From: an uncultured Pseudokineococcus sp.
GTDB lineage: Bacteria; Actinomycetota; Actinomycetes; Actinomycetales; Quadrisphaeraceae
Assembly: GCF_947499845.1 (NCBI RefSeq)
Contig: NZ_CANMPM010000001.1
Span: forward strand, 62,001 to 126,000
Direction of reading: 5' to 3'
Length of the DNA: 64,000 bases
The notes under the pieces are model-generated. The model worked only from the letters and a program-made list of their open reading frames with translations. It was not told the origin of the DNA and ran no database searches. Shown here in pieces: positions 1-64,000 of the stretch (position 1 is its first letter; each line of letters opens with the position of its first letter). Made by a program: the position numbers and the translations under genes.

Positions 1-830
1 TCCGCGTCGTCGTCGGCGCGGCGGGCGTCAACCCGGTCGACTGGAAGGCCGTCCGCGGCGCCATGGCGGGCGCCTCCCCGGGCGACCCCGTGCCGGGAGG
101 CGCGAGGACGCCCGGCATGGACGTGGCGGGCGTCGTCGACGAGGTCGGCGACGGCGTCGGCGACGTCGCGGTGGGCGACCGCGTCGTCGGCTGGGCCGCG
201 TCCGGCGCGCTGGCCGAGCACGCCGTCCTCGAGGACTTCGCCCGGCTGCCCGAGGCCGTGGCGACGGAGCAGGCCGCCACGCTGCCGGTGCCGGGGGAGA
301 CGGCGCTGCGCGTGCTCGAGCTGCTCGACGTCGGCGAGGGCCAGACCCTGCTCGTCGACGGCGGGTCCGGCGCCGTCGGCATCGCCACCACGCAGATCGC
401 CCTGTCCCGCGGGCTGACCGTCGTCGCGACGGCGTCGGAGGCCAACCAGGACTTCCTGCGGCAGCTCGGGGCCGTCCCCACCACGTACGGCGAGGGCCTC
501 GTCGAGCGCGTGCGGGCCCTCGCGCCCGAGGGCGTCGACGCCGCGCTCGACGCCGCCGGCAAGGGGTCGGCCCGCGACCTCGTCGAGCTGGTGGGCGACC
601 CGGGGCGCGTCGTCACCATCGCCGACTTCTCCGCCGGCGACCTCGGCGTCGTCGTCAGCACGGGCGACGACCAGCGCGCGCGCCGGCTCCGCGAGGTCGT
701 CGACCTCGCGGCGCAGGGCGTCGTGCTCGTGCCGGTGGCCCGCACCTACCCGCTGGAGGACGCCGTCGCCGCCTACGAGGAGAGCGCCGGCGGCCACGTG
801 CGCGGCAAGCTCCTGGTCACTCCCCGCTGA
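1..830 (+). CDS. NAD(P)-dependent zinc-free alcohol dehydrogenase / quinone oxidoreductase (5' truncated by window edge)
   Basis: The reading frame is open from base 3 and begins with residues matching the substrate-side start of medium-chain reductases (AAGVNPVDWK), so the true start lies outside the window. The visible 276 residues hold the catalytic-domain segment and then the nucleotide-binding Rossmann motif GGSGAVG at about residue 120. No zinc-binding cysteine cluster is seen, which fits the quinone oxidoreductase (QOR) branch that reduces quinones or enones with NADPH. The C-terminus is the usual 'GHVRGKLLVTPR' type. The gene is followed 20 nt later by a strong hairpin. Substrate cannot be inferred. 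Confidence 0.85.
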   Translation, partial: RVVVGAAGVNPVDWKAVRGAMAGASPGDPVPGGARTPGMDVAGVVDEVGDGVGDVAVGDRVVGWAASGALAEHAVLEDFARLPEAVATEQAATLPVPGETALRVLELLDVGEGQTLLVDGGSGAVGIATTQIALSRGLTVVATASEANQDFLRQLGAVPTTYGEGLVERVRALAPEGVDAALDAAGKGSARDLVELVGDPGRVVTIADFSAGDLGVVVSTGDDQRARRLREVVDLAAQGVVLVPVARTYPLEDAVAAYEESAGGHVRGKLLVTPR

Positions 831-850
831 CAGCGGTCGACCACCTGGTG

Positions 851-890
851 CGCCGACGGGCGCGGCCCTGAGGGGCCGCGCCCGTCGGCG
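851..890 (+). terminator. Perfect 18-bp hairpin, probable terminator
   Basis: Arms 851-868 and 873-890 are exact reverse complements around a 4-nt loop (TGAG). It lies 20 nt after the stop of the oxidoreductase and before the mannosidase promoter region. It lacks a long T run, as is usual for GC-rich actinobacterial terminators. Confidence 0.75.
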
Positions 891-931
891 TCTCCCCTGA
901 TCGATGACGGACCCGGACGCCGAGGGCTCTC

Positions 932-960
932 TTGACATCGATGTCACAGGAGAGTTGGCT
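932..960 (+). promoter_or_regulatory. Operator-like palindrome over a candidate -35 box, upstream of the mannosidase
   Basis: TGACATCGATGTCA at 933-946 is a perfect 14-bp palindrome with the central CG typical of LacI-family operators. It overlaps a TTGACA hexamer at 932-937 that could be a -35 box; a plausible but poor -10 (TTGGCT) sits 17 nt further on at 955-960. Repressor binding here would block the promoter of the GH92-GH76 gene starting at 1024. The LacI-family assignment is inference from symmetry; no LacI gene is in the window. Confidence 0.6.
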
Positions 961-1023
961 CACTTCGCCCGCTTCGTCCTCGGAGCCGGCCCTGCTGGTC
1001 ATCGACGCCCAGGGAGATCCGCC

Positions 1024-4000
1024 GTGCTGAACGCCCGCCGCCCCGCCCTGCTCACCGCCGCCGCCGCGCTGGTGGCGGGCCTCCTCGTCGCGCCGGGCGC
1101 CTCGGCCGTACCGGCGCCACCGCCACCGGACGAGGGGTCGCTCACCGACCTCGTCAACCCGTTCATCGGGACCCAGGACGAGGGAAACACCTTCCCCGGG
1201 GCGTCCCTGCCGTTCGGGATGGTTCAGCTGTCGCCGGACGACGGGCACACCACGGGGTACGACTACACGCGCGACCGCATCCGCGGCTTCAGCGCGACGC
1301 ACATCTCGGGCGTCGGGTGCGGCCTGGGCGGTGACCTCCCCGTGCTGCCCACGACCGGCGAGGTGACCTCGACGGACTACGCGCAGTACGCGCTGCCCTT
1401 CTCGCACGACGGCGAGAGCGCCTCGCCCGGCTACTACACCGTGCCGCTCGAGGCGCCCGCGGGGACGATCACGGCGGAGCTGACGGCGACGACGCGCACC
1501 GGCGTCTCGCGCTACACCTTCCCGGAGACGGACGAGGCGACGGTCCTCGTCAACGCCGGCCAGGCGCTGCACCGGGTCGAGTCCAGCGACGTGCGGGTCG
1601 TGGGGGACCGCACGATCGAGACGACCGTCGTCGGCAGCGGCTTCTGCCAGGGCACCCGTCCGTACACGATGCACTTCACCACCACCTTCGACCGCCCCTT
1701 CGTCGAGGTGGGCACCTGGTCGGGCGACGAGGTCACCGCGGGCAGCACCGCGACGTCGGGCACCGACCGCCAGGGCGCCTACGTGCGCTTCGACGCCCGC
1801 GAGGACCGCACCGTCGAGCAGACGACAGCGCTGTCGTGGGTCGACGCCGACGGCGCGCGCGCCAACCTCGCGGCCGAGGGCGGCCGGAGCTTCGACGAGG
1901 TCCGCGCCGCGGCCGACGCGACGTGGGAGCAGCGCCTGGGCCAGGTGCGCGCCGAGGGCGGGACCCCCGAGCAGCGCCGGACCTTCTACTCGTCGCTCTA
2001 CCGCTCCCTGCTGACGCCGAGCGTCGCCACCGACGTCGACGGCCGCTACACGGGCTGGGACCAGCAGGTCCACGAGGCCGACGGCTTCACCTACTACCAG
2101 ACCTTCTCGCTGTGGGACACCTACCGGACCCAGCAGCAGCTGCTCTCCCTGCTGGCCCCGCAGGAGTCGCGGGACATGGCGCTGTCCCTCCTCGTGGTGG
2201 AGGACCAGGGCGGCTGGCTGCCGCGGTGGGCGTACGCCACGGTCGAGACGAACATCATGACCGGGGACCCGGTGACGCCCTTCCTCGTCTCCGCCTGGCG
2301 CCAGGGCCTGCTCGCGGGCCACGAGGAGGAGGCCTACGAGGCCCTGCTCGAGAACGCCGACGGCGTGCCGCCGGCCAGCAGCCAGTACAACGGCCGCGCG
2401 GGCAACGAGCACTACCTCGAGCACGGCTACGTGCCGCACGAGCCGCAGCTCTCGGGGAAGCCGGGCGACTACGACCTCCAGCACGGCGCCTCGGCGACCC
2501 TCGAGTACGCGCTCGCCGACGCGACGCTCTCGACGATGGCCGCCGCGCTCGGCCACGACGACGACGCCCGCCGGCTCGCCCTGCGGGGGCAGAGCTTCCG
2601 GAACCTCTTCGACCCGCGCACCGGATCGTTCCGCGCCCGGGACGCCCAGGGCCTCTTCGTCGGCCCGGAGGACCCGGCGGACGCCGTCGGCTTCCACGAG
2701 GGCACGTCGTCGCAGTACACGTGGCTGGTCCAGCAGGACCTCCAGCAGCTCGTCGACCTCCTCGGCGGCGAGGACGCCGCGAACGCCCGGCTGGACGGCT
2801 TCTTCGCCTACGACCAGCTGCTCGAGGACCCCGAGCGCACCGCCCGTGAGGTGTGGGTCAACAGCGCCTACGACTACTACGGGTTCAGCACCTACAACCC
2901 CCAGAACGAGCCCGACCTCCACGCGCCGTACGTCTACGGCTGGACGGGCCAGCCGTGGAAGACGACCGACGTCGTCCACGCCGCGCTGACCCTCTTCACC
3001 GACGGCCCGCAGGGCATCACGGGCAACGACGACCTCGGGACGATGTCGTCGTGGCAGGTCCTGTCCGCCATGGGCATCTACCCCTCGGTGCCCGGCACCG
3101 AGGTGTGGTCGCTGTCGACGCCGGTCTTCGACCGGGTGACCCTCACCCTCGACCCGCAGTGGTACCCGGAGGGCTCCTTCACCATCACCGCGCCCGGCAC
3201 GTCGGAGACCGACCGCTACGTGCAGTCCGTGCGCGTCGGCGGCCGCACCTCGCCGCGCACGTGGATCACGGGCGACGACATCCGCGCCGGCCGCGACGTG
3301 GCGTTCCAGGTGGGCCCCGAGCCCTCGCGCTGGGGCACCGACGTCGACCTGGCCCCCGAGCCGCTCGTCGACGGTCGCGTGCGCCGCAGCGACCTCGCGG
3401 CCGGCCTCGTGCCCGGGCGCACCGACCTCCTCGGCAGCGACGAGGACCAGGTCGTCGACCTCACGGCGACGCTCGTCGTCACCGACCCGGGCCGCCCGAC
3501 GGTGCGCCTCGACCTGACGGCCGACGAGCCGCTGCGGGCCGAGCTCGACCGCGACGTCCTGCGGGTCCGCTCCGCGGGGCTGCCGACGACGCAGGAGCTG
3601 CCGCTGCAGGTCGTCGTGCCGGCTGGGACGGCGCCGGGCTCCTACGACGTGCGCCTCTCCGCGCGCGACCGCGCCGGCGACGTCGTCGAGCGGACCGCCG
3701 TCGTCACGGTGGTCCCGCGCTGCGGCGAGCCGGGCGGGTCGTGCCCGGTGGACCTGTCGGGCGCCTACGACGTCGACGGCGTCGCGACGTCGGACGCCCG
3801 CGCCGAGGGCGACTTCGACGGCGGCGGCTGGAGCTTCCCCGCCGAGGAGCTGCCCGCCCCCGGGGAGCGGCTCGTGGGCGGCCGCACCTACGTCCTGCCC
3901 GAGACGTCCGGCACGGCACCGAACTTCGTCGCCGCCCGCGGCCAGGAGATCGCGTTCGAGCCGAGCTCGTACGCCGCCCTCGACGTCCTGCTCTCGGCCC

Positions 4001-5376
4001 ACAACGGCGACTTCGCCGGCGACGCCGTCGTCACCTACGCCGACGGGTCGACGTCGACGGCGCGCCTCACCGCCACCGACTGGGCCGCGAGCGGCCCGCG
4101 ACTGGGCGAGGAGACGGCGCTCACGGCGCAGGGGCGGTACTACCGCGACGGAGGTGGGGACGGCCTCACGGTGCACGTGTGGCACGACGTCCTGGCCGTG
4201 GACCCGGCCCGCGAGGCCGTGTCGCTGCGGCTGCCCGACGAGAGCCGCCTCAAGGTCATGGCGATCAGCGCCCGCACGCCCGCGGCCGCCGGGGAGCCCG
4301 TGGACCCGGCGGCGGACGCGCAGGAGGCGTACGCGGCGATGCAGGAGCACCTGCTCGCGGGCGACCGGTCGGGCCTGTACGCCGAGCGCGTGCCGGCGCG
4401 CGCCGGTGACCGCCCGTACTCCTTCGAGTGGCCGTTCTCCCAGGCGCACGTCGCGGCGCTCGACCTCACCGGGCTGCCGGGGGAGGCCGGCGAGGCGTAC
4501 GCCGACGACCTCGCGCGGCACGGGGAGGCGCAGGAGCTCTACTGGGACGCCTCCGGCAGCGCGACGGGACTGCCCGGCTACGACTCATACCCGCACGCCC
4601 CGTATGGCGACGGCGGGGACCTCTTCTACGACGACAACCTCTGGGTCGGTCTCGCGATGGTGCAGCAGCACCTCATGACCGGCGACGAGGCGGCGCTGGA
4701 GCGGGCGCAGCAGGTCTTCGAGCTCGCCGTCTCGGGCTGGGACGACGACCCGACGCACGCGGCGCCGGGCGGCGTGTTCTGGACGCAGCAGGCCGGGAAC
4801 CGCGACCGGAACACCGTCTCGACGATGCCGGCGGCCCAGCTGGCGGTGCGGCTGCACATGATCACCGGGGAGCAGCGCTACCTGGACTGGGCGCTGCGGA
4901 TGGCCGGGTGGACCGACGAGCACCTGCTGGGGGCCGACGGGCTGTACGCGGACCACCTGTCCCTCGACGGGACGGTCGAGCAGACCCGGTGGGCCTACAA
5001 CCAGGGCGTCCCCGTGGGCACCTACGCCCTCCTCTTCGAGGCGACGGGGGAGCAGCGGTACCTCCAGCACGCGCAGGAGGTCGCCGAGGCCTCCTACCAG
5101 CACTACGTCGTCGAGGGGCGCCTGGACGACCAGCCCCGCGCCTTCGTCGCCATCTGGGCGAAGAACCTCCTGCTCCTCGAGGCGACGACGGGCGGCACCC
5201 GCTACCGCGACGCGGTCACCGCGTGGGCGCAGCGCCAGCACGACGGCGACCTCGACGCGTCGACCGGCCTGTACGCCGGCGACGACGGCACCACGGAGCT
5301 GCTGGACCAGGCCGCGGTCACCCAGGTGCTCGCCGTCCTGGCGTGGCCGCAGGAGCGGGTGCGGCTCCTGTACTGA
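1024..5376 (+). CDS. Secreted two-domain mannosidase: GH92 alpha-mannosidase fused to GH76 alpha-1,6-mannanase
   Basis: This 1450-residue protein is predicted to be exported and to degrade alpha-mannan (yeast mannan or similar). The GTG at 1024 is chosen because AGGGAG lies 7 nt upstream and a signal peptide (RR, hydrophobic stretch, ASA) follows; the frame stays open upstream to 904, but through the operator. Residues about 40-760 are GH92, an exo-acting family that is often Ca-dependent: 'EGTSSQYTW' carries the likely acid Glu559, and 'GNDDLGTMSSW' the motif with the likely base Asp. A beta-sandwich region follows. Residues about 1110-1440 match GH76, with the adjacent Asp pair D1203-D1204 in 'YDDNLW' typical of its catalytic acids. 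The exo (alpha-1,2) plus endo (alpha-1,6) pairing in one chain would strip side branches and cut the backbone. Specificities come from family knowledge. Confidence 0.9.
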   Translation: MLNARRPALLTAAAALVAGLLVAPGASAVPAPPPPDEGSLTDLVNPFIGTQDEGNTFPGASLPFGMVQLSPDDGHTTGYDYTRDRIRGFSATHISGVGCGLGGDLPVLPTTGEVTSTDYAQYALPFSHDGESASPGYYTVPLEAPAGTITAELTATTRTGVSRYTFPETDEATVLVNAGQALHRVESSDVRVVGDRTIETTVVGSGFCQGTRPYTMHFTTTFDRPFVEVGTWSGDEVTAGSTATSGTDRQGAYVRFDAREDRTVEQTTALSWVDADGARANLAAEGGRSFDEVRAAADATWEQRLGQVRAEGGTPEQRRTFYSSLYRSLLTPSVATDVDGRYTGWDQQVHEADGFTYYQTFSLWDTYRTQQQLLSLLAPQESRDMALSLLVVEDQGGWLPRWAYATVETNIMTGDPVTPFLVSAWRQGLLAGHEEEAYEALLENADGVPPASSQYNGRAGNEHYLEHGYVPHEPQLSGKPGDYDLQHGASATLEYALADATLSTMAAALGHDDDARRLALRGQSFRNLFDPRTGSFRARDAQGLFVGPEDPADAVGFHEGTSSQYTWLVQQDLQQLVDLLGGEDAANARLDGFFAYDQLLEDPERTAREVWVNSAYDYYGFSTYNPQNEPDLHAPYVYGWTGQPWKTTDVVHAALTLFTDGPQGITGNDDLGTMSSWQVLSAMGIYPSVPGTEVWSLSTPVFDRVTLTLDPQWYPEGSFTITAPGTSETDRYVQSVRVGGRTSPRTWITGDDIRAGRDVAFQVGPEPSRWGTDVDLAPEPLVDGRVRRSDLAAGLVPGRTDLLGSDEDQVVDLTATLVVTDPGRPTVRLDLTADEPLRAELDRDVLRVRSAGLPTTQELPLQVVVPAGTAPGSYDVRLSARDRAGDVVERTAVVTVVPRCGEPGGSCPVDLSGAYDVDGVATSDARAEGDFDGGGWSFPAEELPAPGERLVGGRTYVLPETSGTAPNFVAARGQEIAFEPSSYAALDVLLSAHNGDFAGDAVVTYADGSTSTARLTATDWAASGPRLGEETALTAQGRYYRDGGGDGLTVHVWHDVLAVDPAREAVSLRLPDESRLKVMAISARTPAAAGEPVDPAADAQEAYAAMQEHLLAGDRSGLYAERVPARAGDRPYSFEWPFSQAHVAALDLTGLPGEAGEAYADDLARHGEAQELYWDASGSATGLPGYDSYPHAPYGDGGDLFYDDNLWVGLAMVQQHLMTGDEAALERAQQVFELAVSGWDDDPTHAAPGGVFWTQQAGNRDRNTVSTMPAAQLAVRLHMITGEQRYLDWALRMAGWTDEHLLGADGLYADHLSLDGTVEQTRWAYNQGVPVGTYALLFEATGEQRYLQHAQEVAEASYQHYVVEGRLDDQPRAFVAIWAKNLLLLEATTGGTRYRDAVTAWAQRQHDGDLDASTGLYAGDDGTTELLDQAAVTQVLAVLAWPQERVRLLY

Positions 5377-5415
5377 GCCCGGCACCGCTGCCGACCCGGG
5401 CGCCGCCGCGTCCTG

Positions 5416-5445
5416 CCGCCCGCCCCCGCTCACGGGGGCGGGCGG
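5416..5445. terminator. Bidirectional hairpin between convergent genes
   Basis: Perfect 13-bp GC-only arms (5416-5428 and 5433-5445) flank a CTCA loop, between the stop of the mannosidase (5376) and the stop of the minus-strand dehydrogenase (5453). It can serve both genes. Confidence 0.8.
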
Positions 5446-5452
5446 TCGCGCG

Positions 5453-6223
5453 TCAGGACATGTGCAGGCCGCCGTTGACGTCGTACGTGGCGCCGGTGAT
5501 GTTGCCCGCGTCCGGGCCGAGGAGGAAGGCCATGAGCGCGGCGACGTCGTCGACCGTGCCCACGCGCCCCACGAGGCCGGCGGCGGCCATGTCGGCGCGC
5601 CGCTCGTCGTCGAGGGGGCCGCCCATGATGTCGGTGTCGACGGGCCCGGGGCTCACGCAGTTGGCCGTCACGCCGAGGGGGCTCAGCTCGCGCGCGACCG
5701 CCCGCATGAGGCTGACGACGGCGCCCTTGGAGGCGCTGTAGGCGGACTTCGAGAAGGTGCCGCCGCCGCGCTGCGCGGACACCGAGGAGATCGACACGAC
5801 GCGCCCCAGGCCGCGGTCGGCCATCCCGCGGCCGAACCGCTGGGTGGCGAGGAAGACGCCGCGGGCGTTGACCGCCATGACGCGGTCCCACTCCTGCGGC
5901 GTCGTGTCGAAGAAGGCCGTCGGGGAGCTGATCCCGGCGATGTTGGCCAGGCCGACGACGGGGGGCAGCTCGGCCTCGACGCGGGCGGCCGCGGCGTCCA
6001 CCGAGGCGGGGTCGGAGACGTCGACGCCCACCCCGAGGGCGCGACCTCCCGCCTCGGCGATGCCGGCAGCGACGTCGGCGACGGCGCCCTCGTCGAGGTC
6101 CATGACGGCGACCGCCCAGCCCTCGCGCGCGAGGCGGGCGGCCAGGGCGCGGCCGATGCCGCGGGGCGAGCCCGCGCCCGTGACGACGGCGGTGCGCTGG
6201 TCGGGGAAGGGCGGGGTGCTCAC
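5453..6223 (-). CDS. Short-chain dehydrogenase/reductase (SDR)
   Basis: 256 residues, the usual classical-SDR length. The NAD(P)-binding motif 'TGAGSPRGIGRA' is near the N-terminus and the catalytic 'S...YSASK' motif (Ser, Tyr-x-x-x-Lys) is in the middle, with 'SPGPVDTD' after it. The GTG start at 6223 has GAGG close upstream; the frame stays open further upstream (to 6820), but that extension is Arg/Pro-rich shadow sequence over tandem repeats. It is divergent from a GntP-type permease, so it may oxidise or reduce a sugar acid or polyol that the permease imports; that link is inference. Confidence 0.88.
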   Translation of the reverse strand: MSTPPFPDQRTAVVTGAGSPRGIGRALAARLAREGWAVAVMDLDEGAVADVAAGIAEAGGRALGVGVDVSDPASVDAAAARVEAELPPVVGLANIAGISSPTAFFDTTPQEWDRVMAVNARGVFLATQRFGRGMADRGLGRVVSISSVSAQRGGGTFSKSAYSASKGAVVSLMRAVARELSPLGVTANCVSPGPVDTDIMGGPLDDERRADMAAAGLVGRVGTVDDVAALMAFLLGPDAGNITGATYDVNGGLHMS

Positions 6224-6500
6224 GGGGGCCTCCTGCTGCTCGGTGCTGCGTCGTCGGGGTGCTGCGTCGTCGGGGTGCTGCGTCGTCGGGGGGCTGCGTC
6301 GTCGGCGTGCGGCGTCGCGGGGAGGCGCTGGCTGCGCCCCCGGGCGACGCCGGCGTCGTCCTGGGTGCCCCGGGCGGGTCTCTCGGGTGGCCCCGGGGTG
6401 CGGCAGACGGTAGGCATCGCGCACGCACCGGGCATCCCGGCGCACGGGCGGGCGCGACGGCGCACCCGCCGGGACGACGACGTCCACCACGAGGCCGCTC
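6224..6500. repeat. 277-bp divergent gap with four 16-bp tandem repeats (6245-6308)
   Basis: The gap between the SDR and the permease contains four head-to-tail copies of a 16-bp unit (GCTGCGTCGTCGGGGT-like) at 6245-6260, 6261-6276, 6277-6292 and 6293-6308. The first two are identical and the last two differ at one base each. The array sits 22 nt upstream of the SDR start, in its leader or promoter region. The rest of the gap shows no open reading frame I would accept. Confidence 0.8.
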
Positions 6501-8015
6501 GTGGACCTGCAGCTGCTCCTCGCCCTCGTGCTCGGCATCGCGACGATCGTCGTGCTCGTCCTGCGGACGCGGCTCGACGCCTTCGTGGCGCTGCTCGTGG
6601 CCGCCCTCCTCACCGGCACCGTGGCCGGCTCGGCGCCCACGGACACCCTCGACTCGATCGTCGCCGGCTTCGGCAGCACGCTCGGGTCCATCGGGATCGT
6701 CATCGGCCTCGGCGTCGCGGTCGGCAAGATCCTCGAGGTCTCGGGCGCCGCGGACGCGCTCGCGAGGGCCTTCGTCCGCGCCCTCGGCCGCGGGCGCGAG
6801 CCCTGGGCCATGGGCGGCACCGGGGCCCTCGTCTCGATCCCCGTCTTCTGCGACTCCGGCTACGTGATCATGAACCCGCTGGCGCGCTCCATCGCCCGCC
6901 GCCGGCGGGGCGGCTACGTGACCCTGGCCCTCGCGCTCGGGTGCGGCATGACGCTGACCCACCACCTCGTGCCGCCGACGCCGGGGCCCCTCGCCGTCGC
7001 GGGGATCGTCGGCGCCGACCTCGGCGGCTTCATCCTCGTCGGCCTCGTCTTCACGCTCGTCCTGCTGCCCGTCGTCGTCGCGTACGCGCGGTGGGTCGGC
7101 CCGCGGCTCGAGGGCCGCGTGACCTCGGAGGTGCGCGAGGCCGTCTACGGACGGGCTGCCGGTGCCGGCGCGGGCGCGGGCGCGGGCGCCGCGGTGCTCG
7201 AGGAGGACGGGCCGAGGGGCGCGGCGAGCGACCGACGCGGGGGTGAGCGGGACGACGCGGCGGCGGAGGAGGACCCGGCCGCCGCGCTCGGCGAGCCGCC
7301 CGCCGGCGCCGGGCCGCACCGCGTGGGCACGCTGCGCGCCTTCCTGCCGCTGCTCGTGCCGCTGGCCCTCATCGTCGCCAACACCGTGGCCACCGCCGTC
7401 GACCGCAACGCGCAGGGCGTGCTCTCGGGCGACGAGGGGTACGACCCGTCCGGCCCGGTCGCGGTCCTCGCCTTCCTCGGCAACCCCGTGGTGGCGCTCA
7501 TCATCGGCGTGGTCATCGCCGTCTACGGGCTGCTGCCGCGGTGGACGACGCGCGACCAGGTGAGCGGCTGGCTCGCCCGGGCCGCGGCCTCGGCCGGGCT
7601 CATCATCCTCATCACCGGCGCCGGCGGGGCGCTCGGCCAGGTGCTGCGCGACTCGGGCGTCGGCCAGGAGCTCGCGGACGCCGTCGCCTCCCTCGCCCTG
7701 CCCGGGGTGCTCGTGCCCTTCCTCATCGCGACGCTCGTCCGGCTGGCGCAGGGCTCCGGCACCGTCGCCATGATCACGGCGGCGTCCGTGTCGGCCCCGC
7801 TCGTGGACGACCTCGGGCTCGCGCCCCTGGCCGCCGCGCTCGCCTGCTGCGCGGGCTCGATGGTGCTCAGCTACTTCAACGACTCCTACTTCTGGGTCGT
7901 CACGCGCTTCACCGGCCTCGAGGGCACGGCGGCGCTGCAGGGGTGGTCCGGCATCACGACGGCGGTGTGGGCCGGCTCGATCCCTCTGGTGCTCGTCGCG
8001 GGCGCCGTCCTCTGA
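6501..8015 (+). CDS. GntP-family permease (gluconate/organic-acid H+ symporter type)
   Basis: 504 residues, about 12 or more hydrophobic segments, starting 'VDLQLLLALVLGIATIVVL'. Conserved GntP features are present: 'IPVFCDSGYVIMNPLA' and 'HHLVPPTPGPLAVAGIVGADLG' in the first half and 'LVRLAQGSGTVAMITAA' and 'SYFNDSYFWVVTRF' in the second. A hydrophilic Ala/Gly/Glu-rich loop at about residues 215-275 separates the halves and is longer than usual. The family imports gluconate, other hexonates or similar acids. GTG start at 6501 with a weak GAGG upstream. Divergent from the SDR. Confidence 0.88.
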   Translation: MDLQLLLALVLGIATIVVLVLRTRLDAFVALLVAALLTGTVAGSAPTDTLDSIVAGFGSTLGSIGIVIGLGVAVGKILEVSGAADALARAFVRALGRGREPWAMGGTGALVSIPVFCDSGYVIMNPLARSIARRRRGGYVTLALALGCGMTLTHHLVPPTPGPLAVAGIVGADLGGFILVGLVFTLVLLPVVVAYARWVGPRLEGRVTSEVREAVYGRAAGAGAGAGAGAAVLEEDGPRGAASDRRGGERDDAAAEEDPAAALGEPPAGAGPHRVGTLRAFLPLLVPLALIVANTVATAVDRNAQGVLSGDEGYDPSGPVAVLAFLGNPVVALIIGVVIAVYGLLPRWTTRDQVSGWLARAAASAGLIILITGAGGALGQVLRDSGVGQELADAVASLALPGVLVPFLIATLVRLAQGSGTVAMITAASVSAPLVDDLGLAPLAAALACCAGSMVLSYFNDSYFWVVTRFTGLEGTAALQGWSGITTAVWAGSIPLVLVAGAVL

Positions 8016-8029
8016 GCGACGGCGCCCGC
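7998..8029. terminator. Bidirectional hairpin overlapping the permease stop codon
   Basis: Perfect 12-bp arms 7998-8009 and 8018-8029 with an 8-nt loop containing the TGA of the permease. It lies between convergent genes (permease stop 8015, cyanase stop 8047). Confidence 0.75.
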
Positions 8030-8046
8030 CACGGCCCCGAGGCGGC

Positions 8047-8523
8047 TCACCAGCGGTAGTCGAGGAACTTGCCGTCGAAGGTGACGACGACGCGGTCGCC
8101 GTCCGGGTGCGCCCGCCGGGAGATGTCGACCTTGAAGTTGATGGCGCTCATGATGCCGTCGCCGAACTCCTCGTGGATCAGCTCCTTCAGCGCCGGGCCG
8201 TAGACGGCCAGCGCCTCGGAGAAGCGGTAGATCGTCGGGTCCTGCAGCAGCTCGGGGTCGATGCCGCGCGCCGGCTGCTGCTGCAGCGCCTCGGCCACGG
8301 CGTCCTCGAGCCCGAGGAGGGCGCAGGCGGTCTCGGCCTGCTCGGCGCTCATGGGGTGCTGCCCGAGCAGCGCCGCCGTCGTCCGCACCAGGGGGGCGTC
8401 GAGGGCCTGGGCGATGGCGGCCCAGGTGAGGCCCTGCCGCACGCGGGCGGTGCGCACGAGCGCCGCGGCGTCGCGCCGGCTCATGAGCGGGGTGGTGGTC
8501 GGGGCGGTCGTCGTCGTGGTCAC
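8047..8523 (-). CDS. cynS: Cyanate hydratase (cyanase)
   Basis: 158 residues, standard cyanase length. Cyanase converts cyanate plus bicarbonate to carbamate and CO2; carbamate then yields ammonia and CO2. The N-terminal helical HTH-like domain ('LTWAAIAQALDAP') is followed by the C-terminal catalytic segment with the conserved Arg and Glu in 'YRFSEALAVYG' and the Ser in 'IMSAINFK'. GTG start at 8523 with AGGAG upstream. It is downstream of the FNT channel gene on the same strand (63-bp gap), so the two are likely co-transcribed from the GlnR-box-bearing promoter region near 9.6 kb. Confidence 0.96.
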   Translation of the reverse strand: MTTTTTAPTTTPLMSRRDAAALVRTARVRQGLTWAAIAQALDAPLVRTTAALLGQHPMSAEQAETACALLGLEDAVAEALQQQPARGIDPELLQDPTIYRFSEALAVYGPALKELIHEEFGDGIMSAINFKVDISRRAHPDGDRVVVTFDGKFLDYRW

Positions 8524-8586
8524 GGGTGCTCCTGTCGTCGTCCGGGGAGGGGCGGTGGTCGTCGCGGCTGCAGGACGGGGCGCTGC

Positions 8587-9531
8587 TCAGCGGGTGCCGG
8601 CGGCAGCCGGGACCGGGGCCTCGCTCGTGGGCGCGGCGACGGCCGCCTTCGCGGCCTGGCCGGCCTCGGCGAGCTGCGCCTCGGCCCGCCCCCTCTCCGC
8701 CCGCTCCGCCTCGGCCACCTGCTGGGCGCGGCGGCTCGTGCGGGTGCGCCCGTGGGTGGCGTAGAGCGTCAGCCCGACGAAGGTGAGGCCGCCGACGAGG
8801 TTGCCGAGGACCGTGGGGATCTCGTTCCAGACGAGGTAGTCGCCGAGCGAGAAGTCGCCGCCGAGCAGCAGGCCGGAGGGGAACAGGAACATGTTGACGA
8901 TCGAGTGCTCGAAGCCCATGTAGAAGAACAGCAGGATGGGCATCCACATCGCGATGACCTTGCCCGAGACGCTCGTCGACATCATGGCCGCGACGACGCC
9001 GGTGGAGACCATCCAGTTGCACAGCACCGCGCGGATGAAGAGCGTCAGCATCCCGGCGGCGCCGAACTCGGCGTAGCCGACGGTGCGCGCCTCGCCGATC
9101 TCCCCGAGCCGCTGGCCGACCTCGTTCGGCTCGACGGCGAAGCCCGTCGTGACGATGACGCCCATCATGAGCGCCACCGTCACGGCGCCCCCGAGGTTGC
9201 CGAGGAAGACGAGCCCCCAGTTCCGGAACATCGAGCGGACGGTGACGCCGCGGCGCTTGTCGAGGAGCGCCAGCGGGACGAGCGTGAAGACGCCGGTGAG
9301 CAGGTCGAAGCCCATGAGGTACAGCAGCGAGAAGCCCACGGGGAACAGCAGGGCCCCGATGATGGCCTGCCCCGTCTGGACCGTGACCGTGACGGCGAAG
9401 GCGGCCGCGAGGGCGAGGATCGCCCCGGCCATGTACGCGCGGATGAGGGTGTCCCGCGTGCTCATGAGGACCTTGGCGTGCCCGGCATCCACCATCTTGG
9501 TGACGAAGTCGGGCGGGCTGACGTAGGACAT
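8587..9531 (-). CDS. Formate/nitrite transporter (FNT) family channel
   Basis: 314 residues with six predicted membrane helices and a charged Ala/Glu/Arg-rich cytoplasmic tail from about residue 262. FNT signatures are visible: 'FRNWGLVFLGNLGGA' and 'GFEHSIVNMFLFPSG', which carries the conserved pore histidine. FNT proteins move small monovalent anions (formate, nitrite, hydrosulfide). The pairing with cynS makes cyanate, nitrite or bicarbonate the likely cargo here; that is inference from context. ATG at 9531 has a good AGGAGG. Upstream lie an inverted repeat and a GlnR-type box. Confidence 0.92.
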   Translation of the reverse strand: MSYVSPPDFVTKMVDAGHAKVLMSTRDTLIRAYMAGAILALAAAFAVTVTVQTGQAIIGALLFPVGFSLLYLMGFDLLTGVFTLVPLALLDKRRGVTVRSMFRNWGLVFLGNLGGAVTVALMMGVIVTTGFAVEPNEVGQRLGEIGEARTVGYAEFGAAGMLTLFIRAVLCNWMVSTGVVAAMMSTSVSGKVIAMWMPILLFFYMGFEHSIVNMFLFPSGLLLGGDFSLGDYLVWNEIPTVLGNLVGGLTFVGLTLYATHGRTRTSRRAQQVAEAERAERGRAEAQLAEAGQAAKAAVAAPTSEAPVPAAAGTR

Positions 9532-9570
9532 GGGGCCTCCTGGGGTCCGCGTGCGGGGGTCCGACGAGCG

Positions 9571-9593
9571 CGTGCCCCGACCATCGGGGCACG
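9571..9593. promoter_or_regulatory. 10-bp perfect inverted repeat in the FNT leader
   Basis: CGTGCCCCGA, 3-nt spacer CCA, TCGGGGCACG: exact arms 9571-9580 and 9584-9593. It lies 40 nt upstream of the FNT start and 13 nt downstream (in the minus-strand sense) of the GlnR-type box. It could be an operator for a second regulator or a leader RNA hairpin. Confidence 0.5.
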
Positions 9594-9606
9594 GCCCGCG
9601 CCCGTG

Positions 9607-9622
9607 GTTTCCGTCCCGTTAC
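9607..9622 (-). promoter_or_regulatory. Exact match to actinobacterial GlnR box
   Basis: On the minus strand the sequence reads GTAAC-GGGACG-GAAAC, which fits the published GlnR consensus gTnAC-n6-GaAAc at every conserved base. It is AT-containing sequence in a GC-rich gap, 76-91 nt upstream of the FNT start, on the strand of the FNT-cynS pair. GlnR activates nitrogen-assimilation genes under nitrogen limitation, so this site would tie cyanate use to nitrogen status. Confidence 0.7.
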
Positions 9623-9765
9623 GCCCAGCGCTCCATGACCTCACGGCTGCCGGCGCGCGCTGAGAGGCGCTCGGAGGCCATGGCGCGACGACCGGTCGGG
9701 AGCGGGCCGCTCGCCCTCGACCGAGGGCGGGGAGGGCCCCGTGCGCGAGGGCGCATGCTGGAGGC

Positions 9766-10434
9766 ATGGGGGAGCACGGGGTCGGTGGAGGCGGAGCAGG
9801 GGCGAGCGAGGTCGCGCCGAGCGCGGCCGGGGCGAGCGGGGCCGGGGCGGCCGGTCGCGGTCCTCGGCGGGCGGGGCGCCGCGCGGCGCCGCCGCTGGGG
9901 GCGACCGCCCGCACGGCCGCCTCGCGGGCCCGCGTCGACGCCCTCTGCCGCGACGCCGTCGCCGCGCTCACGGCGGCCGCCGTGCCGCACGACGTCACTC
10001 ACCTGGCCCGGCGCCGTCGGCTGCTGCGCGACGACGTCCTCGTCGTCGTCGGGACGGGCTGGGACCTCGGCCGCTACGTGCTGTGGCCCGACGCGACGCT
10101 GCGGGCGGCGGGGGAGCGCCTCGGGTGGGTCGACGAGACGACGGGCGCCGTCCGGCTGCGCGGCGGGGAGGAGGCCCGCCTCGCGGACGGGGCCGCGGTC
10201 GCGGCCGGCGGCGGCGTCTGGGCCGTGTGCGAGCCCGTCGCCCACGTCGACGTCGCCGAGGTGGGCGACCGCTGCGAGGTCGTCGTCGCCGACGACGGCG
10301 TCTCCCGGTGGGCCGACCACCCGCACGGACGGCCCGACCGCCGCCACCCCGGCTCGCGGCCCCGACCCGTCGCGGACTGGCCCGACCTCGCCGTCGACCT
10401 GCCCGAGCGCGTGCGACGGCGCACGCAGCGCTGA
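9766..10434 (+). CDS. Hypothetical protein
   Basis: 222 residues, no family recognised. The first 60 residues are Gly/Ala-rich and low complexity; the remainder is mixed alpha/beta-looking sequence with 'DVLVVVGTGWDLGRYVLWPD' and many short acidic turns. No membrane segment or cysteine cluster is seen. A -10-like hexamer CATGCT (9754-9759) lies 6 nt before the ATG, suggesting a leaderless transcript; because of this the start is reasonably supported. Convergent with the HIT gene. Confidence 0.6.
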   Translation: MGEHGVGGGGAGASEVAPSAAGASGAGAAGRGPRRAGRRAAPPLGATARTAASRARVDALCRDAVAALTAAAVPHDVTHLARRRRLLRDDVLVVVGTGWDLGRYVLWPDATLRAAGERLGWVDETTGAVRLRGGEEARLADGAAVAAGGGVWAVCEPVAHVDVAEVGDRCEVVVADDGVSRWADHPHGRPDRRHPGSRPRPVADWPDLAVDLPERVRRRTQR

Positions 10435-10486
10435 GGGCCGCGCCCGCCCCGTCAGCACCGGGCGCGCCGTCCGCCACGTGCGCCCC

Positions 10487-10540
10487 GTCAGCCCCGCAGG
10501 TCCCATCAGCCCCGCAGGTCCTGTCGGCCCCGCGCGTCCG
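10487..10540. repeat. Three 18-bp tandem repeats between convergent genes
   Basis: Units 10487-10504, 10505-10522 and 10523-10540 share the core TCAGCCCCGCAGGTCC. The array abuts the stop codon of the HIT gene (10541). The first two units differ at two positions; the third is more diverged. Confidence 0.75.
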
Positions 10541-10993
10541 TCAGGTCCGGGCCGCCGAGAGGTGGTCGCGGACGCGGGCGGCCACCTGCGCCGCCTCCCC
10601 CGGCGCGTACCGGTGGCGGGGGCCGAGGAAGAAGCGCAGGCCGTCGCCCCGCGAGCGCGGCACGACGTGCTGGTGGAGGTGGGGGACGCTCTGGCTCACG
10701 ACGTTGTTGACGAGCAGCAGCGCGCCCTCGGCGCCCGTCGCGGCCTCGATCGCCCGCTGCAGCGCCTGCCCCGTCGCGAGCCAGGGCCCCGCCAGGTCGG
10801 CCGGCAGCTCGTCGTAGGTCTGCACGTGCTGCGCGGGCACGAGGAGGACGTGGCCGGGGAACAGCGGCTGGGCGTCGAGGAAGGCGACGAGCCGGTCGTC
10901 GCGGTGCACCACCTCGGCCGGGGCGTCCCCGGCGACGACGGCGCAGAAGGCGCACGGGGCGTCCGACCCCCGCGGGCTGAAGGCCTGGGGCAC
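10541..10993 (-). CDS. HIT-family nucleotide hydrolase/transferase
   Basis: 150 residues. The histidine-triad motif 'HLHQHV' is present at about residue 107, with the upstream 'FLDAQPLFPGHVLLVPAQHV' typical of the HIT fold and an N-terminal Cys pair (CAFC) often seen in bacterial members. The family hydrolyses nucleoside phosphoramidates or AppppA-like dinucleotides. GTG start at 10993 has GAGGAGG 6 nt upstream. The start lies 47 nt from the divergent tRNA-Thr gene. Confidence 0.9.
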   Translation of the reverse strand: MPQAFSPRGSDAPCAFCAVVAGDAPAEVVHRDDRLVAFLDAQPLFPGHVLLVPAQHVQTYDELPADLAGPWLATGQALQRAIEAATGAEGALLLVNNVVSQSVPHLHQHVVPRSRGDGLRFFLGPRHRYAPGEAAQVAARVRDHLSAART

Positions 10994-11040
10994 GGCGCCT
11001 CCTCGCTACCCTCGCCCTCGGCGCCGCCGCGGCGCCGACC

Positions 11041-11113
11041 GCCAGCATGGCGCAACTGGTAGCGCACCCGACTTGTAATCGGGCGGTTGCGGGTTCGAGT
11101 CCCGCTGCTGGCT
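11041..11113 (+). tRNA. tRNA-Thr (anticodon TGT)
   Basis: 73 nt form a full cloverleaf: acceptor GCCAGCA (11041-11047) with TGCTGGC (11106-11112), discriminator T at 11113, D-arm with GGTAGC, anticodon stem CCCGA/TCGGG around the loop CTTGTAA (anticodon TGT, reads ACA/ACG), and a T-arm with GGTTCGAGTCC. CCA is not encoded. Its 3' half has been copied three times downstream. Confidence 0.95.
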
Positions 11114-11133
11114 CGCTCCCGAGGGCTGCTGTA

Positions 11134-11185
11134 CACCCCCGACGTGTCATCGGGCGGCCCGCGGGTTCGAGTCCCGCTGCTGGCT
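11134..11185 (+). pseudogene. tRNA-Thr 3'-half fragment, copy 1
   Basis: Anticodon stem CCCGA/TCGGG retained, loop changed from CTTGTAA to CGTGTCA (T33 to G, A37 to C, TGT triplet kept). The T-arm is intact and the acceptor 3' strand TGCTGGCT identical to the tRNA. No partner for the acceptor exists upstream, so it cannot fold as a tRNA. Confidence 0.8.
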
Positions 11186-11217
11186 CCCGAGGTGGGCTCC
11201 GAGGTGGGCTCTGCCGT

Positions 11218-11270
11218 GCGCACCCGACGTGTCATCGGGCGGCCCGCGGGTTCGAGTCCCGCTGCTGGCT
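11218..11270 (+). pseudogene. tRNA-Thr 3'-half fragment, copy 2
   Basis: Identical to copy 1 from the anticodon arm (CCGACGTGTCATCGGG) through the 3' acceptor strand and about 10 nt beyond, including the altered loop bases. This shows that the mutated form was duplicated. Confidence 0.8.
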
Positions 11271-11299
11271 CCCGAGGTGGGCCGAGGTGGGCTCTGCCG

Positions 11300-11351
11300 T
11301 GCGCCCCCGACGTGTCATCGGGCGGTTGCCGGTCTGGTCCCGCTGCTGGCT
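11300..11351 (+). pseudogene. tRNA-Thr 3'-half fragment, copy 3 (most decayed)
   Basis: The anticodon arm matches copies 1 and 2, the variable region (GGCGGTTGC) matches the true tRNA, but the T-arm is damaged (GGTCTGGTCC instead of GGTTCGAGTCC). The 3' acceptor strand is retained. Confidence 0.75.
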
Positions 11352-11386
11352 CGCTCCGGCTGTCCCCCTCTGCCCTCCCACGAGAC

Positions 11387-11483
11387 GGAGGAAGGCTACG
11401 AAGTCTCCCCGAGGGGCAGCCTGGCGCGGAGGAAGGCTACGAACTCCTCTCCCCAGGCGCCCTGGGACGCAGAAGGGCTACGA
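11387..11483 (+). repeat. Dispersed 15-bp direct repeats with hairpins
   Basis: GGAGGAAGGCTACGA occurs exactly at 11387-11401 and 11428-11442, and a variant (GCAGAAGGGCTACGAG) at 11469-11483. Between the copies lie small palindromes such as CTCCCCGAGGGG and CCCAGGCGCCCTGGG. Spacing is about 41 bp. The region separates the tRNA-fragment array from the esterase stop. Confidence 0.7.
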
Positions 11484-11516
11484 GGTCCGGCGGTGGGGGC
11501 CGCGCAGGCCACTCCC

Positions 11517-12476
11517 TCAGCGCAGCAGCTCGGCGAGCGCGGCGTGCGCCTCGTGGGTCGCCCGCAGCGCCGCCGGCAGGGGGGTCCCGTAGAAGCCGTG
11601 GACGAGCCCCGGCACCGTCCGGTGGGAGACGCGGACGCCGGCGGCCTCGAGGGCCCGCGCGTAGGCGACGCCCTCGTCGCGCAGGGGGTCGTACTCCGCG
11701 GTCACGACGACGGCCGGGGCGACGCCGGCGAGGTCGGCGTGCAGCGGCGAGACCCGGACGTCGCGGGCGACCTCGGCGGCGGCGCGGGCGCCCTCCTCCG
11801 TCGTCGGGTCGACGCCCAGGTAGTGGCCGGTGAACCACGTCATGTCGCGGGCGGTGAGGAAGTAGCCCTCCGCGTTCTCCTCGCGGGAGGGGTGGTCGCC
11901 GGCCGGGTCCACCACGGGGTACAGCAGCAGCTGGGCGGCCAGCGGCACGCCCTCGTCGCGGGCCCGGAGCGCGCAGACCGCGGCCAGGTTCCCGCCGGCG
12001 CTGTCGCCGGCGACGACGAGCCGCGCCGGGTCGCCGCCGAGGTCGTCCACGTCGTCGGCGACGGCGCGCAGCGCCCGCCAGCAGTCCTCGAGGCCCTCCG
12101 GGAAGGGGTGCTCGGGCGCGAGCCCGTAGTCCACGCTCACGACGACGGCGCCGAGGTCGCCCGCCAGGAGGCGGCACGGGACGTCGTGCGTGTCGAGGTC
12201 GCCGACGACGAAGCCCCCGCCGTGGAGGAAGACGACGGTCGGCGCGGGCGAGCCCGGCTCGAGCCCCACCGGGCGGTAGGTCCGGGTGCGGACGCCGCCC
12301 GCCTCGCCGTCGACGACGGACGCCACCGGCGGCAGCGCCGCCGGGTCGGTGCGACCGACGCCCGCGAAGGCGCGCAGCCCCGCCCTCGCCCCGGGGACGT
12401 CGGAGTCGGCGGGGCCGGGGCGGCCCAGGCGCTCGAGCTCGGCGAGCATCGCGGCGGTGCCGGGGTCGAGGGGCAT
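11517..12476 (-). CDS. Alpha/beta hydrolase, hormone-sensitive-lipase-type esterase
   Basis: 319 residues. The oxyanion-hole motif HGGGF is at about residue 84, the nucleophile elbow GDSAGGN at about 157, the acid in 'EYDPLRDE' and the catalytic His in 'GLVHGFY', all in the order of the HSL (family IV) carboxylesterases. It likely hydrolyses short-chain esters in the cytoplasm; no signal peptide is seen. ATG at 12476 with GGAGG upstream. It is last in a minus-strand run with the hydroxyacyl-CoA dehydrogenase and EthA-like genes. Confidence 0.9.
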   Translation of the reverse strand: MPLDPGTAAMLAELERLGRPGPADSDVPGARAGLRAFAGVGRTDPAALPPVASVVDGEAGGVRTRTYRPVGLEPGSPAPTVVFLHGGGFVVGDLDTHDVPCRLLAGDLGAVVVSVDYGLAPEHPFPEGLEDCWRALRAVADDVDDLGGDPARLVVAGDSAGGNLAAVCALRARDEGVPLAAQLLLYPVVDPAGDHPSREENAEGYFLTARDMTWFTGHYLGVDPTTEEGARAAAEVARDVRVSPLHADLAGVAPAVVVTAEYDPLRDEGVAYARALEAAGVRVSHRTVPGLVHGFYGTPLPAALRATHEAHAALAELLR

Positions 12477-12566
12477 GGCGTCCTCCGGAGGGCGTGGGCG
12501 ACGGGACGTGGGTGACGGGCGTGGGGGGCCGTGCGGGCCGGGGCCAACGGGGCGGGCGGGCCAGGG

Positions 12567-13433
12567 TCAGCGGTAGGTGTAGAAGCCCTCGCCGGACTCG
12601 ACGCCGAAGCGCCCGCGGTCGAGGTAGTTCTCCTGCAGGTAGTCGGCCCAGGCCTGGGAGGCCGGGTCGGCGCTCGCGATGGCGTGCGCGGTCCGCAGGC
12701 CGACGACGTCGTAGACCTGGAAGGGCCCGGCCGGCGCCCCGGTGGCCGTCCGCCAGGTGCGGTCGATGGTCTCGACGTCGGCCACGCCCTTGAGGAGCAG
12801 CTCGGCCGCCGCGCCGAGGAGCGGGATGAGCAGCGAGTTGAGGACGTAGGCGGGCTGCTCGCGGTGCAGCCGGATCGGCTCCATGCCGATGGCGGCGGCG
12901 AAGACCTCCACCTGGTCGGCGACGGCCGGGTCGGTGCCCGCGTGGCCCATCACCTCGGCGGTGTTCTGGGCCCAGATGCGGTTGGCGAAGTGCAGCGCGA
13001 GGAAGCGCTCGGGCCGGCCGGTCGCGTCCGCCATGGCGCTGGGCAGCAGGCTCGAGGAGTTCGTCGCCAGGACGGCGGACGGCGGCGCGGCCGCCCCGAC
13101 GCGCGCCCAGACGTCGCGCTTGAGCTCCAGGCGCTCGGGCACGGCCTCCACGACGAGGTCGGCGGCGCCCACCGCGTCGGCGAGGTCGCTCGTGAGGCGG
13201 ATGCGCCCCGGGGCGGCTCCGTAAGCGTCGGCGAGGTCCGGCAGGTCGTGCGCCGCGGCGCCCGCGAAGCGCTCCAGGCGCTGCCGGCCGGCGCTCAGCG
13301 CGTCGTCGTCCACGTCGTAGGCGGTGACGTCGACGCCGTGCGCGGCCGTCTGGAGCGCGATCTGCGCGCCGAGGACGCCGAGCCCGAGGACGGTGACGCG
13401 GGCGTAGGGCGACGCGGGCGTGGAGGCGGGCAT
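12567..13433 (-). CDS. 3-hydroxyacyl-CoA dehydrogenase (NAD-dependent, single unit)
   Basis: 288 residues when started at the ATG at 13433, which has AGGAG 7 nt upstream (an earlier in-frame ATG at 13496 lacks one). Rossmann motif 'GLGVLGAQIA' near residue 14, the 'NSSS' and 'HFANRIW' active-site segments, and the C-terminal helical domain ending 'GRFGVESGEGFYTYR' identify the family. It oxidises 3-hydroxyacyl-CoA (or 3-hydroxybutyryl-CoA) to the 3-keto form. Neighbours are a monooxygenase and an esterase, so an ester/ketone or fatty-acid breakdown setting is possible. Confidence 0.9.
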   Translation of the reverse strand: MPASTPASPYARVTVLGLGVLGAQIALQTAAHGVDVTAYDVDDDALSAGRQRLERFAGAAAHDLPDLADAYGAAPGRIRLTSDLADAVGAADLVVEAVPERLELKRDVWARVGAAAPPSAVLATNSSSLLPSAMADATGRPERFLALHFANRIWAQNTAEVMGHAGTDPAVADQVEVFAAAIGMEPIRLHREQPAYVLNSLLIPLLGAAAELLLKGVADVETIDRTWRTATGAPAGPFQVYDVVGLRTAHAIASADPASQAWADYLQENYLDRGRFGVESGEGFYTYR

Positions 13434-13513
13434 GGGGCTCCTGTCGTCGTGCGGTGGGGGCCGGGTGGGCGGTGGGGCCGGTGCTCGTGGGGCCACCGGT
13501 CAGGAAGGCCGGA

Positions 13514-15121
13514 TCAGGCGGCCGGGACGACCTCGGGTGGTGCGCCGACGGCGGGGGAGCCGTCGGGCCGGGTGCCCGCGGGGAGGAACCGCAGGTCGCG
13601 GCCGCGGCGGTCGAGCCGCAGGGAGACCAGGTCCAGCAGGTAGTTCTGGTGCACGCGCCACGGCGCCCGCTCGCTCTGGCGCGGCAGCTGGGCGAGACCG
13701 CGGCGCACGTAGCCGGCCGCGAGGTCGATGACGGGGCGCGAGCCCTCCGTGCCGGCCGGGGCCTGCGCCACGACGGCGCCCGCGCCGCGCCGCCGCATCG
13801 TCCCGAGGAGGTCGGCGACGGCCCCCGCCACGAGGTCGGCGCGCAGCGTCCAGGACGAGTTCACGTACCCGATCGTGTAGGCGAGGTTCGGGAGCCCCTC
13901 GAGCATCATGCCCTTCCACGCGAGACGGCCCCCGGGCTCGACGGGGCGGCCGTCGACGTCGAGCCGCATGCCGCCCAGCACGAGCACGGACAGGCCGGTC
14001 GCCGTCACGAGGACGTCGGCGTCGACGCGGCCGCCCGAGGCCAGGCGGACGCCCCCGGCGTCGACCCGCTCGATGGCGTCGGTGACGACCTCCGCGGCCC
14101 CCGACGAGATGGCGCGGAAGAGGTCGCCCCCGGGGGCGGCGCACAGCCGCTGGTCCCAGGGCTCGTAGCGGGGCCGGAAGTGCGTGGCGACGTCGTAGCC
14201 CTCGGGCAGCTTCTCGGCCGCCGAGCGCTCGAGCAGAGCGCGCATGGCCGCGGGGCGCCGCCGCGCGTACTGGTAGAGCAGCATCGAGCCGGCGATGTGC
14301 TTGGCGCGCACCGCCTTCTGGGCGACGGGCTCGGGCACGCGGCCGCGCAGCCGCACCGCCAGCCGGTCGCGCGAGGGCACCGCTGCCACGTAGGTGGGCG
14401 AGCGCTGCAGCATCGTCACCTGCGCGCCGCGGCGCGCCAGCGCGGGCACGAGCGTCACGGCGGTGGCGCCGCTGCCGACGACGACGACCCGCCGGCCCTC
14501 GACGTCGAGGTCGGCGGGCCAGTGCTGGGGGTGCACGACGTCGCCCGCGAAGTCCTCGAGCCCGGGGATCTCGGGTCGGTGGCCCTCGTCGTAGCGGTAG
14601 TAGCCGGTGCAGGCGAGGAGGAAGGAGCAGGTGATGGTCGACGTCGCCCCGTCCTCGCCCTCGCGCCACTCGGCGCCCGCGCCGCCCTCGCCGGGGGTGC
14701 GGTGCAGGACGGTGAGCACCCACCGGGAGTCCTCGCTGCGCCAGGACGCGGAGACGACCCGCTGCCGGTACCGGACGCGCTGCGCGACGCCGGTCTCCGT
14801 CGCGGTCTCCTGCACGTAGGTGCGGATGTCGTCGCCGTCGGCCAGCGCCTTCTCGCCGGCCCAGGGGCGCGCGGCGTACCCGAGCGTGTACATGTCCGAG
14901 TCGGAGCGGACGCCGGGGTAGCGGAACAGGTCCCACGTGCCGCCGATGACGTCGCGCGACTCCAGCACGGCGAGGTCGAGGTGGGGGTGGCGCCGCAGCA
15001 GCGTCGCCGCCGCGCCGACGCCCGAGAGGCCGGCGCCCACGACGACGACGTCGAGGTGCTCCGGCTCGTGGTCGGTGGTGCGCGCGGTGCTGCCGGCGGT
15101 GCCGGTCGTCGTCGACCCCAT
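13514..15121 (-). CDS. ethA: EthA-like FAD-dependent Baeyer-Villiger monooxygenase
   Basis: 535 residues. FAD motif GAGLSG (29-34), the Baeyer-Villiger fingerprint F-x-G-x-x-x-H-x-x-x-W in 'DFAGDVVHPQHW', and NADPH motif 'GSGATA'. Many blocks resemble mycobacterial EthA, for example 'GGTWDLFRYPG', 'RSDSDMYTLG', 'LPEGYDV..HF', 'PWDQRLC' and 'NLAYTIGY.N.SWTL'. Such enzymes oxygenate ketones to esters and can activate thioamides. The ATG at 15121 is preceded 6 nt upstream by TAGCCT, so the mRNA is probably leaderless. It is divergent from an EthR-like repressor. Confidence 0.92.
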   Translation of the reverse strand: MGSTTTGTAGSTARTTDHEPEHLDVVVVGAGLSGVGAAATLLRRHPHLDLAVLESRDVIGGTWDLFRYPGVRSDSDMYTLGYAARPWAGEKALADGDDIRTYVQETATETGVAQRVRYRQRVVSASWRSEDSRWVLTVLHRTPGEGGAGAEWREGEDGATSTITCSFLLACTGYYRYDEGHRPEIPGLEDFAGDVVHPQHWPADLDVEGRRVVVVGSGATAVTLVPALARRGAQVTMLQRSPTYVAAVPSRDRLAVRLRGRVPEPVAQKAVRAKHIAGSMLLYQYARRRPAAMRALLERSAAEKLPEGYDVATHFRPRYEPWDQRLCAAPGGDLFRAISSGAAEVVTDAIERVDAGGVRLASGGRVDADVLVTATGLSVLVLGGMRLDVDGRPVEPGGRLAWKGMMLEGLPNLAYTIGYVNSSWTLRADLVAGAVADLLGTMRRRGAGAVVAQAPAGTEGSRPVIDLAAGYVRRGLAQLPRQSERAPWRVHQNYLLDLVSLRLDRRGRDLRFLPAGTRPDGSPAVGAPPEVVPAA

Positions 15122-15140
15122 GCGAGGAGGCTACGACGAC

Positions 15141-15176
15141 CTCGACAGGCTGTCGAGAGCATCGACACGGCGTCGA
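15141..15176. promoter_or_regulatory. Paired palindromes in the ethA-ethR intergenic region, candidate EthR operator
   Basis: CTCGACAGGCTGTCGAG (15141-15157, 7-bp perfect arms) and TCGACACGGCGTCGA (15162-15176, 5-bp arms) have centres 20 bp apart, about two helical turns, so two dimers would bind the same DNA face. All four half-sites are TCGAC/TGTCGA-like, the motif present in the mycobacterial ethA operator. They lie 8-20 nt beyond the -10 of ethA, covering its -35 region, and upstream of the ethR -10 (15205-15210). Confidence 0.75.
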
Positions 15177-15217
15177 GCGGGGCTGCGCCCACGGGGCCGC
15201 CGCCTACGCTCGGGAGG

Positions 15218-15844
15218 GTGAGCACGCCCCAGCGGGCCCGCCGGGCCCCCCGCCCCTCGGGCGAGGACCGCCAGCGCGCCATCGTCGACGCCGTCGAGGA
15301 CCTGCTGCGCACGCGGCCGCTGGCGGAGATCTCGATCGACGAGGTGGCCGCGGCCGCCGGCCTGTCGCGGAGCGCCTTCTACTTCTACTTCGGGTCCAAG
15401 CAGGCCGTGCTGCTCGAGCTGCTCGACCGCATGGTCGCCGAGGTCGACGCGCGACTCGCGGCCCTCCCGCTGCCCGACGAGCCGTCCCGCGACTGGTGGC
15501 GCTCGTGCCTGGCCGTCTTCGTCGACGTCTTCGGCGCGCACCGGGCCGTCTCCCTGTCGCTGGCCGAGGCGCGCGCCACAGTGCCGGAGCTGCGCGAGGA
15601 GTGGTCGCGCCGCCTGGCCGGGTGGGTCGACCTGACGACGGCGACCATCACGGCGGAGCAGCGGCGCGGACGGGCCGGCGCGGTCGTCGACCCGCGCGCC
15701 ACGAGCGTGCTGCTCAACACGATGAACGAGCGCGCGATCGCCGCGTCGCTCGCGGGGGAGGAGCCGTCGCTGCCGCCGGGCTCGGTGCTCGACGCCCTGA
15801 CCGACCTGTGGTGCACCGCCGTGTACGGCACGCCCGACCCCTGA
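15218..15844 (+). CDS. ethR: EthR-like TetR-family repressor
   Basis: 208 residues. N-terminal HTH 'ISIDEVAAAAGLSRSAFYFYFGSKQAVLLELLDRMV' and a ligand-binding domain that follows mycobacterial EthR closely, ending with 'NTMNERAIAASLAGEEPSLPPGSVLDALTDLW' versus the EthR 'NLMNERTLFASFAGEQPS' segment. Homology plus the divergent ethA neighbour supports the call. GTG at 15218 is preceded 7 nt upstream by TACGCT (15205-15210), so leaderless expression is likely. It should repress ethA and perhaps itself through the paired palindromes. Confidence 0.92.
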   Translation: MSTPQRARRAPRPSGEDRQRAIVDAVEDLLRTRPLAEISIDEVAAAAGLSRSAFYFYFGSKQAVLLELLDRMVAEVDARLAALPLPDEPSRDWWRSCLAVFVDVFGAHRAVSLSLAEARATVPELREEWSRRLAGWVDLTTATITAEQRRGRAGAVVDPRATSVLLNTMNERAIAASLAGEEPSLPPGSVLDALTDLWCTAVYGTPDP

Positions 15845-15912
15845 CGGGCGTCCCGCCGCCGAGCGCCACCGCGCGGTGGCGGTCCGGTCGTGCGGGGGCC
15901 AGGGTCGGAGCC

Positions 15913-16773
15913 ATGCAGACCAGGACCCTCGGACCCCGCTCCGTCTCCGCGATCGGGCTCGGCGCCATGCCGATGTCCATCGAGGGGCGCCCCGACCGCG
16001 ACCGCAGCGTCGCCACGATCCACGCCGCGCTCGACGCGGGCGTGACCCTCGTCGACACCGCCGACGCCTACCACCGCGACGCGGGGGAGGTCGGCCACAA
16101 CGAGGAGCTCGTGGCCGAGGCCCTGCGCAGCTACGGCGGCGACACCTCCGGCGTCCTCGTCGCCACCAAGGGCGGCCACCTGCGCCCCGGTGACGGCTCG
16201 TGGACCCAGGACGGGCGCCCCGAGCACCTCAAGGCGGCGGCCAAGGAGTCCGCCCGACGCCTCGGCGTGGAGGCCATCGGCCTCTACCAGTTCCACCGCC
16301 CGGACCCGGACGTCCCCTACGCCGACTCGGTCGGCGCGCTCGTCGAGCTCCTCGACGAGGGCGTCATCCAGATGGCCGGCATCTCCAACGCCGACGTCGC
16401 CCAGATCGACGAGGCGAACGCCGTCCTCGGCGGGCGCCTCGCGTCCGTGCAGAACCAGTTCTCGCCGGCCTTCCGCTCCAGCCTCGGCGAGCTGCAGCAC
16501 TGCGCCTCGCTGGGCGTCGCCTTCCTCCCGTGGAGCCCGCTCGGCGGCATCGCGAAGGCCTCCGACCTCGGGAGCGAGCACTCGGCGTTCCAGGACGTCG
16601 CCGACGCGCACGGCGTGAGCCCGCACCAGGTGACGCTGGCGTGGGAGCTGGCGCTCGCCGACGTCGTCATCCCCATCCCGGGCTCGTCGCGCCCGCAGTC
16701 CACCACCGACTCCGCGCGGGCTGCCGAGCTGCAGCTGTCCGCGGACGAGGTCGCCCGGCTGTCGGAGGCCTGA
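15913..16773 (+). CDS. Aldo/keto reductase
   Basis: 286 residues, (alpha/beta)8 reductase. Catalytic tetrad positions are visible: Asp in 'VDTADAY' with the Tyr, Lys in 'ATKGG', and His in 'YQFHRPD'; the NADP-binding end 'IPIPGSSRPQ' is present. ATG at 15913 lies 7 nt after a CAGGGT hexamer (15900-15905), a probable leaderless promoter. It is 3 bp from a second, distantly related aldo/keto reductase, so the two are likely co-transcribed. Substrate unknown. Confidence 0.9.
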   Translation: MQTRTLGPRSVSAIGLGAMPMSIEGRPDRDRSVATIHAALDAGVTLVDTADAYHRDAGEVGHNEELVAEALRSYGGDTSGVLVATKGGHLRPGDGSWTQDGRPEHLKAAAKESARRLGVEAIGLYQFHRPDPDVPYADSVGALVELLDEGVIQMAGISNADVAQIDEANAVLGGRLASVQNQFSPAFRSSLGELQHCASLGVAFLPWSPLGGIAKASDLGSEHSAFQDVADAHGVSPHQVTLAWELALADVVIPIPGSSRPQSTTDSARAAELQLSADEVARLSEA

Positions 16774-16776
16774 GCC

Positions 16777-17709
16777 GTGAGGACCGTCCCCCTGGGCACG
16801 AGCGGCCTGCAGGTCCCCAACGTCGTCCTCGGCGTCATGCGCGTCGCCGACAAGACCGACGAGGAGATCCGGGAGTGGTGGGCCGCGGCCCGCGACGCCG
16901 GCGTCACCTTCCTCGACCACGCCGACGTCTACGGCGGGTCGATGCACCGCTGCGAGGAGCGCTTCACCGAGGCGGTGCAGCTCTCGCCGTCCGAGCGCGA
17001 CGCCGTGACGGTGCAGACGAAGTGCGGCATCGTCCCCGACGGGCCGTACTTCGACTTCTCCTACGAGCGGATCACCGAGTCCGTCGAGGGGTCCCTGCGG
17101 GCCCTCGGCACCGACCGCATCGACGTGCTGCTCCTGCACCGCCCCGACGCGCTCGTCGAGCCCGACGAGGTGGCGCGCGCCTTCGACGAGCTGCAGAGCT
17201 CCGGGAAGGTCCTGCACTTCGGCGTCTCCAACCACACGCCGGGGCAGGTCGAGCTGCTCCAGCGGTCGGTGCGCCAGCCGCTCGTGGCGAACCAGCTGCA
17301 GCTGTCCATCACGCACGCGCCGCTCGTGGCGCAGGGCGTCGCCTCGAACATGCAGGCGCTCGACCAGTCGGTCGCCCGCGACACGGGCACGCTCGACTAC
17401 TGCCGGCTGAAGGACATCACCGTGCAGGCGTGGTCGCCGTTCCAGGCGGGTTTCTTCTCGGGCGTCTTCCTCGACGACGACCGCTACCCCGAGCTCAACG
17501 CGGTGCTGGACCGCCTCGCGGCCCAGTACGACGTGCCGAAGCTGGCCGTGGCCACGGCCTGGATCACGCGGCACCCCGCGCAGATGCAGGTGGTGCTGGG
17601 GACGACGAGCCCCGAGCGCGTGCGCGCCGCGGCGCAGGGCTCCGACCTGCCGCTGACGCGCGCCGAGTGGTACGAGCTCTTCCGCGCGGCCGGGTACACG
17701 GTGCCCTGA
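16777..17709 (+). CDS. Aldo/keto reductase, YdhF-like
   Basis: 310 residues. Tetrad: Asp and Tyr in 'FLDHADVYGG', Lys in 'VQTKCGI', His in 'LLLHRPDAL'. The pattern 'FDELQSSGKVLHFGVSNHTPGQVELLQ' and 'NQLQLSITHA' is that of the YdhF oxidoreductase group, whose physiological substrates are not established. GTG start, 3 nt after the preceding reductase stop. A strong hairpin follows at 17759. Confidence 0.9.
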   Translation: MRTVPLGTSGLQVPNVVLGVMRVADKTDEEIREWWAAARDAGVTFLDHADVYGGSMHRCEERFTEAVQLSPSERDAVTVQTKCGIVPDGPYFDFSYERITESVEGSLRALGTDRIDVLLLHRPDALVEPDEVARAFDELQSSGKVLHFGVSNHTPGQVELLQRSVRQPLVANQLQLSITHAPLVAQGVASNMQALDQSVARDTGTLDYCRLKDITVQAWSPFQAGFFSGVFLDDDRYPELNAVLDRLAAQYDVPKLAVATAWITRHPAQMQVVLGTTSPERVRAAAQGSDLPLTRAEWYELFRAAGYTVP

Positions 17710-17758
17710 CCCTGCTCTCCTGACCGGCCCTCCTCTCCGGTCGTGCTCTCCGGCCCTG

Positions 17759-17791
17759 CTCCCGGGTCCCGCGAACCGCGGGGCCCGGGAG
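17759..17791 (+). terminator. 15-bp hairpin, probable terminator of the aldo/keto reductase pair
   Basis: Arms 17759-17773 and 17777-17791 pair with one G-T mismatch around a 3-nt loop. It separates the reductases from the sugar ABC operon; a TACGGT hexamer at 17792-17797 could be part of the next promoter. Confidence 0.65.
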
Positions 17792-17894
17792 TACGGTCCT
17801 GCTCGCGCGCAGGGCCCGACCGGGGTCGGCGCGCCGGTGACCCCCTGCCCCCGGGCCGCCCACGCAGGACGTGCGCGCAGACCCAGGGAGAACC

Positions 17895-19199
17895 GTGGAC
17901 CTCACCAGACGACAGCTGCTCGGGGCGGCCGGCGCCCTCGGGCTGCCCGCAGCCCTCGCCGGGTGCGGCGGGTTCTCGACCTCGGACGGCTCGTCCGGCG
18001 GCGCGAGCGGCAGCGCCGACACGCTCACCTTCACGACGTGGGGGACGGACGCCGAGATCGCCGGCCTGCGGGCCGCGGTGAGCCGCTTCGAGGAGAGCTC
18101 GGGTGCCACGGTGTCGCTCAACGTGGTGCCGTACGAGCAGATGTTCAGCAACATCGACGCGCAGATCCAGGCGGGCAACCCGCCCGACGTCTTCCGCGTC
18201 CCGTACTACACCTTCGGCAGCTACGCGGGGGCCGGCCAGCTGCTCGACCTGTCGCCGCACCTCGAGAGCGGCTTCGCCGACCGCTTCACCCCCCAGGCGT
18301 GGGCGGCCGTGCAGAACGGCGGCTCGCCCTACGGGGTGCCGCACCACACGGACACCTCGGCGATCCTGCTCAACCTGCCCGCGCTCGAGGCGGCGGGCGT
18401 CACCGACATCCCGACGCGGCTCGAGGACGCCTGGTCCTGGGACGACCTCGCGGCCGTCGCGACGACGCTGCGGGCCTCCCTGCCGGACGACCAGTACCCC
18501 TTCGCCTACAACTGGCAGGGCAACGGCGTCACGCGCTGGCTCAGCTGGCTCTTCCAGGCCGACGGGCGCTTCCTCACCGAGGACCTCTCCGGCCCCGCCA
18601 TCGACTCCGAGGCCGGGCGGGCGGCCGTCGAGTTCACGCAGTCGTTCTTCACGCAGGGGTGGGTGCCGCCCAACGACACCGTCACCTCCTCGACCTACGC
18701 CCAGGACACCTGGTACGCCCAGACGGTGCCGATGGTCTGGTCCGGCGCCTTCTCCATCCCGGACGCCGAGTCCACGCTCGACTTCGAGTGGGGCGCCACC
18801 TTCGCGCCGCAGCGGGTCCGCGGCGGCGGCGACTTCGGCGGCAACGCCCTCGTCGCGACGGCGGGGACGGCGAACCCCGAGCTCGCGGCGGCGCTGCTGG
18901 CGTCGGTCACCGAGGAGGAGTCGATGCGGCAGTTCTGCGAGGGCGCCTCGCTGCTCCCGACGCGGGCCGACCTCGTGGAGCAGGGCATCACCTTCGACGT
19001 CCGCCCGGACCTGGCGCCCGTCTTCCTCGGCCAGGCCTCCGTCGTCCGGGCGCAGGACTCGGCGCAGGTCGCCTCGCCGGACATGGCCTCGATCATCACG
19101 GTGCTGCAGGACCAGCTGGAGGAGGCCTTCGTCGGCGGCCAGGACGTGGCGACGACGGCGCAGGGCCTGTCCGACGGCATCGCCGACGCGGTGCGGTGA
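17895..19199 (+). CDS. Sugar ABC transporter substrate-binding lipoprotein (Tat-type signal)
   Basis: 434 residues. The N-terminus has a twin-arginine motif (TRRQLLGAAG) followed by a lipobox ending in LAGC, so it is probably exported folded by Tat and lipid-anchored. The body matches family-1 solute-binding proteins for sugars ('DTLTFTTWGTDAEIAGLRAAV', 'QIQAGNPPDVF', 'VPMVWSGAF'). GTG start with AGGGAG 4 nt upstream; the frame is open further upstream to 17871. First gene of a three-gene operon with two permeases. The ligand is not predictable; oligosaccharide uptake is likely. Confidence 0.92.
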   Translation: MDLTRRQLLGAAGALGLPAALAGCGGFSTSDGSSGGASGSADTLTFTTWGTDAEIAGLRAAVSRFEESSGATVSLNVVPYEQMFSNIDAQIQAGNPPDVFRVPYYTFGSYAGAGQLLDLSPHLESGFADRFTPQAWAAVQNGGSPYGVPHHTDTSAILLNLPALEAAGVTDIPTRLEDAWSWDDLAAVATTLRASLPDDQYPFAYNWQGNGVTRWLSWLFQADGRFLTEDLSGPAIDSEAGRAAVEFTQSFFTQGWVPPNDTVTSSTYAQDTWYAQTVPMVWSGAFSIPDAESTLDFEWGATFAPQRVRGGGDFGGNALVATAGTANPELAAALLASVTEEESMRQFCEGASLLPTRADLVEQGITFDVRPDLAPVFLGQASVVRAQDSAQVASPDMASIITVLQDQLEEAFVGGQDVATTAQGLSDGIADAVR

Positions 19200-20161
19200 C
19201 CAGCCCCTCCGCGGCGCCGGCGGGAGCCCCGGTCGACGTCGCCGCGCCCGCGGCGGACGAGCGCGGGCCCTCGCCCGGGCGGGCCCGGCGGGGCTCGCCG
19301 GGGGAGGCGCTGGCGGCGTACACCTTCCTGGCGCCGAACCTCGTGCTGCTGGGCCTCTTCGTCCTGCTGCCGCTGGCGTGGGCGGTGTGGATCAGCACCC
19401 AGGACACCGACGGCTTCGGCGCGGGGACGTTCGTCGGGGCCGACAACTACGCCCGGCTGCTCTCCGACGGCACGTTCTGGCGGTCGGTGGTCAACACGAC
19501 GCTCTTCACGGCGATCGTCACGCCCGCGTCGATGGCCCTGGGCCTCGGCGCGGCCGTGCTCCTCGACGGCGCGCTGCCGGCGCGCGGGTTCTTCCGCTCG
19601 GTGCTGATCCTCCCCATGGCGGTGTCCGGGGTCGCGACGGCGCTCATCGGGGTGCTCGTCTTCGACGAGAACAGCGGCGTCCTCGACGGGATCATCCGGG
19701 CGCTCGGGCTGCCGGGGGTGGCCTGGCAGAGCGGCGGGGCGGCGGCCTTCACGTCCGTCGTCCTCGTGACGCTGTGGTGGCGCGTGGGCTTCAACATGCT
19801 CATCTACCTGGCGGCCCTGCAGGGCGTGGGGGCGCACCTCTACGAGGCCGCGACGCTCGACGGCGCCTCGGCGTGGCAGCGCTTCCGCTACGTCACCGTG
19901 CCCATGGTGGGACCGGCGAGCTTCTTCCTCCTCGTCATGAACGTCATCTACTCGTTCCAGGTCTTCGACATCGTCTTCGTCATGACCGGGGGAGGGCCGC
20001 GGGACGCGACGTCCGTGCTCGTGACGTACGCCTACGAGACCGGGTTCGTGACGCGCGACCAGGGCTACGCCGCCGCCATCGGCGTCGTGCTCCTCCTGCT
20101 CACGCTGGCCGTGACCGCGGTGCGCTGGCGCACCAGCCGCACGAGGGACCTCGTCGAGTGA
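19196..20161 (+). CDS. Sugar ABC transporter permease 1 (MalF-like)
   Basis: 321 residues, six hydrophobic segments after a polar 35-residue N-terminus. The EAA loop 'YEAATLDGASAWQRFRYVTVPM' is the site that docks to the ATPase. The GTG start overlaps the stop of the binding protein (GTGA), indicating translational coupling. Typical MalF-like order in the operon. Confidence 0.93.
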   Translation: MTSPSAAPAGAPVDVAAPAADERGPSPGRARRGSPGEALAAYTFLAPNLVLLGLFVLLPLAWAVWISTQDTDGFGAGTFVGADNYARLLSDGTFWRSVVNTTLFTAIVTPASMALGLGAAVLLDGALPARGFFRSVLILPMAVSGVATALIGVLVFDENSGVLDGIIRALGLPGVAWQSGGAAAFTSVVLVTLWWRVGFNMLIYLAALQGVGAHLYEAATLDGASAWQRFRYVTVPMVGPASFFLLVMNVIYSFQVFDIVFVMTGGGPRDATSVLVTYAYETGFVTRDQGYAAAIGVVLLLLTLAVTAVRWRTSRTRDLVE

Positions 20162-21027
20162 GCGCCGCCGAGCAGGTGGTGACGTCGGCGCCGGGCGCCC
20201 TGCGCCGTCGCCGCGAGCGTCGGGTGCGCGCGCTGCGGACGGGGGCGGCCGTGGTCGTCGCCCTCATCACCTTGGCGCCGCTGTACTGGATGGTCGTCGT
20301 GGCGCTGTCCACGCGCGCCGAGCTGCTCGGCGGGCAGCTGCGGCTGTGGCCCCGCGAGCTGACCCTCGCCAACGTCGAGCGCGTCCTCACGGCATTCCCC
20401 GTGGTCACGTGGTTCGGCAACTCCGTCGCCATCGCGCTCGTGACGTCGCTCATCACCGTGGCGGTGAACCTGCTGGCCGGCTACGCCTTCGCCCAGCTCC
20501 GGTTCCGCGGCTCGACGGCGCTCTTCCTCGTCGCGCTGTCCACCCTCATGCTGCCCGTGCAGGTGATCATGGTGGCGCTGTTCCGCCTCGTCACCGAGCT
20601 GGGGATCTACGGCAGCTACTGGGCGGTGATCCTGCCGACGGCGGCGTCGGCCTTCGGGGTCTTCCTCGCGCGCCAGTTCATCCTCGGCATCCCGCGCGAG
20701 CTCGTGGAGGCGGCGCGCATCGACGGCGCCGGCCACCTCCGGGTGTTCCTCCAGGTGGTGCTGCCGCTGTGCCGGCCGCTCGTCGCGGTGCTCTTCTTCA
20801 TGAGCCTGCTGCAGACGTGGAACGACTTCGCGTGGCCCCTCATCGCGCTGCGCCAGAACGAGCTCTTCACCCTGCCGATCGGCCTGCTCTACCTGCAGGG
20901 CCAGTTCGGCGCCGACTACGGCGGGACCATGGCCTTCGCCCTCATCAGCGTGACGCCCATGGTCGTGCTCTTCCTCGTCTTCCAGCGCTACTTCGTGCAG
21001 GGCTTCGCGCGCAGCGGCATCCGCTGA
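20158..21027 (+). CDS. Sugar ABC transporter permease 2 (MalG-like)
   Basis: 289 residues with six membrane segments and the EAA loop 'VEAARIDGAGHLRVFLQVVLPL'. GTGA overlap with permease 1. No ATP-binding gene follows; in many actinobacteria a shared MsiK-type ATPase elsewhere powers such importers, so the operon is probably complete as it stands. Confidence 0.93.
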   Translation: MSAAEQVVTSAPGALRRRRERRVRALRTGAAVVVALITLAPLYWMVVVALSTRAELLGGQLRLWPRELTLANVERVLTAFPVVTWFGNSVAIALVTSLITVAVNLLAGYAFAQLRFRGSTALFLVALSTLMLPVQVIMVALFRLVTELGIYGSYWAVILPTAASAFGVFLARQFILGIPRELVEAARIDGAGHLRVFLQVVLPLCRPLVAVLFFMSLLQTWNDFAWPLIALRQNELFTLPIGLLYLQGQFGADYGGTMAFALISVTPMVVLFLVFQRYFVQGFARSGIR

Positions 21028-21073
21028 CGACCTCGCTGCACCGGGTCGAGCTGGTCCGCCGAGGACGTCAGCG

Positions 21074-23362
21074 TCAGAAGGGCGGTGGGCCGGCGTCGTT
21101 CCATCCGCGGGTGACATCGGTCCGGGCCGTCGCGCCGGGCTCTCCGGTGGTCGCCTCGTCGAGCACGGACCTCCCGCCCCCTGGTCCGGACGGGGGCTGG
21201 GTGACCTCGTGCTGATGGCGGGCGAGCTCGGCGTGCACCCGGTCGAGGTCGTGGGCGGCGTTGTCGCGGTGGGGGTAGCGGGGTCCGCCGAGGAGGTGGT
21301 CCTCGAGGGCGGCGGCGGCCGCGTCAGCGGCCGTGGTCTGCTCCCAGGTGTCGTCGTCGACGCGGGGCGCGGGTCGCGGCAGCAGGGGCTGCGCCGGGAC
21401 GTCCACGACCTGGCCGAGCGGGGTGGTCCAGGTGAGGGAGGGGTCGGTGGGGTCGTCGGAGGTCGGGACGGCGACCCATCCGAAGTGGTGCTTGGCGAGG
21501 TGGTGGCGCCGGCAGAGGACGTCGAGGTTGCACGGGCACGTCGGTCCGCCGGTGGCGTGGGGGGTGCGGTGGTCGAGGTCGCAGCGGGTGGCGGGCATCC
21601 GGCAGCCGGGGGCCTGGCAGCGGGGTGAGCGGGCTCTCACCCAGCGGGCGCAGGCCTCGGTGGGCGTGTAGGGGCCGGGTCCGCCGGTCGCGGCGGCGTA
21701 GGAGCAGGCGGACCGTCGGGCCGCGTGGCGCAGCGAGGTGTGCCGCGAGGTCGACGAGGACCCCGTCACCGGCTCCGACGGAGACGGAGACGGTGACGGT
21801 GACGGTGACGGCAGCGACGGCGCTGCGGCGGCGGGAGACACTTCAGGCGCTGGTGATGTCGGTGGCGACGGCGTGGGGTCGTCGGGGGTGTCGACGCGCA
21901 CGGTGATCGCCGTGGTGCGGCCGCGTCGGGCGGGTGCCGCCCGCCGGCCCTCCCGCGGTGGGTCGGGCGGCGACGTCGCCGTCGTCGTCGACGTCGACGC
22001 CGTCTTCGTGGTCGTGGTGGTGGGGTCGAAGGTCAGGAGGTGTCCGTCGAGGCCGACGAGGTGGCCGGTTGCCGGTGCGGTCAGGGCGCGGCGGAAGCGG
22101 TGACCTGCGGCGAGGAGCTCGGCGACGGCCACGGCCGGGACGGGTCCGAGGGTGGGGTGCTGGGCGGGGTCGTCGTCCAGGCCGAGGAGGCTGGTCAGAG
22201 CCACGGTGACCTGCGGGCCGTGCGGGCTGCGCGCCCGGGGCGTGACCGTGGCGCCCGCCGGGGCTGTGCCCGCGCTGGCGTTCGCGTCCGCTCGCGTGGC
22301 AAAGGCGGCGGCGTGCGTGCCGGTGGGTAGGTCGGTGGTGGTGGCGAGGTCGACGAGGGCGTCGAAGCGGCGCGCGTCGATGCCCCGCCGGTCCGGCAGC
22401 CCCCCGGCGGCACCGTCACCCAGGGCCAGGGGGTCCAGGCCCGCGGTGGTCGCGGCGTGCGGGTCGAGGCGCCCGTGCTCCCCTGCGCGGGCCCGGGCGG
22501 TGGTGGTCAGGCGCTCGAACACGCAGGCCAGGTCCAGCACCGGGCCCGTGGCGACCAGCTGGGCCATCCCGTCCTCGACGGGGAACAGGCGGACCCCGCG
22601 GGCGCAGGTCGCGCGCCGCACCCGCCGGCGTACCGCCTCGGGGTCGGTCGTCGTGACGAGGTGACGTACCCGGGCCCGCAGCGCGGGGACGGTGAGCGGG
22701 CCGAGGTCGTCGGCCAGGGCCGCGTCGACCTTCGCGGCGTGCACCGGGGACAGGGCGACGGTTTCCTCGGCCACCAGGCGGGAGCGCTGGGGGTCGATCC
22801 GCCCGGCCTCCAGCGCGGCCAGGGTCACCGGCAGGCGGGTCGTCACCGCCAGGGCCTCGGCGACGAGGTCCTGCGCCCGCCGCAGCGGCACGACCAGCGC
22901 GACGGCTAGCGCGGCCGCGGCGGCCTCGAACGCCAGACCAGCGTCCCGGCCGGCCCCCGACGTCGGCCCGGGCGCCGACCCCGGGTCAGACCCGGGGCCA
23001 GACCACGGGTCGGAGCCCCCATCCCGCACCGCGACACCGACCGCGCCCTTCCCGCGGTCGCCGACGCCAGACCCGTCGCAGTCGGCCAGCGGCGCCGCCG
23101 GCCCGCCCGTCACCGACACCTCGTCCACCAGGGCCGCGACCTGCCGCAGCAGCCCCGCCCACGCGCTCGACCGCGCCGCCTCCAACGCGACCACCGCCTG
23201 CACCCGGCTCAGAGCGCCCGCCCGCACCGCCGACCGCACCCTCCCCGTCTCGTGCACCAGGTCTGCGGCGCCGTGGTCGGCGCTGGAGGTCGGGCCGGCG
23301 TGGACGGGCGAGGACAGCGGCGCGACGTCCCCGTCGCCATCCCGTCGCCCCATCTCGAACAT
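21074..23362 (-). CDS. DUF222 / 13E12-repeat family protein with C-terminal HNH endonuclease domain
   Basis: 762 residues. DUF222-type helical region in the N-terminal half ('RLPVTLAALEAGRIDPQRSRLVAEET'), then a Pro/Ser/Thr-rich linker with an SP-repeat encoded by GACGGT hexamers (about 21783-21810), and an HNH motif near residue 590 ('CDLDHRTPHATGG...CRRHH'). Such proteins are numerous in actinobacteria; biochemical function is unknown, though the HNH motif suggests DNA cleavage. ATG at 23362 is preceded 7 nt upstream by TAGTCT, a leaderless-type promoter; the frame is open further upstream but lacks this signal. Confidence 0.85.
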   Translation of the reverse strand: MFEMGRRDGDGDVAPLSSPVHAGPTSSADHGAADLVHETGRVRSAVRAGALSRVQAVVALEAARSSAWAGLLRQVAALVDEVSVTGGPAAPLADCDGSGVGDRGKGAVGVAVRDGGSDPWSGPGSDPGSAPGPTSGAGRDAGLAFEAAAAALAVALVVPLRRAQDLVAEALAVTTRLPVTLAALEAGRIDPQRSRLVAEETVALSPVHAAKVDAALADDLGPLTVPALRARVRHLVTTTDPEAVRRRVRRATCARGVRLFPVEDGMAQLVATGPVLDLACVFERLTTTARARAGEHGRLDPHAATTAGLDPLALGDGAAGGLPDRRGIDARRFDALVDLATTTDLPTGTHAAAFATRADANASAGTAPAGATVTPRARSPHGPQVTVALTSLLGLDDDPAQHPTLGPVPAVAVAELLAAGHRFRRALTAPATGHLVGLDGHLLTFDPTTTTTKTASTSTTTATSPPDPPREGRRAAPARRGRTTAITVRVDTPDDPTPSPPTSPAPEVSPAAAAPSLPSPSPSPSPSPSEPVTGSSSTSRHTSLRHAARRSACSYAAATGGPGPYTPTEACARWVRARSPRCQAPGCRMPATRCDLDHRTPHATGGPTCPCNLDVLCRRHHLAKHHFGWVAVPTSDDPTDPSLTWTTPLGQVVDVPAQPLLPRPAPRVDDDTWEQTTAADAAAAALEDHLLGGPRYPHRDNAAHDLDRVHAELARHQHEVTQPPSGPGGGRSVLDEATTGEPGATARTDVTRGWNDAGPPPF

Positions 23363-23492
23363 GTGTACGAGACTAGAGGCGAGGTCCGACAACGGGTCCA
23401 CGTCAGCGCTGCCTGTGGACGGGGCTGGCTGGGCTCGCCCCTGTGCGCAGCCCGAGGAGGGCCGCGGCGGTCGCCGCCCGTCGTCGAGCGGC

Positions 23493-24122
23493 TCAGGTGC
23501 GGGGGTCGAGACCGCCCACGTCGTCCAGATCCTCGTGGTCGTGGTCCTCGAGGTCCAGCTGCCCGCCCAGCTCGTCGAGCTCGTCGGCGGGCAGGTCGAG
23601 CTCCGCGCGCAGCTCGGCGCGGTCCGCCAGCAGCCCGGGCAGCGCGTCGACCCCGGGGCTCCCCGGGTCGGTCTCGGTGTCGCGCAGCACACGGGAGGCC
23701 GCGAGCGTGTACCAGCGGTGCGCGTCCTCGAGCCGGCCGTGCTCCCACAGCGAGAGGGCGACGTCGCCGAGCGCCTCCGCGGGCGTCGGGCGCTCCCGGC
23801 GGAGCTCCTGGGCGAGACGGTCGGCCTCCTCCTGCCTCCCGGCGCGCAGCAGGAGGCCGTAGAGGCCTCCCCGCGGGTCCGTCTCCGCCGGGCCGTCGGT
23901 CGCGATCGCCCGGTGCAGGAGCGCGACGCCGCCGTCGACGTCACCGCCCGCCCCCTGCAGGGTCCCCGCCGTGGAGAGCAGCTCGCGGGTGCTCACCTCG
24001 TCGTCCGGGTGGGGGTCCTCGGCCCAGGCCGTGAGGCGGGAGGCGGCCGCCAGGGGGTCGTCGGCCTCGAGGGCCTGCTGGGCCACCTCGGCGAAGAGGT
24101 CGAGCGTGACGGGAGGGCGCAC
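23493..24122 (-). CDS. Hypothetical TPR-like protein
   Basis: 209 residues when started at the GTG at 24122, which has TACCGT 6 nt upstream; an in-frame ATG exists at 24167 but would include the promoter. The protein is alpha-helical with repeats resembling tetratricopeptide units ('ADDPLAAASRLTAWAEDP', 'GDVALSLWEHGRLEDAHRWYTLAA'), and an acidic C-terminus. Probably a cytoplasmic scaffold; no catalytic motif. Divergent from narK. Confidence 0.7.
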   Translation of the reverse strand: MRPPVTLDLFAEVAQQALEADDPLAAASRLTAWAEDPHPDDEVSTRELLSTAGTLQGAGGDVDGGVALLHRAIATDGPAETDPRGGLYGLLLRAGRQEEADRLAQELRRERPTPAEALGDVALSLWEHGRLEDAHRWYTLAASRVLRDTETDPGSPGVDALPGLLADRAELRAELDLPADELDELGGQLDLEDHDHEDLDDVGGLDPRT

Positions 24123-24193
24123 GGCCCGACGGTAGTCGCAGCCTGGACGGAGGTGCGGCCGGTGCACGGCGACCTCTCCGTCCCTCTCGGCGG

Positions 24194-24226
24194 CTGTGAG
24201 ACCGAGTTGTCTCGCTCGTCACACAG
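24194..24226. promoter_or_regulatory. Inverted repeat upstream of narK, candidate regulator site
   Basis: CTGTGAGAC (24194-24202) and GTCACACAG (24218-24226) form an inverted repeat with 8 of 9 pairs. Inside it, GAGAC...GTCTC (24198-24213) is a second small palindrome. The segment TTGTC-n6-GTCAC (24207-24222) has a perfect gTnAC half-site but a poor partner compared with the GlnR consensus. A TAGCGT hexamer at 24254-24259 could be the narK -10. Confidence 0.4.
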
Positions 24227-24333
24227 CGCGACGCCACCGCAACACGGCGTTCCTAGCGTCCTCCCCACTGGCGCCGGGGCCGGGTGACCGGCGCTCGCCC
24301 GTCACCCGGTCGGCCGAGGACGAGGAGGCCGGC

Positions 24334-25701
24334 ATGGCTGTGCAGACGCCGAGCACCGAGCAGGAGCCCCGTGGGCCCGTCGGGACCATCGACGCCCCGC
24401 GCGCGGGGCGGTGGGTCGACGTCTTCGACCCGGAGGACCAGGCCCAGTGGGCCGCCGGTGGACGGCGGATGGCGCGGCGGAACCTGTGGTGGTCCATCGG
24501 CGCGGAGTTCCTCGGCTTCACCGTGTGGCAGCTCTGGTCCATCGCGACGCCGGTGCTCGTGGCCGCGGGGTACGCCATCGCCCTGGACCAGCAGCTCTGG
24601 CTGACGGCGGTGCCCGTGCTCGTGGGCGCGACGCTGAGGTTCCCGTACTCCTTCGCCGTCGGCCGCTTCGGCGGCCGGAACTGGACCATCATCTCGGCGC
24701 TGCTGCTCGTCGTCCCCTGCCTCGGGCTGGCCTACGTGGCCTACAACCCCGGCACGCCCTTCTGGGCCATGCTGCTCATCGCGGCGACCGCCGGGGTCGG
24801 CGGTGGCAACTTCGCGTCGTCGATGAGCAACATCCACTTCTTCTTCCCGCAGCGGGAGAAGGGCGCCGCCCTCGGGCTCAACGCCGCGGGCGGCAACATC
24901 GGCGTGGCCGTCATCCAGGCCGTCACGCCCTTCGTCGTCGTCGCCGGGATCGCCGCCACCACGGCCCGGCCGGCGATCTTCATCATCCCGCTCGCCGTCC
25001 TCGCCGCCCTCGGTGCGTGGCGGTTCATGGACAACCTGGCGGAGGCCCGCTCGGACGGCGCCGCCTGGCGCGCCGCGCTGAGCGACCGGCACACCTGGCT
25101 CATCTCGTTCCTCTACATCGGGACCTTCGGCTCCTTCATCGGCTACGCCGCCGCCTTCCCGACGCTGCTCAAGAGCCAGTTCCCCGACGTCACCCTGACG
25201 ATCGCCTTCCTCGGCGCCCTCATCGGCTCGCTGGCCCGCCCGTGGGGCGGCCGCCTCTCGGACCGCGTCGGCGGCGCCCGCGTGTCCATCGTCGCCTTCG
25301 CCGTCCTCGCCCTCGGGGCCGTCGGCGCCGTCGTCGCGCTGCGGATGGCCAGCGTCACCCTCTTCTTCCTCGCCTTCATGGTGCTGTTCGTCGCGAGCGG
25401 CGTCGGCAACGGGTCGGTCTACCGGATGATCCCGGCGGTCTTCCGCCGCGGGGTGGCCGACGGGGACGTCGGGGCCGGCCTCTACGAGCGGCGCATCACC
25501 GCGGCCTGCATCGGCGTCGCCGCGGGCATCGGGGCGTACGGCGGCTTCCTCATCAACCGGGGCTTCGCCGAGTCCTCGAAGGCCTTCGGCTCGCTGCAGC
25601 CGGCGCTGTGGGCCTTCGTCGGCTTCTACGTCCTCTGCATCGCCGTGACCTGGGCCGTGTACGCCCGTCGCGGCGCCCTGGGCACCAGCGAGCGCATCTG
25701 A
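24334..25701 (+). CDS. narK: Nitrate/nitrite transporter, NarK-type MFS
   Basis: 455 residues, 12 membrane segments. Nitrate-signature regions are present: 'AATAGVGGGNFASSMSNIHFFFPQREKGAALGLNAAGGNIG' in helix 5 and 'FVASGVGNGSVYRMIPAVFR' in the second half. NarK proteins import nitrate or exchange it for nitrite. ATG at 24334 with GAGGAGG 5 nt upstream. The nitrate reductase gene begins 2 bp after its stop, so it heads the assimilatory operon. Confidence 0.94.
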   Translation: MAVQTPSTEQEPRGPVGTIDAPRAGRWVDVFDPEDQAQWAAGGRRMARRNLWWSIGAEFLGFTVWQLWSIATPVLVAAGYAIALDQQLWLTAVPVLVGATLRFPYSFAVGRFGGRNWTIISALLLVVPCLGLAYVAYNPGTPFWAMLLIAATAGVGGGNFASSMSNIHFFFPQREKGAALGLNAAGGNIGVAVIQAVTPFVVVAGIAATTARPAIFIIPLAVLAALGAWRFMDNLAEARSDGAAWRAALSDRHTWLISFLYIGTFGSFIGYAAAFPTLLKSQFPDVTLTIAFLGALIGSLARPWGGRLSDRVGGARVSIVAFAVLALGAVGAVVALRMASVTLFFLAFMVLFVASGVGNGSVYRMIPAVFRRGVADGDVGAGLYERRITAACIGVAAGIGAYGGFLINRGFAESSKAFGSLQPALWAFVGFYVLCIAVTWAVYARRGALGTSERI

Positions 25702-25703
25702 CC

Positions 25704-28052
25704 GTGGCCGCCCCCACCCTCGTCACCACCGGCGCCTCGCCCGCCGGCCGGACCGCGCTGCCCCTCGCGGGCACCGGCCCGGCCGGCGGCGCGCGGTCCG
25801 AGGAGGTCCGCCGCACGACCCGGACCCACTGCCCGTACTGCTCCCTGCAGTGCGGGATCCGCCTCACGGCGGGCGGTCGTCCGGCGGAGCTCGAGCCCGA
25901 CGACTTCCCGACCAACCGCGGCGGCCTGTGCTCCAAGGGCTGGACGGCGGCCGAGCTGCTCGACCACCCCGACCGGCTGCTGACCCCGCTCGTGCGGGGG
26001 GTGCCGGAGGACCGCACCAGCGCCCTGCGCCCGGCGTCCTGGGACGAGGCGCTCGACCGCGTCGTCGCCGCGGTCCGCGACAGCCAGGAGCGGTACGGCC
26101 GCGACGCCGTCGGCTGCTTCGGCGGCGGCGGCATGACCAACGAGAAGGCCTACGCGCTGGGCAAGTTCGCCCGGGTCGCGCTGCGGACGTCGGCCATCGA
26201 CTACAACGGCCGCTTCTGCATGTCGTCGGCCGCCGGCGCGCTGAACCAGGCCTACGGCGTCGACCGCGGGCTGCCCTTCCCGATCGCCGACCTCGCGGAG
26301 GCGGACGCGCTCCTGCTCGTGGGCGGCAACCCGGCGGCGACCATGCCGCCGGCGATGCAGCACCTCGACGCCGCCCGCGCCCGCGGGGCCGCGCTCGTCG
26401 TCGTCGACCCGCGGCGCACCGCGACGGCGGCCGGCGCGACCCTGCACCTGGCCCCCGTGCCCGGCACGGACCTCGCGCTGGCCCTGGGCATGCTCCACGT
26501 GGCGCGGCGCGACGGCCTCGTGGACGAGGCCTACGTCGCCGAGCGGACGACGGGGTTCGCCGCGGCGGTGGCCGCGGCGAACCGGTGGTGGCCCGACCGG
26601 GTCGAGCGGACCACCGGCGTCCCGGTGGCCGACCTCGAGCGCGCCGTCCACCTCCTGGCCGGGGCCGAGCGCGCCGTGATCCTGTCGGCGCGCGGCGCCG
26701 AGCAGCACGCCGGCGGCACCGACACCGTCCTGGGCTTCTCGAACCTCGCGCTCGCGCTGGGCCTCCCGGGACGGCCGGGCTCGGGCTTCGGGACGACGAC
26801 CGGCCAGGGCAACGGCCAGGGCGGCCGGGAGCACGGCATGAAGGCCGACCAGCTGCCGGGGTACCGGATGCTCGCCGACCCCGCCGCGCGGGCCCACGTC
26901 GCGGGGGTCTGGGGCGTCGATCCCGACGACCTCCCCGCGCCCGGCCTGTCGGCCTTCGAGATGCTCGACCGCTGCGGCACCGAGGGCGGCGTCCGCACGC
27001 TGCTGGTGCTCGCCTCGAACGTCGCCGTCTCGGCGCCGGACCGGGACCGGGTCCGCGCGCGGCTCGCCGCCCTCGACGCGCTCGTCGTCGTCGACTTCTT
27101 CCTCTCCGAGACGGCGGCGCTGGCCGACGTCGTCCTCCCCACGGCCCAGTGGGCCGAGGAGGGCGGCACGATGACCAACCTCGAGGGCCGGGTCATCCTG
27201 CGCCGCAAAGCGCTCGACCCGCCCGAGGGCGTCCTCGACGACCTCGTGATCCTGCGCGCGCTGGCCGACCGGCTCGGCGTCGAGCGCGGGTTCCCCACCG
27301 ACCCGGAGGAGGTCTTCGCCGAGCTGCGCCGCGCCAGCGCCGGAGGACGGGCCGACTACTCGGGCATCACCTACGAGCGCCTCGACGCCGAGCAGGGCGT
27401 CTTCTGGCCCTGCCCGGCGCCGGCCGGCGACGACCCCGACACCGCGCCGCACCCCGGCACGCCGCGGGTGTTCCTCGACGGCTTCCCCACGCCGGACGGC
27501 CGGGCGCGCTTCGTCCACGTCGACTTCCGGCCGCGCGCCGAGCAGCCCGACCACGCCCACCCGTACGTGCTCACCACCGGCCGGACCATGAGCCAGTACC
27601 AGTCCGGCACGCAGACCCGCCGGGTGCGCCAGCTGCTCCTCACGGACCCCGACGCGCGGGCGGAGCTGCACCCGGACGTCGCCGCCCGTCACGGCGTCGC
27701 CGACGGGGACCTGGTCGCGCTCGAGACCCGGCGTGGCAGAGCGGTCTTCCGCGCGCGGGTCACCGAGGCGGTCGTGCGGGGCACGATCTTCGTCCCCTTC
27801 CACTGGGCCGGGCTCTCGGGCGCCAACAGCCTCACCGACCACCGGCTCGACCCGACGTCGCGGATGCCCGAGTTCAAGGCCTGCGCCGTCCGGCTCGAGC
27901 GCGTCGGCGGGCCCGACGACCTCGACCTCTGGGCCGAACCACCACCCGGCACCTCCGCCGCGGCCGCGACCCGCACCGCCGCCGCGGCCGGCACCACCGC
28001 CTCAGCCGGTACCACCGCCTCAGCCAGCCCTACCGACGGGGGAACCCCATGA
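25704..28052 (+). CDS. nasC: Assimilatory nitrate reductase catalytic subunit (molybdopterin, 4Fe-4S)
   Basis: 782 residues. An N-terminal [4Fe-4S] motif 'CPYCSLQC...GGLCSKG' is followed by the bis-MGD oxidoreductase domains ('NGRFCMSSAAGA', 'LVGGNPAATMPPAMQH', 'TTTGQGNGQGGREHGMKADQLPGY') and the C-terminal MGD-binding domain ('LTTGRTMSQYQSGTQTRR'). It reduces nitrate to nitrite in the cytoplasm. No NifD-type or flavodoxin extension is present. The last 40 residues are an Ala/Thr-rich tail with an 18-bp direct repeat at 27990-28025. GTG start. It overlaps the next small gene by ATGA. Confidence 0.92.
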   Translation: MAAPTLVTTGASPAGRTALPLAGTGPAGGARSEEVRRTTRTHCPYCSLQCGIRLTAGGRPAELEPDDFPTNRGGLCSKGWTAAELLDHPDRLLTPLVRGVPEDRTSALRPASWDEALDRVVAAVRDSQERYGRDAVGCFGGGGMTNEKAYALGKFARVALRTSAIDYNGRFCMSSAAGALNQAYGVDRGLPFPIADLAEADALLLVGGNPAATMPPAMQHLDAARARGAALVVVDPRRTATAAGATLHLAPVPGTDLALALGMLHVARRDGLVDEAYVAERTTGFAAAVAAANRWWPDRVERTTGVPVADLERAVHLLAGAERAVILSARGAEQHAGGTDTVLGFSNLALALGLPGRPGSGFGTTTGQGNGQGGREHGMKADQLPGYRMLADPAARAHVAGVWGVDPDDLPAPGLSAFEMLDRCGTEGGVRTLLVLASNVAVSAPDRDRVRARLAALDALVVVDFFLSETAALADVVLPTAQWAEEGGTMTNLEGRVILRRKALDPPEGVLDDLVILRALADRLGVERGFPTDPEEVFAELRRASAGGRADYSGITYERLDAEQGVFWPCPAPAGDDPDTAPHPGTPRVFLDGFPTPDGRARFVHVDFRPRAEQPDHAHPYVLTTGRTMSQYQSGTQTRRVRQLLLTDPDARAELHPDVAARHGVADGDLVALETRRGRAVFRARVTEAVVRGTIFVPFHWAGLSGANSLTDHRLDPTSRMPEFKACAVRLERVGGPDDLDLWAEPPPGTSAAAATRTAAAAGTTASAGTTASASPTDGGTP

Positions 28053-28396
28053 GCTCCACCTTCCGCTTCCTGCAGGGCGTGCACGCCTTCGCCGGGTCCG
28101 GGCTCGAGAAGCCCTCGGCCCTCGACGCCTCGCTCACGTACGTCGTCCCGGACGGCGTGCGCGCCCAGGTGCTCTACTTCCGCGGCGGCAACTCCAGCGG
28201 GGAGCTCGTCGTCGTCGTGCTGCTGCGCGACGGCGTGCCCATGCGCTACTTCCCCGTCGGGGCGCGGGGCGACGTCCACGTGCCGCTGCGGGTCGTCGAG
28301 GACGTCGAGTCGGGCGAGACGCTCGAGCTGCAGGTGGCGGCGCCCGAGGGCGTGAGCGGCTCGGTCGTCCTCGACCTCGGGCTGGTGGAGGTCTGA
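28049..28396 (+). CDS. 115-residue protein of unknown function in the nitrate operon
   Basis: Sequence begins 'MSSTFRFLQGVHAFAGSGLEKPSALD' and is rich in beta strands ('VRAQVLYFRGGNSSGELVVVVLL', 'LELQVAAPEGVSGSVVLDLGLVEV'), suggesting a small beta-sandwich. No cysteines or known cofactor motif. GGGGGAA lies 5 nt before the ATG. It overlaps nasC (ATGA) and nirB (its TGA shares a base with the nirB ATG), so it is tightly coupled to both. A chaperone or electron-transfer partner role is possible but unsupported. Confidence 0.85.
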   Translation: MSSTFRFLQGVHAFAGSGLEKPSALDASLTYVVPDGVRAQVLYFRGGNSSGELVVVVLLRDGVPMRYFPVGARGDVHVPLRVVEDVESGETLELQVAAPEGVSGSVVLDLGLVEV

Positions 28397-31092
28397 TGGC
28401 GCCGCAGCGTACGACGACCACCGGTGCGACGGCCGTCCCGGCGCTCGGCGACGTCCCGGCGCCCCGGCGCGGGGGAGCGCCCGGGAAGCGGCGCCTCGTC
28501 GTCGTGGGCAACGGCATGGCCGGCGCGCGCACGCTCGAGGAGCTGCTCGAGCGCGGCGGCGGTGAGCTCTTCGACATCACCGTCTTCGGCGACGAGCCGT
28601 ACGGCAACTACAACCGGATCATGCTCAGCCACGTCCTCGCGGGGGAGGACGACGAGGAGGGCATCGTCCTCAACCCGCGCGAGTGGTACTCCGACAACGG
28701 GATCGACCTGCGCTGCGGCGTCCGCGTCACCTCCGTCGACGTGCACGCCAAGGAGGTCGTCGACGCGACCGGCGCGACGACGGCCTACGACGTCCTCGTG
28801 CTCGCGACGGGCAGCTCGCCGCGGATCCCGCCCATGGACGGCGTCCGCCGCCCGGACGGGAGCCTGCTGCCGGGCGTCCAGGGCTTCCGGGGGCTCGACG
28901 ACACCCGGCAGCTGCTGGCCGACGCCCGCGCCCACCGGCGCGCCGTCGTCGTCGGCGGCGGGCTGCTGGGCCTCGAGGCGGCCTACGGCCTGCGCGAGCA
29001 CGGGCTCGAGGTGACGGTGGTCCACTCCGCCGCGCACCTCATGAACCAGCAGCTCGACGCGGCCGGCGGCGCCGTGCTCCGCCGCTCGATCGAGGGGCTC
29101 GGCGTCACGGTGCTCACCGGGACCCGCACCACCGCGGTGACGGGCGACGAGCGGGCGACCGGCGTCGTCCTCACCGACGGCACCCACGTCCCGGCGGACG
29201 TGGTCGTGCTCACCGCGGGGATCACGCCCAACGCCGAGCTCGCCCTGCGCGCCGGGCTCACGGTCGAGCGCGCGGTCGTCGTCGACGACCAGATGCGCTG
29301 CGTCGACACGGGTCTCGCCGAGGGCGCCGCGGGGGTCGGCGGGGCCGCCGGTGGCGCACCCGACGGCGTCTACGCCGTCGGCGAGTGCGTGCAGCACCGC
29401 GGCGTCGTCTACGGCCTCGTCGCCCCGCTGTGGGAGCAGGCGACCGTCCTGGCCGACGTGCTCACCGGCGCGGACCCCCGCGCCGAGTACCACGGCTCGC
29501 GCACGTGCACGAAGCTCAAGGTCGCGGGCGTGGACGTCGCGGCCATGGGCCTGTCGGAGCCCGAGCGCGCCGAGGACGAGCTCATCGTCTTCTCCGAGTC
29601 CTCCAAGGGCGTCTACCAGTCGGTCGTCGTCCGGGACGGGCGCCTCGTCGGCGCGACGCTCGTCGGCGACGTCCGCAGGACGCCGGTGCTGCAGCAGGCC
29701 TTCGACCGCCAGCTGCCGCTGCCCGAGGAGCGGCTGCGGCTCCTCTTCGACCTCGGCGCGGCCGGGGAGGAGCAGGGCGCCGCCGAGCTCCCCGACGACG
29801 CCCAGGTCTGCAACTGCAACGGCGTGAGCAAGGGCGCCATCACGGGCGCCGTCGCGGGCGGCTGCACGAGCGTCAAGGGCGTCATGGACGCCACGCGCGC
29901 CGGCAAGGGCTGCGGCTCCTGCAAGGGGCTCGTGGGCCAGCTCGTCGAGCTGGCCGCGGACGGCGCCCTCGTGGAGGACCCCTCGGTGCACTGGTACGTG
30001 CCCGGCGTCCCCCTGCGCAAGCACGAGCTGGTCGCCGCCATCCGTGAGCAGCACCTCACGAGCGTCTCCGCCGTCTTCGCGGCGCTGGCGCCCGGCGGCG
30101 AGCACGACGCGAAGAGCACCATGGGGCTCACCTCGCTGCTGCGGACGCTGTGGCCCGACGAGTTCGTCGACGAGCGCGGCGGCCGCTTCATCAACGACCG
30201 CGTCCACGCGAACATCCAGCGCGACGGCACCTTCTCCGTCGTCCCGCAGATGAAGGGCGGCGTCACGACGCCCGAGCAGCTGCGGAAGATCGCGGACGTC
30301 GCCGAGAAGTACGAGGTCGGCATGATCAAGGTCACCGGCGGCCAGCGCATCGACCTCCTCGGCATCCGCAAGGAGGACCTGCCCGCGGTGTGGGCCGACC
30401 TCGGGATGCCGTCGGGGTACGCCTACGGCAAGTCGATGCGCACGGTGAAGACGTGCGTGGGCACCGACTTCTGCCGCTTCGGCCTGGGGGACTCGACCCA
30501 GCTGGGCATCGACATGGAGAGCCGCTTCCAGGGCCTGGAGACGCCCGCCAAGCTGAAGATGGCGGTCGTCGGGTGCCCGCGGAACTGCGCGGAGGCCTAC
30601 GTCAAGGACGTCGGCGTCGTCGCCGTCGGGTCCGGGCGCTGGGAGGTGTACGTCGGCGGGGCCGCGGGCGCGAGCGTGCGCAAGGGCGACCTGCTGGCGA
30701 CTGTGTCGTCCCCCGCCGAGGTGATGACGGTGACCGGCCGCTTCGTGCAGCTCTACCGCGAGTGGGGCAACTGGCTGGAGCGCACGTACGACTTCGTGCC
30801 GCGCATGGGGCTCGAGCGGCTGCAGGCCGTGCTGCTCGAGGACTCCGACGGCCTCGTCGCCGAGCTCGACGCGGCGCTGGAGGAGTCCGTGGGCGCCTAC
30901 CGCGACCCGTGGGCGGAGGGCGCCGAGCCCCGGACGCCGGGGCAGTTCCGCACGGCGCTGCCGCTCGTCCCGCTCCCGCTCGTGCCGTCCCGCCCGACCG
31001 GCGCGCCGGGCGGGCTGCAGGCCGACGCGCACAGCAGCTCGGCGGCCGTCCCCGTCGCGGCAGAGCCCGTCCCGGCGGGGGCCGACGCGTGA
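28396..31092 (+). CDS. nirB: NADH-dependent assimilatory nitrite reductase, large subunit
   Basis: 898 residues. Order: FAD/NADH domain ('VVGNGMAG', 'VLATGSSPRIPP', 'VVGGGLLGLEAAYGL'), BFD-like [2Fe-2S] domain ('CNCNGVSKG' and 'GCGSC'), then the nitrite/sulfite reductase half with the siroheme/4Fe-4S cysteines 'TCVGTDFCRFG...GCPRNC'. It reduces nitrite to ammonium with six electrons from NADH. The N-terminal 30 residues and the Pro/Ala-rich C-terminal 70 residues are extra low-complexity tails. Coupled by overlap to both neighbours. Confidence 0.96.
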   Translation: MAPQRTTTTGATAVPALGDVPAPRRGGAPGKRRLVVVGNGMAGARTLEELLERGGGELFDITVFGDEPYGNYNRIMLSHVLAGEDDEEGIVLNPREWYSDNGIDLRCGVRVTSVDVHAKEVVDATGATTAYDVLVLATGSSPRIPPMDGVRRPDGSLLPGVQGFRGLDDTRQLLADARAHRRAVVVGGGLLGLEAAYGLREHGLEVTVVHSAAHLMNQQLDAAGGAVLRRSIEGLGVTVLTGTRTTAVTGDERATGVVLTDGTHVPADVVVLTAGITPNAELALRAGLTVERAVVVDDQMRCVDTGLAEGAAGVGGAAGGAPDGVYAVGECVQHRGVVYGLVAPLWEQATVLADVLTGADPRAEYHGSRTCTKLKVAGVDVAAMGLSEPERAEDELIVFSESSKGVYQSVVVRDGRLVGATLVGDVRRTPVLQQAFDRQLPLPEERLRLLFDLGAAGEEQGAAELPDDAQVCNCNGVSKGAITGAVAGGCTSVKGVMDATRAGKGCGSCKGLVGQLVELAADGALVEDPSVHWYVPGVPLRKHELVAAIREQHLTSVSAVFAALAPGGEHDAKSTMGLTSLLRTLWPDEFVDERGGRFINDRVHANIQRDGTFSVVPQMKGGVTTPEQLRKIADVAEKYEVGMIKVTGGQRIDLLGIRKEDLPAVWADLGMPSGYAYGKSMRTVKTCVGTDFCRFGLGDSTQLGIDMESRFQGLETPAKLKMAVVGCPRNCAEAYVKDVGVVAVGSGRWEVYVGGAAGASVRKGDLLATVSSPAEVMTVTGRFVQLYREWGNWLERTYDFVPRMGLERLQAVLLEDSDGLVAELDAALEESVGAYRDPWAEGAEPRTPGQFRTALPLVPLPLVPSRPTGAPGGLQADAHSSSAAVPVAAEPVPAGADA

Positions 31093-31490
31093 GCGCCGCG
31101 ACGGGCGTGACGACGGCGGCTCCGAGGTCCACCACGAGCGCGCCGGGCGCCGCGGGCGTCGACGTCGGCCCGCTGGAGGACTTCGCCGTGGGGGAGGGGC
31201 GCGCCGTCGTCGTCCAGGGGCGGCAGGTCGCCGTCTTCCGCCACCGCGACGGGCGCCTGTCCGCGCTCGACGCGGTGTGCCCCCACTCCGGCGGGCCGCT
31301 GGCCGACGGGCAGATGGACGACCGCGTCGTCGTGTGCCCCTTGCACCTCAACGTCTTCGAGCTCGCGACCGGCCGCTCGTGCAGCGGCCAGCGCGACGTC
31401 GCCGCGCACGTCGCTGTCGTCGCCGACGGGCGCGTGCGCGTCGTGCTCGGCGGCGGTCGCCCGGACCTGGCCGGCGCGGCACCGCGGTAG
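31089..31490 (+). CDS. nirD: Assimilatory nitrite reductase small subunit, Rieske-type
   Basis: 133 residues. After a 25-residue polar leader comes a Rieske fold that keeps all four ligands: 'CPHSGGPL' (Cys, His) and 'CPLHLNVFEL' (Cys, His); enterobacterial NirD lacks them, so this version can probably bind a [2Fe-2S] cluster. GTGA overlap with nirB. Partner of NirB in nitrite reduction. Confidence 0.93.
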   Translation: MSAATGVTTAAPRSTTSAPGAAGVDVGPLEDFAVGEGRAVVVQGRQVAVFRHRDGRLSALDAVCPHSGGPLADGQMDDRVVVCPLHLNVFELATGRSCSGQRDVAAHVAVVADGRVRVVLGGGRPDLAGAAPR

Positions 31491-31568
31491 CGCCGGGCCG
31501 GTCATGATGGCCGGGCACGCCGAGCGCACCGGTCACCGACCGGAGCGCACCGACGCCGGAGGTCCGCC

Positions 31569-32777
31569 ATGAGCCCGTCCGACCCCGATCCCGCCACGTC
31601 GGAGGCCCGTTCCGACCGGGAAGGGCTCGAGCGGAGCGGTCTCGAGCGGCCCGGGCTCGACCGGGCCCAGCTCGTGGGCGTGACCGTCGGGGTGACGAGC
31701 GACCGCCGGTCGGACGAGCTCATCGGCACCTTCACCCGCCGCGGCGCGCAGGTCGTCCACGCGCCGACCATGCGCATCGTCCCGGTGACCGAGGACGACG
31801 ACCTGCTCGCCGGCACGCGGTCGGCGGTCGCGGACCCGCCCCAGGTCCTGCTGGCCACCACGGGGATCGGCATGCGCGCGTGGGTCGAGGCGGCCGACGC
31901 GGCGGGGCTCGCCGACGACCTCCTCGCGGCGCTGCAGGGCGCGCACGTCGTGGCGCGGGGGCCGAAGGCCCGCGGTGCCCTGCGCGCGGCCGGGCTGCCC
32001 GAGCACTGGACCGCCGCCAGCGAGCAGACGGCGGAGGCCGTCGAGCACCTCGTCGCCGAGGGGGTGGAGGGCCGCTCCGTCCTCGTGCAGATGCACGGCG
32101 CCGCCGACCTCGGGGAGTTGCAGCCGCTCGTCGACGCCGGTGCCCTCGTGCGGACGGTGACGCCCTACCACTGGCGCGCCCCGCGCGACCCCGCCGCCGT
32201 CGACCGGCTCGTCGACGCCGTCGTCGCCCGCTCGCTCGACGCCGTGACGTTCACCGCGGCCCCCGCGGCGGTCGCGCTCCTCGACGCCGCCGCGGCCCGG
32301 GGGGTGCGGGACGAGGTCGTCGCCGCGCTCGCGGCCGGTCGGCCCGGCGCCCGGGAGGGCGGCGTCCTCGCCTGCGCCGTGGGCGACGTCACGGCCGCGC
32401 CGCTGCGCGCCGCCGGCGTCGAGCCGCTGGTGCCCGCGCGCTGGCGCCTCGGGGCGCTCATGCGGGAGCTCTCCGACCACCTCGTCACCGAGCCGCGGGC
32501 CCGTGTGACGACGCCCGCGGGCGAGCTCGTCGTCCGCGCTCGCGCCGCCGTGCTCGACGGCCGCGTGCTCGAGATGGCGCCGGGGCCCCTCGCCGTCCTC
32601 GCCCGCCTCGCGGCGGCGGGCGGCGGCGTCGTGCCGCGCGCCGACCTCCTCGCGGCCCTGCCGTCCGCCACGGACGACCACGCCGTCGACGTGGCCGTCG
32701 GCCGGGTGCGCGCCGTCCTGCCCGACGGCGTCGTCCGCACCGTCGTCAAGCGCGGCTACCGCGTCCAGGCGGCCTGA
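31569..32777 (+). CDS. nnaR: NnaR-type regulator: uroporphyrinogen-III-synthase-like domain plus winged-helix DNA-binding domain
   Basis: 402 residues. Residues about 35-285 match the HemD fold ('LVGVTVGVTSDRRSDELIGTFTRRGAQVVHAPTMRI', 'GPKARGALRAAGL', 'TFTAAPAAVALLDAA'), and residues about 300-402 form an OmpR-like winged helix ending 'VRTVVKRGYRVQAA'. This architecture belongs to NnaR of Streptomyces and mycobacteria, which acts with GlnR to activate nitrate/nitrite assimilation genes. Its place just after nirBD supports the call. ATG at 31569 with GGAGG 6 nt upstream. Confidence 0.92.
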   Translation: MSPSDPDPATSEARSDREGLERSGLERPGLDRAQLVGVTVGVTSDRRSDELIGTFTRRGAQVVHAPTMRIVPVTEDDDLLAGTRSAVADPPQVLLATTGIGMRAWVEAADAAGLADDLLAALQGAHVVARGPKARGALRAAGLPEHWTAASEQTAEAVEHLVAEGVEGRSVLVQMHGAADLGELQPLVDAGALVRTVTPYHWRAPRDPAAVDRLVDAVVARSLDAVTFTAAPAAVALLDAAAARGVRDEVVAALAAGRPGAREGGVLACAVGDVTAAPLRAAGVEPLVPARWRLGALMRELSDHLVTEPRARVTTPAGELVVRARAAVLDGRVLEMAPGPLAVLARLAAAGGGVVPRADLLAALPSATDDHAVDVAVGRVRAVLPDGVVRTVVKRGYRVQAA

Positions 32778-32784
32778 CGCCCCC

Positions 32785-34002
32785 TCAGCCGCGGGGGCGC
32801 GAGGGCCGCCGGGCCTCCTGCGCGCGCAGCGCCTCGACGACCCGCTCGACGTCCCAGCCCTCCTCGAGGGCCTGGAGCACGAGCCCGGCCTGGCTCTGCG
32901 GCGCCATGCCGCCCACCGGCTGGTCGGCGTCGAGGTTCGTGGGGAAGGCGTAGCCCTCCGAGGACGCCGCGACGACGTTGCGCAGCGCGCGCTCGTCGTC
33001 CCCCTCGGCCCAGCGGCGCACCAGCACGGGGAAGAGCGCCTCGCTCATGGCCGTGCGGTCCACCGACTCCATGGCCCGCCCGAAGGCGGAGGAGACCTGC
33101 AGCAGGTTCGCCATGCGCCGCACGTCGGTCGTCCGGTTGGTGCCGGCGCCGTGGAAGACCGCCGGGTTGAAGAAGGCCGCGTCGCCCTTCTCCAGCGGCA
33201 GCTGCACGCGGTGGTCGTCGAAGTACGCGCGGAAATCCGGCTGGTGGAACGCCACGTAGCCGGCCGGGTGCTGGTGGGAGTGCGGGAGGTAGAGCGTCGG
33301 ACCCGTCTCGACGGGCATGTCGCAGTGGGCGACGGCGCCCTGCAGCGTCATGAGCGGCGACAGGGCGTGCACGTGCGCGGGGTAGGCCAGCGCCTGCTCC
33401 TGCGACATGAAGCCGAGGTGGTAGTCGCGGTGCGCCGTCTGCGCCTGCCCGCCGGGGTTCACGACGTTGACCTGGCTCGTCACCTGGTAGCCGCGGCCGA
33501 GCCAGGCCTCGCACACGAGCGCGAGGGCGTCGCTCGCGTAGTAGTCGGCGAAGACCTCGGGGTCGCGGACGGCGAGCTTGTCCGCGGCGCCCCACACGCG
33601 GTCGTTGGCGCCGGGCTTGGCGAAGTGGTCGCCGCCCGCGACGCCGGCCGCGTGCTGGTCGGCGATCATCGCCGTGAAGACCTCGGTGGCCCGGTCGACG
33701 ACGTCCGGGGCCACGGCGCCGCGCAGGACGACGATCCCGGGCCCCTCCGAGAGCGCCCGCGCCAGCTCGGCCTGCACGTCGCGGCGGCCCTCCGGCGTGC
33801 CCACGTGCTCGGCCAGCCGCGGCCCGTAGACGAGCACTCCCTGCTCGACGGCGTCGGCGTACGGGTAGGCGCCCAGGTCGGTCTCGACCTCGACGAGGGC
33901 CCGGAAGTCCTCGAGGCGGCAGTCGTCCGCGGTGAACCACACCGGGCGCGGGGCGCGGTCGGGCGACGCGGCGCCGGAGGAGGTGGTGGTGGGAGCGCTC
34001 AT
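32785..34002 (-). CDS. Phytanoyl-CoA dioxygenase (PhyH) family Fe(II)/2-oxoglutarate oxygenase
   Basis: 405 residues, larger than most PhyH enzymes. The iron-binding facial triad is visible as H-x-D in 'HRDYH' at about residue 194 and a distal His in 'FHGAGTNRT', with a downstream Arg for 2-oxoglutarate. Between them lies 'GPTLYLPHSHQHPAGY'. It is expected to hydroxylate a small organic molecule; the substrate is unknown. Stop is 8 bp from the convergent nnaR stop. Precedes no obvious operator; it faces away from the Gfo/Idh gene with a 142-bp gap on the same strand. Confidence 0.85.
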   Translation of the reverse strand: MSAPTTTSSGAASPDRAPRPVWFTADDCRLEDFRALVEVETDLGAYPYADAVEQGVLVYGPRLAEHVGTPEGRRDVQAELARALSEGPGIVVLRGAVAPDVVDRATEVFTAMIADQHAAGVAGGDHFAKPGANDRVWGAADKLAVRDPEVFADYYASDALALVCEAWLGRGYQVTSQVNVVNPGGQAQTAHRDYHLGFMSQEQALAYPAHVHALSPLMTLQGAVAHCDMPVETGPTLYLPHSHQHPAGYVAFHQPDFRAYFDDHRVQLPLEKGDAAFFNPAVFHGAGTNRTTDVRRMANLLQVSSAFGRAMESVDRTAMSEALFPVLVRRWAEGDDERALRNVVAASSEGYAFPTNLDADQPVGGMAPQSQAGLVLQALEEGWDVERVVEALRAQEARRPSRPRG

Positions 34003-34144
34003 GGCGGGGTGTCCTCTCGTGCGGCCCGGGCCGGGACGTCGTCCTGGCGCGACGGGAGGACGGTAGCCCCGCCCCGGGCGCCCCGGACGACGAGGCCGGT
34101 CGGGCGCGGGGGACGGGGACGGGGGCTCGTGGCGGTGGCCCGCG

Positions 34145-35215
34145 TCAGAGCACGGCCGGCCGGGCGCCGAGCCCCGCCGCCGCGTAGCAGGCGTCGACGA
34201 GCTCCATCGTCGCCACGGCGTCGTCGGCGCCGAGGTCGGGGTCCTGCGGGGAGGGGCCCTGCGCGGAGGGGCCCTGCCGCAGCAGCCGCGTCAGCGCGTC
34301 GAGCTGGTGGTCGTAGGACGAGCGCGTCCCGAGGTGCTCGGTGCGCTCGTCGTCGCCGACGCGGACGACGACCCGGTCGTCCCACTGCGGCTTGACGAAG
34401 CAGGGCGCCGTGGCCTCGCCGCGGCTGCCGACGAGGCGGCAGGAGAAGACGACGTCGTCGCCGCCCATGCGGCTGCGCACGACCGCCGTGGCGCCGGAGG
34501 GGAGGGCGAGGTCGGCGACGAGCTCGGCGTCGACGCCCGGGTGGTCGGGGTGCTCGACGGCGCGGGCTCCCGTGACGACCGGCTCGCCGCCGACGAGCGG
34601 CGCGAGCTCCCGCAGCGTCCGCAGGCCGTAGCAGCCGAGGTCCATGAGCGCCCCGCCGCCGAGCTCGAGCGACCAGCGGGGGTCGTCGTCGCCGGGCGCC
34701 GGCACGAGCATGTCGACCTCCACGCGCCGCAGCTCCCCGAGCTCGCCCGAGGCCAGCAGCTCGACGAGGCGCCGGTGCACGGGGTGGTGCAGGTGGTGGA
34801 AGGCCTCGACCACATGGACGCCCGCGGCGGCCGCGGCGTCGCGGACGGCGCGCGCGTCGGCCGCGCACGCGGTCGACGGCTTCTCCGTGAGCACGTGCCG
34901 GCCCGCGCGCACGGCCGCGAGGTTCCAGGTGCCGTGCAGGGCGTTGGGCAGCGGGTCGTAGACGACCTCGACGTCGTCGTCGGCGAGCAGCTCCGCGTAG
35001 GAGCCGTGCACGCGCTCGACGCCCGCGCGGTCGGCCAGGCCCTGCGCGCGCGCCCGGTCGCGCGCGGCGACGGCGACGAGCCGGTGCCCCGTGCGCCGCG
35101 CAGGCTCGGTGAGGGCCTCCTCGGTGATGCGGGCGGCGCCGAGCACGCCGAGGCGCAGGGGCGCGCCGGCCGTGCTCAGGGGGCCGGAGGTCGTGGGCTC
35201 GGGCGCGGGGGTCAC
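34145..35215 (-). CDS. Gfo/Idh/MocA-family NAD(P)-dependent oxidoreductase
   Basis: 356 residues. N-terminal Rossmann domain 'LRLGVLGAARITEEAL', the family 'EKP' motif ('VLTEKPSTACAADA'), and the C-terminal beta-sheet domain 'GGGALMDLGCYGLRTLRELA'. Members oxidise or reduce sugars, inositols or dihydrodiols. A low-complexity insertion with 'PSAQGPSPQDP' lies near the C-terminus. GTG at 35215 is preceded 6 nt upstream by CAGGAT, a leaderless-type promoter. Confidence 0.88.
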   Translation of the reverse strand: MTPAPEPTTSGPLSTAGAPLRLGVLGAARITEEALTEPARRTGHRLVAVAARDRARAQGLADRAGVERVHGSYAELLADDDVEVVYDPLPNALHGTWNLAAVRAGRHVLTEKPSTACAADARAVRDAAAAAGVHVVEAFHHLHHPVHRRLVELLASGELGELRRVEVDMLVPAPGDDDPRWSLELGGGALMDLGCYGLRTLRELAPLVGGEPVVTGARAVEHPDHPGVDAELVADLALPSGATAVVRSRMGGDDVVFSCRLVGSRGEATAPCFVKPQWDDRVVVRVGDDERTEHLGTRSSYDHQLDALTRLLRQGPSAQGPSPQDPDLGADDAVATMELVDACYAAAGLGARPAVL

Positions 35216-35246
35216 CGCGCCATCCTGTCCCGCCGGCGCGGGCGCC

Positions 35247-36032
35247 TCAGTCCAACCCGCCGAGGACGTTCTGGTCCCAGTCGACGACCGAGCCGGTGAC
35301 GACGCCGCTGCGGTCGGAGAGCAGGAGCACGACGAGGTCGGCGATCTCGTCGACGCGGCCGAGCCGCCCCATCGGCAGGGCGCTCGCCGCGCGCTCGCGC
35401 CAGTCGTCCCCCGCGCCGTGGAAGGCGCGCTGGGTCGCGTCCTCGCCCTCGGTGTCGGTCCAGCCGATGTTGAGCGCGTTGACCCGCACCCGGTCGACCC
35501 GGTGCGCGTGCGCGGCGTTGCGCGTCGCGCCGACGAGGCCCGCCTTCGTCGCCACGTACGGCGCCAGGTAGGGCTGCCCGCCGTGCGCCGAGGTGCTCGT
35601 CACGTTGACGACGGTGCCGGGCGCCCCGCGGCGCACCATGTCGGCCACCGCGGCCTGCATGGTGAAGAAGGGGCCGCGGAGGTTCACGGCCACGTGCTCG
35701 TCGAAGAGCTCGGGCGTCGTCCCGAGCAGCGTGCCCCGGCTCGTGAGGCCGGCGGCGTTGCACAGGCAGTCGACGCGTCCGAAGCGCTCGACGACGGCGG
35801 CCACGGACGCCTGCGCGCTGGCGACGTCCGCCACGTCGGCGCGCACGTACTCCGCGGACCGCCCGGGGGAGAGGTGCTCGCGCAGCCGGGGCAGCAGCGC
35901 TGCGCCGACGTCCGGGCGGCGCCCGGTGACGACGACGTCCGCCCCCTCGCGCGCCGCGGCCAGCGCGACCCCGGCGCCCACGCCCTGCGTGCCGCCGCTC
36001 ACGAGCACGACCTTGCCGTCCAGCAGCCCCAC
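35247..36032 (-). CDS. Short-chain dehydrogenase/reductase
   Basis: 261 residues. Cofactor motif 'SGGTQGVGAGVA', 'NAAG' in beta-4, catalytic Ser in 'NVTSTS' and 'YVATK' (Tyr-x-x-x-Lys). The C-terminal part 'NIGWTDTEGED' replaces the usual 'PG...T' segment, so substrate specificity may be unusual. GTG at 36032 has GGAGG upstream; longer in-frame extensions are poor coding sequence. It lies 31 bp upstream of the Gfo/Idh gene on the same strand; both may act in one pathway. Confidence 0.88.
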   Translation of the reverse strand: MGLLDGKVVLVSGGTQGVGAGVALAAAREGADVVVTGRRPDVGAALLPRLREHLSPGRSAEYVRADVADVASAQASVAAVVERFGRVDCLCNAAGLTSRGTLLGTTPELFDEHVAVNLRGPFFTMQAAVADMVRRGAPGTVVNVTSTSAHGGQPYLAPYVATKAGLVGATRNAAHAHRVDRVRVNALNIGWTDTEGEDATQRAFHGAGDDWRERAASALPMGRLGRVDEIADLVVLLLSDRSGVVTGSVVDWDQNVLGGLD

Positions 36033-36125
36033 GAGCGCTCCTCCCTCCGCGACCGGCCCCGGGCGCCGGCGTCGCCGCGGATGCTGCCCCGCCGCGGCGT
36101 CCGGGTGCACCTCCGGCCGGTTGAA

Positions 36126-36138
36126 CGCTGGAACAGCG
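36126..36138. promoter_or_regulatory. Small palindrome in the divergent SDR/OYE gap
   Basis: CGCTGGAACAGCG: 5-bp perfect arms around GAA, between the divergent starts at 36032 and 36208. It may be an operator for either gene, but short palindromes arise easily in GC-rich DNA. Confidence 0.25.
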
Positions 36139-36207
36139 GGGCGCGGCGCGCGGTTGCCCCGGCGTACCGCCGGGCGAGGCCCGGCCCGCGACGCGAGAGG
36201 CAGCCCC

Positions 36208-37341
36208 GTGAGCACCCGCACCGACACCCCGCAGGCACCGGCCGACGACGCCTCCGGCACCGACCCCCGCCAGCTCTTCACCCCGGTGGTCCTGGGGGAC
36301 CTGCACCTGCGCAACCGCGTCGTCATGGCGCCGCTCACGCGCACCCGCGCGGGGGAGGACGGCGTGCCGGGCGACCTCCTCGTCGAGCACTACGCCCAGC
36401 GCGCCAGCGCCGGGCTCATCATCACCGAGGGCACCTACCCGACCCGGGAGGGCCGCGGCTACCCGGGCCAGCCCGGGATCGTCACCGACGAGCAGGCCGC
36501 CGGCTGGCGCCGCGTCGCGGACGCCGTCCACGCGCGGGGCGGGCTCCTCGTCATGCAGGTCATGCACGCGGGGCGCGTGGCGCACCCGGCCACGACCGGC
36601 ACCGACCGCGTCGTCGCCCCGAGCGCCGTCGTGCTCGAGGGGGAGGCGCACACCCCGCAGGGCAAGGTGGCCTACGCCGAGCCGCACGCGCTGACGACCG
36701 AGGAGGTCCAGCAGGTCGTCGCCGACCACGTGGCCGCCGCGCGCCGCGCCGTCGACGCCGGCCTTGACGGCGTCGAGCTGCACAGCGCCAACGGCTACCT
36801 GCTCCACGAGTTCCTCGCGCCCGACACCAACCACCGCACCGACGCCTACGGCGGCAGCCCGCAGGCGCGCGCCCGGCTCGTCGTCGAGGTCGCCCGGGCG
36901 GTCGCCGCCGAGGTGGGCCCGGGTCGCGTCGGCATCCGCATCTCGCCGGCGCACGGCGTCCAGGGGATCCCCGAGGCGGACGCCGACGACGTCGCCGCGA
37001 CCTACGGCGCGCTCGTCGACGGCCTCGCCCCGCTCGGCCTCGCCTACCTGAGCGTCCTGCGGGCCGACCCCACCGACGAGCTCACGCAGGACCTGCGCCG
37101 CCGCTCCGGGATGCCTCTCGTCGCGAACCGCGGGTTCAGCACGCCGACGACGCGCGAGTCGGCGTCCGCCCTCGTGGACGCGACCCACGCCGACGCCGTC
37201 GCCGTCGGGCGCGCGCTCATCGCCAACCCCGACCTCGTCGAGCGCTGGCGCGCCGGGGCCGGCGAGAACGAGCCCGACCCCTCGACCTTCTACGGCACGA
37301 CCGCCGAGGGCTACACGGACTACCCGCGCCTCACCGCCTGA
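36208..37341 (+). CDS. Old yellow enzyme family ene-reductase (FMN)
   Basis: 377 residues, typical OYE length. FMN- and substrate-binding features: 'APLTRTRA' at the start of the barrel, 'HAGR' in 'MQVMHAGRVAHP', the paired His/Asn motif 'ELHSANGYLLHEFL', 'RTDAYGGS', and the phosphate-binding 'VAVGRALIANPDL'. Enzymes of this family (NemA/YqjM-like) reduce activated alkenes or nitro compounds with NAD(P)H. GTG at 36208 chosen for the length match and the GAGAGG upstream. Followed by a 52-bp palindrome. Confidence 0.92.
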   Translation: MSTRTDTPQAPADDASGTDPRQLFTPVVLGDLHLRNRVVMAPLTRTRAGEDGVPGDLLVEHYAQRASAGLIITEGTYPTREGRGYPGQPGIVTDEQAAGWRRVADAVHARGGLLVMQVMHAGRVAHPATTGTDRVVAPSAVVLEGEAHTPQGKVAYAEPHALTTEEVQQVVADHVAAARRAVDAGLDGVELHSANGYLLHEFLAPDTNHRTDAYGGSPQARARLVVEVARAVAAEVGPGRVGIRISPAHGVQGIPEADADDVAATYGALVDGLAPLGLAYLSVLRADPTDELTQDLRRRSGMPLVANRGFSTPTTRESASALVDATHADAVAVGRALIANPDLVERWRAGAGENEPDPSTFYGTTAEGYTDYPRLTA

Positions 37342-37354
37342 CGGGAGGCGGCTC

Positions 37355-37406
37355 GGAAGTCGTCCACGAGCGTGACCGTGCACGGTCACGCTCGTGGACG
37401 ACTCCC
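37355..37406. repeat. 52-bp near-perfect palindrome, left copy
   Basis: The 46 bp at 37358-37403 are a perfect palindrome with no loop; extended to 52 bp there is one mismatched pair. It begins 14 nt after the OYE stop and covers the last codons and stop of the minus-strand AbiEi/DUF559-like gene, so it can terminate transcription from both sides. A near-identical copy is at 38383-38434. Confidence 0.9.
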
Positions 37407-38330
37407 GCTGTCGGGGTCCAGGTGGGCGCGCAGGAGCGCGACGACGCGCGCCTCGTCGAGCCGCAGCGCGAGTGCCGGCAGGCGCAGGACCGTCTCGCCG
37501 GGCCGGCTGACCTCGGCGGCGCGCAGCAGGTCGTCGTACCAGCGGCGCGGGTCGAGGTGGCCGACGCCGTCGACCTCCAGGAGCACCCGCCGGCCGTCGG
37601 CGAGCTGCCACTCGGCGTCGAGGTAGCGCCGCCGCCCGACGCCGTCCACGCGCACGGCCTGGCGCACGGGCGGGGGCAGCCGGTGCCGCCGGCAGAGCGC
37701 CGCGAGGTCGACCTCGGACATCGCCTGCGACCCGCCGGCCAGGTCCGCCAGGACGGCGACGAGCGCGCCGCGGTGGCGGACGGGGCCCACGCCCTCGAGC
37801 GCGGCGGCCAGTCGCGCCGGCGTCGTCAGCCGCTGCTGGACGACGGCGGCGAGGAGGCCGCACGCCGTCCGCTCGCCCGCGGACCACGCCGCGGCGTCCA
37901 CGGCGGCGCGCTCGACGCGGTGCAGCCGCACGCCGCCGCGCTCGGTGACGTCCTCCTCGCGCCAGCGGTGGCTGAGGTGCAGCGCGGACCCCGCCAGCGG
38001 CTCACCGCGCGACCGGCCTCGCGCGACGACGACGTGGACGTCGTCGCGGTCCCAGCCTTCGAGCCCGTGGACCGCCAGCGCCGTCCACGCCCCGAGGCAG
38101 GCGCCGGGACCGGCGTGGAGCAGCGCAGCCCACCGCTGCGCCGGTGCGGGCAGCGGCCCGGCGTGCAGCGCGACGACGCGCGGCCCGACCCGCTGCCACC
38201 GCCCGCCCCCGACGCGCCGCCTCACGACGTCGGGCCCGACGCCGTGGCGCCGCAGCTGCGACCGGCCGAGGCAGCCCTCCTGCACCCGCGCGAGCTCGGC
38301 GAGAGGGCCGGGCAGGGCGTCCATCCGCAC
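37386..38330 (-). CDS. AbiEi-like N-terminal winged helix with DUF559/Vsr-like C-terminal domain
   Basis: 314 residues. The N-terminal part ('CLGRSQLRRHGVGPDVVRRRVGGGRWQRVGPRVVALH') has the form of the AbiEi antitoxin / transcriptional-regulator domain. The C-terminal part ('RYLDAEWQLADGRRVLLEVDGVGHLDPRRWYDDLLRAAEV') resembles DUF559, a Vsr-like endonuclease fold with E-V-D-G and a distal D. No AbiEii toxin gene is adjacent. Start at the GTG 38330 because CAGCCT lies 6 nt upstream (leaderless pattern). Palindromes bracket the gene. Function unknown; related genes are common, often multi-copy, in actinobacteria. Confidence 0.75.
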   Translation of the reverse strand: MRMDALPGPLAELARVQEGCLGRSQLRRHGVGPDVVRRRVGGGRWQRVGPRVVALHAGPLPAPAQRWAALLHAGPGACLGAWTALAVHGLEGWDRDDVHVVVARGRSRGEPLAGSALHLSHRWREEDVTERGGVRLHRVERAAVDAAAWSAGERTACGLLAAVVQQRLTTPARLAAALEGVGPVRHRGALVAVLADLAGGSQAMSEVDLAALCRRHRLPPPVRQAVRVDGVGRRRYLDAEWQLADGRRVLLEVDGVGHLDPRRWYDDLLRAAEVSRPGETVLRLPALALRLDEARVVALLRAHLDPDSGSRPRA

Positions 38331-38382
38331 CCCGCGAGGCTGCCCGGGACGGCGAGGCCCGCGCTGAGGGGCTGTGGACAGC

Positions 38383-38434
38383 GGAAGTCGTCCACGAGCG
38401 TGACCGTCCACGGTCACCCTCGTGGACGTCTTCC
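38383..38434. repeat. 52-bp palindrome, right copy
   Basis: Differs from the left copy at five positions over 52 bp and has three mismatched pairs as a palindrome. It lies 53 bp upstream of the AbiEi/DUF559-like start and 20 nt beyond the stop of the minus-strand MFS gene. Conserved core arms read CGTCCACGAGCGTGACCGT on the left. Confidence 0.9.
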
Positions 38435-38454
38435 CGCGAGGGAGCGCCCGGCCG

Positions 38455-39732
38455 TCAGCCGGCGTCGAGCGCCGCGGCGCGCCGTGCGCTGCGCGACCAG
38501 CCCGGCTGGGCCCCGAGGGCCAGCGCCGTCGCCACGGAAAGGGCGGCGGAGCCGGCGGCCAGGGAGAGCGGTGGCCCGCCGAGGTCCACGAGCAGGCCGG
38601 CGGCGGCGGTGCCGCCGGCGCCCCCGGTCACGACGGCGGTGGCCAGCCACGCCTGGCTCTCCCCGCGCCGCCCCTCGGGGGCGACCGAGTCCACGAGGGC
38701 CTGCTGGACGATGAGCGCGGGGGCGATGCACAGGCCCGTGAGGAAGAGGACCGGCAGCAGCAGGGGCAGCGGCGCCCCGGCGCCGACGACGACGGCCACG
38801 CCCGCCAGGCCGGCGGTGAAGGCCGCGAGCAGCGCCGGGAGGCGCCGCCGCTCGTCGCCGGAGTGGGGCAGCAGGCCGTACAGCAGGCCCCCGAGGACGC
38901 TGCCGCCGGCGATCGAGGCCAGCAGCACCCCGAGCCGCGACTCGTCGCCGAGGACGGCGCGCGCCGTCGCGGCCATCGAGGTGTCCACGAAGCCGAAGGC
39001 CACCGCCATGGCGAGCCCGACGGCGAGCACGGCGACGAGCGGCGGGGTGAGGACGCGCGAGGCCCGCCGCAGCGGGTCGGCGTCCACCACCGCCCCCAGC
39101 GCGCCGTCCAGGGCGGCGGTGCGCTCCGGCGGGCGGCGGGCGGGCTCGCTCGCGGCGTACGTGAGACCGCCGACGGCGTGGACGACGGCGGTGACGAGGA
39201 GCGGCCCGGCGGGCGGCAGGTGCAGCAGCAGCGACAGCAGCAGGGGGCCGCCGACGAAGACGGCCTCCACGGCCGACGCGTCGAGCGCGTAGCCGGTGCG
39301 CCACAGCCGCTCCGGCAGGACCGACCGCCACGACAGCCGCATGGCCGAGCTGATGGGCGGGGCGGTGGCGCCGGCGACGACGACGAGCACGAGCAGCAGG
39401 GCGAGCGGGGCGAGGGCCTCGGCCGCGAGCGCGAAGGCGGCGAGCAGCGCCGCGCTGACGAGGACGGTCGGGGCGACGAGGCGCGCCTGGCCGTGGCGGT
39501 CGATCAGGCGGCCCCACATCGGCGAGCCGACACCGATGCCGATGGCGTAGCCGGCGGTGACGAGGCCCGCGGCGGAGAACGACCCCCGCGTCTCCTCGAC
39601 GAGCAGCAGCGTCCCGAACGGCACCATGGAGATCGGCAGCCGGGCCACCACGGCGGCGGCGAAGGGCCGCACGGCGGAGCCGGTGCGCAGGACCTCGAGG
39701 TAGGCCCCGAGGCCCCCGGCACCGCTCGTCAC
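38455..39732 (-). CDS. MFS transporter (drug-efflux-like)
   Basis: 425 residues with 12 predicted membrane helices and a cytoplasmic loop at about residues 200-220. 'GSPMWGRLIDRHGQARL' is the loop-2/3 MFS motif. No substrate signature is recognised; sequence character is that of exporters. GTG at 39732 is preceded 6 nt upstream by TAGGGT, a good leaderless-type -10. Confidence 0.85.
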   Translation of the reverse strand: MTSGAGGLGAYLEVLRTGSAVRPFAAAVVARLPISMVPFGTLLLVEETRGSFSAAGLVTAGYAIGIGVGSPMWGRLIDRHGQARLVAPTVLVSAALLAAFALAAEALAPLALLLVLVVVAGATAPPISSAMRLSWRSVLPERLWRTGYALDASAVEAVFVGGPLLLSLLLHLPPAGPLLVTAVVHAVGGLTYAASEPARRPPERTAALDGALGAVVDADPLRRASRVLTPPLVAVLAVGLAMAVAFGFVDTSMAATARAVLGDESRLGVLLASIAGGSVLGGLLYGLLPHSGDERRRLPALLAAFTAGLAGVAVVVGAGAPLPLLLPVLFLTGLCIAPALIVQQALVDSVAPEGRRGESQAWLATAVVTGGAGGTAAAGLLVDLGGPPLSLAAGSAALSVATALALGAQPGWSRSARRAAALDAG

Positions 39733-39799
39733 CCGCCGACCCTACGAGGTCCGCGGGCGGCGCCCGCGCGCGTCGCCGCGCCGCCCCGGAGCCCCCGTC

Positions 39800-40216
39800 T
39801 CAGCCCTGCGCGGGGCCCTCGCCCGGGCGGGCGTCGAGGTGGAACCACACGACCTTGCCCCCGGGCGCCCGCCGGACGCCCCAGGCGGTGGCGAGCGCCT
39901 CCACGAGGGCGAGGCCGCGACCGCCGGTGGCGGACGCCGACGCCCGCCGCACCACCGGCTCGAGCTCGTCCGGCAGGTCGTCGGCCACCTCGACGCGGAC
40001 GCCGCCGGGGGCGACGACCACGGCCATCGACGCGGCGCCGCCGCCGTGGACCAGGGCGTTGGTGACGAGCTCGCTGACGAGCAGCTCGGCGACGTCGGCG
40101 ACGTCCTCGTGCCAGCCCGCACCGCCGCAGCAGCCCACGACGACCCGCCGCGCCCCGCGGACGTCCACCGGCGGGCAGCGGACGACGACCTCCCGCACAG
40201 GTGCTGCGTGCGCCAC
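39800..40216 (-). CDS. RsbW-like ATP-binding protein (HATPase_c, anti-sigma/serine kinase type)
   Basis: 138 residues, one GHKL ATPase domain. The N-box 'LLVSELVTNALVHGG' and the G-box 'GGRGLALVEALATAWG' are clear. Such stand-alone proteins act as anti-sigma factors or serine kinases in partner-switching pathways opposed by PP2C/SpoIIE phosphatases. No sigma factor or anti-sigma-antagonist gene is adjacent; the GAF-SpoIIE protein at 53.9 kb could be a functional counterpart, which is speculation. Cysteines cluster in 'GCCGG'. Confidence 0.85.
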   Translation of the reverse strand: MAHAAPVREVVVRCPPVDVRGARRVVVGCCGGAGWHEDVADVAELLVSELVTNALVHGGGAASMAVVVAPGGVRVEVADDLPDELEPVVRRASASATGGRGLALVEALATAWGVRRAPGGKVVWFHLDARPGEGPAQG

Positions 40217-40352
40217 GGCGTCCCCCCGACCTCGCGGTCCCCTCCGGCGAGCACCCCGCTCGCAGGGGGTCTTCGCGGCCGACGGCGCCGTGGATGGGGG
40301 CGCACCGGGCGCTGGTCCGGCCGGGTGAGCGCCCGGCGGAGGGCGCGGCGGT

Positions 40353-40568
40353 TCAGATCTTGGAGAGCCGCCGGTCGTTGCCGACGCGCACGGGACCCTG
40401 CGCGAAGCGGACGGTGACGGCGACGTCGCCCTCGGTCGAGACCACCCGTCCGATGCCGTGGACGTCGTGGTTCACCCGGTCGTCGACCGCGTAGGTCTCG
40501 ACCGGCGCCGCGACGCGCTCCGCGAAGGGGCTCGTCCTGAGGTGGCGCCGGGGCGCGGAGTTGGCCAT
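40353..40568 (-). CDS. Small conserved protein with Tudor/SH3-like motif
   Basis: 71 residues: 'YAVDDRVNHDVHGIGRVVSTEGDVAVTVRFAQGPVRVGNDRRLSKI'. This pattern (D-R-V-x-H-D-x-x-G-x-G-x-V) resembles the small C-terminal beta-barrel of UvrD/PcrA helicases and the CarD N-terminal region, both of which contact RNA polymerase. ATG at 40568 is preceded 6 nt upstream by GACACT. The protein may bind RNA polymerase; this is inferred from the motif only. Confidence 0.75.
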   Translation of the reverse strand: MANSAPRRHLRTSPFAERVAAPVETYAVDDRVNHDVHGIGRVVSTEGDVAVTVRFAQGPVRVGNDRRLSKI

Positions 40569-40886
40569 GCACCCAGTGTCACCCCGATCCGGCGGAGTCG
40601 GGGACATCGCGCACGCACCGCTGCGGGCGGTGACCGGCGCGAGCCCGGCCGCCGGCGCCGCGGAGGGCGGACGGGCGCCGCGTGCCACACTCGTGGGGCC
40701 GGCCGACGACGAGGTCAGGGGACGAGCGCGCGCTCGGGCCGGCGGTGCGGGTCCGCGCGGCGCCTCCGGCGCCGTCGCCCGTCAGCGAGCCGCCGGGGCG
40801 ACGCCCCACCGCGGCCGCGCACGCCGCCGCGCCCACCGCGCGGCGCACCGGCCCGCCCCGGGCGGGCCCCTCGCCGAGGAGCAGCG
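40569..40886. other. 318-bp gap without a convincing gene
   Basis: Frames through this stretch are Arg/Ala/Pro-rich and do not show coding-like third-position bias or recognisable products. It holds the promoter of the minus-strand 71-residue gene at its left end and the GAGGA ribosome site of the next small gene at its right end. Nothing else is seen. Confidence 0.5.
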
Positions 40887-41012
40887 ATGAGCAAGAACAA
40901 GGGTGGCCGCGAGGCCCGCAAGCCCAAGCAGGAGAAGCCGAAGGCGACCGCCGAGAAGGCGCTCGACTCGGCGGTCTCCTCCATCAGGAAGCCGGCGCGA
41001 CCGGGTCGCTGA
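40887..41012 (+). CDS. 41-residue lysine-rich small protein
   Basis: Begins 'MSKNKGGREARKPKQEKPK' and continues to 'SIRKPARPGR'. Nine Lys in 41 residues, encoded by AAG/AAC-rich codons, stand out in DNA that otherwise avoids lysine, which argues for selection on the protein. GAGGA lies 6 nt before the ATG. Similar short basic 'KNKGGRE.RKPK' proteins are known in many bacteria without an assigned function; nucleic-acid binding is plausible. Confidence 0.75.
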   Translation: MSKNKGGREARKPKQEKPKATAEKALDSAVSSIRKPARPGR

Positions 41013-41052
41013 CCCGCCCCGCGGCGGGGCCCCCGGTGGCAGGATCGACGGC

Positions 41053-42492
41053 GTGAGCAGCGACGCCGCGACCCGCCCCGGGGTGCCCGCCGCGGGCCCG
41101 GACCGCCCGCCCCTGCGCGTCGCGGTGGTGGGGTCGGGGCCGGCGGGCGTCCACACCGCCGGCGCCCTCGTGGCCGCCGGTCTCGAGCGCGGGGTGCGCG
41201 TCGACGTCCTCGAGCGGCTCCCGGTGCCCTTCGGCCTCGTCCGCTACGGCGTCTCGCCGGACCACCCCGACATGAAGGCGGTCACGGCGACGCTGGCCGA
41301 GGTCCTCGACCACCCCGACGTCCGGCTCGTGGCCAACGTGGAGGTCGGCCGCGACGTCACCCTCGAGGAGCTGCGGGCGGCCTACGACGCCGTCGTGCTC
41401 GCCACCGGCTCGAGCACCGACGCCCCGCTGGACCTCCCCGGTGCCGACCTGCCCGGGTGCTGGGGCGCGAGCGAGGTCGTCGCCTGGTACCAGGGGCACC
41501 CCGAGGCTCCGCGCCACTGGGACCTCTCGGCCCGCGAGGTGGCCGTGCTCGGCGTCGGCAACGTCGCGCTCGACGTCGCCCGCGTGCTCGCCCGCCCGGC
41601 CGAGGACCTCCTCGCCACGGAGGTCCCGGCCGCCGTGCACGCCGACCTGGCGGCCTCCCGCCTCACCGACGTCCACGTCGTCGGCCGACGGGGGCCCGAG
41701 CACGCGCGCTTCTCGCCGCTGGAGCTGCGCGAGCTCGGCGCGGTCCCCGGCGTCGACGTCGTCGTCGACCCCGCCGACCTCGTCCTGGCGCCCGAGGCCG
41801 TCGAGCACCTCGCCGGCGACCGCCGCGCCCGGCAGGTCGTGGACGCCCTCGCCTCGTTCGCCGAGCGGGGCACGACCGGCGCCCCGCGCCGGGTGCACCT
41901 GCGCTTCGCGCGCACGCCCGTCGAGGTGCTGGGCCGCGACGCCGGACGCGTCACCGGCCTGCGGACCCGCCGGGCGCACGCGGGCGCGGCGGGCGTCGTC
42001 GAGGACCTCCCGGTCCAGGCGGTGTACCGCGCCGTCGGCTACCGCAGCCGGCCCGTCGCCGGCGCCCCCTTCGACGACCGGCGCGGCGTCGTGCCCAACG
42101 TGGACGGGCGGGTGCTCATCGCCGACGGCGAGCCCGAGCGCGGCCTCTACGTCGTCGGCTGGCTGAAGACCGGGCCCGTCGGCCTCGTCGGCCACACCCG
42201 CAAGGACGCGCGCGCCACCGTCGCGAGCCTGCTGGAGGACGTCGCCCGCGAGCCGGCGGCCGCGGCCCCGCCCGCCGACCCCCTCGACCTCGTCGAGCGC
42301 CTGCGCGCCGGCGGGCTGCACGTCGTCGACCTCGACGGCTGGCGCAGCGTCGACGCGGCGGAGCTGCGCGCCGGTGCCGACGCCGGGCGCCCACGGGTCA
42401 AGCTCGTCAGCCGCGAGGACATGCTCGCGGCCGCCCGAGGAGGGGCGCCGGGGAGCGCCGCGGGCGGACCGGCGGGAGGGGAGCCCTCGTGA
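41053..42492 (+). CDS. fprA: Ferredoxin/adrenodoxin-type NADP+ reductase (FprA-like)
   Basis: 479 residues. FAD motif 'VVGSGPAGVHTAGAL', 'PFGLVRYGVSPDHP', NADP motif 'VLGVGNVALDVARVLAR', 'VHVVGRRGPEHARFS' and the C-terminal 'YVVGWLKTGPVGLVGHTRKDA' are FprA/adrenodoxin reductase hallmarks. It passes electrons between NADPH and ferredoxins, for example to P450s. The C-terminal 50 residues are an extra variable tail. GTG at 41053 lies 7 nt after CAGGAT (41040-41045), a leaderless-type promoter. Confidence 0.93.
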   Translation: MSSDAATRPGVPAAGPDRPPLRVAVVGSGPAGVHTAGALVAAGLERGVRVDVLERLPVPFGLVRYGVSPDHPDMKAVTATLAEVLDHPDVRLVANVEVGRDVTLEELRAAYDAVVLATGSSTDAPLDLPGADLPGCWGASEVVAWYQGHPEAPRHWDLSAREVAVLGVGNVALDVARVLARPAEDLLATEVPAAVHADLAASRLTDVHVVGRRGPEHARFSPLELRELGAVPGVDVVVDPADLVLAPEAVEHLAGDRRARQVVDALASFAERGTTGAPRRVHLRFARTPVEVLGRDAGRVTGLRTRRAHAGAAGVVEDLPVQAVYRAVGYRSRPVAGAPFDDRRGVVPNVDGRVLIADGEPERGLYVVGWLKTGPVGLVGHTRKDARATVASLLEDVAREPAAAAPPADPLDLVERLRAGGLHVVDLDGWRSVDAAELRAGADAGRPRVKLVSREDMLAAARGGAPGSAAGGPAGGEPS

Positions 42493-43250
42493 GGGTGGCG
42501 GTCGTCGGCGGCACCGGGCGCGTCGGGCGGCCCCTCGTCGAGGCGCTGCGCCGGGGCGGGCACGACGTCGTCGTCGCGGCGCGCTCCACGGGCGCGGACG
42601 TCGTCACGGGCCGGGGCCTCGACGGGGCGCTGCGGGGCTGCGCGGCGGTCGTCGACGCCAGCGGTCCGTCGTGGCTGTCCACCCGCCGGGCCCGCGACCT
42701 CGAGGGCTTCTTCGCCGCGGCCGCCGACCGCGTCGGCGACGCCGCCGCCCGCGGCGGCGCGCAGCACCTCGTGGTGCTCTCGGCCGTCGGCGTCGACCGC
42801 CTGTCCGGCCCGCCGCTGCTGGCGGGCAAGCGCGCCCAGGAGGAGCGAGCGCGCCGCGCGCCCCTGCGCACGACCGTCGTCCGGGCGACGCCGCCCCACG
42901 AGGCCGGCGCCGACGTCGCCGCGCTCACCCGCGAGGGGGACGGCGCCGTCGTGCCCCCGCTGCTCGTGCAGCCGCTCGCCGTCGCGGACCTCGCCGCCGA
43001 GCTCGCCCGCGTCGCCGTCGGCCCGCCGCGGGGCCTGCTCGAGGTGGCGGGCCCGCGCACCGAGGACCTCGTCGACATGGCGCGGAGGACCCTGTCGGCG
43101 CGGCGCGAGCCCCTCGAGCTGCGCGCGAGCTGGCGCGGCACGCCCTTCGGCGTCGAGGCCGCCGGCGAGGTCCTGCTGCCCGGCCCCGGCGCCGTCCTGA
43201 CGCCCACCACCTTCGACAGCTGGCTGCTCGACGCGTGGGTGCCGGCGTGA
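42489..43250 (+). CDS. NmrA/SDR-like NAD(P)-binding protein
   Basis: 253 residues. Starts 'VRVAVVGGTGRVGRPLVEALRRGGHDVVVAARS', an atypical-SDR nucleotide-binding motif; 'LSAVGVDRLSGPPLLAGKRAQEE' replaces the classic YxxxK. GTGA overlap with fprA implies co-translation. The family includes redox-sensing or quinone/sugar-acting proteins; the job here is unknown. Confidence 0.85.
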   Translation: MRVAVVGGTGRVGRPLVEALRRGGHDVVVAARSTGADVVTGRGLDGALRGCAAVVDASGPSWLSTRRARDLEGFFAAAADRVGDAAARGGAQHLVVLSAVGVDRLSGPPLLAGKRAQEERARRAPLRTTVVRATPPHEAGADVAALTREGDGAVVPPLLVQPLAVADLAAELARVAVGPPRGLLEVAGPRTEDLVDMARRTLSARREPLELRASWRGTPFGVEAAGEVLLPGPGAVLTPTTFDSWLLDAWVPA

Positions 43251-43308
43251 GCAGCCCCACGGTCGCGCTGCCCGCCGGCCCGACCCGACCCGACCCCCGG
43301 AGGACGCC

Positions 43309-44202
43309 ATGACCGCCGAGCCCCGCACCGGCAGCTTCTCCTCGCCCTCCGACGGGCTGGCCGTCGCGACCTACCGCTGGGAGCCCGCGGACGGCCCGGT
43401 GCGGGGCGTCGTGCAGGTCGCGCACGGGCTCGCCGAGCACGGGCGCCGCTACGCGCGCCTCGCCGGGGCCCTCGCCGACGCCGGCTTCGTCGTCGTGGCG
43501 TGCGACCACCGCGGGCACGGCGCCTCGACGTCGGAGCAGGTGCCGCTCGGCTCCTTCGGCGCGGCGGGCGCCGCGGGCTTCCTGGGCGACGTCGTGCGGC
43601 TCGGGGAGCTGCTGCGGGACGAGCACCCCGACCTGCCGCGCTTCCTCCTCGGCCACTCCCTGGGCTCGATGGCCGCGCAGAACGCCCTCCTCGACCACGA
43701 CGACCTGTGGGCGGGGGTGGTGCTGTCCGGCTCGACCGCCATCGACGGGCTCGTCGACGTCGTCAGCGCCCTGCCGCCGGACGCCGGCCTCGAGGGCTTC
43801 AACGCGCCCTTCCCCTACCGCACCGGCTTCGAGTGGCTGAGCCGCGACGAGGCCGAGGTGGACGCGTACGTGGCCGACCCCCTGTGCGGCTTCGCCACCG
43901 AGGACGCCGTCCTCGGCGGCGTGCTCGCGACGGCGGGCCGGACGTCGGACCCCGAGGCGCTCGCCGGCGTCCGCGACGACCTCCCCGTCCTCGTCGTCAG
44001 CGGCGACGAGGACCCGGTCGGCGGGCCCGGCGGGGCGCTCGTCCGCCGCCTGGCGGAGCGCTACCGCGACGCCGGCCTGCGCGACGTCACCCTCGAGCTG
44101 CGCCACGGCGCCCGGCACGAGGTCCTCAACGAGACCGACCGCGACGCGACGACGGCCCTCGTCGTCGACTGGCTGCAGCAGCGCGCCGCGGCGCAGGGGT
44201 AG
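43309..44202 (+). CDS. Alpha/beta hydrolase, monoacylglycerol-lipase type
   Basis: 297 residues. Motifs follow monoglyceride lipases: 'HGLAEHGRRYARLAGALADAGF', 'DHRGHGAS', nucleophile elbow 'GHSLGS' at about residue 120, acid in 'SGDEDPVG' and His in 'GARHEVLNE'. No signal peptide. ATG at 43309 with GGAGGA upstream. Likely hydrolyses monoacylglycerols or lysophospholipids. Confidence 0.9.
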   Translation: MTAEPRTGSFSSPSDGLAVATYRWEPADGPVRGVVQVAHGLAEHGRRYARLAGALADAGFVVVACDHRGHGASTSEQVPLGSFGAAGAAGFLGDVVRLGELLRDEHPDLPRFLLGHSLGSMAAQNALLDHDDLWAGVVLSGSTAIDGLVDVVSALPPDAGLEGFNAPFPYRTGFEWLSRDEAEVDAYVADPLCGFATEDAVLGGVLATAGRTSDPEALAGVRDDLPVLVVSGDEDPVGGPGGALVRRLAERYRDAGLRDVTLELRHGARHEVLNETDRDATTALVVDWLQQRAAAQG

Positions 44203-44290
44203 GCGGGCGCGCGGGCGGGGCGGGTGGGGGCAGGCGAGGGGAGGGGGCGCGGGCGAGGGCGCGCGAGGGCGGGGCGGGCGGAGGAGAGGA
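44196..44290 (+). repeat. G-run tract with quadruplex potential
   Basis: From the end of the lipase gene, more than ten runs of three or more Gs separated by 1-6 nt (for example GGGCGGGGCGGGTGGGGG) lie on the plus strand. The tract is in the 185-bp gap before the DHH gene, whose own start is at 44388. No gene is seen in it. Confidence 0.7.
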
Positions 44291-44387
44291 CGCGCCGTCG
44301 CTCAAGTCGCGGGCGCGGGCGCCGACGGGAGAGGACGAGCCACCGCCCCGCGCCCCGGGGCGCCCCGCCGACCCCGCAGGAGCCCCC

Positions 44388-45332
44388 GTGCCGCACCGCC
44401 TCGTGACCCGCAGCGACTTCGACGGCCTCGTCTGCGCGGTCCTGCTGCGCCAGATCGGCCTCGTCGACGAGATCACCTTCGTCCACCCGAAGGACGTGCA
44501 GGACGGCGTCGTCGAGATCACCGAGCGCGACGTCCTGACGAACCTGCCGTACGCCCCCCGCGCGCACCTCGTCTTCGACCACCACCACTCCGAGACCTTG
44601 CGCCTGGACGGCGAGCGCGCCAACCACGTCATCGACGCGGGCGCCCCCTCGGCCGCGCGCGTCGTCTACGACCACTTCGGCGGCGCCGAGCGCTTCCCCG
44701 ACGTCTCGCCCGAGCTCATGGACGCCGTCGACCGCGCCGACTCAGCGGCCTACGGCATCGAGGAGGTGCTCGACCCCCGCGGCTGGACGCTGCTCAACGT
44801 CCTCATGGACAGCCGCACCGGGCTCGGCCGCTTCCGCGAGTTCCGCGTCTCCAACTACCAGCTGATGATGCAGCTCGTCGACGCCTGCAGCGCCCACCAG
44901 GACGTCGAGGAGATCCTGGCCCTGCCCGACGTCACCGAGCGCGTCGAGCTGTACCACGCCCAGTCCGCGCTCTTCGAGGACCAGCTGCGCCGCTGCAGCA
45001 CCCAGCGCGGCGACGTCGTCGTCGTCGACCTGCGCGGCGAGGACGTCATCCACGCCGGCAACCGCTTCGTCGTCTACGCCCTCTTCCCGACGGCGCGGGT
45101 CTCGGTCCACGTGCTGTGGGGCCGCGAGAAGCTCAACACCGTCCTGGCGGTGGGCAAGTCGATCGTCGACCGCACCTCGCCCGTCGACGTCGGCGCGGTC
45201 TGCCTGCTCCACGGCGGCGGCGGCCACCAGGCCGCCGGCACCTGCCAGGTGGCGCACGAGGACGCCGAGCGCGTGCTCGCCGAGGTCGTCGACGCCGTCA
45301 GCACCGAGCGGGGGGCGCTCGTCGCCGGCTGA
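44388..45332 (+). CDS. DHH-family phosphoesterase
   Basis: 314 residues. N-terminal 'SDFDGLVCAVLL' and the metal-binding 'FDHHHSE' motif (DHH) are followed by a second-domain motif 'CLLHGGGGHQAAGTCQ' (DHHA1). The family hydrolyses pyrophosphate, oligo-ribonucleotides or cyclic dinucleotides. GTG at 44388 with CAGGAG 5 nt upstream; the reading frame is open from about 43500 but that part is a shadow of the lipase gene. Confidence 0.88.
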   Translation: MPHRLVTRSDFDGLVCAVLLRQIGLVDEITFVHPKDVQDGVVEITERDVLTNLPYAPRAHLVFDHHHSETLRLDGERANHVIDAGAPSAARVVYDHFGGAERFPDVSPELMDAVDRADSAAYGIEEVLDPRGWTLLNVLMDSRTGLGRFREFRVSNYQLMMQLVDACSAHQDVEEILALPDVTERVELYHAQSALFEDQLRRCSTQRGDVVVVDLRGEDVIHAGNRFVVYALFPTARVSVHVLWGREKLNTVLAVGKSIVDRTSPVDVGAVCLLHGGGGHQAAGTCQVAHEDAERVLAEVVDAVSTERGALVAG

Positions 45333-45336
45333 CGCC

Positions 45337-45373
45337 GCCCGCGCGGCGGGCTCCGGGCCGCCGGCGGCGGCCC
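45337..45373 (+). terminator. Two consecutive hairpins after the DHH gene
   Basis: GCCCGC(45337-45342)/GCGGGC(45346-45351) with a 3-nt loop, then GGGCCGCC(45355-45362)/GGCGGCCC(45366-45373) with a 3-nt loop. They lie immediately downstream of the stop at 45332. Confidence 0.55.
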
Positions 45374-45423
45374 GACGACGGCCGCCTCCGTCGCGCCCGC
45401 GCGCGCTGGCAGGATCCGCGCCC

Positions 45424-47268
45424 ATGAGCGCGAGCACGACGCCCCTGCAGCCCCGGGTCACGACGGCCCCCGACGGCGCCGGCCCCGGCCCCGGTCCGGC
45501 GCCGTGGTGGGCGAGCGCCGTCGTCTACCAGGTGTACCCGCGGTCCTTCGCGGACTCCGACGGCGACGGGGTCGGGGACCTGCGGGGCATCACCTCCCGC
45601 CTGGACCACCTCGCCGACCTCGGCGTCGACGTCGTGTGGCTCTCGCCCGTCTACGCCTCGCCGCAGGACGACAACGGCTACGACATCAGCGACTACCGGG
45701 CGGTCGACCCGACCTTCGGGACGCTGGAGGACCTCGAGGAGCTCACCGACGCCCTCCACGCGCGGGGCATGAAGCTCGTCATGGACCTCGTGGTCAACCA
45801 CACGAGCGACGAGCACCCGTGGTTCGTCGAGTCCCGCAGCTCGCCGTCGAGCGCGAAGCGCGACTGGTACTGGTGGCGCGGCCCGCGCGAGGGCATGGAG
45901 GCCGGCGCCCCGGGCGCCGAGCCGACGAACTGGCGGTCGGCGTTCTCCGGCCCGGCGTGGAGCCTCGACGAGGCCAGCGGCGAGTACTACCTGCACCTCT
46001 TCTCCCGCAAGCAGCCGGACCTCAACTGGGAGAACCCGGACGTGCGGGCGGCGGTGCACGAGATGATGCGGTGGTGGCTCGACCGCGGGGTCGACGGCTT
46101 CCGCATGGACGTCATCAACATGGTGAGCAAGGACGTCGCGGCGGACGGCTCGCTGCCGGACGGGCGCGACATCGACCCCCGCACGGGCCTGGCCGGGGGC
46201 GGCGAGCACTACCTCTGCGGGCCGCGCATCCACGACTACCTCGCCGAGATGCACGCCGAGGTCCTCGCCGGGCGCCCGGAGGCGCTGCTGACGGTGGGCG
46301 AGATGCCCGGCGTGACGGTCGCCGACGCGCAGCGCTTCACCGACCCCGCGAGCGCGGAGGTCGACATGGTCTTCCAGTTCGAGCACGTCGACCTCGACCA
46401 CGACGGCAGCAAGTGGCACCCCGTGCCCCTGGACCTGCTCGCGCTCAAGGCCTCCTTCGGGCGCTGGCAGGCGGGCCTGGCCGCGCGGGGGTGGAACAGC
46501 CTGTACTGGAACAACCACGACCAGCCCCGGATCGTGTCGCGGTGGGGCGACGACTCCCCGGAGCACCGGGCGGCGTCGGCCAGGTGCCTGGGCACGCTGC
46601 TGCACCTGCACCGGGGGACGCCGTACGTCTACCAGGGCGAGGAGATCGGGATGGCGAACTTCCCGTGGGCCTCGGCCGAGCAGCTGCGCGACATCGAGAG
46701 CGTCAACCACCTCGCCGAGGAGGTGGGCCACGGCGGCGACCCGGCCGAGGTGCTCTCCCGCGTGGCCGTCTCCAGCCGGGACAACGCGCGGACGCCCGTG
46801 CAGTGGGACGCCTCGCCGTCGGCGGGCTTCACGACCGGCGAGCCGTGGATCGCGGTCAACCCCGACCACGCCCACGGGTGGACCGTCGCCGACCAGGCCG
46901 ACGACCCGACGTCGGTGCTGGCGCACTACCGGCGCCTGGTGGCGCTGCGCCACGACTGGCCCGTGGTCGCGCTCGGCGACTTCACGATGCTCGTGCCCGA
47001 GCACGAGCAGGTGTACGCCTTCACCCGCCGCCTCGCGGGGGAGGGCGCGGACGGGGCTCCGGCGCTCGACGAGCTCCTCGTCGTCGCCAACGTCGGGTCC
47101 TCACCGGTGGACCTGGCCGACCTCCTCCCCGAGGCCGTCGCCGGGCCGGGGCGCGACCTCGAGCTCGTCCTCGGCACCGTGCCCGCCGACGGAGGTGGCG
47201 GCGACGCCGACGTCGCCGCCGACCCCGTGCTCGCCCCCTGGGAGGCCCGCGTCCTGCGCCGGGGCTGA
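45424..47268 (+). CDS. Alpha-glucosidase, GH13 family
   Basis: 614 residues. GH13 signatures in order: 'YQVYPRSFADSDGDGVGDLRGI', 'DLVVNHTSDEH', nucleophile Asp in 'DGFRMDVINM', acid Glu in 'LTVGEMPG', and 'NNHDQPR' with the third catalytic Asp. This is the oligo-1,6-glucosidase/alpha-glucosidase group (subfamilies with isomaltase and trehalose-6-phosphate hydrolase). Cytoplasmic. ATG at 45424; a CAGGAT hexamer (45410-45415) 8 nt upstream suggests a leaderless transcript. Its stop lies in an 18-bp tandem repeat. Confidence 0.94.
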   Translation: MSASTTPLQPRVTTAPDGAGPGPGPAPWWASAVVYQVYPRSFADSDGDGVGDLRGITSRLDHLADLGVDVVWLSPVYASPQDDNGYDISDYRAVDPTFGTLEDLEELTDALHARGMKLVMDLVVNHTSDEHPWFVESRSSPSSAKRDWYWWRGPREGMEAGAPGAEPTNWRSAFSGPAWSLDEASGEYYLHLFSRKQPDLNWENPDVRAAVHEMMRWWLDRGVDGFRMDVINMVSKDVAADGSLPDGRDIDPRTGLAGGGEHYLCGPRIHDYLAEMHAEVLAGRPEALLTVGEMPGVTVADAQRFTDPASAEVDMVFQFEHVDLDHDGSKWHPVPLDLLALKASFGRWQAGLAARGWNSLYWNNHDQPRIVSRWGDDSPEHRAASARCLGTLLHLHRGTPYVYQGEEIGMANFPWASAEQLRDIESVNHLAEEVGHGGDPAEVLSRVAVSSRDNARTPVQWDASPSAGFTTGEPWIAVNPDHAHGWTVADQADDPTSVLAHYRRLVALRHDWPVVALGDFTMLVPEHEQVYAFTRRLAGEGADGAPALDELLVVANVGSSPVDLADLLPEAVAGPGRDLELVLGTVPADGGGGDADVAADPVLAPWEARVLRRG

Positions 47269-47310
47269 TCCCTGCGCCCGGGCTGATCCCTGCGCCCGGG
47301 CTGATCCCTG
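47263..47310 (+). repeat. 18-bp tandem repeat carrying the stop codon of the alpha-glucosidase
   Basis: GGCTGATCCCTGCGCCCG occurs at 47263-47280 and 47281-47298, with a partial third copy from 47299. Because the unit is a multiple of three, each copy repeats the same in-frame TGA, giving three successive stops. Confidence 0.85.
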
Positions 47311-47391
47311 ACGACGGCTCGGACGGCGGCTCGGCACCCGGTCCGGCGGACTCCCGCGCCTCGGGGCGGCGCGGCTGGCAGCATCGGGGGC

Positions 47392-48450
47392 ATGGCGAGC
47401 AGGCCACCCGGCGACGCGGCCGGCGGGCGCGACGACGGGCGCCGCCCGGGCGCGGAGGGCGCGGGCGGTCCCCGGGGCGGCCCGGACGGCGTGGACGACC
47501 CCTGGGGCGTCCCGTCGGTCGTCCACCTGCGCGCCGCGGGTGCGAGCCTCCTGCTGCTCGCGGACGCCCCCGGCGCGCCGCGGGTGCTGCACTGGGGCGG
47601 GGACCTGGGCGACCTGTCCGTCGACGAGACCGAGGCGCTGGCGCTCGCGGCCTCCGCCGACCGGGCCGACGGGCACCCGCCGGGCTCGCCCGTCCTCCTC
47701 GCCGCCGGGCCGGCGGGCGCCACGGGCCCCGCCGCCGTGGACCCCGGCCCGGAGCTCGGCCCGGAGCTCGGCCCGGACGTCGGCCCGGACGTCGGCCCGG
47801 ACGTCGGTGCGGGCCCGGACGTCGGCGGGGGCCTGCGCGTGGTCCCGGCGGAGCGGGAGCCGGCCCCCGTGCGGCGCTCCGCGTCGCTGGGCGTCGCCGG
47901 TGACGGGTCGCAGCGGCTCGTCGTGAGCTCGGAGGACCCGGTGCTCGGGGTGGCCGTCGAGGTGGTGCTGGGGCTCGACGCCGTCGGGGTGCTCCACCTC
48001 GGTGCGACCGCCCGCGTGCTGCCCGGCTCCGCGGTGCGGCTGCGCGGCCTGCACCTGCGCCTGCCCGTCCCCGCGGCGGGGCGCCAGGTCCTCGTCGACG
48101 TCGGGGGCCGCCTGCGCCCCGAGCGGTCGCTGCGGCCCAGCGCCGGGGCTCCCGCGACGACCGGGCGCGGGGGCGACGCCGTCGTCGTGCAGACCGCGGG
48201 GAGCCTCGCCCTCGAGCTGTGGGCCATGGCGTCCTCCGCCGGTCGTGGGGCCCGGCTCGACGGCTCGGGCGCGCCGCCCGTCGTGCGGGCCGACCGCCGC
48301 CCGGGCGGCCACGTCGAGCTCGTCGGCGGCACCGACGCCTCGGCGGAGGGCGGGGTGCTGCGCTGGGCGACGCCCGCGCTCGTCGCCGCCCACGGCGACT
48401 CCTGGCCGAGCGTGCGCCGGCGCCTGGACGCCGCCGTCCGCGCCCGCTGA
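47392..48450 (+). CDS. Orphan N-terminal domain of a GH36 alpha-galactosidase, catalytic barrel missing
   Basis: 352 residues that align by eye only with the N-terminal beta-sandwich of GH36 enzymes: 'VVHLRAAGASLLLL', 'RVLHWGGDLGDL', 'LHLRLPVPAAGRQVLVDVGGRLRPER', and 'RWATPALVAAHGDSWPSVRRRL'. The TIM barrel with the catalytic Asp pair is absent; the frame ends where the barrel should begin. A 12-bp repeat (47746-47805) encodes GPEL/GPDV units. ATG at 47392 after CAGCAT (7 nt). It may be a decaying gene or a repurposed carbohydrate-binding protein. Confidence 0.7.
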   Translation: MASRPPGDAAGGRDDGRRPGAEGAGGPRGGPDGVDDPWGVPSVVHLRAAGASLLLLADAPGAPRVLHWGGDLGDLSVDETEALALAASADRADGHPPGSPVLLAAGPAGATGPAAVDPGPELGPELGPDVGPDVGPDVGAGPDVGGGLRVVPAEREPAPVRRSASLGVAGDGSQRLVVSSEDPVLGVAVEVVLGLDAVGVLHLGATARVLPGSAVRLRGLHLRLPVPAAGRQVLVDVGGRLRPERSLRPSAGAPATTGRGGDAVVVQTAGSLALELWAMASSAGRGARLDGSGAPPVVRADRRPGGHVELVGGTDASAEGGVLRWATPALVAAHGDSWPSVRRRLDAAVRAR

Positions 48451-48453
48451 CCC

Positions 48454-48472
48454 CCCGCCGCGGCGCGGCGGG
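48454..48472 (+). terminator. Hairpin after the GH36-like gene
   Basis: CCCGCCGC (48454-48461) pairs with GCGGCGGG (48465-48472) over a 3-nt loop, 4 nt after the stop. Confidence 0.5.
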
Positions 48473-48630
48473 CGCCGGACGGGCCGAGCGCTGCGCTGGT
48501 GCGGGCCACGCGCTGGTCCGGACGGGTGAGGCGGGGGGCGCCGGACGGGTGAGCGCTGCAGGCGGCCCTGGCGCCCGTCGACGCAGCGTGCACGCGGGGG
48601 ACGGCCCCGCCCCACCCGTCGGAGGTCGAC

Positions 48631-48807
48631 GTGACCGCACCCGCCCGGATCCCGAGCCCCCGGGAGCCCCACGTGCTCGACGCGCTCATCGCCCACGCGC
48701 GGGCCGACCAGCTCGCCCGGCCGCGGGCCGCGCGGGTGCTGGCCGACGTCATCGACCGGCTCCTCGACGAGCGCCTGGCGGCCGTCGGCCCGGCCGCCCG
48801 TCCCTGA
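48631..48807 (+). CDS. 58-residue hypothetical protein
   Basis: Starts at a GTG with GGAGG 5 nt upstream (48621-48625), reads 'VTAPARIPSPREPHVLDAL' and ends 'GPAARP'. Composition is Ala/Arg-rich but the helix 'VLADVIDRLLDERLAA' is amphipathic. No family recognised. The good ribosome site is the main support. Confidence 0.5.
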   Translation: MTAPARIPSPREPHVLDALIAHARADQLARPRAARVLADVIDRLLDERLAAVGPAARP

Positions 48808-48870
48808 CCCGCCGGGTCCGCCCCCGGCGCCCGCGGGCGCCCGCGCGGCGCCGTGCCTAGCGTGGCGGCC

Positions 48871-49395
48871 ATGGACGTCAGCCAGCTGCTGCAGGAGGTG
48901 CTGGGCCGCGCGAGCGCCCTCGCGCCCACGGTCGTCGACGGTCTCTCCGAGGAGGACCTGGCGCGGGCGCCGCAGCCGGGGGCCAACACCGTCGCCTGGC
49001 TGGTGTGGCACCAGGCGCGCGTCATGGACGACCACCTCGCGGACGCCGCCGGCCTCGAGCAGGTCTGGACCACGCCGACGGACGGGGACGGCGGGCGGAC
49101 CTGGGCCGACCGGCTGGCGCTGGACCTGCCCCGCGAGGACACCGGCTACGGCCACACCGCCGACGAGGTCGCCCGGGTCCGGGCGAGCGCGGAGGACCTG
49201 GCCGGCTACGCCCGCGCCGTGGGGGAGCGCGCCGACGCCGTCGTCGCCGGGCTGGGCGAGCAGGACCTCGACCGCGTGGTGGACGAGGCGTGGGACCCGC
49301 CCGTCACCTACGGCGTGCGCCTGGCCAGCGTCGCCTCCGACTGCCTGCAGCACCTCGGGCAGGCCTCCTACGTGCGGGGCCTCCTCGGCCGCTGA
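48871..49395 (+). CDS. DinB / mycothiol-dependent-type four-helix-bundle protein (DUF664-like)
   Basis: 174 residues. Helical with the pattern 'TVAWLVWHQARVMDDHLADAAG', where His residues would bind a metal, and a C-terminal 'CLQHLGQASYVRGLL'. Typical of the DinB/YfiT-like family, often thiol-dependent transferases or isomerases in actinobacteria. ATG at 48871 lies 7 nt after TAGCGT (48858-48863), a strong leaderless-type -10. Its 3' end overlaps the convergent TRIC gene by 28 bp. Confidence 0.85.
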   Translation: MDVSQLLQEVLGRASALAPTVVDGLSEEDLARAPQPGANTVAWLVWHQARVMDDHLADAAGLEQVWTTPTDGDGGRTWADRLALDLPREDTGYGHTADEVARVRASAEDLAGYARAVGERADAVVAGLGEQDLDRVVDEAWDPPVTYGVRLASVASDCLQHLGQASYVRGLLGR

Positions 49396-50066
49396 CGGCG
49401 AGGTCGCGCCCGTCCAGATCGCCCGGCCCGCTCAGGCCGCCCGGGCCGGCGGTCGGCGGGGACGGGCAGCTGCCACCGCAGCCGCAGGGTCAGCAGGCGC
49501 AGCGCCACGACGAGGGCGACGCCGGCCCCCGCGGCCACGAGCCCGTAGACCTGCAGGTGCCAGGTGACGGCGACGAGGAGCGCCCCGGCCAGGGCCGCCA
49601 GCGCGTAGAACTGCCCGTCGGAGAGCACGAGCGGCACCTCGCGGAGCAGGACGTCGCGGATGACGCCCCCGCCCACGCCCGTCAGCACCCCGAGCAGGCA
49701 CGCGGACGGTGGCGCCAGGCCGGCCGCGAGGGCCGTCGCCGTCCCCGAGACGGAGAAGAAGCCGAGGCCGAAGGCGTCCGCCACGCGCACCGATCGCCGC
49801 AGCCGGGCCAGCCGGGGGTGCAGCCACCAGGCGAGGCCCGCGGCCGCCGTCGGCACCGCGAGGTACTTCCAGTCCTGCAGCGCCAGAGGCGGTTCCGTGC
49901 CCAGGAGGACGTCGCGCACGAGCCCGCCGCCGATCGAGGAGACCATCGCGACGACGACGAGGCCGATGACGTCGAAGCGGGCGCGGACGGCGGCCAGCGC
50001 GCCGGCGAGGGCGAACACGAAGACGCCCGACAGGTCGAGGACGAGCGAGAGCACGGTCGCGTCCAC
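49368..50066 (-). CDS. TRIC-type cation channel family protein (UPF0126)
   Basis: 232 residues, seven hydrophobic segments built from two similar halves. The repeated motif 'IGGGLVRDVLLG' and 'VGGGVIRDVLLR' is the family hallmark. Homologs form trimeric channels for monovalent cations or uptake of glycine/alanine. GTG at 50066 after TAGCCT (6 nt). The Arg/Pro-rich last 35 residues extend beyond the usual family end and overlap the DinB gene. Confidence 0.9.
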   Translation of the reverse strand: MDATVLSLVLDLSGVFVFALAGALAAVRARFDVIGLVVVAMVSSIGGGLVRDVLLGTEPPLALQDWKYLAVPTAAAGLAWWLHPRLARLRRSVRVADAFGLGFFSVSGTATALAAGLAPPSACLLGVLTGVGGGVIRDVLLREVPLVLSDGQFYALAALAGALLVAVTWHLQVYGLVAAGAGVALVVALRLLTLRLRWQLPVPADRRPGRPERAGRSGRARPRRQRPRRPRT

Positions 50067-50186
50067 GCCGCGAGGCTAGGGGCCCCGCTCCGCGTCCCGG
50101 TGTCGTCGCCCGGGCGCCCGCCCGGCGCCGCCGGGCCGCCCGCGCCCGCGGTGCGCCCCCGCGGGGGCCGTGGCACTGTCCCTGGC

Positions 50187-50576
50187 ATGCGCGTCCGCCA
50201 CCTCGCCCCCGCCGCACCGCTGCTGCTCCTGCTCGCCGCGTGCAGCGCGTCCACCGAGACCGGGACGGAGACCGACCCCGAGCTCATCGCCCAGGCCCCC
50301 GACTACGACGTGGTCGAGGAGGACGGCACGGACATCACCGTCGAGGTGCCGGAGACGCCCGTCGAGCTCGGCGTCCAGTCCCTCGTCGCGGACCTGCAGG
50401 AGGACCGCACCGACGACGGGGTCTACATGCTCACCGTGCTCTGCGCGGGCAGCGGGGAGCAGGTCGCCACGGCCGAGTGGGCCCAGGGCGAGCAGGCCGT
50501 CGAGGAGTCGTCGATCGCCGAGGGCGACATCGAGGTCGACGTGGCGCCCGACGTCACCTGCGAGCCCGCGTCCTGA
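50187..50576 (+). CDS. Small predicted lipoprotein
   Basis: 129 residues. Signal peptide with lipobox 'LLAAC' at residues 16-20, then an acidic domain ('DYDVVEEDGTDITVEVPETP'). Two further Cys near the C-terminus (residues about 91 and 126) could form a disulfide. Function unknown; probably exposed on the cell surface. ATG at 50187 after CACTGT (50174-50179, 7 nt). Confidence 0.8.
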   Translation: MRVRHLAPAAPLLLLLAACSASTETGTETDPELIAQAPDYDVVEEDGTDITVEVPETPVELGVQSLVADLQEDRTDDGVYMLTVLCAGSGEQVATAEWAQGEQAVEESSIAEGDIEVDVAPDVTCEPAS

Positions 50577-50648
50577 GGAGCCCTCCTCGAGAGGCCCCGC
50601 ACCACCAGCACCAGCACCCCACCCGTCCTCACCGCCGAGGAGCCCGAA

Positions 50649-51905
50649 GTGCCCGACGCCGTCATCGTCTCCCTGGCCCGCTCTCCCATCGGCCGCGCCG
50701 GCAAGGGCGCCCTGGCGGGGACGCGGGCCGACGACCTCACCGCCCAGGTGGTGCGCGCAGCCCTGGAGGCGGTGCCGCAGCTCGACCCCGGCTCGGTCGA
50801 CGACCTCCTCGTGGGCTGCGGCATGCCCGGCGGCGAGCAGGGCTTCAACCTCGCCCGCGTCGTCGCCGTCCTCCTCGGCCTCGACGAGGTCCCCGGCGCG
50901 ACGGTGACGCGCTACTGCTCCTCGAGCCTGCAGACGACGCGGATGGCGATGCACGCGATCCGCGCCGGCGAGGCCGACGTCGTGGTCTCGGCGGGCGTCG
51001 AGGTCGTCAGCCGCTTCGGCCGCGGCTCGAGCGACGCGCCCCCCGCCGACGCGCCCGCGGCGACGCCCGGCGGGGCGAACCCGTGGACCAACCCGCGGTT
51101 CGAGGAGGCCCGAGCGCGCACCGCCGAGCGCGCCGCCGGCGGGGCGCCGACGTGGCGCGACCCCCGCGAGGACGGCCTGCTGCCGGACGCGTACGTCGCC
51201 ATGGGGCACACGGCCGAGAACGTCGCCCAGCGCTGGGGGGTCAGCCGCGAGGAGCAGGACGCCTACGCGCTGCGCTCGCAGCAGCGCGCGGCCGCCGCCA
51301 CGGCCTCCGGCTTCTGGGCGCGCGACACCACGCCCGTCGTGCTGCCCGACGGCTCGGTCATGGAGGCCGACGAGTCCCCGCGGCCGGGGACGACGGCGGA
51401 GGCGCTCGCCGGGCTGCAGCCGGTCTTCCGCCCCGACGGCACCGTCACGGCCGGCAACTGCTGCCCCCTCAACGACGGCGCGGCCGCCCTCGTCGTCATG
51501 AGCGACGTCCGGGCGCGCGAGCTGGGCGTCACGCCGCTGGCGCGCGTGGTCTCGACCGGGGTCTCGGCGCTGTCGCCCGAGGTCATGGGCATGGGCCCGG
51601 TCGAGGCCAGCCGCCGCGCGCTGGCCCTCGCGGGCCTCTCGGTGGGCGACCTCGACCTCGTCGAGCTCAACGAGGCCTTCGCGGCCCAGGTGGTGCCCGC
51701 CGCCCGCGAGCTGGGCGTCGACGAGGACCGCCTCAACGTCCACGGCGGGGCCATCGCCGTCGGCCACCCGTTCGGCATGACCGGCGCGCGGATGACCTCG
51801 ACGCTCGTCCACGGGCTGCAGGAGCGGGACGGGACCCTCGGCCTCGAGACGATGTGCGTCGGCGGCGGCCAGGGCATGGCGATGGTGCTCGAGCGCCTGT
51901 CCTGA
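50649..51905 (+). CDS. Acetyl-CoA acetyltransferase (thiolase)
   Basis: 418 residues. Active-site Cys in 'RYCSSSLQTT', His in 'GGAIAVGHPFGMTGAR', second Cys in 'CVGGGQG' and the 'LNEAFAAQ' loop. An insertion around residue 120-150 is Ala/Pro-rich. Catalyses thiolytic cleavage or condensation of acyl-CoAs, in fatty-acid breakdown or acetoacetyl-CoA synthesis. GTG start with GAGGAG 6 nt upstream. Confidence 0.93.
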   Translation: MPDAVIVSLARSPIGRAGKGALAGTRADDLTAQVVRAALEAVPQLDPGSVDDLLVGCGMPGGEQGFNLARVVAVLLGLDEVPGATVTRYCSSSLQTTRMAMHAIRAGEADVVVSAGVEVVSRFGRGSSDAPPADAPAATPGGANPWTNPRFEEARARTAERAAGGAPTWRDPREDGLLPDAYVAMGHTAENVAQRWGVSREEQDAYALRSQQRAAAATASGFWARDTTPVVLPDGSVMEADESPRPGTTAEALAGLQPVFRPDGTVTAGNCCPLNDGAAALVVMSDVRARELGVTPLARVVSTGVSALSPEVMGMGPVEASRRALALAGLSVGDLDLVELNEAFAAQVVPAARELGVDEDRLNVHGGAIAVGHPFGMTGARMTSTLVHGLQERDGTLGLETMCVGGGQGMAMVLERLS

Positions 51906-51960
51906 GACCCGCTCGCCCCTCCCGGCCCGGGCGGTGGGGCCCGGGTCGGGCGGGCGCGGA

Positions 51961-52665
51961 TCAGACGGGCCCGGCGTCCCGCACGAGCGCGGCGAGCCCG
52001 CGCAGCGTCGTCGTCCGCGCCCGCTCGCCGGAAGGGCTCTCGCCGAGACGGTCGAGGTGGACCGCCCGCAGGCCCGCCGCGCGGGCGGCCACGACGTCGA
52101 GGGCGTGGTCGTCGCCGACCGAGACGACCTGCGCCGGAGGCCGTCCGAGGCGTTCGCAGGCGAGGGTGAAGACGCGGGGGTCCGGCTTGGCGACGCCCAG
52201 GGACTCCGCGGTGAGCAGGGGGCCCACGCGTCCGGAGAGCCCCAGGCGGGCCAGCTTCGCCCGCTGCTGCTCCTCGACGCCGTTGGTCAGCACGGCCGTC
52301 GCCAGCCCGGCGCCGGCGAGCTCGGCCAGGGCGTCCCCGACGTCGTCGAAGGCCCTCCAGGCCGCCTCGTACGCCTCGAGGTAGCCCGCGAAGACGGCGT
52401 CGAGGGCGTCGTCGTCGCCGACGGGCAGCCCGAGCAGCGGCAGCACGTCGCGCAGCCGGCGACGGCGCTGCTCGGCGAAGGACGCCGTCCCGTCACGCCA
52501 GGCGGGGAGGTGCCGGCGCTCGGCGGCGAGCCACGCCCCGAGCAGGTCCACAGGCGTCCGCGGGGGCGCCAGGCGTGCGGTCCAGGCCCGCAGCGCCCGC
52601 TCGACCGACCCGCGGTGGTCGAGCAGCGTGCCGTCGAGGTCGAGGAGGACGAGGGGGTGCGCCAC
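51961..52665 (-). CDS. HAD-superfamily hydrolase (phosphatase)
   Basis: 234 residues. Motif I 'DLDGT', motif II 'LTNG', motif III Lys in 'VAKPDP', motif IV 'GDDHALDV'; cap domain helical (YjjG/PGP-like). Probably a small-molecule phosphatase. GTG at 52665; CAGGCT 6 nt upstream suggests leaderless expression. The frame is open far upstream but only as a shadow of the carbonic anhydrase gene. Confidence 0.88.
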   Translation of the reverse strand: MAHPLVLLDLDGTLLDHRGSVERALRAWTARLAPPRTPVDLLGAWLAAERRHLPAWRDGTASFAEQRRRRLRDVLPLLGLPVGDDDALDAVFAGYLEAYEAAWRAFDDVGDALAELAGAGLATAVLTNGVEEQQRAKLARLGLSGRVGPLLTAESLGVAKPDPRVFTLACERLGRPPAQVVSVGDDHALDVVAARAAGLRAVHLDRLGESPSGERARTTTLRGLAALVRDAGPV

Positions 52666-52761
52666 CGGCGCAGCCTGCCGCCCCGCCGCGGCCCTCCTCC
52701 AGGCGCCCGGATGCCGGGCCGCCGCACCGCGCCGGGCCGCGACCTGGTGGGATGCCCTGCC

Positions 52762-53265
52762 GTGACCTCCTTCGACGACGTGCTCGCCGCGAACGCCGAG
52801 CACGCACGCACCTACACGGACACCGGCATGGCCGGGCGCGCGGCCCGGGGCCTCGGCCTCGTGATGTGCATGGACTCGCGCATCTCGCCGCTGGACATGC
52901 TCGGCCTGCAGCCCGGCGACGCGAAGATCCTCCGCAACGCCGGCGCCCGCGTGACGGGCGACGTGCTGCGCACGCTCGTCCTCGCCACCCACCTGCTCGG
53001 GGTGGAGCGGGTCCTCGTCGTCGCGCACACCGACTGCCGCATGACGAAGGCCACCGACGAGCAGGTGCACGCGACCATCGCCGAGAGCGCCGGGCTCGAC
53101 ACCCGCAGCCTCGAGTTCCGCACCATCCCCGACCAGCGGGCGACGCTCGAGCACGACGTCCAGCGCATCCGCAGCTCGCCCTACCTGCCGGCGGGGCTGC
53201 CCGTCGCCGGGTGCGTCTACGACGTCCGCTCCGGCCGGCTGGACGTCCTCGTCCCCGAGGTCTGA
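52762..53265 (+). CDS. Beta-carbonic anhydrase
   Basis: 167 residues. Zinc ligands in 'CMDSR' (Cys, Asp/Arg dyad) and 'HTDCRM' (His, Cys), with 'RNAGARVTGDVLRTL', as in the short mycobacterial beta-class enzymes. Interconverts CO2 and bicarbonate. GTG at 52762, divergent from the HAD gene with a 96-bp gap. Bicarbonate supply may matter for cyanase and carboxylases, but there is no linkage evidence. Confidence 0.93.
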   Translation: MTSFDDVLAANAEHARTYTDTGMAGRAARGLGLVMCMDSRISPLDMLGLQPGDAKILRNAGARVTGDVLRTLVLATHLLGVERVLVVAHTDCRMTKATDEQVHATIAESAGLDTRSLEFRTIPDQRATLEHDVQRIRSSPYLPAGLPVAGCVYDVRSGRLDVLVPEV

Positions 53266-53394
53266 TCGGACGCCCCCGCCCACGGGCCGCCCGCGCCCCC
53301 GTCGGACCAGCCCGCTGGGCCGCGCGGGCGGCCGAGGTCACGGTCTGGCCCGGAGGGGCGCGCGGGGAGCGCCCCCTGGGGTAGACCTGTCCCC

Positions 53395-53850
53395 GTGGCG
53401 CTCGTCGTGAAGACCCCGGCCGACCTCCTGCAGCACGTGGGGGAGGACCTCGGCGCGAGCCGGTGGCACGAGGTGGTGCAGCCGGAGGTCGACGCCTTCG
53501 CCCGCGCCACCCACGACGAGCAGTGGATCCACGTCGACGCCGAGCGGGCGGCGGCGGGTCCCTTCGGGACGACGATCGTCCACGGCTACATGACCCTCTC
53601 GCTCGTCGTGCCGCTGAGCCACGACCTGCTGCGGGTCGAGCGCTCCTCCATGGTCCTCAACTACGGCCTCGACCGGGTCCGCTTCCCCGCCCCGCTCCCC
53701 GTCGGGTCCCGCCTGCGGCTCACCGGCACGCTCGCCTCGGCGTCCGAGGTGGCCGGCGGGGTGCAGGTCGTCCTGTCCCTGCTCGGGGAGCGCGAGGGCG
53801 GCGAGCGGCCCGTCCTCGCCGCGGACGTCGTCTTCCGCCACCTGGCCTGA
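53395..53850 (+). CDS. MaoC-like hydratase (R-specific enoyl-CoA hydratase type)
   Basis: 151 residues, a single hot-dog fold. The catalytic Asp and His of the hydratase-2 motif appear in 'ATHDEQWIHVDAERAAAGPFGTTIVHGYMTLSL'. Acts on trans-2-enoyl-CoA. GTG start at 53395, preceded by a TAGACCT-like sequence. Followed 33 bp later by the SpoIIE-type phosphatase gene. Confidence 0.88.
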   Translation: MALVVKTPADLLQHVGEDLGASRWHEVVQPEVDAFARATHDEQWIHVDAERAAAGPFGTTIVHGYMTLSLVVPLSHDLLRVERSSMVLNYGLDRVRFPAPLPVGSRLRLTGTLASASEVAGGVQVVLSLLGEREGGERPVLAADVVFRHLA

Positions 53851-53883
53851 GGCGCCGAGGCCCGTGACGCCGCCGTCCGCGCC

Positions 53884-55806
53884 ATGACGCCGCCGGTGCC
53901 GGGGCGCCCCGGGGGTCCCGCCGACGCCGCGGGGCCGCCGCCGTCGTGGGCGCTGCTCGACGTCGCCACCGCGCTGGTGGGGGCGACGACCCGCGCCGAG
54001 GTGGTGGAGCGGGTCCTGCGGGCCGGGCTGCCGACGACCGGGGCCACGGGCGGCGCCGTGCTGCTGGGCGGGCCGGGGGAGGGGGCGCCCGCGCTGCGGT
54101 GGTCGACGCCCGGCCTCGCGCCCGAGGCTCTCCACGTCGGTGGCGCCCCGCCGCCGGACGGCGACCTGCCCGAGTGCGCCAGCGCGCGCACCGGTCGGGT
54201 CGTCGCGGCCGTGACCGCGGCCGAGGTCGCCCGCCGCTTCCCCCGCGTCGCCGGCGAGGGGGCCCTGGCTGCCGTCCCGCTGCGGGTGCGGGGAGCGGTC
54301 CTGGGGGCGCTGCGGGCCACCTGGACCGCCCCGCCGCCCGACGAGGCCGCCGTGCTCCTCGAGGCGCTCGGCGCCCTGGCCGCGCAGGCGCTCGCCCGCG
54401 TGGCGGCCGACGAGCAGCGCGACCGGGCGCTCGCGGAGGTCGAGGACGCGCGGGCGCGCCTCGGCGTCCTGTCCGAGGTCGGGCGCGTCCTGGCCGCCGC
54501 CACGAGCACCGGCGGCGAGAGACCGGCGGCGGGGACGACAGCGGTGTGGACGACGGCGGCGACGGACGCCGTGCTGACCGACTCCGAGGTCCTCGAGACC
54601 GCCGCCGTGGACCGCTCGGTGGGCGAGCTGGCGCGCCTCGTCGTCCCCGCGCTCGCCGACTGGTGCCTCGTGCTGCTCGTGGACGAGCACGGTCGCTGGC
54701 GCGAGGGCGGTGCGGCCCACCGCGACCCCGCCCGCTCCGGCGAGGTGGCCGCCCTGGGCCGCGCCACCGTCCGGGGCAGCGGTGTCGGGGCGGCCCTGAG
54801 CGACCCGGTGCGCACGCGTCGCCCGGTCGTCGTCGAGCAGATGACGGAGGAGGTGCTGCGGGCCGCCCTGCCCGACGCGGCCACCGCCGCGGCCTTCCGC
54901 GCGCTGGAGCCGCACGGCACCGTCGTGCTGCCGCTCGGCGTCCGCGGGCGCACCGTCGGGTCGATGCTCCTGGTGACGACCGGCGACCGGGGGCCGCACA
55001 CCGCTGCCGAGGTGGAGACGGCGACCGAGGTGGCGCGCCGCGCGGGGGCGGCCCTCGACGCGGCGGCGCTCTTCCGCGCGCAGAAGCGGCTGGCGGAGGG
55101 CCTGCAGCGCAGCATGCTCACCCCGCCGCCGCGCCTGGAGCGGCTCGAGGTGGCGGTGCGCTACGAGCCGTCGGCGCGCCGCGCCGAGGTGGGCGGGGAC
55201 TGGTACGACGTCCTCGTCCAGCCCACGGGCTCGCCGGTCGTCGTCATCGGCGACGTCATGGGCCACGACGTCGAGGCCGCGGCCGCGATGGGCCAGCTGC
55301 GCAGCCTGCTGCGGGGGATCGCGTACACGACGGACGAGCCGCCGGACGCCGTCCTCACCCGGACCGACGCCGCGATGGCGGGCCTGGGCCTCGCCACGAC
55401 GGCGACCGCGCTGGTCGGGCGCCTCGACGACCTCGGGCCGCGCGGGTGGCGGCTCGTGTGGTCCAACGCCGGCCACCCCCCGCCCGTCGTGCTCCGCGCG
55501 GACGGGCGCGCCGAGGTCCCCGCGACGACCCACGACCTGCTCCTCGGCGTCCGGCCGACGACGCAGCGCAACCCGGTCTCGACCGTCCTCGCCCCCGGCG
55601 ACGTCCTCGTCCTGTGCACCGACGGGCTCCTCGAGCGGCGCGACCAGGGCCTCGACGTCGGGCAGGCGCGGCTGCTGGACGCGCTCTCGGCCCTCCCGGC
55701 CGACGTCCGCGGCTCCGCCCAGCGGCTCTGCGACGTCGTGCTGGAGGCCTGCGCGCCCGGCCCGCGGGAGGACGACGTGGCGCTGGTGGCCGTGCGCGTG
55801 CTCTAG
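53884..55806 (+). CDS. GAF-GAF-SpoIIE (PP2C-type) serine phosphatase
   Basis: 640 residues. Two GAF-like sensor regions (about 20-180 and 235-400) precede a C-terminal SpoIIE/PP2C domain from about residue 415, with 'GGDWYDV', 'GDVMGHDVEAAAAMGQLRSLLR', 'SNAGHPPPVVL', 'LCTDGLLERR' and the metal-binding 'REDDVAL'. Such proteins dephosphorylate anti-sigma antagonists in partner-switching stress pathways. No transmembrane segment. Stop overlaps the convergent YunG-like stop by a few bases. Confidence 0.9.
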   Translation: MTPPVPGRPGGPADAAGPPPSWALLDVATALVGATTRAEVVERVLRAGLPTTGATGGAVLLGGPGEGAPALRWSTPGLAPEALHVGGAPPPDGDLPECASARTGRVVAAVTAAEVARRFPRVAGEGALAAVPLRVRGAVLGALRATWTAPPPDEAAVLLEALGALAAQALARVAADEQRDRALAEVEDARARLGVLSEVGRVLAAATSTGGERPAAGTTAVWTTAATDAVLTDSEVLETAAVDRSVGELARLVVPALADWCLVLLVDEHGRWREGGAAHRDPARSGEVAALGRATVRGSGVGAALSDPVRTRRPVVVEQMTEEVLRAALPDAATAAAFRALEPHGTVVLPLGVRGRTVGSMLLVTTGDRGPHTAAEVETATEVARRAGAALDAAALFRAQKRLAEGLQRSMLTPPPRLERLEVAVRYEPSARRAEVGGDWYDVLVQPTGSPVVVIGDVMGHDVEAAAAMGQLRSLLRGIAYTTDEPPDAVLTRTDAAMAGLGLATTATALVGRLDDLGPRGWRLVWSNAGHPPPVVLRADGRAEVPATTHDLLLGVRPTTQRNPVSTVLAPGDVLVLCTDGLLERRDQGLDVGQARLLDALSALPADVRGSAQRLCDVVLEACAPGPREDDVALVAVRVL

Positions 55807-56195
55807 CCCTCCGGGCGCAGGAGCCGGGCCACGCGCGACCGGAGCACCCGGTACGGCACCTCGCCCGGCGAGGAGCGTACGGCCGGCACCACGACCCGGC
55901 GCGGGCGCAGGAGGCGCTCCCCCTCGACCAGCTGGTCCCGCGTGAGGTCCACCTCCGTCCCGTCGGGCAGGGCGTTCCAGTAGTGCACGGCGTCCACGAC
56001 GCCCGCGTGCTCGAGGTCGGCGACCACCAGCTCGCCCCCCAGCAGGTCGTAGACCACGAGCGCCGTCGGGCCGCACTGGCCGCGGGCGGGGTGGCCCGCG
56101 CCCCGGCGCAGGTAGTCATCGCTCGCGTACGTGGTGTCCGCGCCCCACGACGTGCGGACGGCGTCCTCCACCAGGCGGAGCGTCGGCGTCGGCAC
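55803..56195 (-). CDS. YunG-like protein
   Basis: 130 residues. Contains 'CGPTALVVYDLLGGELVVADL', 'HYWNALPDGTEVDLTRDQ', the conserved Cys-Gly-Pro and His-Tyr-Trp-Asn pattern of the YunG family (Bacillus YunG). A Cys/His pair hints at a cysteine-peptidase-like fold, but no activity is established. GTG at 56195 after CACGCT (6 nt). Confidence 0.8.
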   Translation of the reverse strand: MPTPTLRLVEDAVRTSWGADTTYASDDYLRRGAGHPARGQCGPTALVVYDLLGGELVVADLEHAGVVDAVHYWNALPDGTEVDLTRDQLVEGERLLRPRRVVVPAVRSSPGEVPYRVLRSRVARLLRPEG

Positions 56196-56241
56196 GTGCC
56201 GAGCGTGCCGCAGGGCACCGACAGCCGCTGGTCCTCGGGCC

Positions 56242-56301
56242 GGTGAGCCCGAGACCGATGAGCCCGGGGCCGATGAGACCGGAGCCGATGAGCCCTCGCC
56301 G
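56242..56301 (+). repeat. Four 15-bp tandem repeats before the VOC gene
   Basis: Units at 56242-56256, 56257-56271, 56272-56286 and 56287-56301 share GATGAGCCCGGGGCC with 2-4 changes each. The array ends 20 nt upstream of the next start. Confidence 0.8.
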
Positions 56302-56321
56302 CCGCGGCGGTCTGCACGGGC

Positions 56322-56699
56322 ATGGCGATGACGACGAGAGTGCTCAGCGTGTCCCTGCCGGTGGCGGACCAGGACCGGGCGCTGGCCTTCTTCACCGAGG
56401 TGCTGGGCTGCGAGGTGCGCGTCGACGAGGAGGCGTGGCCGGGGGCGCGCTACGTCGAGGTGGTGCCCCCGGGCTCCTCGGTGGGACTGGTGCTGCTGCC
56501 CCCCGACAGCCCGCTGCCGATGGCCGTCCGTCTCGGCACGACGGACGCCGCCGCGGCGCACGCCCGTCTCGCCGGCACGCCGGGCGTGGTGCTCCACAAC
56601 CCGGAGGTGCTGCGCTGGGACGGCGTGCCGCCGATGTTCCACTTCGAGGACCCGGACGGCAACGAGCTGGTGTACCTCGAGGAGGACGGACCCGCCTGA
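56322..56699 (+). CDS. VOC (glyoxalase/dioxygenase) superfamily protein
   Basis: 125 residues, one beta-alpha-beta-beta-beta pair of modules. 'VLSVSLPVADQDRALAFFTEVLG' begins the fold and 'FHFEDPDGNELVYLEE' ends it with the metal-binding Glu. Substrate unknown. ATG at 56322; a second ATG two codons later is equally possible. Confidence 0.85.
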   Translation: MAMTTRVLSVSLPVADQDRALAFFTEVLGCEVRVDEEAWPGARYVEVVPPGSSVGLVLLPPDSPLPMAVRLGTTDAAAAHARLAGTPGVVLHNPEVLRWDGVPPMFHFEDPDGNELVYLEEDGPA

Positions 56700-56729
56700 G
56701 CCCGCCGCGCGGCGTCGGCGCTCCGCGTC

Positions 56730-57437
56730 CTACCGCTCCAGGACGAGCATGCGTCCGGCCCCGCGCTGGAACTCGTGGGCGACGGCCTGCACCCGCGCGC
56801 GGACGCCGTCGCGCCGGAGGTCGGCGACCACGCCCGCGAGCAGATCGGGCAGCGCGTGCCCGCTCGCGTCGAGCAGCGGGTAGACGCGCACCTGGCGGCG
56901 GGCGACGCGGAGCATCTCGCGCAGCGCCGCGAGGTGGGCCGCGGCGTCGAGGCGGTCGGCGTACGTGAAGAGGAGGTGCGAGGAGAGCACGAGGTCGACC
57001 TCGCCGTCGGCCATCGGCAGTTGCGGCAGGGACGCGGCCACGTAGCGGTCCGGCTCGGCGCGGCGGTGGGCGACGAAGGCGGCCGCGGACGCGGCGCGGC
57101 GGCGCGTGAGGACCTCGGGGTCGCCGTGGTCGTCCCAGCGGTAGGCGTCGGAGCGGGCGGTCATCCAGGCCCGGCCCCTCTCCAGCTCCTCGCGCAGCTG
57201 CGCCGCGAGGTCGTCGACGGGCAGGGCGTAGACCGGGTCGACGGCGCGGGCGTCGACCCCCGCGGCGCGGGCCGTGGCCGTGAAGCTCGACCCGCCCCCC
57301 GGGCAGTCGAGGACGCCGCCCGCCAGGTCGGCGTCCGAGAGGGCGAACATCGCCCGGTACTCCTCGGCGTCGCGCGAGCTGACGAGGTAGTCGCCGAAGG
57401 CCTCGACGTCCGGGGCGTCGGCGTCGGGGGCGCTCAC
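56730..57437 (-). CDS. SAM-dependent methyltransferase-like protein
   Basis: 235 residues. 'GGVLDCPGGGSSFTATARAAG' is a glycine-rich motif I, followed by 'DARAVDPVY' (motif II acidic) and 'GEVDLVLSSHLLF' (motif IV). The C-terminus has 'VRVYPLLD'. Target unknown. It begins 79 bp downstream of the hydroxyacid dehydrogenase on the same strand, separated by a 15-bp repeat array. Confidence 0.75.
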   Translation of the reverse strand: MSAPDADAPDVEAFGDYLVSSRDAEEYRAMFALSDADLAGGVLDCPGGGSSFTATARAAGVDARAVDPVYALPVDDLAAQLREELERGRAWMTARSDAYRWDDHGDPEVLTRRRAASAAAFVAHRRAEPDRYVAASLPQLPMADGEVDLVLSSHLLFTYADRLDAAAHLAALREMLRVARRQVRVYPLLDASGHALPDLLAGVVADLRRDGVRARVQAVAHEFQRGAGRMLVLER

Positions 57438-57464
57438 GCGCTGCCGCCGCCCGCCCCGACCCGT

Positions 57465-57524
57465 GCGCCCCTCAACGGCGCGCCCCTCGACCCTGAGCCC
57501 CTCGACCGCGCGCCCCTCACCCCT
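57465..57524. repeat. Four 15-bp tandem repeats at the dehydrogenase 3' end
   Basis: Units 57465-57479, 57480-57494, 57495-57509 and 57510-57524 share GCGCCCCTCGACCCT-like sequence. The last unit overlaps the final codons and stop of the minus-strand dehydrogenase (stop at 57517), so the array has probably arisen by duplication of the gene end. Confidence 0.8.
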
Positions 57525-58392
57525 GCGCCGGAGGCGCCTCGGCGAGGACGGCGACGTCCTCGCGCCCCCGCCCGCCGTCGGCCACGGCGCGCAGACGCTC
57601 GCGGACCGGCTCGAGGGCGCCGGGCAGCGCGCCGCCGTCCGCGGCGAGGTCGAGGTCCTTGAGAGCCAGCTCGGCGGGGAAGCCCGCCGGGTACTCGCCG
57701 CTCGTCATCATCGCGGCCTTGCCGAGGGCGTAGGGCATGCCGAGGGGGCCGCCGTCGAGGACCTCGCGCAGCGCCCCGGGGTCGGTGCCGAGCCGCTCGG
57801 CCAGCGCCAGGGCGTCGGCCATGACGGCCGTCGCCCCCGTCATCCACGCGTTGACGACGAGTTTCAGCGCGCTCGCCTCCTCAGCCTCGCCGACGTGCTG
57901 CACGCGCTGGCCGAGGTCGTCGAGCACGGGGCGCGCCCGGTCGAGCACCGCGGCGTCGCCGGCCACGAGCCACGTCAGGGCGCCGCGACGGGCCGGGTCC
58001 GTGCTGCCCGACACCGGGGCGTCGAGGAAGGCGGCGCCGGCCGCGTCCGCCTGCGCGCGCAGCTCCCCGGCGGCGCGCGGGCCGACCGTGCTGGCCTGCA
58101 CCCACACGGGCCCGTCGCCGAGCAGCGGCAGGAACCGGCCGGCGACGTCGGCGACCGCGTCCCCGTCGCGCAGGACGGTCAGCACCACCGCAGCGCCGTC
58201 CACGGCCTCCGCCAGGTCCGCCACGGCCCTGACCCCGTCCGCGCCGTCGGCCGTCCGCGCGGCGCGTTCCGGGGAGCGGTTCCACAGCCGGACGTCGTGG
58301 CCCTTCTCGCCGAGGCGCGCGGCCATGGCGGCGCCGAGGAGCCCGGCGCCCAGGACGGCGACGGGTGCGGGGGAGGGGGCGGCTTCGCTCAT
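57517..58392 (-). CDS. NAD(P)-dependent beta-hydroxyacid dehydrogenase (HIBADH family)
   Basis: 291 residues. Rossmann motif 'VLGAGLLGAAMAARL', substrate-binding 'DAPVSGSTDPARRGALTW' and the catalytic Lys in 'ALKLVVNAWM'. The family oxidises 3-hydroxyisobutyrate or reduces tartronate semialdehyde or imines. ATG at 58392 after GAGGAT (6 nt). Confidence 0.9.
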   Translation of the reverse strand: MSEAAPSPAPVAVLGAGLLGAAMAARLGEKGHDVRLWNRSPERAARTADGADGVRAVADLAEAVDGAAVVLTVLRDGDAVADVAGRFLPLLGDGPVWVQASTVGPRAAGELRAQADAAGAAFLDAPVSGSTDPARRGALTWLVAGDAAVLDRARPVLDDLGQRVQHVGEAEEASALKLVVNAWMTGATAVMADALALAERLGTDPGALREVLDGGPLGMPYALGKAAMMTSGEYPAGFPAELALKDLDLAADGGALPGALEPVRERLRAVADGGRGREDVAVLAEAPPAQG

Positions 58393-58435
58393 GCCCCGAT
58401 CCTCGCCCCCGCCGGGAGCCGGCGCCCCCGGTGCC

Positions 58436-59347
58436 TCAGGCGTGCCGGGCGCCCTCGTGGGCGGCGTGCCCCGCCGGCTCGAGCTGGAAGGTCGAGTGCT
58501 CGACGTCGAAGTGGTCGGCCAGGCACGCGCCGAGGGCGTCGAGGACCCGCCCCGAGCCCGCGCGGTCCAGGGCGTCCTCGGCGACGACGACGTGCGCCGA
58601 CATGACGGGCAGGCCGCCGGTGAGGGTCCACACGTGGACGTCGTGGACGTCGAGCACGCCCTCGGCCGACAGGACGTGCGCGCGGACGTCCTCGAGGTCC
58701 ACGCCCCGCGGCGTCGACTCGAGCAGGACGTCGAGGGTGTCCCGCAGGAGGGCCAGGGCCCGGGGGACGACGAGGAGCCCGATGCCGAGCGAGACGACGG
58801 CGTCGGCGCGCACCCAGCCCGTGAGCGCGACGACGAGGGCGGCCACGACGACGGCGACCGAGCCCAGCAGGTCCGCCAGGACCTCGAGGTAGGCGCCGCG
58901 CACGTTGAGGCTCTCGCCGGAGCCGGCGTGCAGGAGCCGCAGCCCCACGACGTTGACGACGAGCCCGGCGAGGGCGACGACGAGCATCGGCCCCGCCGCG
59001 ACGGGCTGGGGGTCGACGAGCCGGCGCACGCCCTCGACGAGGACGAAGGCCGCCACCCCGAGGAGCAGCAGCGCGTTGGCGGCGGCGGCCAGGACCTCGG
59101 CGCGCGCCAGCCCGAAGGAGCGCCGCCCGGTGGCGGGGCGGGCGGCCAGCACGGACGCCACGAGCGCGAGCCCGAGGCCCGAGGCGTCGGTGAGCATGTG
59201 CCCCGCGTCGGCCAGCAGCGCGAGCGACCCGGACACGAGCGCGCCGACGACCTCGGCGACCATGACGACGAGCGTCATGACGAGGACGGCCGTCAGCCGC
59301 CCGCGGTGCCGTCCGGTCGCCGTCGCGTGCCCGTGGTCGTGCCCCAT
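58436..59347 (-). CDS. Cation diffusion facilitator (zinc/cobalt efflux)
   Basis: 303 residues; N-terminus 'MGHDHGHATATG' is a histidine-rich metal-collecting segment, then six membrane helices. Helix 2 keeps the H-x-x-x-D site ('LADAGHMLTDASG'); in helix 5 the usual H-x-x-x-D reads E-x-x-x-D ('YLEVLADLLGS'). The C-terminal cytoplasmic domain has 'DVHVWTLTGG'. Probably exports Zn2+ or a related ion by H+ exchange. ATG at 59347 after CACCAT (6 nt). Confidence 0.92.
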   Translation of the reverse strand: MGHDHGHATATGRHRGRLTAVLVMTLVVMVAEVVGALVSGSLALLADAGHMLTDASGLGLALVASVLAARPATGRRSFGLARAEVLAAAANALLLLGVAAFVLVEGVRRLVDPQPVAAGPMLVVALAGLVVNVVGLRLLHAGSGESLNVRGAYLEVLADLLGSVAVVVAALVVALTGWVRADAVVSLGIGLLVVPRALALLRDTLDVLLESTPRGVDLEDVRAHVLSAEGVLDVHDVHVWTLTGGLPVMSAHVVVAEDALDRAGSGRVLDALGACLADHFDVEHSTFQLEPAGHAAHEGARHA

Positions 59348-59365
59348 GCCCCCATGGTGGCCGAC

Positions 59366-59395
59366 GGGCCGCCCCGGCCGCGGGGCGGCGGCCCG
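59366..59395 (-). terminator. GC hairpin between CDF and osmoprotectant ATPase
   Basis: GGGCCGCCCCG pairs with CGGGGCGG(C)GGCCC with a bulged base and a 4-nt loop. It is 6-35 nt past the stop of the ATPase gene (59401) in the minus direction. Confidence 0.5.
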
Positions 59396-59400
59396 CCGGG

Positions 59401-60561
59401 TCAGACGGCGCGCAGGAGCGGCGCCTCGTGCTCGGCGTCCACGCCGCCGTCGCCCGGCACCGTGCGGCGCAGCGCCGCGTAGACGGCGTCGGGCGTGAGG
59501 ACGCCGAGGAACCGGTCGCCGTCGAGGACGGGCAGCCAGCCCGCGTCGTGCTGGACGAGCTCGGAGAGGGCGCGGCGCAGGAAGTCGCCGATCTGGACCG
59601 TCTCGTCGAAGCGGCGCGCCACCTCCTCGACCAGCGCGTCGGGCGGGCACTCCTCGAGCGTCCGCGCGCCCACCCACCCGCGCAGGTGGCCGGCGTCGTC
59701 GACGACGACGGCGTACGGCTCCGGGGCGCCGTCGATGGTCCGGCGGGCGTCGGCCGCGCGGTCGGCGAGCCGGACGACGGGCGGGTGCACGAGGTCGTCC
59801 TCCTCCACCGGCTGCACCGCGAGGCGGCGCAGGCCGCGGTCGCTGCCGACGAAGTCGGCGACGAACTGGTTGGCCGGCGCCCCGAGGACGGTGGCGGGCT
59901 CGGCGAGCTGCTCGAGCCGGCCGCCCTCGCTGAAGACGGCGATGCGGTCGGCCAGCCGGACGGCCTCGTCGATGTCGTGGGTGACGAAGAGCACGGTCTT
60001 GTGGAGCTCGGACTGGATGCGCCGGAACTCGCCCTGCAGGCGGTCGCGGGCGATGGGGTCGACGGCGCCGAACGGCTCGTCCATGAGGAGGACGTCGGGG
60101 TCGGCCGCCAGGCCGCGCGCGACGCCGACGCGCTGCTGCTGGCCGCCGGAGAGCTCGTGCGGGTACCGGTCGGCGTACTTCGCGGCCGGCAGGCCCACGA
60201 GGTCCATCATCTCGGCGGTGCGGTCCTTGCGGCGCCGCTTGTCCCACCCGAGCAGCCGGGGGACCGTCGCGACGTTGTCGCCGACGGTGAGGTGGGGGAA
60301 GAGGCCCACCTGCTGGATGACGTAGCCGATGCGGCGGCGCAGCTCGACCGCGCTGACGTCGGTGACGTCGTCGCCGTCGAGGACGATGCGCCCGCTCGTC
60401 GGCTCGATGAGCCGGTTGACCATCCGCAGCGTCGTCGACTTGCCGCACCCCGAGGGGCCGACGAGGGCGACCAGCTCGCCGCGGCTGACCTCCATGTCGA
60501 GGGAGTCGACCGCGACGGTGCCGTCGGTGTAGCGCTTCCCCAGGCCGTCGAGCCGGATCAT
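59401..60561 (-). CDS. Osmoprotectant (glycine betaine/choline) ABC transporter ATPase with CBS domains
   Basis: 386 residues. Walker A 'GPSGCGKST', signature 'LSGGQQQRV', Walker B 'VLLMDEPFGAVD', switch His in 'FVTHD'. C-terminal tandem CBS domains ('PYAVVVDDAGHLRGWVGARTL', 'AGWLPVLDGDRFLGVLTPDAVYAA') are typical of OpuA/ProV, where they sense ionic strength. ATG at 60561 with GGAG upstream. Divergent from its permease genes by only 24 bp. Confidence 0.93.
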   Translation of the reverse strand: MIRLDGLGKRYTDGTVAVDSLDMEVSRGELVALVGPSGCGKSTTLRMVNRLIEPTSGRIVLDGDDVTDVSAVELRRRIGYVIQQVGLFPHLTVGDNVATVPRLLGWDKRRRKDRTAEMMDLVGLPAAKYADRYPHELSGGQQQRVGVARGLAADPDVLLMDEPFGAVDPIARDRLQGEFRRIQSELHKTVLFVTHDIDEAVRLADRIAVFSEGGRLEQLAEPATVLGAPANQFVADFVGSDRGLRRLAVQPVEEDDLVHPPVVRLADRAADARRTIDGAPEPYAVVVDDAGHLRGWVGARTLEECPPDALVEEVARRFDETVQIGDFLRRALSELVQHDAGWLPVLDGDRFLGVLTPDAVYAALRRTVPGDGGVDAEHEAPLLRAV

Positions 60562-60572
60562 CGCGTCTCCAC

Positions 60573-60578
60573 TAGCGT
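60573..60578 (+). promoter_or_regulatory. -10-like hexamer TAGCGT for the osmoprotectant permease operon
   Basis: TAGCGT ends 7 nt before the GTG at 60586, so transcription would begin at or next to the start codon. The divergent ATPase start at 60561 means this promoter's -35 region lies inside the ATPase coding sequence. Confidence 0.6.
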
Positions 60579-60585
60579 CGCGCCG

Positions 60586-61290
60586 GTGCCGCTCATCTCC
60601 GTGGTCCACTCCGGGAGCGTCGCGGACAACTGCCTGGTCCGCAACGACTGGATCTGCCCGCTGTACCTGCAGACCCGCTCCGAGATCCTGCTCGAGGCCC
60701 TGCGCGAGCACCTGCTCATCCTCGTGCTGAGCCTCGCCATCGGGCTGCTCGTGGGCTTCCCGCTGGCGCTGCTCGCCCGCCGGACGCCGTGGCTCAAGAG
60801 CCTCGTCCTGGGGGCCGCGACCATCGTCTACACGGTCCCGTCGCTGGCCCTCTTCGTCCTCGTGCTGCCGTACACCGGCCTCACGGTGACGACCGTGGTC
60901 CTGGCGCTGGGCCTGTACTCGCTGACCATCATCGTGCGCGGCGTCGTCGCCGGCCTCGAGGGCGTGCCCTCCTCCGTCGAGGACGCCGCCCGCGGCGTCG
61001 GCTACGGGCCGCGACGCCTGCTGTGGCAGGTGCAGGTGCCGCTGGCCCTGCCCTCCCTCATCGCCTCGCTGCGCGTCGCGGGCGTCTCCACGGTCGCGCT
61101 GACGACGGTCGGGGCGGTCGTGGCGCACGGGGGCCTGGGGAACCTCCTCTTCGACGCGCTGAGCACGCGGTTCTTCGCGCAGGTGCTCACCGCCTCGGTG
61201 CTGACCGTGCTGCTCGCCTTCGCCGTCGACCTGCTGCTGCTGGGTCTCCAGCGAGCGCTCACCCCCTGGCGCCGGGGGGTGGCGGCGTGA
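60586..61290 (+). CDS. Osmoprotectant ABC transporter permease 1
   Basis: 234 residues, about five membrane helices; the EAA-like loop is 'SSVEDAARGVGYGPRRLLWQVQVPLALP'. It matches OpuCB/ProW-like subunits. GTG at 60586. GTGA overlap with permease 2. Confidence 0.92.
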   Translation: MPLISVVHSGSVADNCLVRNDWICPLYLQTRSEILLEALREHLLILVLSLAIGLLVGFPLALLARRTPWLKSLVLGAATIVYTVPSLALFVLVLPYTGLTVTTVVLALGLYSLTIIVRGVVAGLEGVPSSVEDAARGVGYGPRRLLWQVQVPLALPSLIASLRVAGVSTVALTTVGAVVAHGGLGNLLFDALSTRFFAQVLTASVLTVLLAFAVDLLLLGLQRALTPWRRGVAA

Positions 61291-62018
61291 GCTGGCTCGT
61301 GGACTCGCTGTCCTACCTCTTCGACCCCGCGAGCTGGACCCGTGACGGCCTCGGCGAGCAGCTGGTCGACCACCTCGGGCTCGCCGCCCTCTCCCTCCTC
61401 GTGGCGACCCTGGTGGCCGTCCCCGTCGGCCTCGTCCTCGGCCACACCGGTCGCGGCGGGGCGCTCGCCATCAACATCAGCAACATCGGCCGAGCCGTCC
61501 CGACCTTCGCCGTCCTCGTCATCTTCGTGCTGCTCCCGCAGCCCTTCGGCGCGAACACGGCGAGCTTCGTCCTGGCGCTCGCGCTCTTCTCGATCCCGCC
61601 GCTGCTGACGAACACCTACACGGGCATGCGCGAGGTCGACCGCTCGGCCGTCGACGCCGCCCGCGGCCTCGGCATGAGCCCGTGGCAGATGCTGGTGCGC
61701 GTCGAGCTGCCGCTCGCGACGCCGCTGCTCATGGTCGGCCTGCGCATCGCGGCCGTGCAGGTCGTGGCGACCACGACGGTCGTCGGGCTCGTCAGCACCC
61801 GGACGCTGGGCGCGGCGATCCGCGGGGGCATCGCGACGCAGGACCAGCCGCGCGTCATCGCCGGCGCGCTGCTCGTCGCGGCAGTCGCCGTCGTCGTCGA
61901 GCTCGCCCTCGCGGCGCTCGAGCGCCGCGTCGGCGGGGCGAGCCGCCGGCGCTCGACCCCGCCGCGCCGCGGGCGTCGCGCCGGGAGGCTGGCCGCCTCG
62001 ACCTCCTCGGCGGGGTGA
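61287..62018 (+). CDS. Osmoprotectant ABC transporter permease 2
   Basis: 243 residues with the EAA-like loop 'SAVDAARGLGMSPWQMLVRVELPLATP' and an Arg/Ser-rich C-terminal tail. OpuCD/ProW-like. The two different permeases imply a heterodimeric channel. Confidence 0.92.
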   Translation: MSWLVDSLSYLFDPASWTRDGLGEQLVDHLGLAALSLLVATLVAVPVGLVLGHTGRGGALAINISNIGRAVPTFAVLVIFVLLPQPFGANTASFVLALALFSIPPLLTNTYTGMREVDRSAVDAARGLGMSPWQMLVRVELPLATPLLMVGLRIAAVQVVATTTVVGLVSTRTLGAAIRGGIATQDQPRVIAGALLVAAVAVVVELALAALERRVGGASRRRSTPPRRGRRAGRLAASTSSAG

Positions 62019-62072
62019 GCCGTGGTCGACCGCCGGGCGGTCGGGGACAGCCGTGACGGCATCGTGACGCCA

Positions 62073-62119
62073 GCGGGGCCTCCCGCGTTCGCGGAGCCGG
62101 GGCCCCGCGTCGTTTACTC
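62073..62119 (+). terminator. Nested hairpin before the binding-protein gene
   Basis: Outer arms GCGGGGCC (62073-62080) and GGCCCCGC (62101-62108) enclose an inner palindrome TCCGCG-type (62082-62095). A short T run (GTTTACT) follows. It may attenuate read-through from the permeases to the binding-protein gene. Confidence 0.6.
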
Positions 62120-62191
62120 CTCCCGCGGACCGCGACCGGTCCGCCGGACACGCGCGGCGACAGCCGCGGGACACAGAAGGCGAGACCACCC

Positions 62192-63202
62192 ATGAGCACG
62201 TCCTCGACCACGCCCGTCACCACAGCCGGGGCCCGGCCCGGCCTGCGCCGCAGCGCCGCCGTCGCCCTCTCCCTCGCCGGTGCGCTGGCCCTCTCCGCCT
62301 GCGGCGGCGGCGACCAGCTCGGCGGGGAGGGCGGGTCCACGGACGCCGCCGGCGGCTCCGGCGGCGGCGAGCAGCTCGTCGTCGGCGGCGCGACCTTCAC
62401 CGAGATGACGGTGATGGAGAACATGTACGCGGCCCTCCTCGAGGACGCCGGGTACGACGTCGAGATCACGGCCACCGCCGAGCGCGCCACGTACGCGCCG
62501 GCGCTCATCGACGGCCAGGTCGACGTCATCCCCGAGTACGCGGCCTCCATGGCCAACTGGCTGAGCGCCGACCAGGGCGGCGGCGTCGTCCAGGCGGCTG
62601 ACGTCGACGAGACGCTCGCCGCCCTCACCGACCTCGCCGACCAGGCCGGTCTCGTCGTGGGCGAGCCGACGGAGGCGAGCAGCGACAACGCCTTCTACGT
62701 GACGCAGGAGTACTCCGACGCCGAGGGGGTCACCACGCTCTCGGACTTCGCGGCCGCGCAGACCGGCCCCGTCGAGATCGCGGCCGCCCAGGAGTGCCTC
62801 GACCCCGAGCAGCAGCCCTTCTGCGCCGCCGTCCTGGAGGACCGCTACGGCATCCAGTTCAGCGGTGTCACCGGCGACGAGTTCGGCAGCGTGACGGGCA
62901 AGCAGAAGGTCGCCGACGGGCAGGTGCCGATCGGCATCACCGGCTCGACGGACGCGACGCTCGGTGATCTCGGTCTCGTGCTCCTCGAGGACGACATGGC
63001 GGTGCAGCCCGCCAACAACATCGTCCCGGTCGGCAACGCCGAGGGCCTGCCGGACGACGCGCTGGAGGCGCTCAACGCCCTGGCGCCCGTGCTCACGACC
63101 GAGGACCTCGGCCAGCTCAACGCCCAGGTCGACCAGGAGCGGCTCCTGCCCGAGGACGTCGCCCGCGACTACCTCGTCGAGAAGGGCCTCATCGAGGGGT
63201 GA
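62192..63202 (+). CDS. Glycine betaine/choline-type substrate-binding lipoprotein
   Basis: 336 residues. Signal peptide with lipobox 'LSAC' at about residue 36, then a Gly/Ser linker and the OpuAC/ProX-like domain ('LVVGGATFTEMTVMENMYAALLEDAGYDVE', 'DVIPEYAASMANWL'). ATG at 62192, ribosome site weak. It completes the transporter encoded at 59.4-62.0 kb. Confidence 0.93.
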   Translation: MSTSSTTPVTTAGARPGLRRSAAVALSLAGALALSACGGGDQLGGEGGSTDAAGGSGGGEQLVVGGATFTEMTVMENMYAALLEDAGYDVEITATAERATYAPALIDGQVDVIPEYAASMANWLSADQGGGVVQAADVDETLAALTDLADQAGLVVGEPTEASSDNAFYVTQEYSDAEGVTTLSDFAAAQTGPVEIAAAQECLDPEQQPFCAAVLEDRYGIQFSGVTGDEFGSVTGKQKVADGQVPIGITGSTDATLGDLGLVLLEDDMAVQPANNIVPVGNAEGLPDDALEALNALAPVLTTEDLGQLNAQVDQERLLPEDVARDYLVEKGLIEG

Positions 63203-63870
63203 GGACCACGGCCCTGGTGGCGGCGCTCGTCCTCGCGGCGGCCGTGCCGGCCTGCAGCGGCGAGGGCGGCGCTCCGGAGGTCGAGGTGCCCAGCGGGGCG
63301 CCGTCGGCCCCGGGCTCGCCGTCGCGGGGCGCGGACCCCGCGACGAGCGGCGGAGCGCCGTCCACCGGGCCGGCCCCCTCCGGGGAGGCGGGCCCGTCCT
63401 CGCCGACCGGGGCGGACGGGCCCGCCTCCCTGCGGGTGCTCGGCGAGCGGCCGGAGGACGAGGAGGACCAGCGCGTCCTCGACGCCTACACGGCCTTCTG
63501 GCGCGAGGACGTCGCCGTGCTGGCCGACCCTGGGCGACCGCTCGACCGGCTCTCCGCGCTGGCGGTCGACCCCCAGCTGCGGCGGACGACGGACTACGTG
63601 GCGGGCCAGCGCGACGCCGGCCTGCGCGCCAGCGGTGAGGTGGTCGTCGACCCCCGGGTCGTCGGGCGGGCGGGCGACGACGCCGTGGTCGCGGACTGCC
63701 TGGACGACAGCGGGCTCCTCGCCGTGGACGCCGCGAGCGGCGAGGCGGACCCCGCGTCCGCGGGGGACCGGGTGGCCGTGCAGGTGGCGATGCGCCGGCT
63801 CGACGGCCCCTGGGTCGTCGCCGACGTGCAGCCGGCGGACGCCGCGCTCTGCCAGGGCGACGCCCCCTGA
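63199..63870 (+). CDS. Predicted lipoprotein of unknown function
   Basis: 223 residues. Signal with 'VPAC' lipobox, then a 60-residue Pro/Ser/Gly-rich linker, then a compact domain ('ASLRVLGERPEDEEDQRVLDAYTAFWREDVAVL'). It overlaps the binding-protein gene by GTGA, so may be a transporter accessory protein. The last domain resembles NTF2/Mce-like associated domains in pattern, but I cannot confirm. Confidence 0.8.
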   Translation: MRTTALVAALVLAAAVPACSGEGGAPEVEVPSGAPSAPGSPSRGADPATSGGAPSTGPAPSGEAGPSSPTGADGPASLRVLGERPEDEEDQRVLDAYTAFWREDVAVLADPGRPLDRLSALAVDPQLRRTTDYVAGQRDAGLRASGEVVVDPRVVGRAGDDAVVADCLDDSGLLAVDAASGEADPASAGDRVAVQVAMRRLDGPWVVADVQPADAALCQGDAP

Positions 63871-63953
63871 GCCCACGGGCCCGCGCGGGGCGCACCGACG
63901 CCACGGACGGGTGCCACCGGGCCCTCGAGCGGCCGGTCAGCCCTCGCCGGGTC

Positions 63954-63959
63954 TAACGT
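63954..63959 (+). promoter_or_regulatory. -10-like hexamer near the window end
   Basis: TAACGT in 'GGGTCTAACGTGCGG' resembles a -10 box of the leaderless type; the gene it would serve begins beyond the window. The last 130 bases otherwise hold no gene. Confidence 0.35.
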
Positions 63960-64000
63960 GCGGCCGTCGCCGCGGCGCCCGTCGCGGTGGGAGGGGAGGG

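Follow-up and report, generated by a model that had tools for sequence, protein, structure and literature searches.

A single type of enzyme, the RAYTs, has been proposed as the maker of REP palindromes (Nunvar et al. 2010, PMC2817692). AbiEi antitoxins are reported to bind to inverted repeats within the promoters of their own genes (PMC7319586). Among the open-access papers listed by our searches, none describes palindrome-flanked DUF559 or AbiEi genes in its title or the opening of its abstract; subscription journals and preprints lie outside this scope.

The window, a 64,000-nucleotide (nt) stretch from the genome of an uncultured Pseudokineococcus sp. (G000), contains a gene for an AbiEi-like, DUF559/Vsr-type protein with a long palindrome at each end. 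This palindrome–nuclease gene–palindrome layout is real and is one instance of a recurrent arrangement. The unit is probably a small cassette that is, or once was, mobile, REP/RAYT-like in its working and built on a nonhomologous nuclease.

Anatomy of the cassette and its protein

The left palindrome (37354 to 37407), on the 3' side of the gene, pairs at 26 of its 27 arm positions with no spacer, a match that the original prediction had understated as 19 identical bp. The right palindrome (38383 to 38434), on the 5' side, has 25-nt arms that are 92% complementary around a 2-nt spacer, and it is 92% identical to the left copy across 53 nt. Together the copies form a 58-nt inverted pair (37355 to 37412 on the plus strand and 38377 to 38434 on the minus strand; 93% match), the inverted match continuing past the palindrome toward the gene by 6 nt. 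Between them lies the gene (37386 to 38324, minus strand), which encodes 312 amino acids comprising an AbiEi-like N-terminal part and a DUF559/Vsr-type nuclease. Its TGA stop codon (37386 to 37388, minus strand) falls within the left palindrome, and translation probably begins at the ATG at 38324, 58 nt from the right palindrome. Two near-identical long palindromes at the gene ends, one of them covering the stop codon, are therefore present as originally predicted.

A degenerate form of the palindrome core (up to 3 mismatches) occurs at two sites in the 64-kb window, both of them cassette ends and each on both strands, and had zero matches in 100 shuffles of the window. Scanning of positions 36800 to 39000 found no T-tailed terminator, and none of the four Rfam matches in this interval at E ≤ 1 came near the gathering score. 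The neighboring genes match Oxidored_FMN (plus strand, ending at 37341) and MFS_1 (minus strand, ending at 38455), so that the predicted lack of a toxin partner holds for the direct neighbors. The cassette gene is free-standing between these two genes, with both palindromes intact, no intron or intein, and its own target uninterrupted.

The AbiEi-like region of the protein (residues 1 to 196; 37737 to 38324, minus strand) was delimited with PADLOC, Foldseek, and VIA-align, with residues 69 to 119 poorly modeled. The best PADLOC AbiEi match of the window protein has an E value of 1.5e-19 and spans residues 8 to 177 only, and a PADLOC AbiEi model matches all 21 aligned members of the family. In Pfam, the window protein reached AbiEi_4 only below the cutoff (15 versus 25 bits) and had no match to PF04480 (DUF559) at E ≤ 10; the 21 aligned homologs, at E ≤ 0.01, gave AbiEi_4 in 10 cases, AbiEi_1 in 7, DUF559 (PF04480) in 3, and MTES_1575 in 1. 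The AlphaFold model, built from 7 sequences and of only intermediate quality (mean pLDDT, 66; pTM, 0.56), had no Foldseek match at E ≤ 0.001. Its best solved match was the Streptococcus agalactiae AbiEi antitoxin (6y8q; E = 2.5e-3), to which VIA-align aligned residues 1 to 196 with values that are weak if taken alone (Z, 5.9; rmsd, 11.5; 167 aligned).

The C-terminal nuclease domain (residues 200 to 307; 37404 to 37727, minus strand) is marked by invariant residues and by VIA-align fold matches. Among solved folds, that of I-Bth0305I, a homing endonuclease (3r3p; Z, 9.7; rmsd, 3.9; 95 aligned), comes closest, and 3hrl, an endonuclease-like protein, also aligns (Z, 9.2; rmsd, 3.1; 91 aligned); in profile comparison, 3hrl was matched at E = 0.0054 and 3r3p only at E = 0.44. 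E204, D236, E250, and R268 are invariant across the 21 aligned homologs, and the nuclease site therefore looks intact. Y1 families are absent from the Pfam matches of the 21 members, and the VIA-align matches listed for the window protein, such lists being no proof of absence, include no Y1-type transposase. The combination of an antitoxin-like winged helix and a Vsr-like nuclease fold that was first read from the DNA is supported by PADLOC, Foldseek, VIA-align, and the Pfam matches of homologs.

Paired flanking repeats across Actinomycetota

With up to 15 candidates scored per genome, homologs of the cassette protein were found in at least 48 of 149 genomes of the phylum. Flanking repeats were scored in 101 homolog loci, 59 from homolog searches and 42 hand-picked down the phylum-search ranking, with duplicate views (L062 to L067, L075, L079, and L117 to L122) left out and one locus (L102) unscorable at a contig end; repeats in either orientation were counted, and the loci are partly orthologs and so not all independent. 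Upstream and downstream repeats matched each other (score of ≥20) in 59 of the 100 scored homologs versus 3 of 118 control open reading frames (ORFs) from the same loci, and a null in which the upstream region of one locus was compared with the downstream region of another reached this score in 5 of 600 cases. The remaining 41 homologs had no detectable matching pair, and palindromes thus do not always flank such genes. Among the 59 positives, a hairpin at z < −2 relative to shuffles was present in both copies in 43 and in at least one copy in 51. When the scoring windows were instead defined from the ORF of each locus and the plasmid and phage records described below were included, 58 of 102 were positive, with L037, L048, and L061 missed; in 47 of these 58, the downstream copy overlaps the stop codon or lies within 30 bp of it.

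That the gene is a stand-alone antiphage defense gene whose repeats are functionally unimportant is extremely improbable: the PADLOC model matches in all 21 aligned members fit this reading, but no AbiEii toxin adjoins the gene, the best match of the window protein is limited to part of its length, and most scored homologs have paired repeats.

The palindrome sequence varies between members, and the two copies belonging to one member match (in L057, over all 55 letters). Similarity between palindromes follows similarity between proteins only slightly (Spearman coefficient of 0.13, reached by 1 of 999 permutations), and a clearly common palindrome sequence is confined to the three closest protein pairs; coevolution of palindrome and protein over long distances is therefore weak and was set aside. 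The source genome has at least six listed members, four with both repeat copies and two (L032 and L034) with a recognizable copy on one side only. As a separate observation, two members with different palindromes flank a single gene on G000 contig 11 (L073:4370-5305 and 6531-7670), and the same pair recurs in genome G001 (L116), where one member is cut by the contig end. At L038, L087, L100, L124, L136, L151, L156, and L162 there are apparently two or more repeats per side, recalling REPIN- or BIME-like doublets.

No plasmid homologs were found with the window protein as the query or with another member; a distant member returned 19 plasmid records, of which a single one (Tsukamurella) reaches a query coverage of ≥80%. 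This gene, the best of those plasmid hits, on a Tsukamurella tyrosinosolvens plasmid and annotated as DUF559, has paired flanking repeats, as does a 38%-identical member on a phage scaffold from human feces (L236:3501-4226), the sole phage-collection match of the window protein. Both records were picked by protein similarity and their repeats tested afterwards, with repeat-pair scores of 34.5 (Tsukamurella plasmid) and 33 (phage scaffold).

Between the right palindrome and the start codon of the window gene is a TCCACAG motif (38372 to 38378, minus strand), which recurs upstream of homologs. It is present in 30 of 101 upstream regions, 28 to 100 nt ahead of the start of homology, versus 5 of 101 on the opposite strand and 5 of 303 random windows from the same loci, controls that include coding DNA. 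The shorter TCCACA occurs in 36 of the 100 stretches of 140 bp taken upstream, compared with 5 of the 100 taken downstream, and its association with paired repeats is borderline (P = 0.057). We take TCCACAG to resemble the actinobacterial DnaA box.

Solo palindromes and empty sites

A blastn search of G000 with a 65-base palindrome query gave 32 matches, which merge across both strands into 16 places. Sites of the window's palindrome type (A type) were counted with an 18-bp core allowing one mismatch and with the reversed pattern as a control. G000 has 22 such sites (2 in the cassette and 20 solo); of its relatives, G001 has 19, G003 has 8, and G002 has none. The control had no site in any of these four genomes. 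A homolog of the window protein is present in G001 (98% identity) and G003 (72%), and the homologs in G002, which are 56 to 63% identical and have different palindromes, include no A-type cognate protein. G002 and G003, both of which carry a B-type cassette, have 8 and 3 sites of the B-type core, respectively, and G000, G001, and G006 have none, again with no control matches. A- and B-type palindromes thus co-occur with their cognate proteins, a correlation based on four and five genomes, respectively. The D type is less clean than A and B: its arm pattern gives paired sites in G000, G001, and G003, variant arms also occur in G002 despite no D-type gene being seen there, and its control pattern has one match each in G003 and G006.

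Gene calls from a simple codon-usage script were used to place 49 A-type sites of G000, G001, and G003, among them six cassette ends; sites with more core mismatches are missed by this survey. All but one (48 of 49) lie outside called genes. For 33 of them a gene 3' end is no more than 100 bp away, and 18 are flanked by convergent and 10 by divergent genes. For comparison, 4 of the 37 window gaps longer than 40 bp are convergent and 8 are divergent. In G001, an unrelated perfect 50-bp palindrome (L107:1987-2036) lies near an A-type solo palindrome. Separately, GACGGCCCC-containing hairpins with variable arms are found near gene ends in the same genus (L185:3686-3722, L186:6849-6892, and L211:761-801); these hairpins resemble ordinary terminators.

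The 3'-end bias bears on a regulatory reading, which we regard as unlikely. An AbiEi-type autorepressor would act on the upstream palindrome as its operator, and the downstream and solo copies would be bidirectional hairpin terminators or the regulon of the same factor. The reported binding of AbiEi antitoxins to inverted repeats in their own promoters (PMC7319586) agrees with such an arrangement, as do the excess of convergent gaps (18 of 49 sites, versus 4 of 37 window gaps) and the proximity to 3' ends. This reading leaves unexplained why operator and terminator would have one sequence, why palindrome pairs differ jointly from element to element, why cassette positions differ between species with empty sites (below), and why the nuclease residues are conserved; it also sits poorly with the lack of a T-tailed terminator from 36800 to 39000 and with the 10 sites between divergent genes.

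Palindromicity is maintained as the sequence changes. Across the A-type sites, 1,106 of 1,225 arm cells (90%) pair, compared with 74% when arms are shuffled among sites (maximum of 79% in 500 shuffles), and the arms covary, many positions showing several kinds of compensatory pair. At solo sites beside orthologous genes in different species, both arms change together (e.g., L203/L192 and L187/L071). The arm mismatches comprise 17 GT and 22 AC, types that cannot separate an RNA from a DNA hairpin because orientation is arbitrary. In the 15 nt outside the 49 palindromes, with both flanks pooled, no base is strongly conserved, and in a test for the conserved GT(A/G)G head of REP elements the orientation of the perfect palindromes was ambiguous.

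The possibility that the palindromes are plain terminators after unrelated genes, raised at the outset as what would undo the cassette interpretation, fits the data in part, in that 20 of 22 core sites in the source genome are solo and 33 of the 49 lie near 3' ends. As a whole explanation it was rejected, because the copies form one sequence family that tracks the cognate protein and because no T-tail was found from 36800 to 39000. A broader version, in which ordinary 3' terminators are kept palindromic by replication template switching or by selection and the gene is a bystander between two of them, is very improbable. The 3'-end bias and the solo sites that keep orthologous places across species with both arms changed would follow from it, but the paired repeats of 59 of 100 homologs versus 3 of 118 control ORFs would not, nor would the co-occurrence of palindrome type and cognate protein.

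Same-type cassettes occupy different positions in sister species, and loci without a cassette, which the cassette interpretation had called for, exist at three places. At the D-type locus, the G000 cassette lies between two genes. A 47-bp gap separates the orthologs of these genes in G003 (83% and 89% identical), where a D-type cassette with 85% identity is found beyond the second gene. At the dapB locus, the member is of the E type in G000 and G001 and of the F type in G002; the genes that flank it in G002 are separated in G003 by 75 bp, within which lies a single A-type solo palindrome. At mutM-acyP-smc, G002 and G003 carry a B-type cassette, G006 has a 26-bp gap, and G000 and G001 have another gene. 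The place orthologous to the window cassette is occupied in G003 by a different gene, presumably DsbA-like, and the A-type cassette of G003 sits where G000 and G001 carry a different gene; since different loci hold other genes in the other species, independent acquisition of the A-type cassettes is possible. A family profile run over the stretches called empty or otherwise filled found no member. Junctions are too diverged for target-site duplications or precise boundaries to be read, and recent copies of a cassette that are nearly identical to each other were not observed.

The dapB locus also bears on a homing-endonuclease-like origin, in which the protein would cut solo palindromes in double-stranded DNA, break repair would copy the cassette in with a palindrome on each side, and recombinational loss would leave a solo palindrome. 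The fold closest to the nuclease domain (I-Bth0305I) is that of a homing enzyme, and G003 has a solo palindrome where G002 has a cassette; that solo palindrome, however, differs in type from those of the G002 cassette. Homing genes normally interrupt their target, thereby protecting it, but both flanking palindromes are intact in the window. Overall, we regard this origin as doubtful.

Ten loci, the cassette among them, have their palindrome in both G000 and G001, and because of this, present-day movement is not obvious; such common sites are overrepresented because the G001 loci were chosen for carrying a palindrome. One locus (L026) lacks the palindrome in G001. Seven G000 sites (L002, L006, L009, L010, L187, L202, and L204) and five G001 sites (L195 and L197 to L200) have no counterpart among the fetched palindrome loci of the other genome, and these may be real differences or assembly gaps. 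The cassette protein, 98% identical between G000 and G001, evolves no faster than its neighbors (93 to 100%). For the mobile-cassette interpretation, this pace counts as a point against, along with the 41 of 100 homologs without a pair, the lack of a target duplication, and the 3'-end bias, which terminators would also produce.

Proposed working and comparison with known systems

Under the mobile-cassette interpretation, the AbiEi-type winged helix would recognize the cognate palindrome, and the Vsr/DUF559-type domain would nick or cut at it, possibly as a hairpin extruded during replication. The cassette and the nonautonomous solo palindromes would then be copied or moved into intergenic gaps. 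Binding and cutting of the palindrome by the protein are suggested by the modeled fold, by the linkage of gene and repeat, and, through analogy, by the inverted-repeat binding already known for AbiEi proteins; the protein would also cause the dispersal of the palindromes and mobilize the cassette. As originally proposed, a self-contained, REP-like cassette is supported. Actinomycetota could well harbor a second, independently evolved REP system in which palindrome-flanked AbiEi-Vsr nucleases each create and spread their own palindrome, and TCCACAG would tie the unit to replication.

If so, the partnership of palindromic repeats with solitary nucleases would have arisen two or more times in evolution, and a set of actinobacterial genes now classified as AbiEi antitoxin or DUF559 would gain a testable role. 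The DNA target of each enzyme would be predictable, because its likely recognition sequence stands at both gene ends, making a family of uncharacterized nucleases directly testable.

The cassette resembles AbiE type IV toxin-antitoxin systems in its N-terminal fold, in its AbiEi profile matches, and in the reported ability of AbiEi proteins to bind inverted repeats (PMC7319586). Unlike those systems, it has no adjacent AbiEii (DUF1814) nucleotidyltransferase toxin, its protein has a C-terminal nuclease domain, and palindromes stand at both gene ends. The C-terminal fold and conserved acidic residues are those of I-Bth0305I-type homing endonucleases, Vsr, and DUF559 endonuclease-like proteins (3r3p and 3hrl), but in contrast to I-Bth0305I-type homing endonucleases, the cassette lies outside any intron or intein and is flanked by two intact palindromes, interrupting none. 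With MITEs and insertion sequences it has in common a short, dispersed inverted-repeat sequence, terminal copies, and empty sites; it differs in having no known transposase domain, no observed target-site duplication, and a full palindrome at each end.

The comparison with REP/RAYT systems (PMC2817692) extends to several features: a nuclease ORF between two palindromes in inverted arrangement (here the 58-nt inverted pair), solo copies elsewhere that are nearly all extragenic, a gene whose presence goes with that of cognate repeats, and palindromicity that is maintained as the sequence changes. The differences are that the enzyme here combines an AbiEi-like part with a Vsr/DUF559 fold and has no Y1 match, that there are about 20 core copies rather than the more than 100 per genome usually given for REPs, that the palindromes are about 50 bp long and nearly perfect, and that the cassette protein shows no accelerated evolution, whereas RAYTs are described as evolving fast; coevolution of repeat and protein appears here only among close relatives. 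PF01797 (Y1 transposase) has matches in 5 of 14 control genomes and no match in the source genome, and a RAYT was rejected as the mobilizer of the palindromes on this ground. Because its enzyme is unrelated, the cassette would be REP/RAYT-like in its working but not itself a REP/RAYT.
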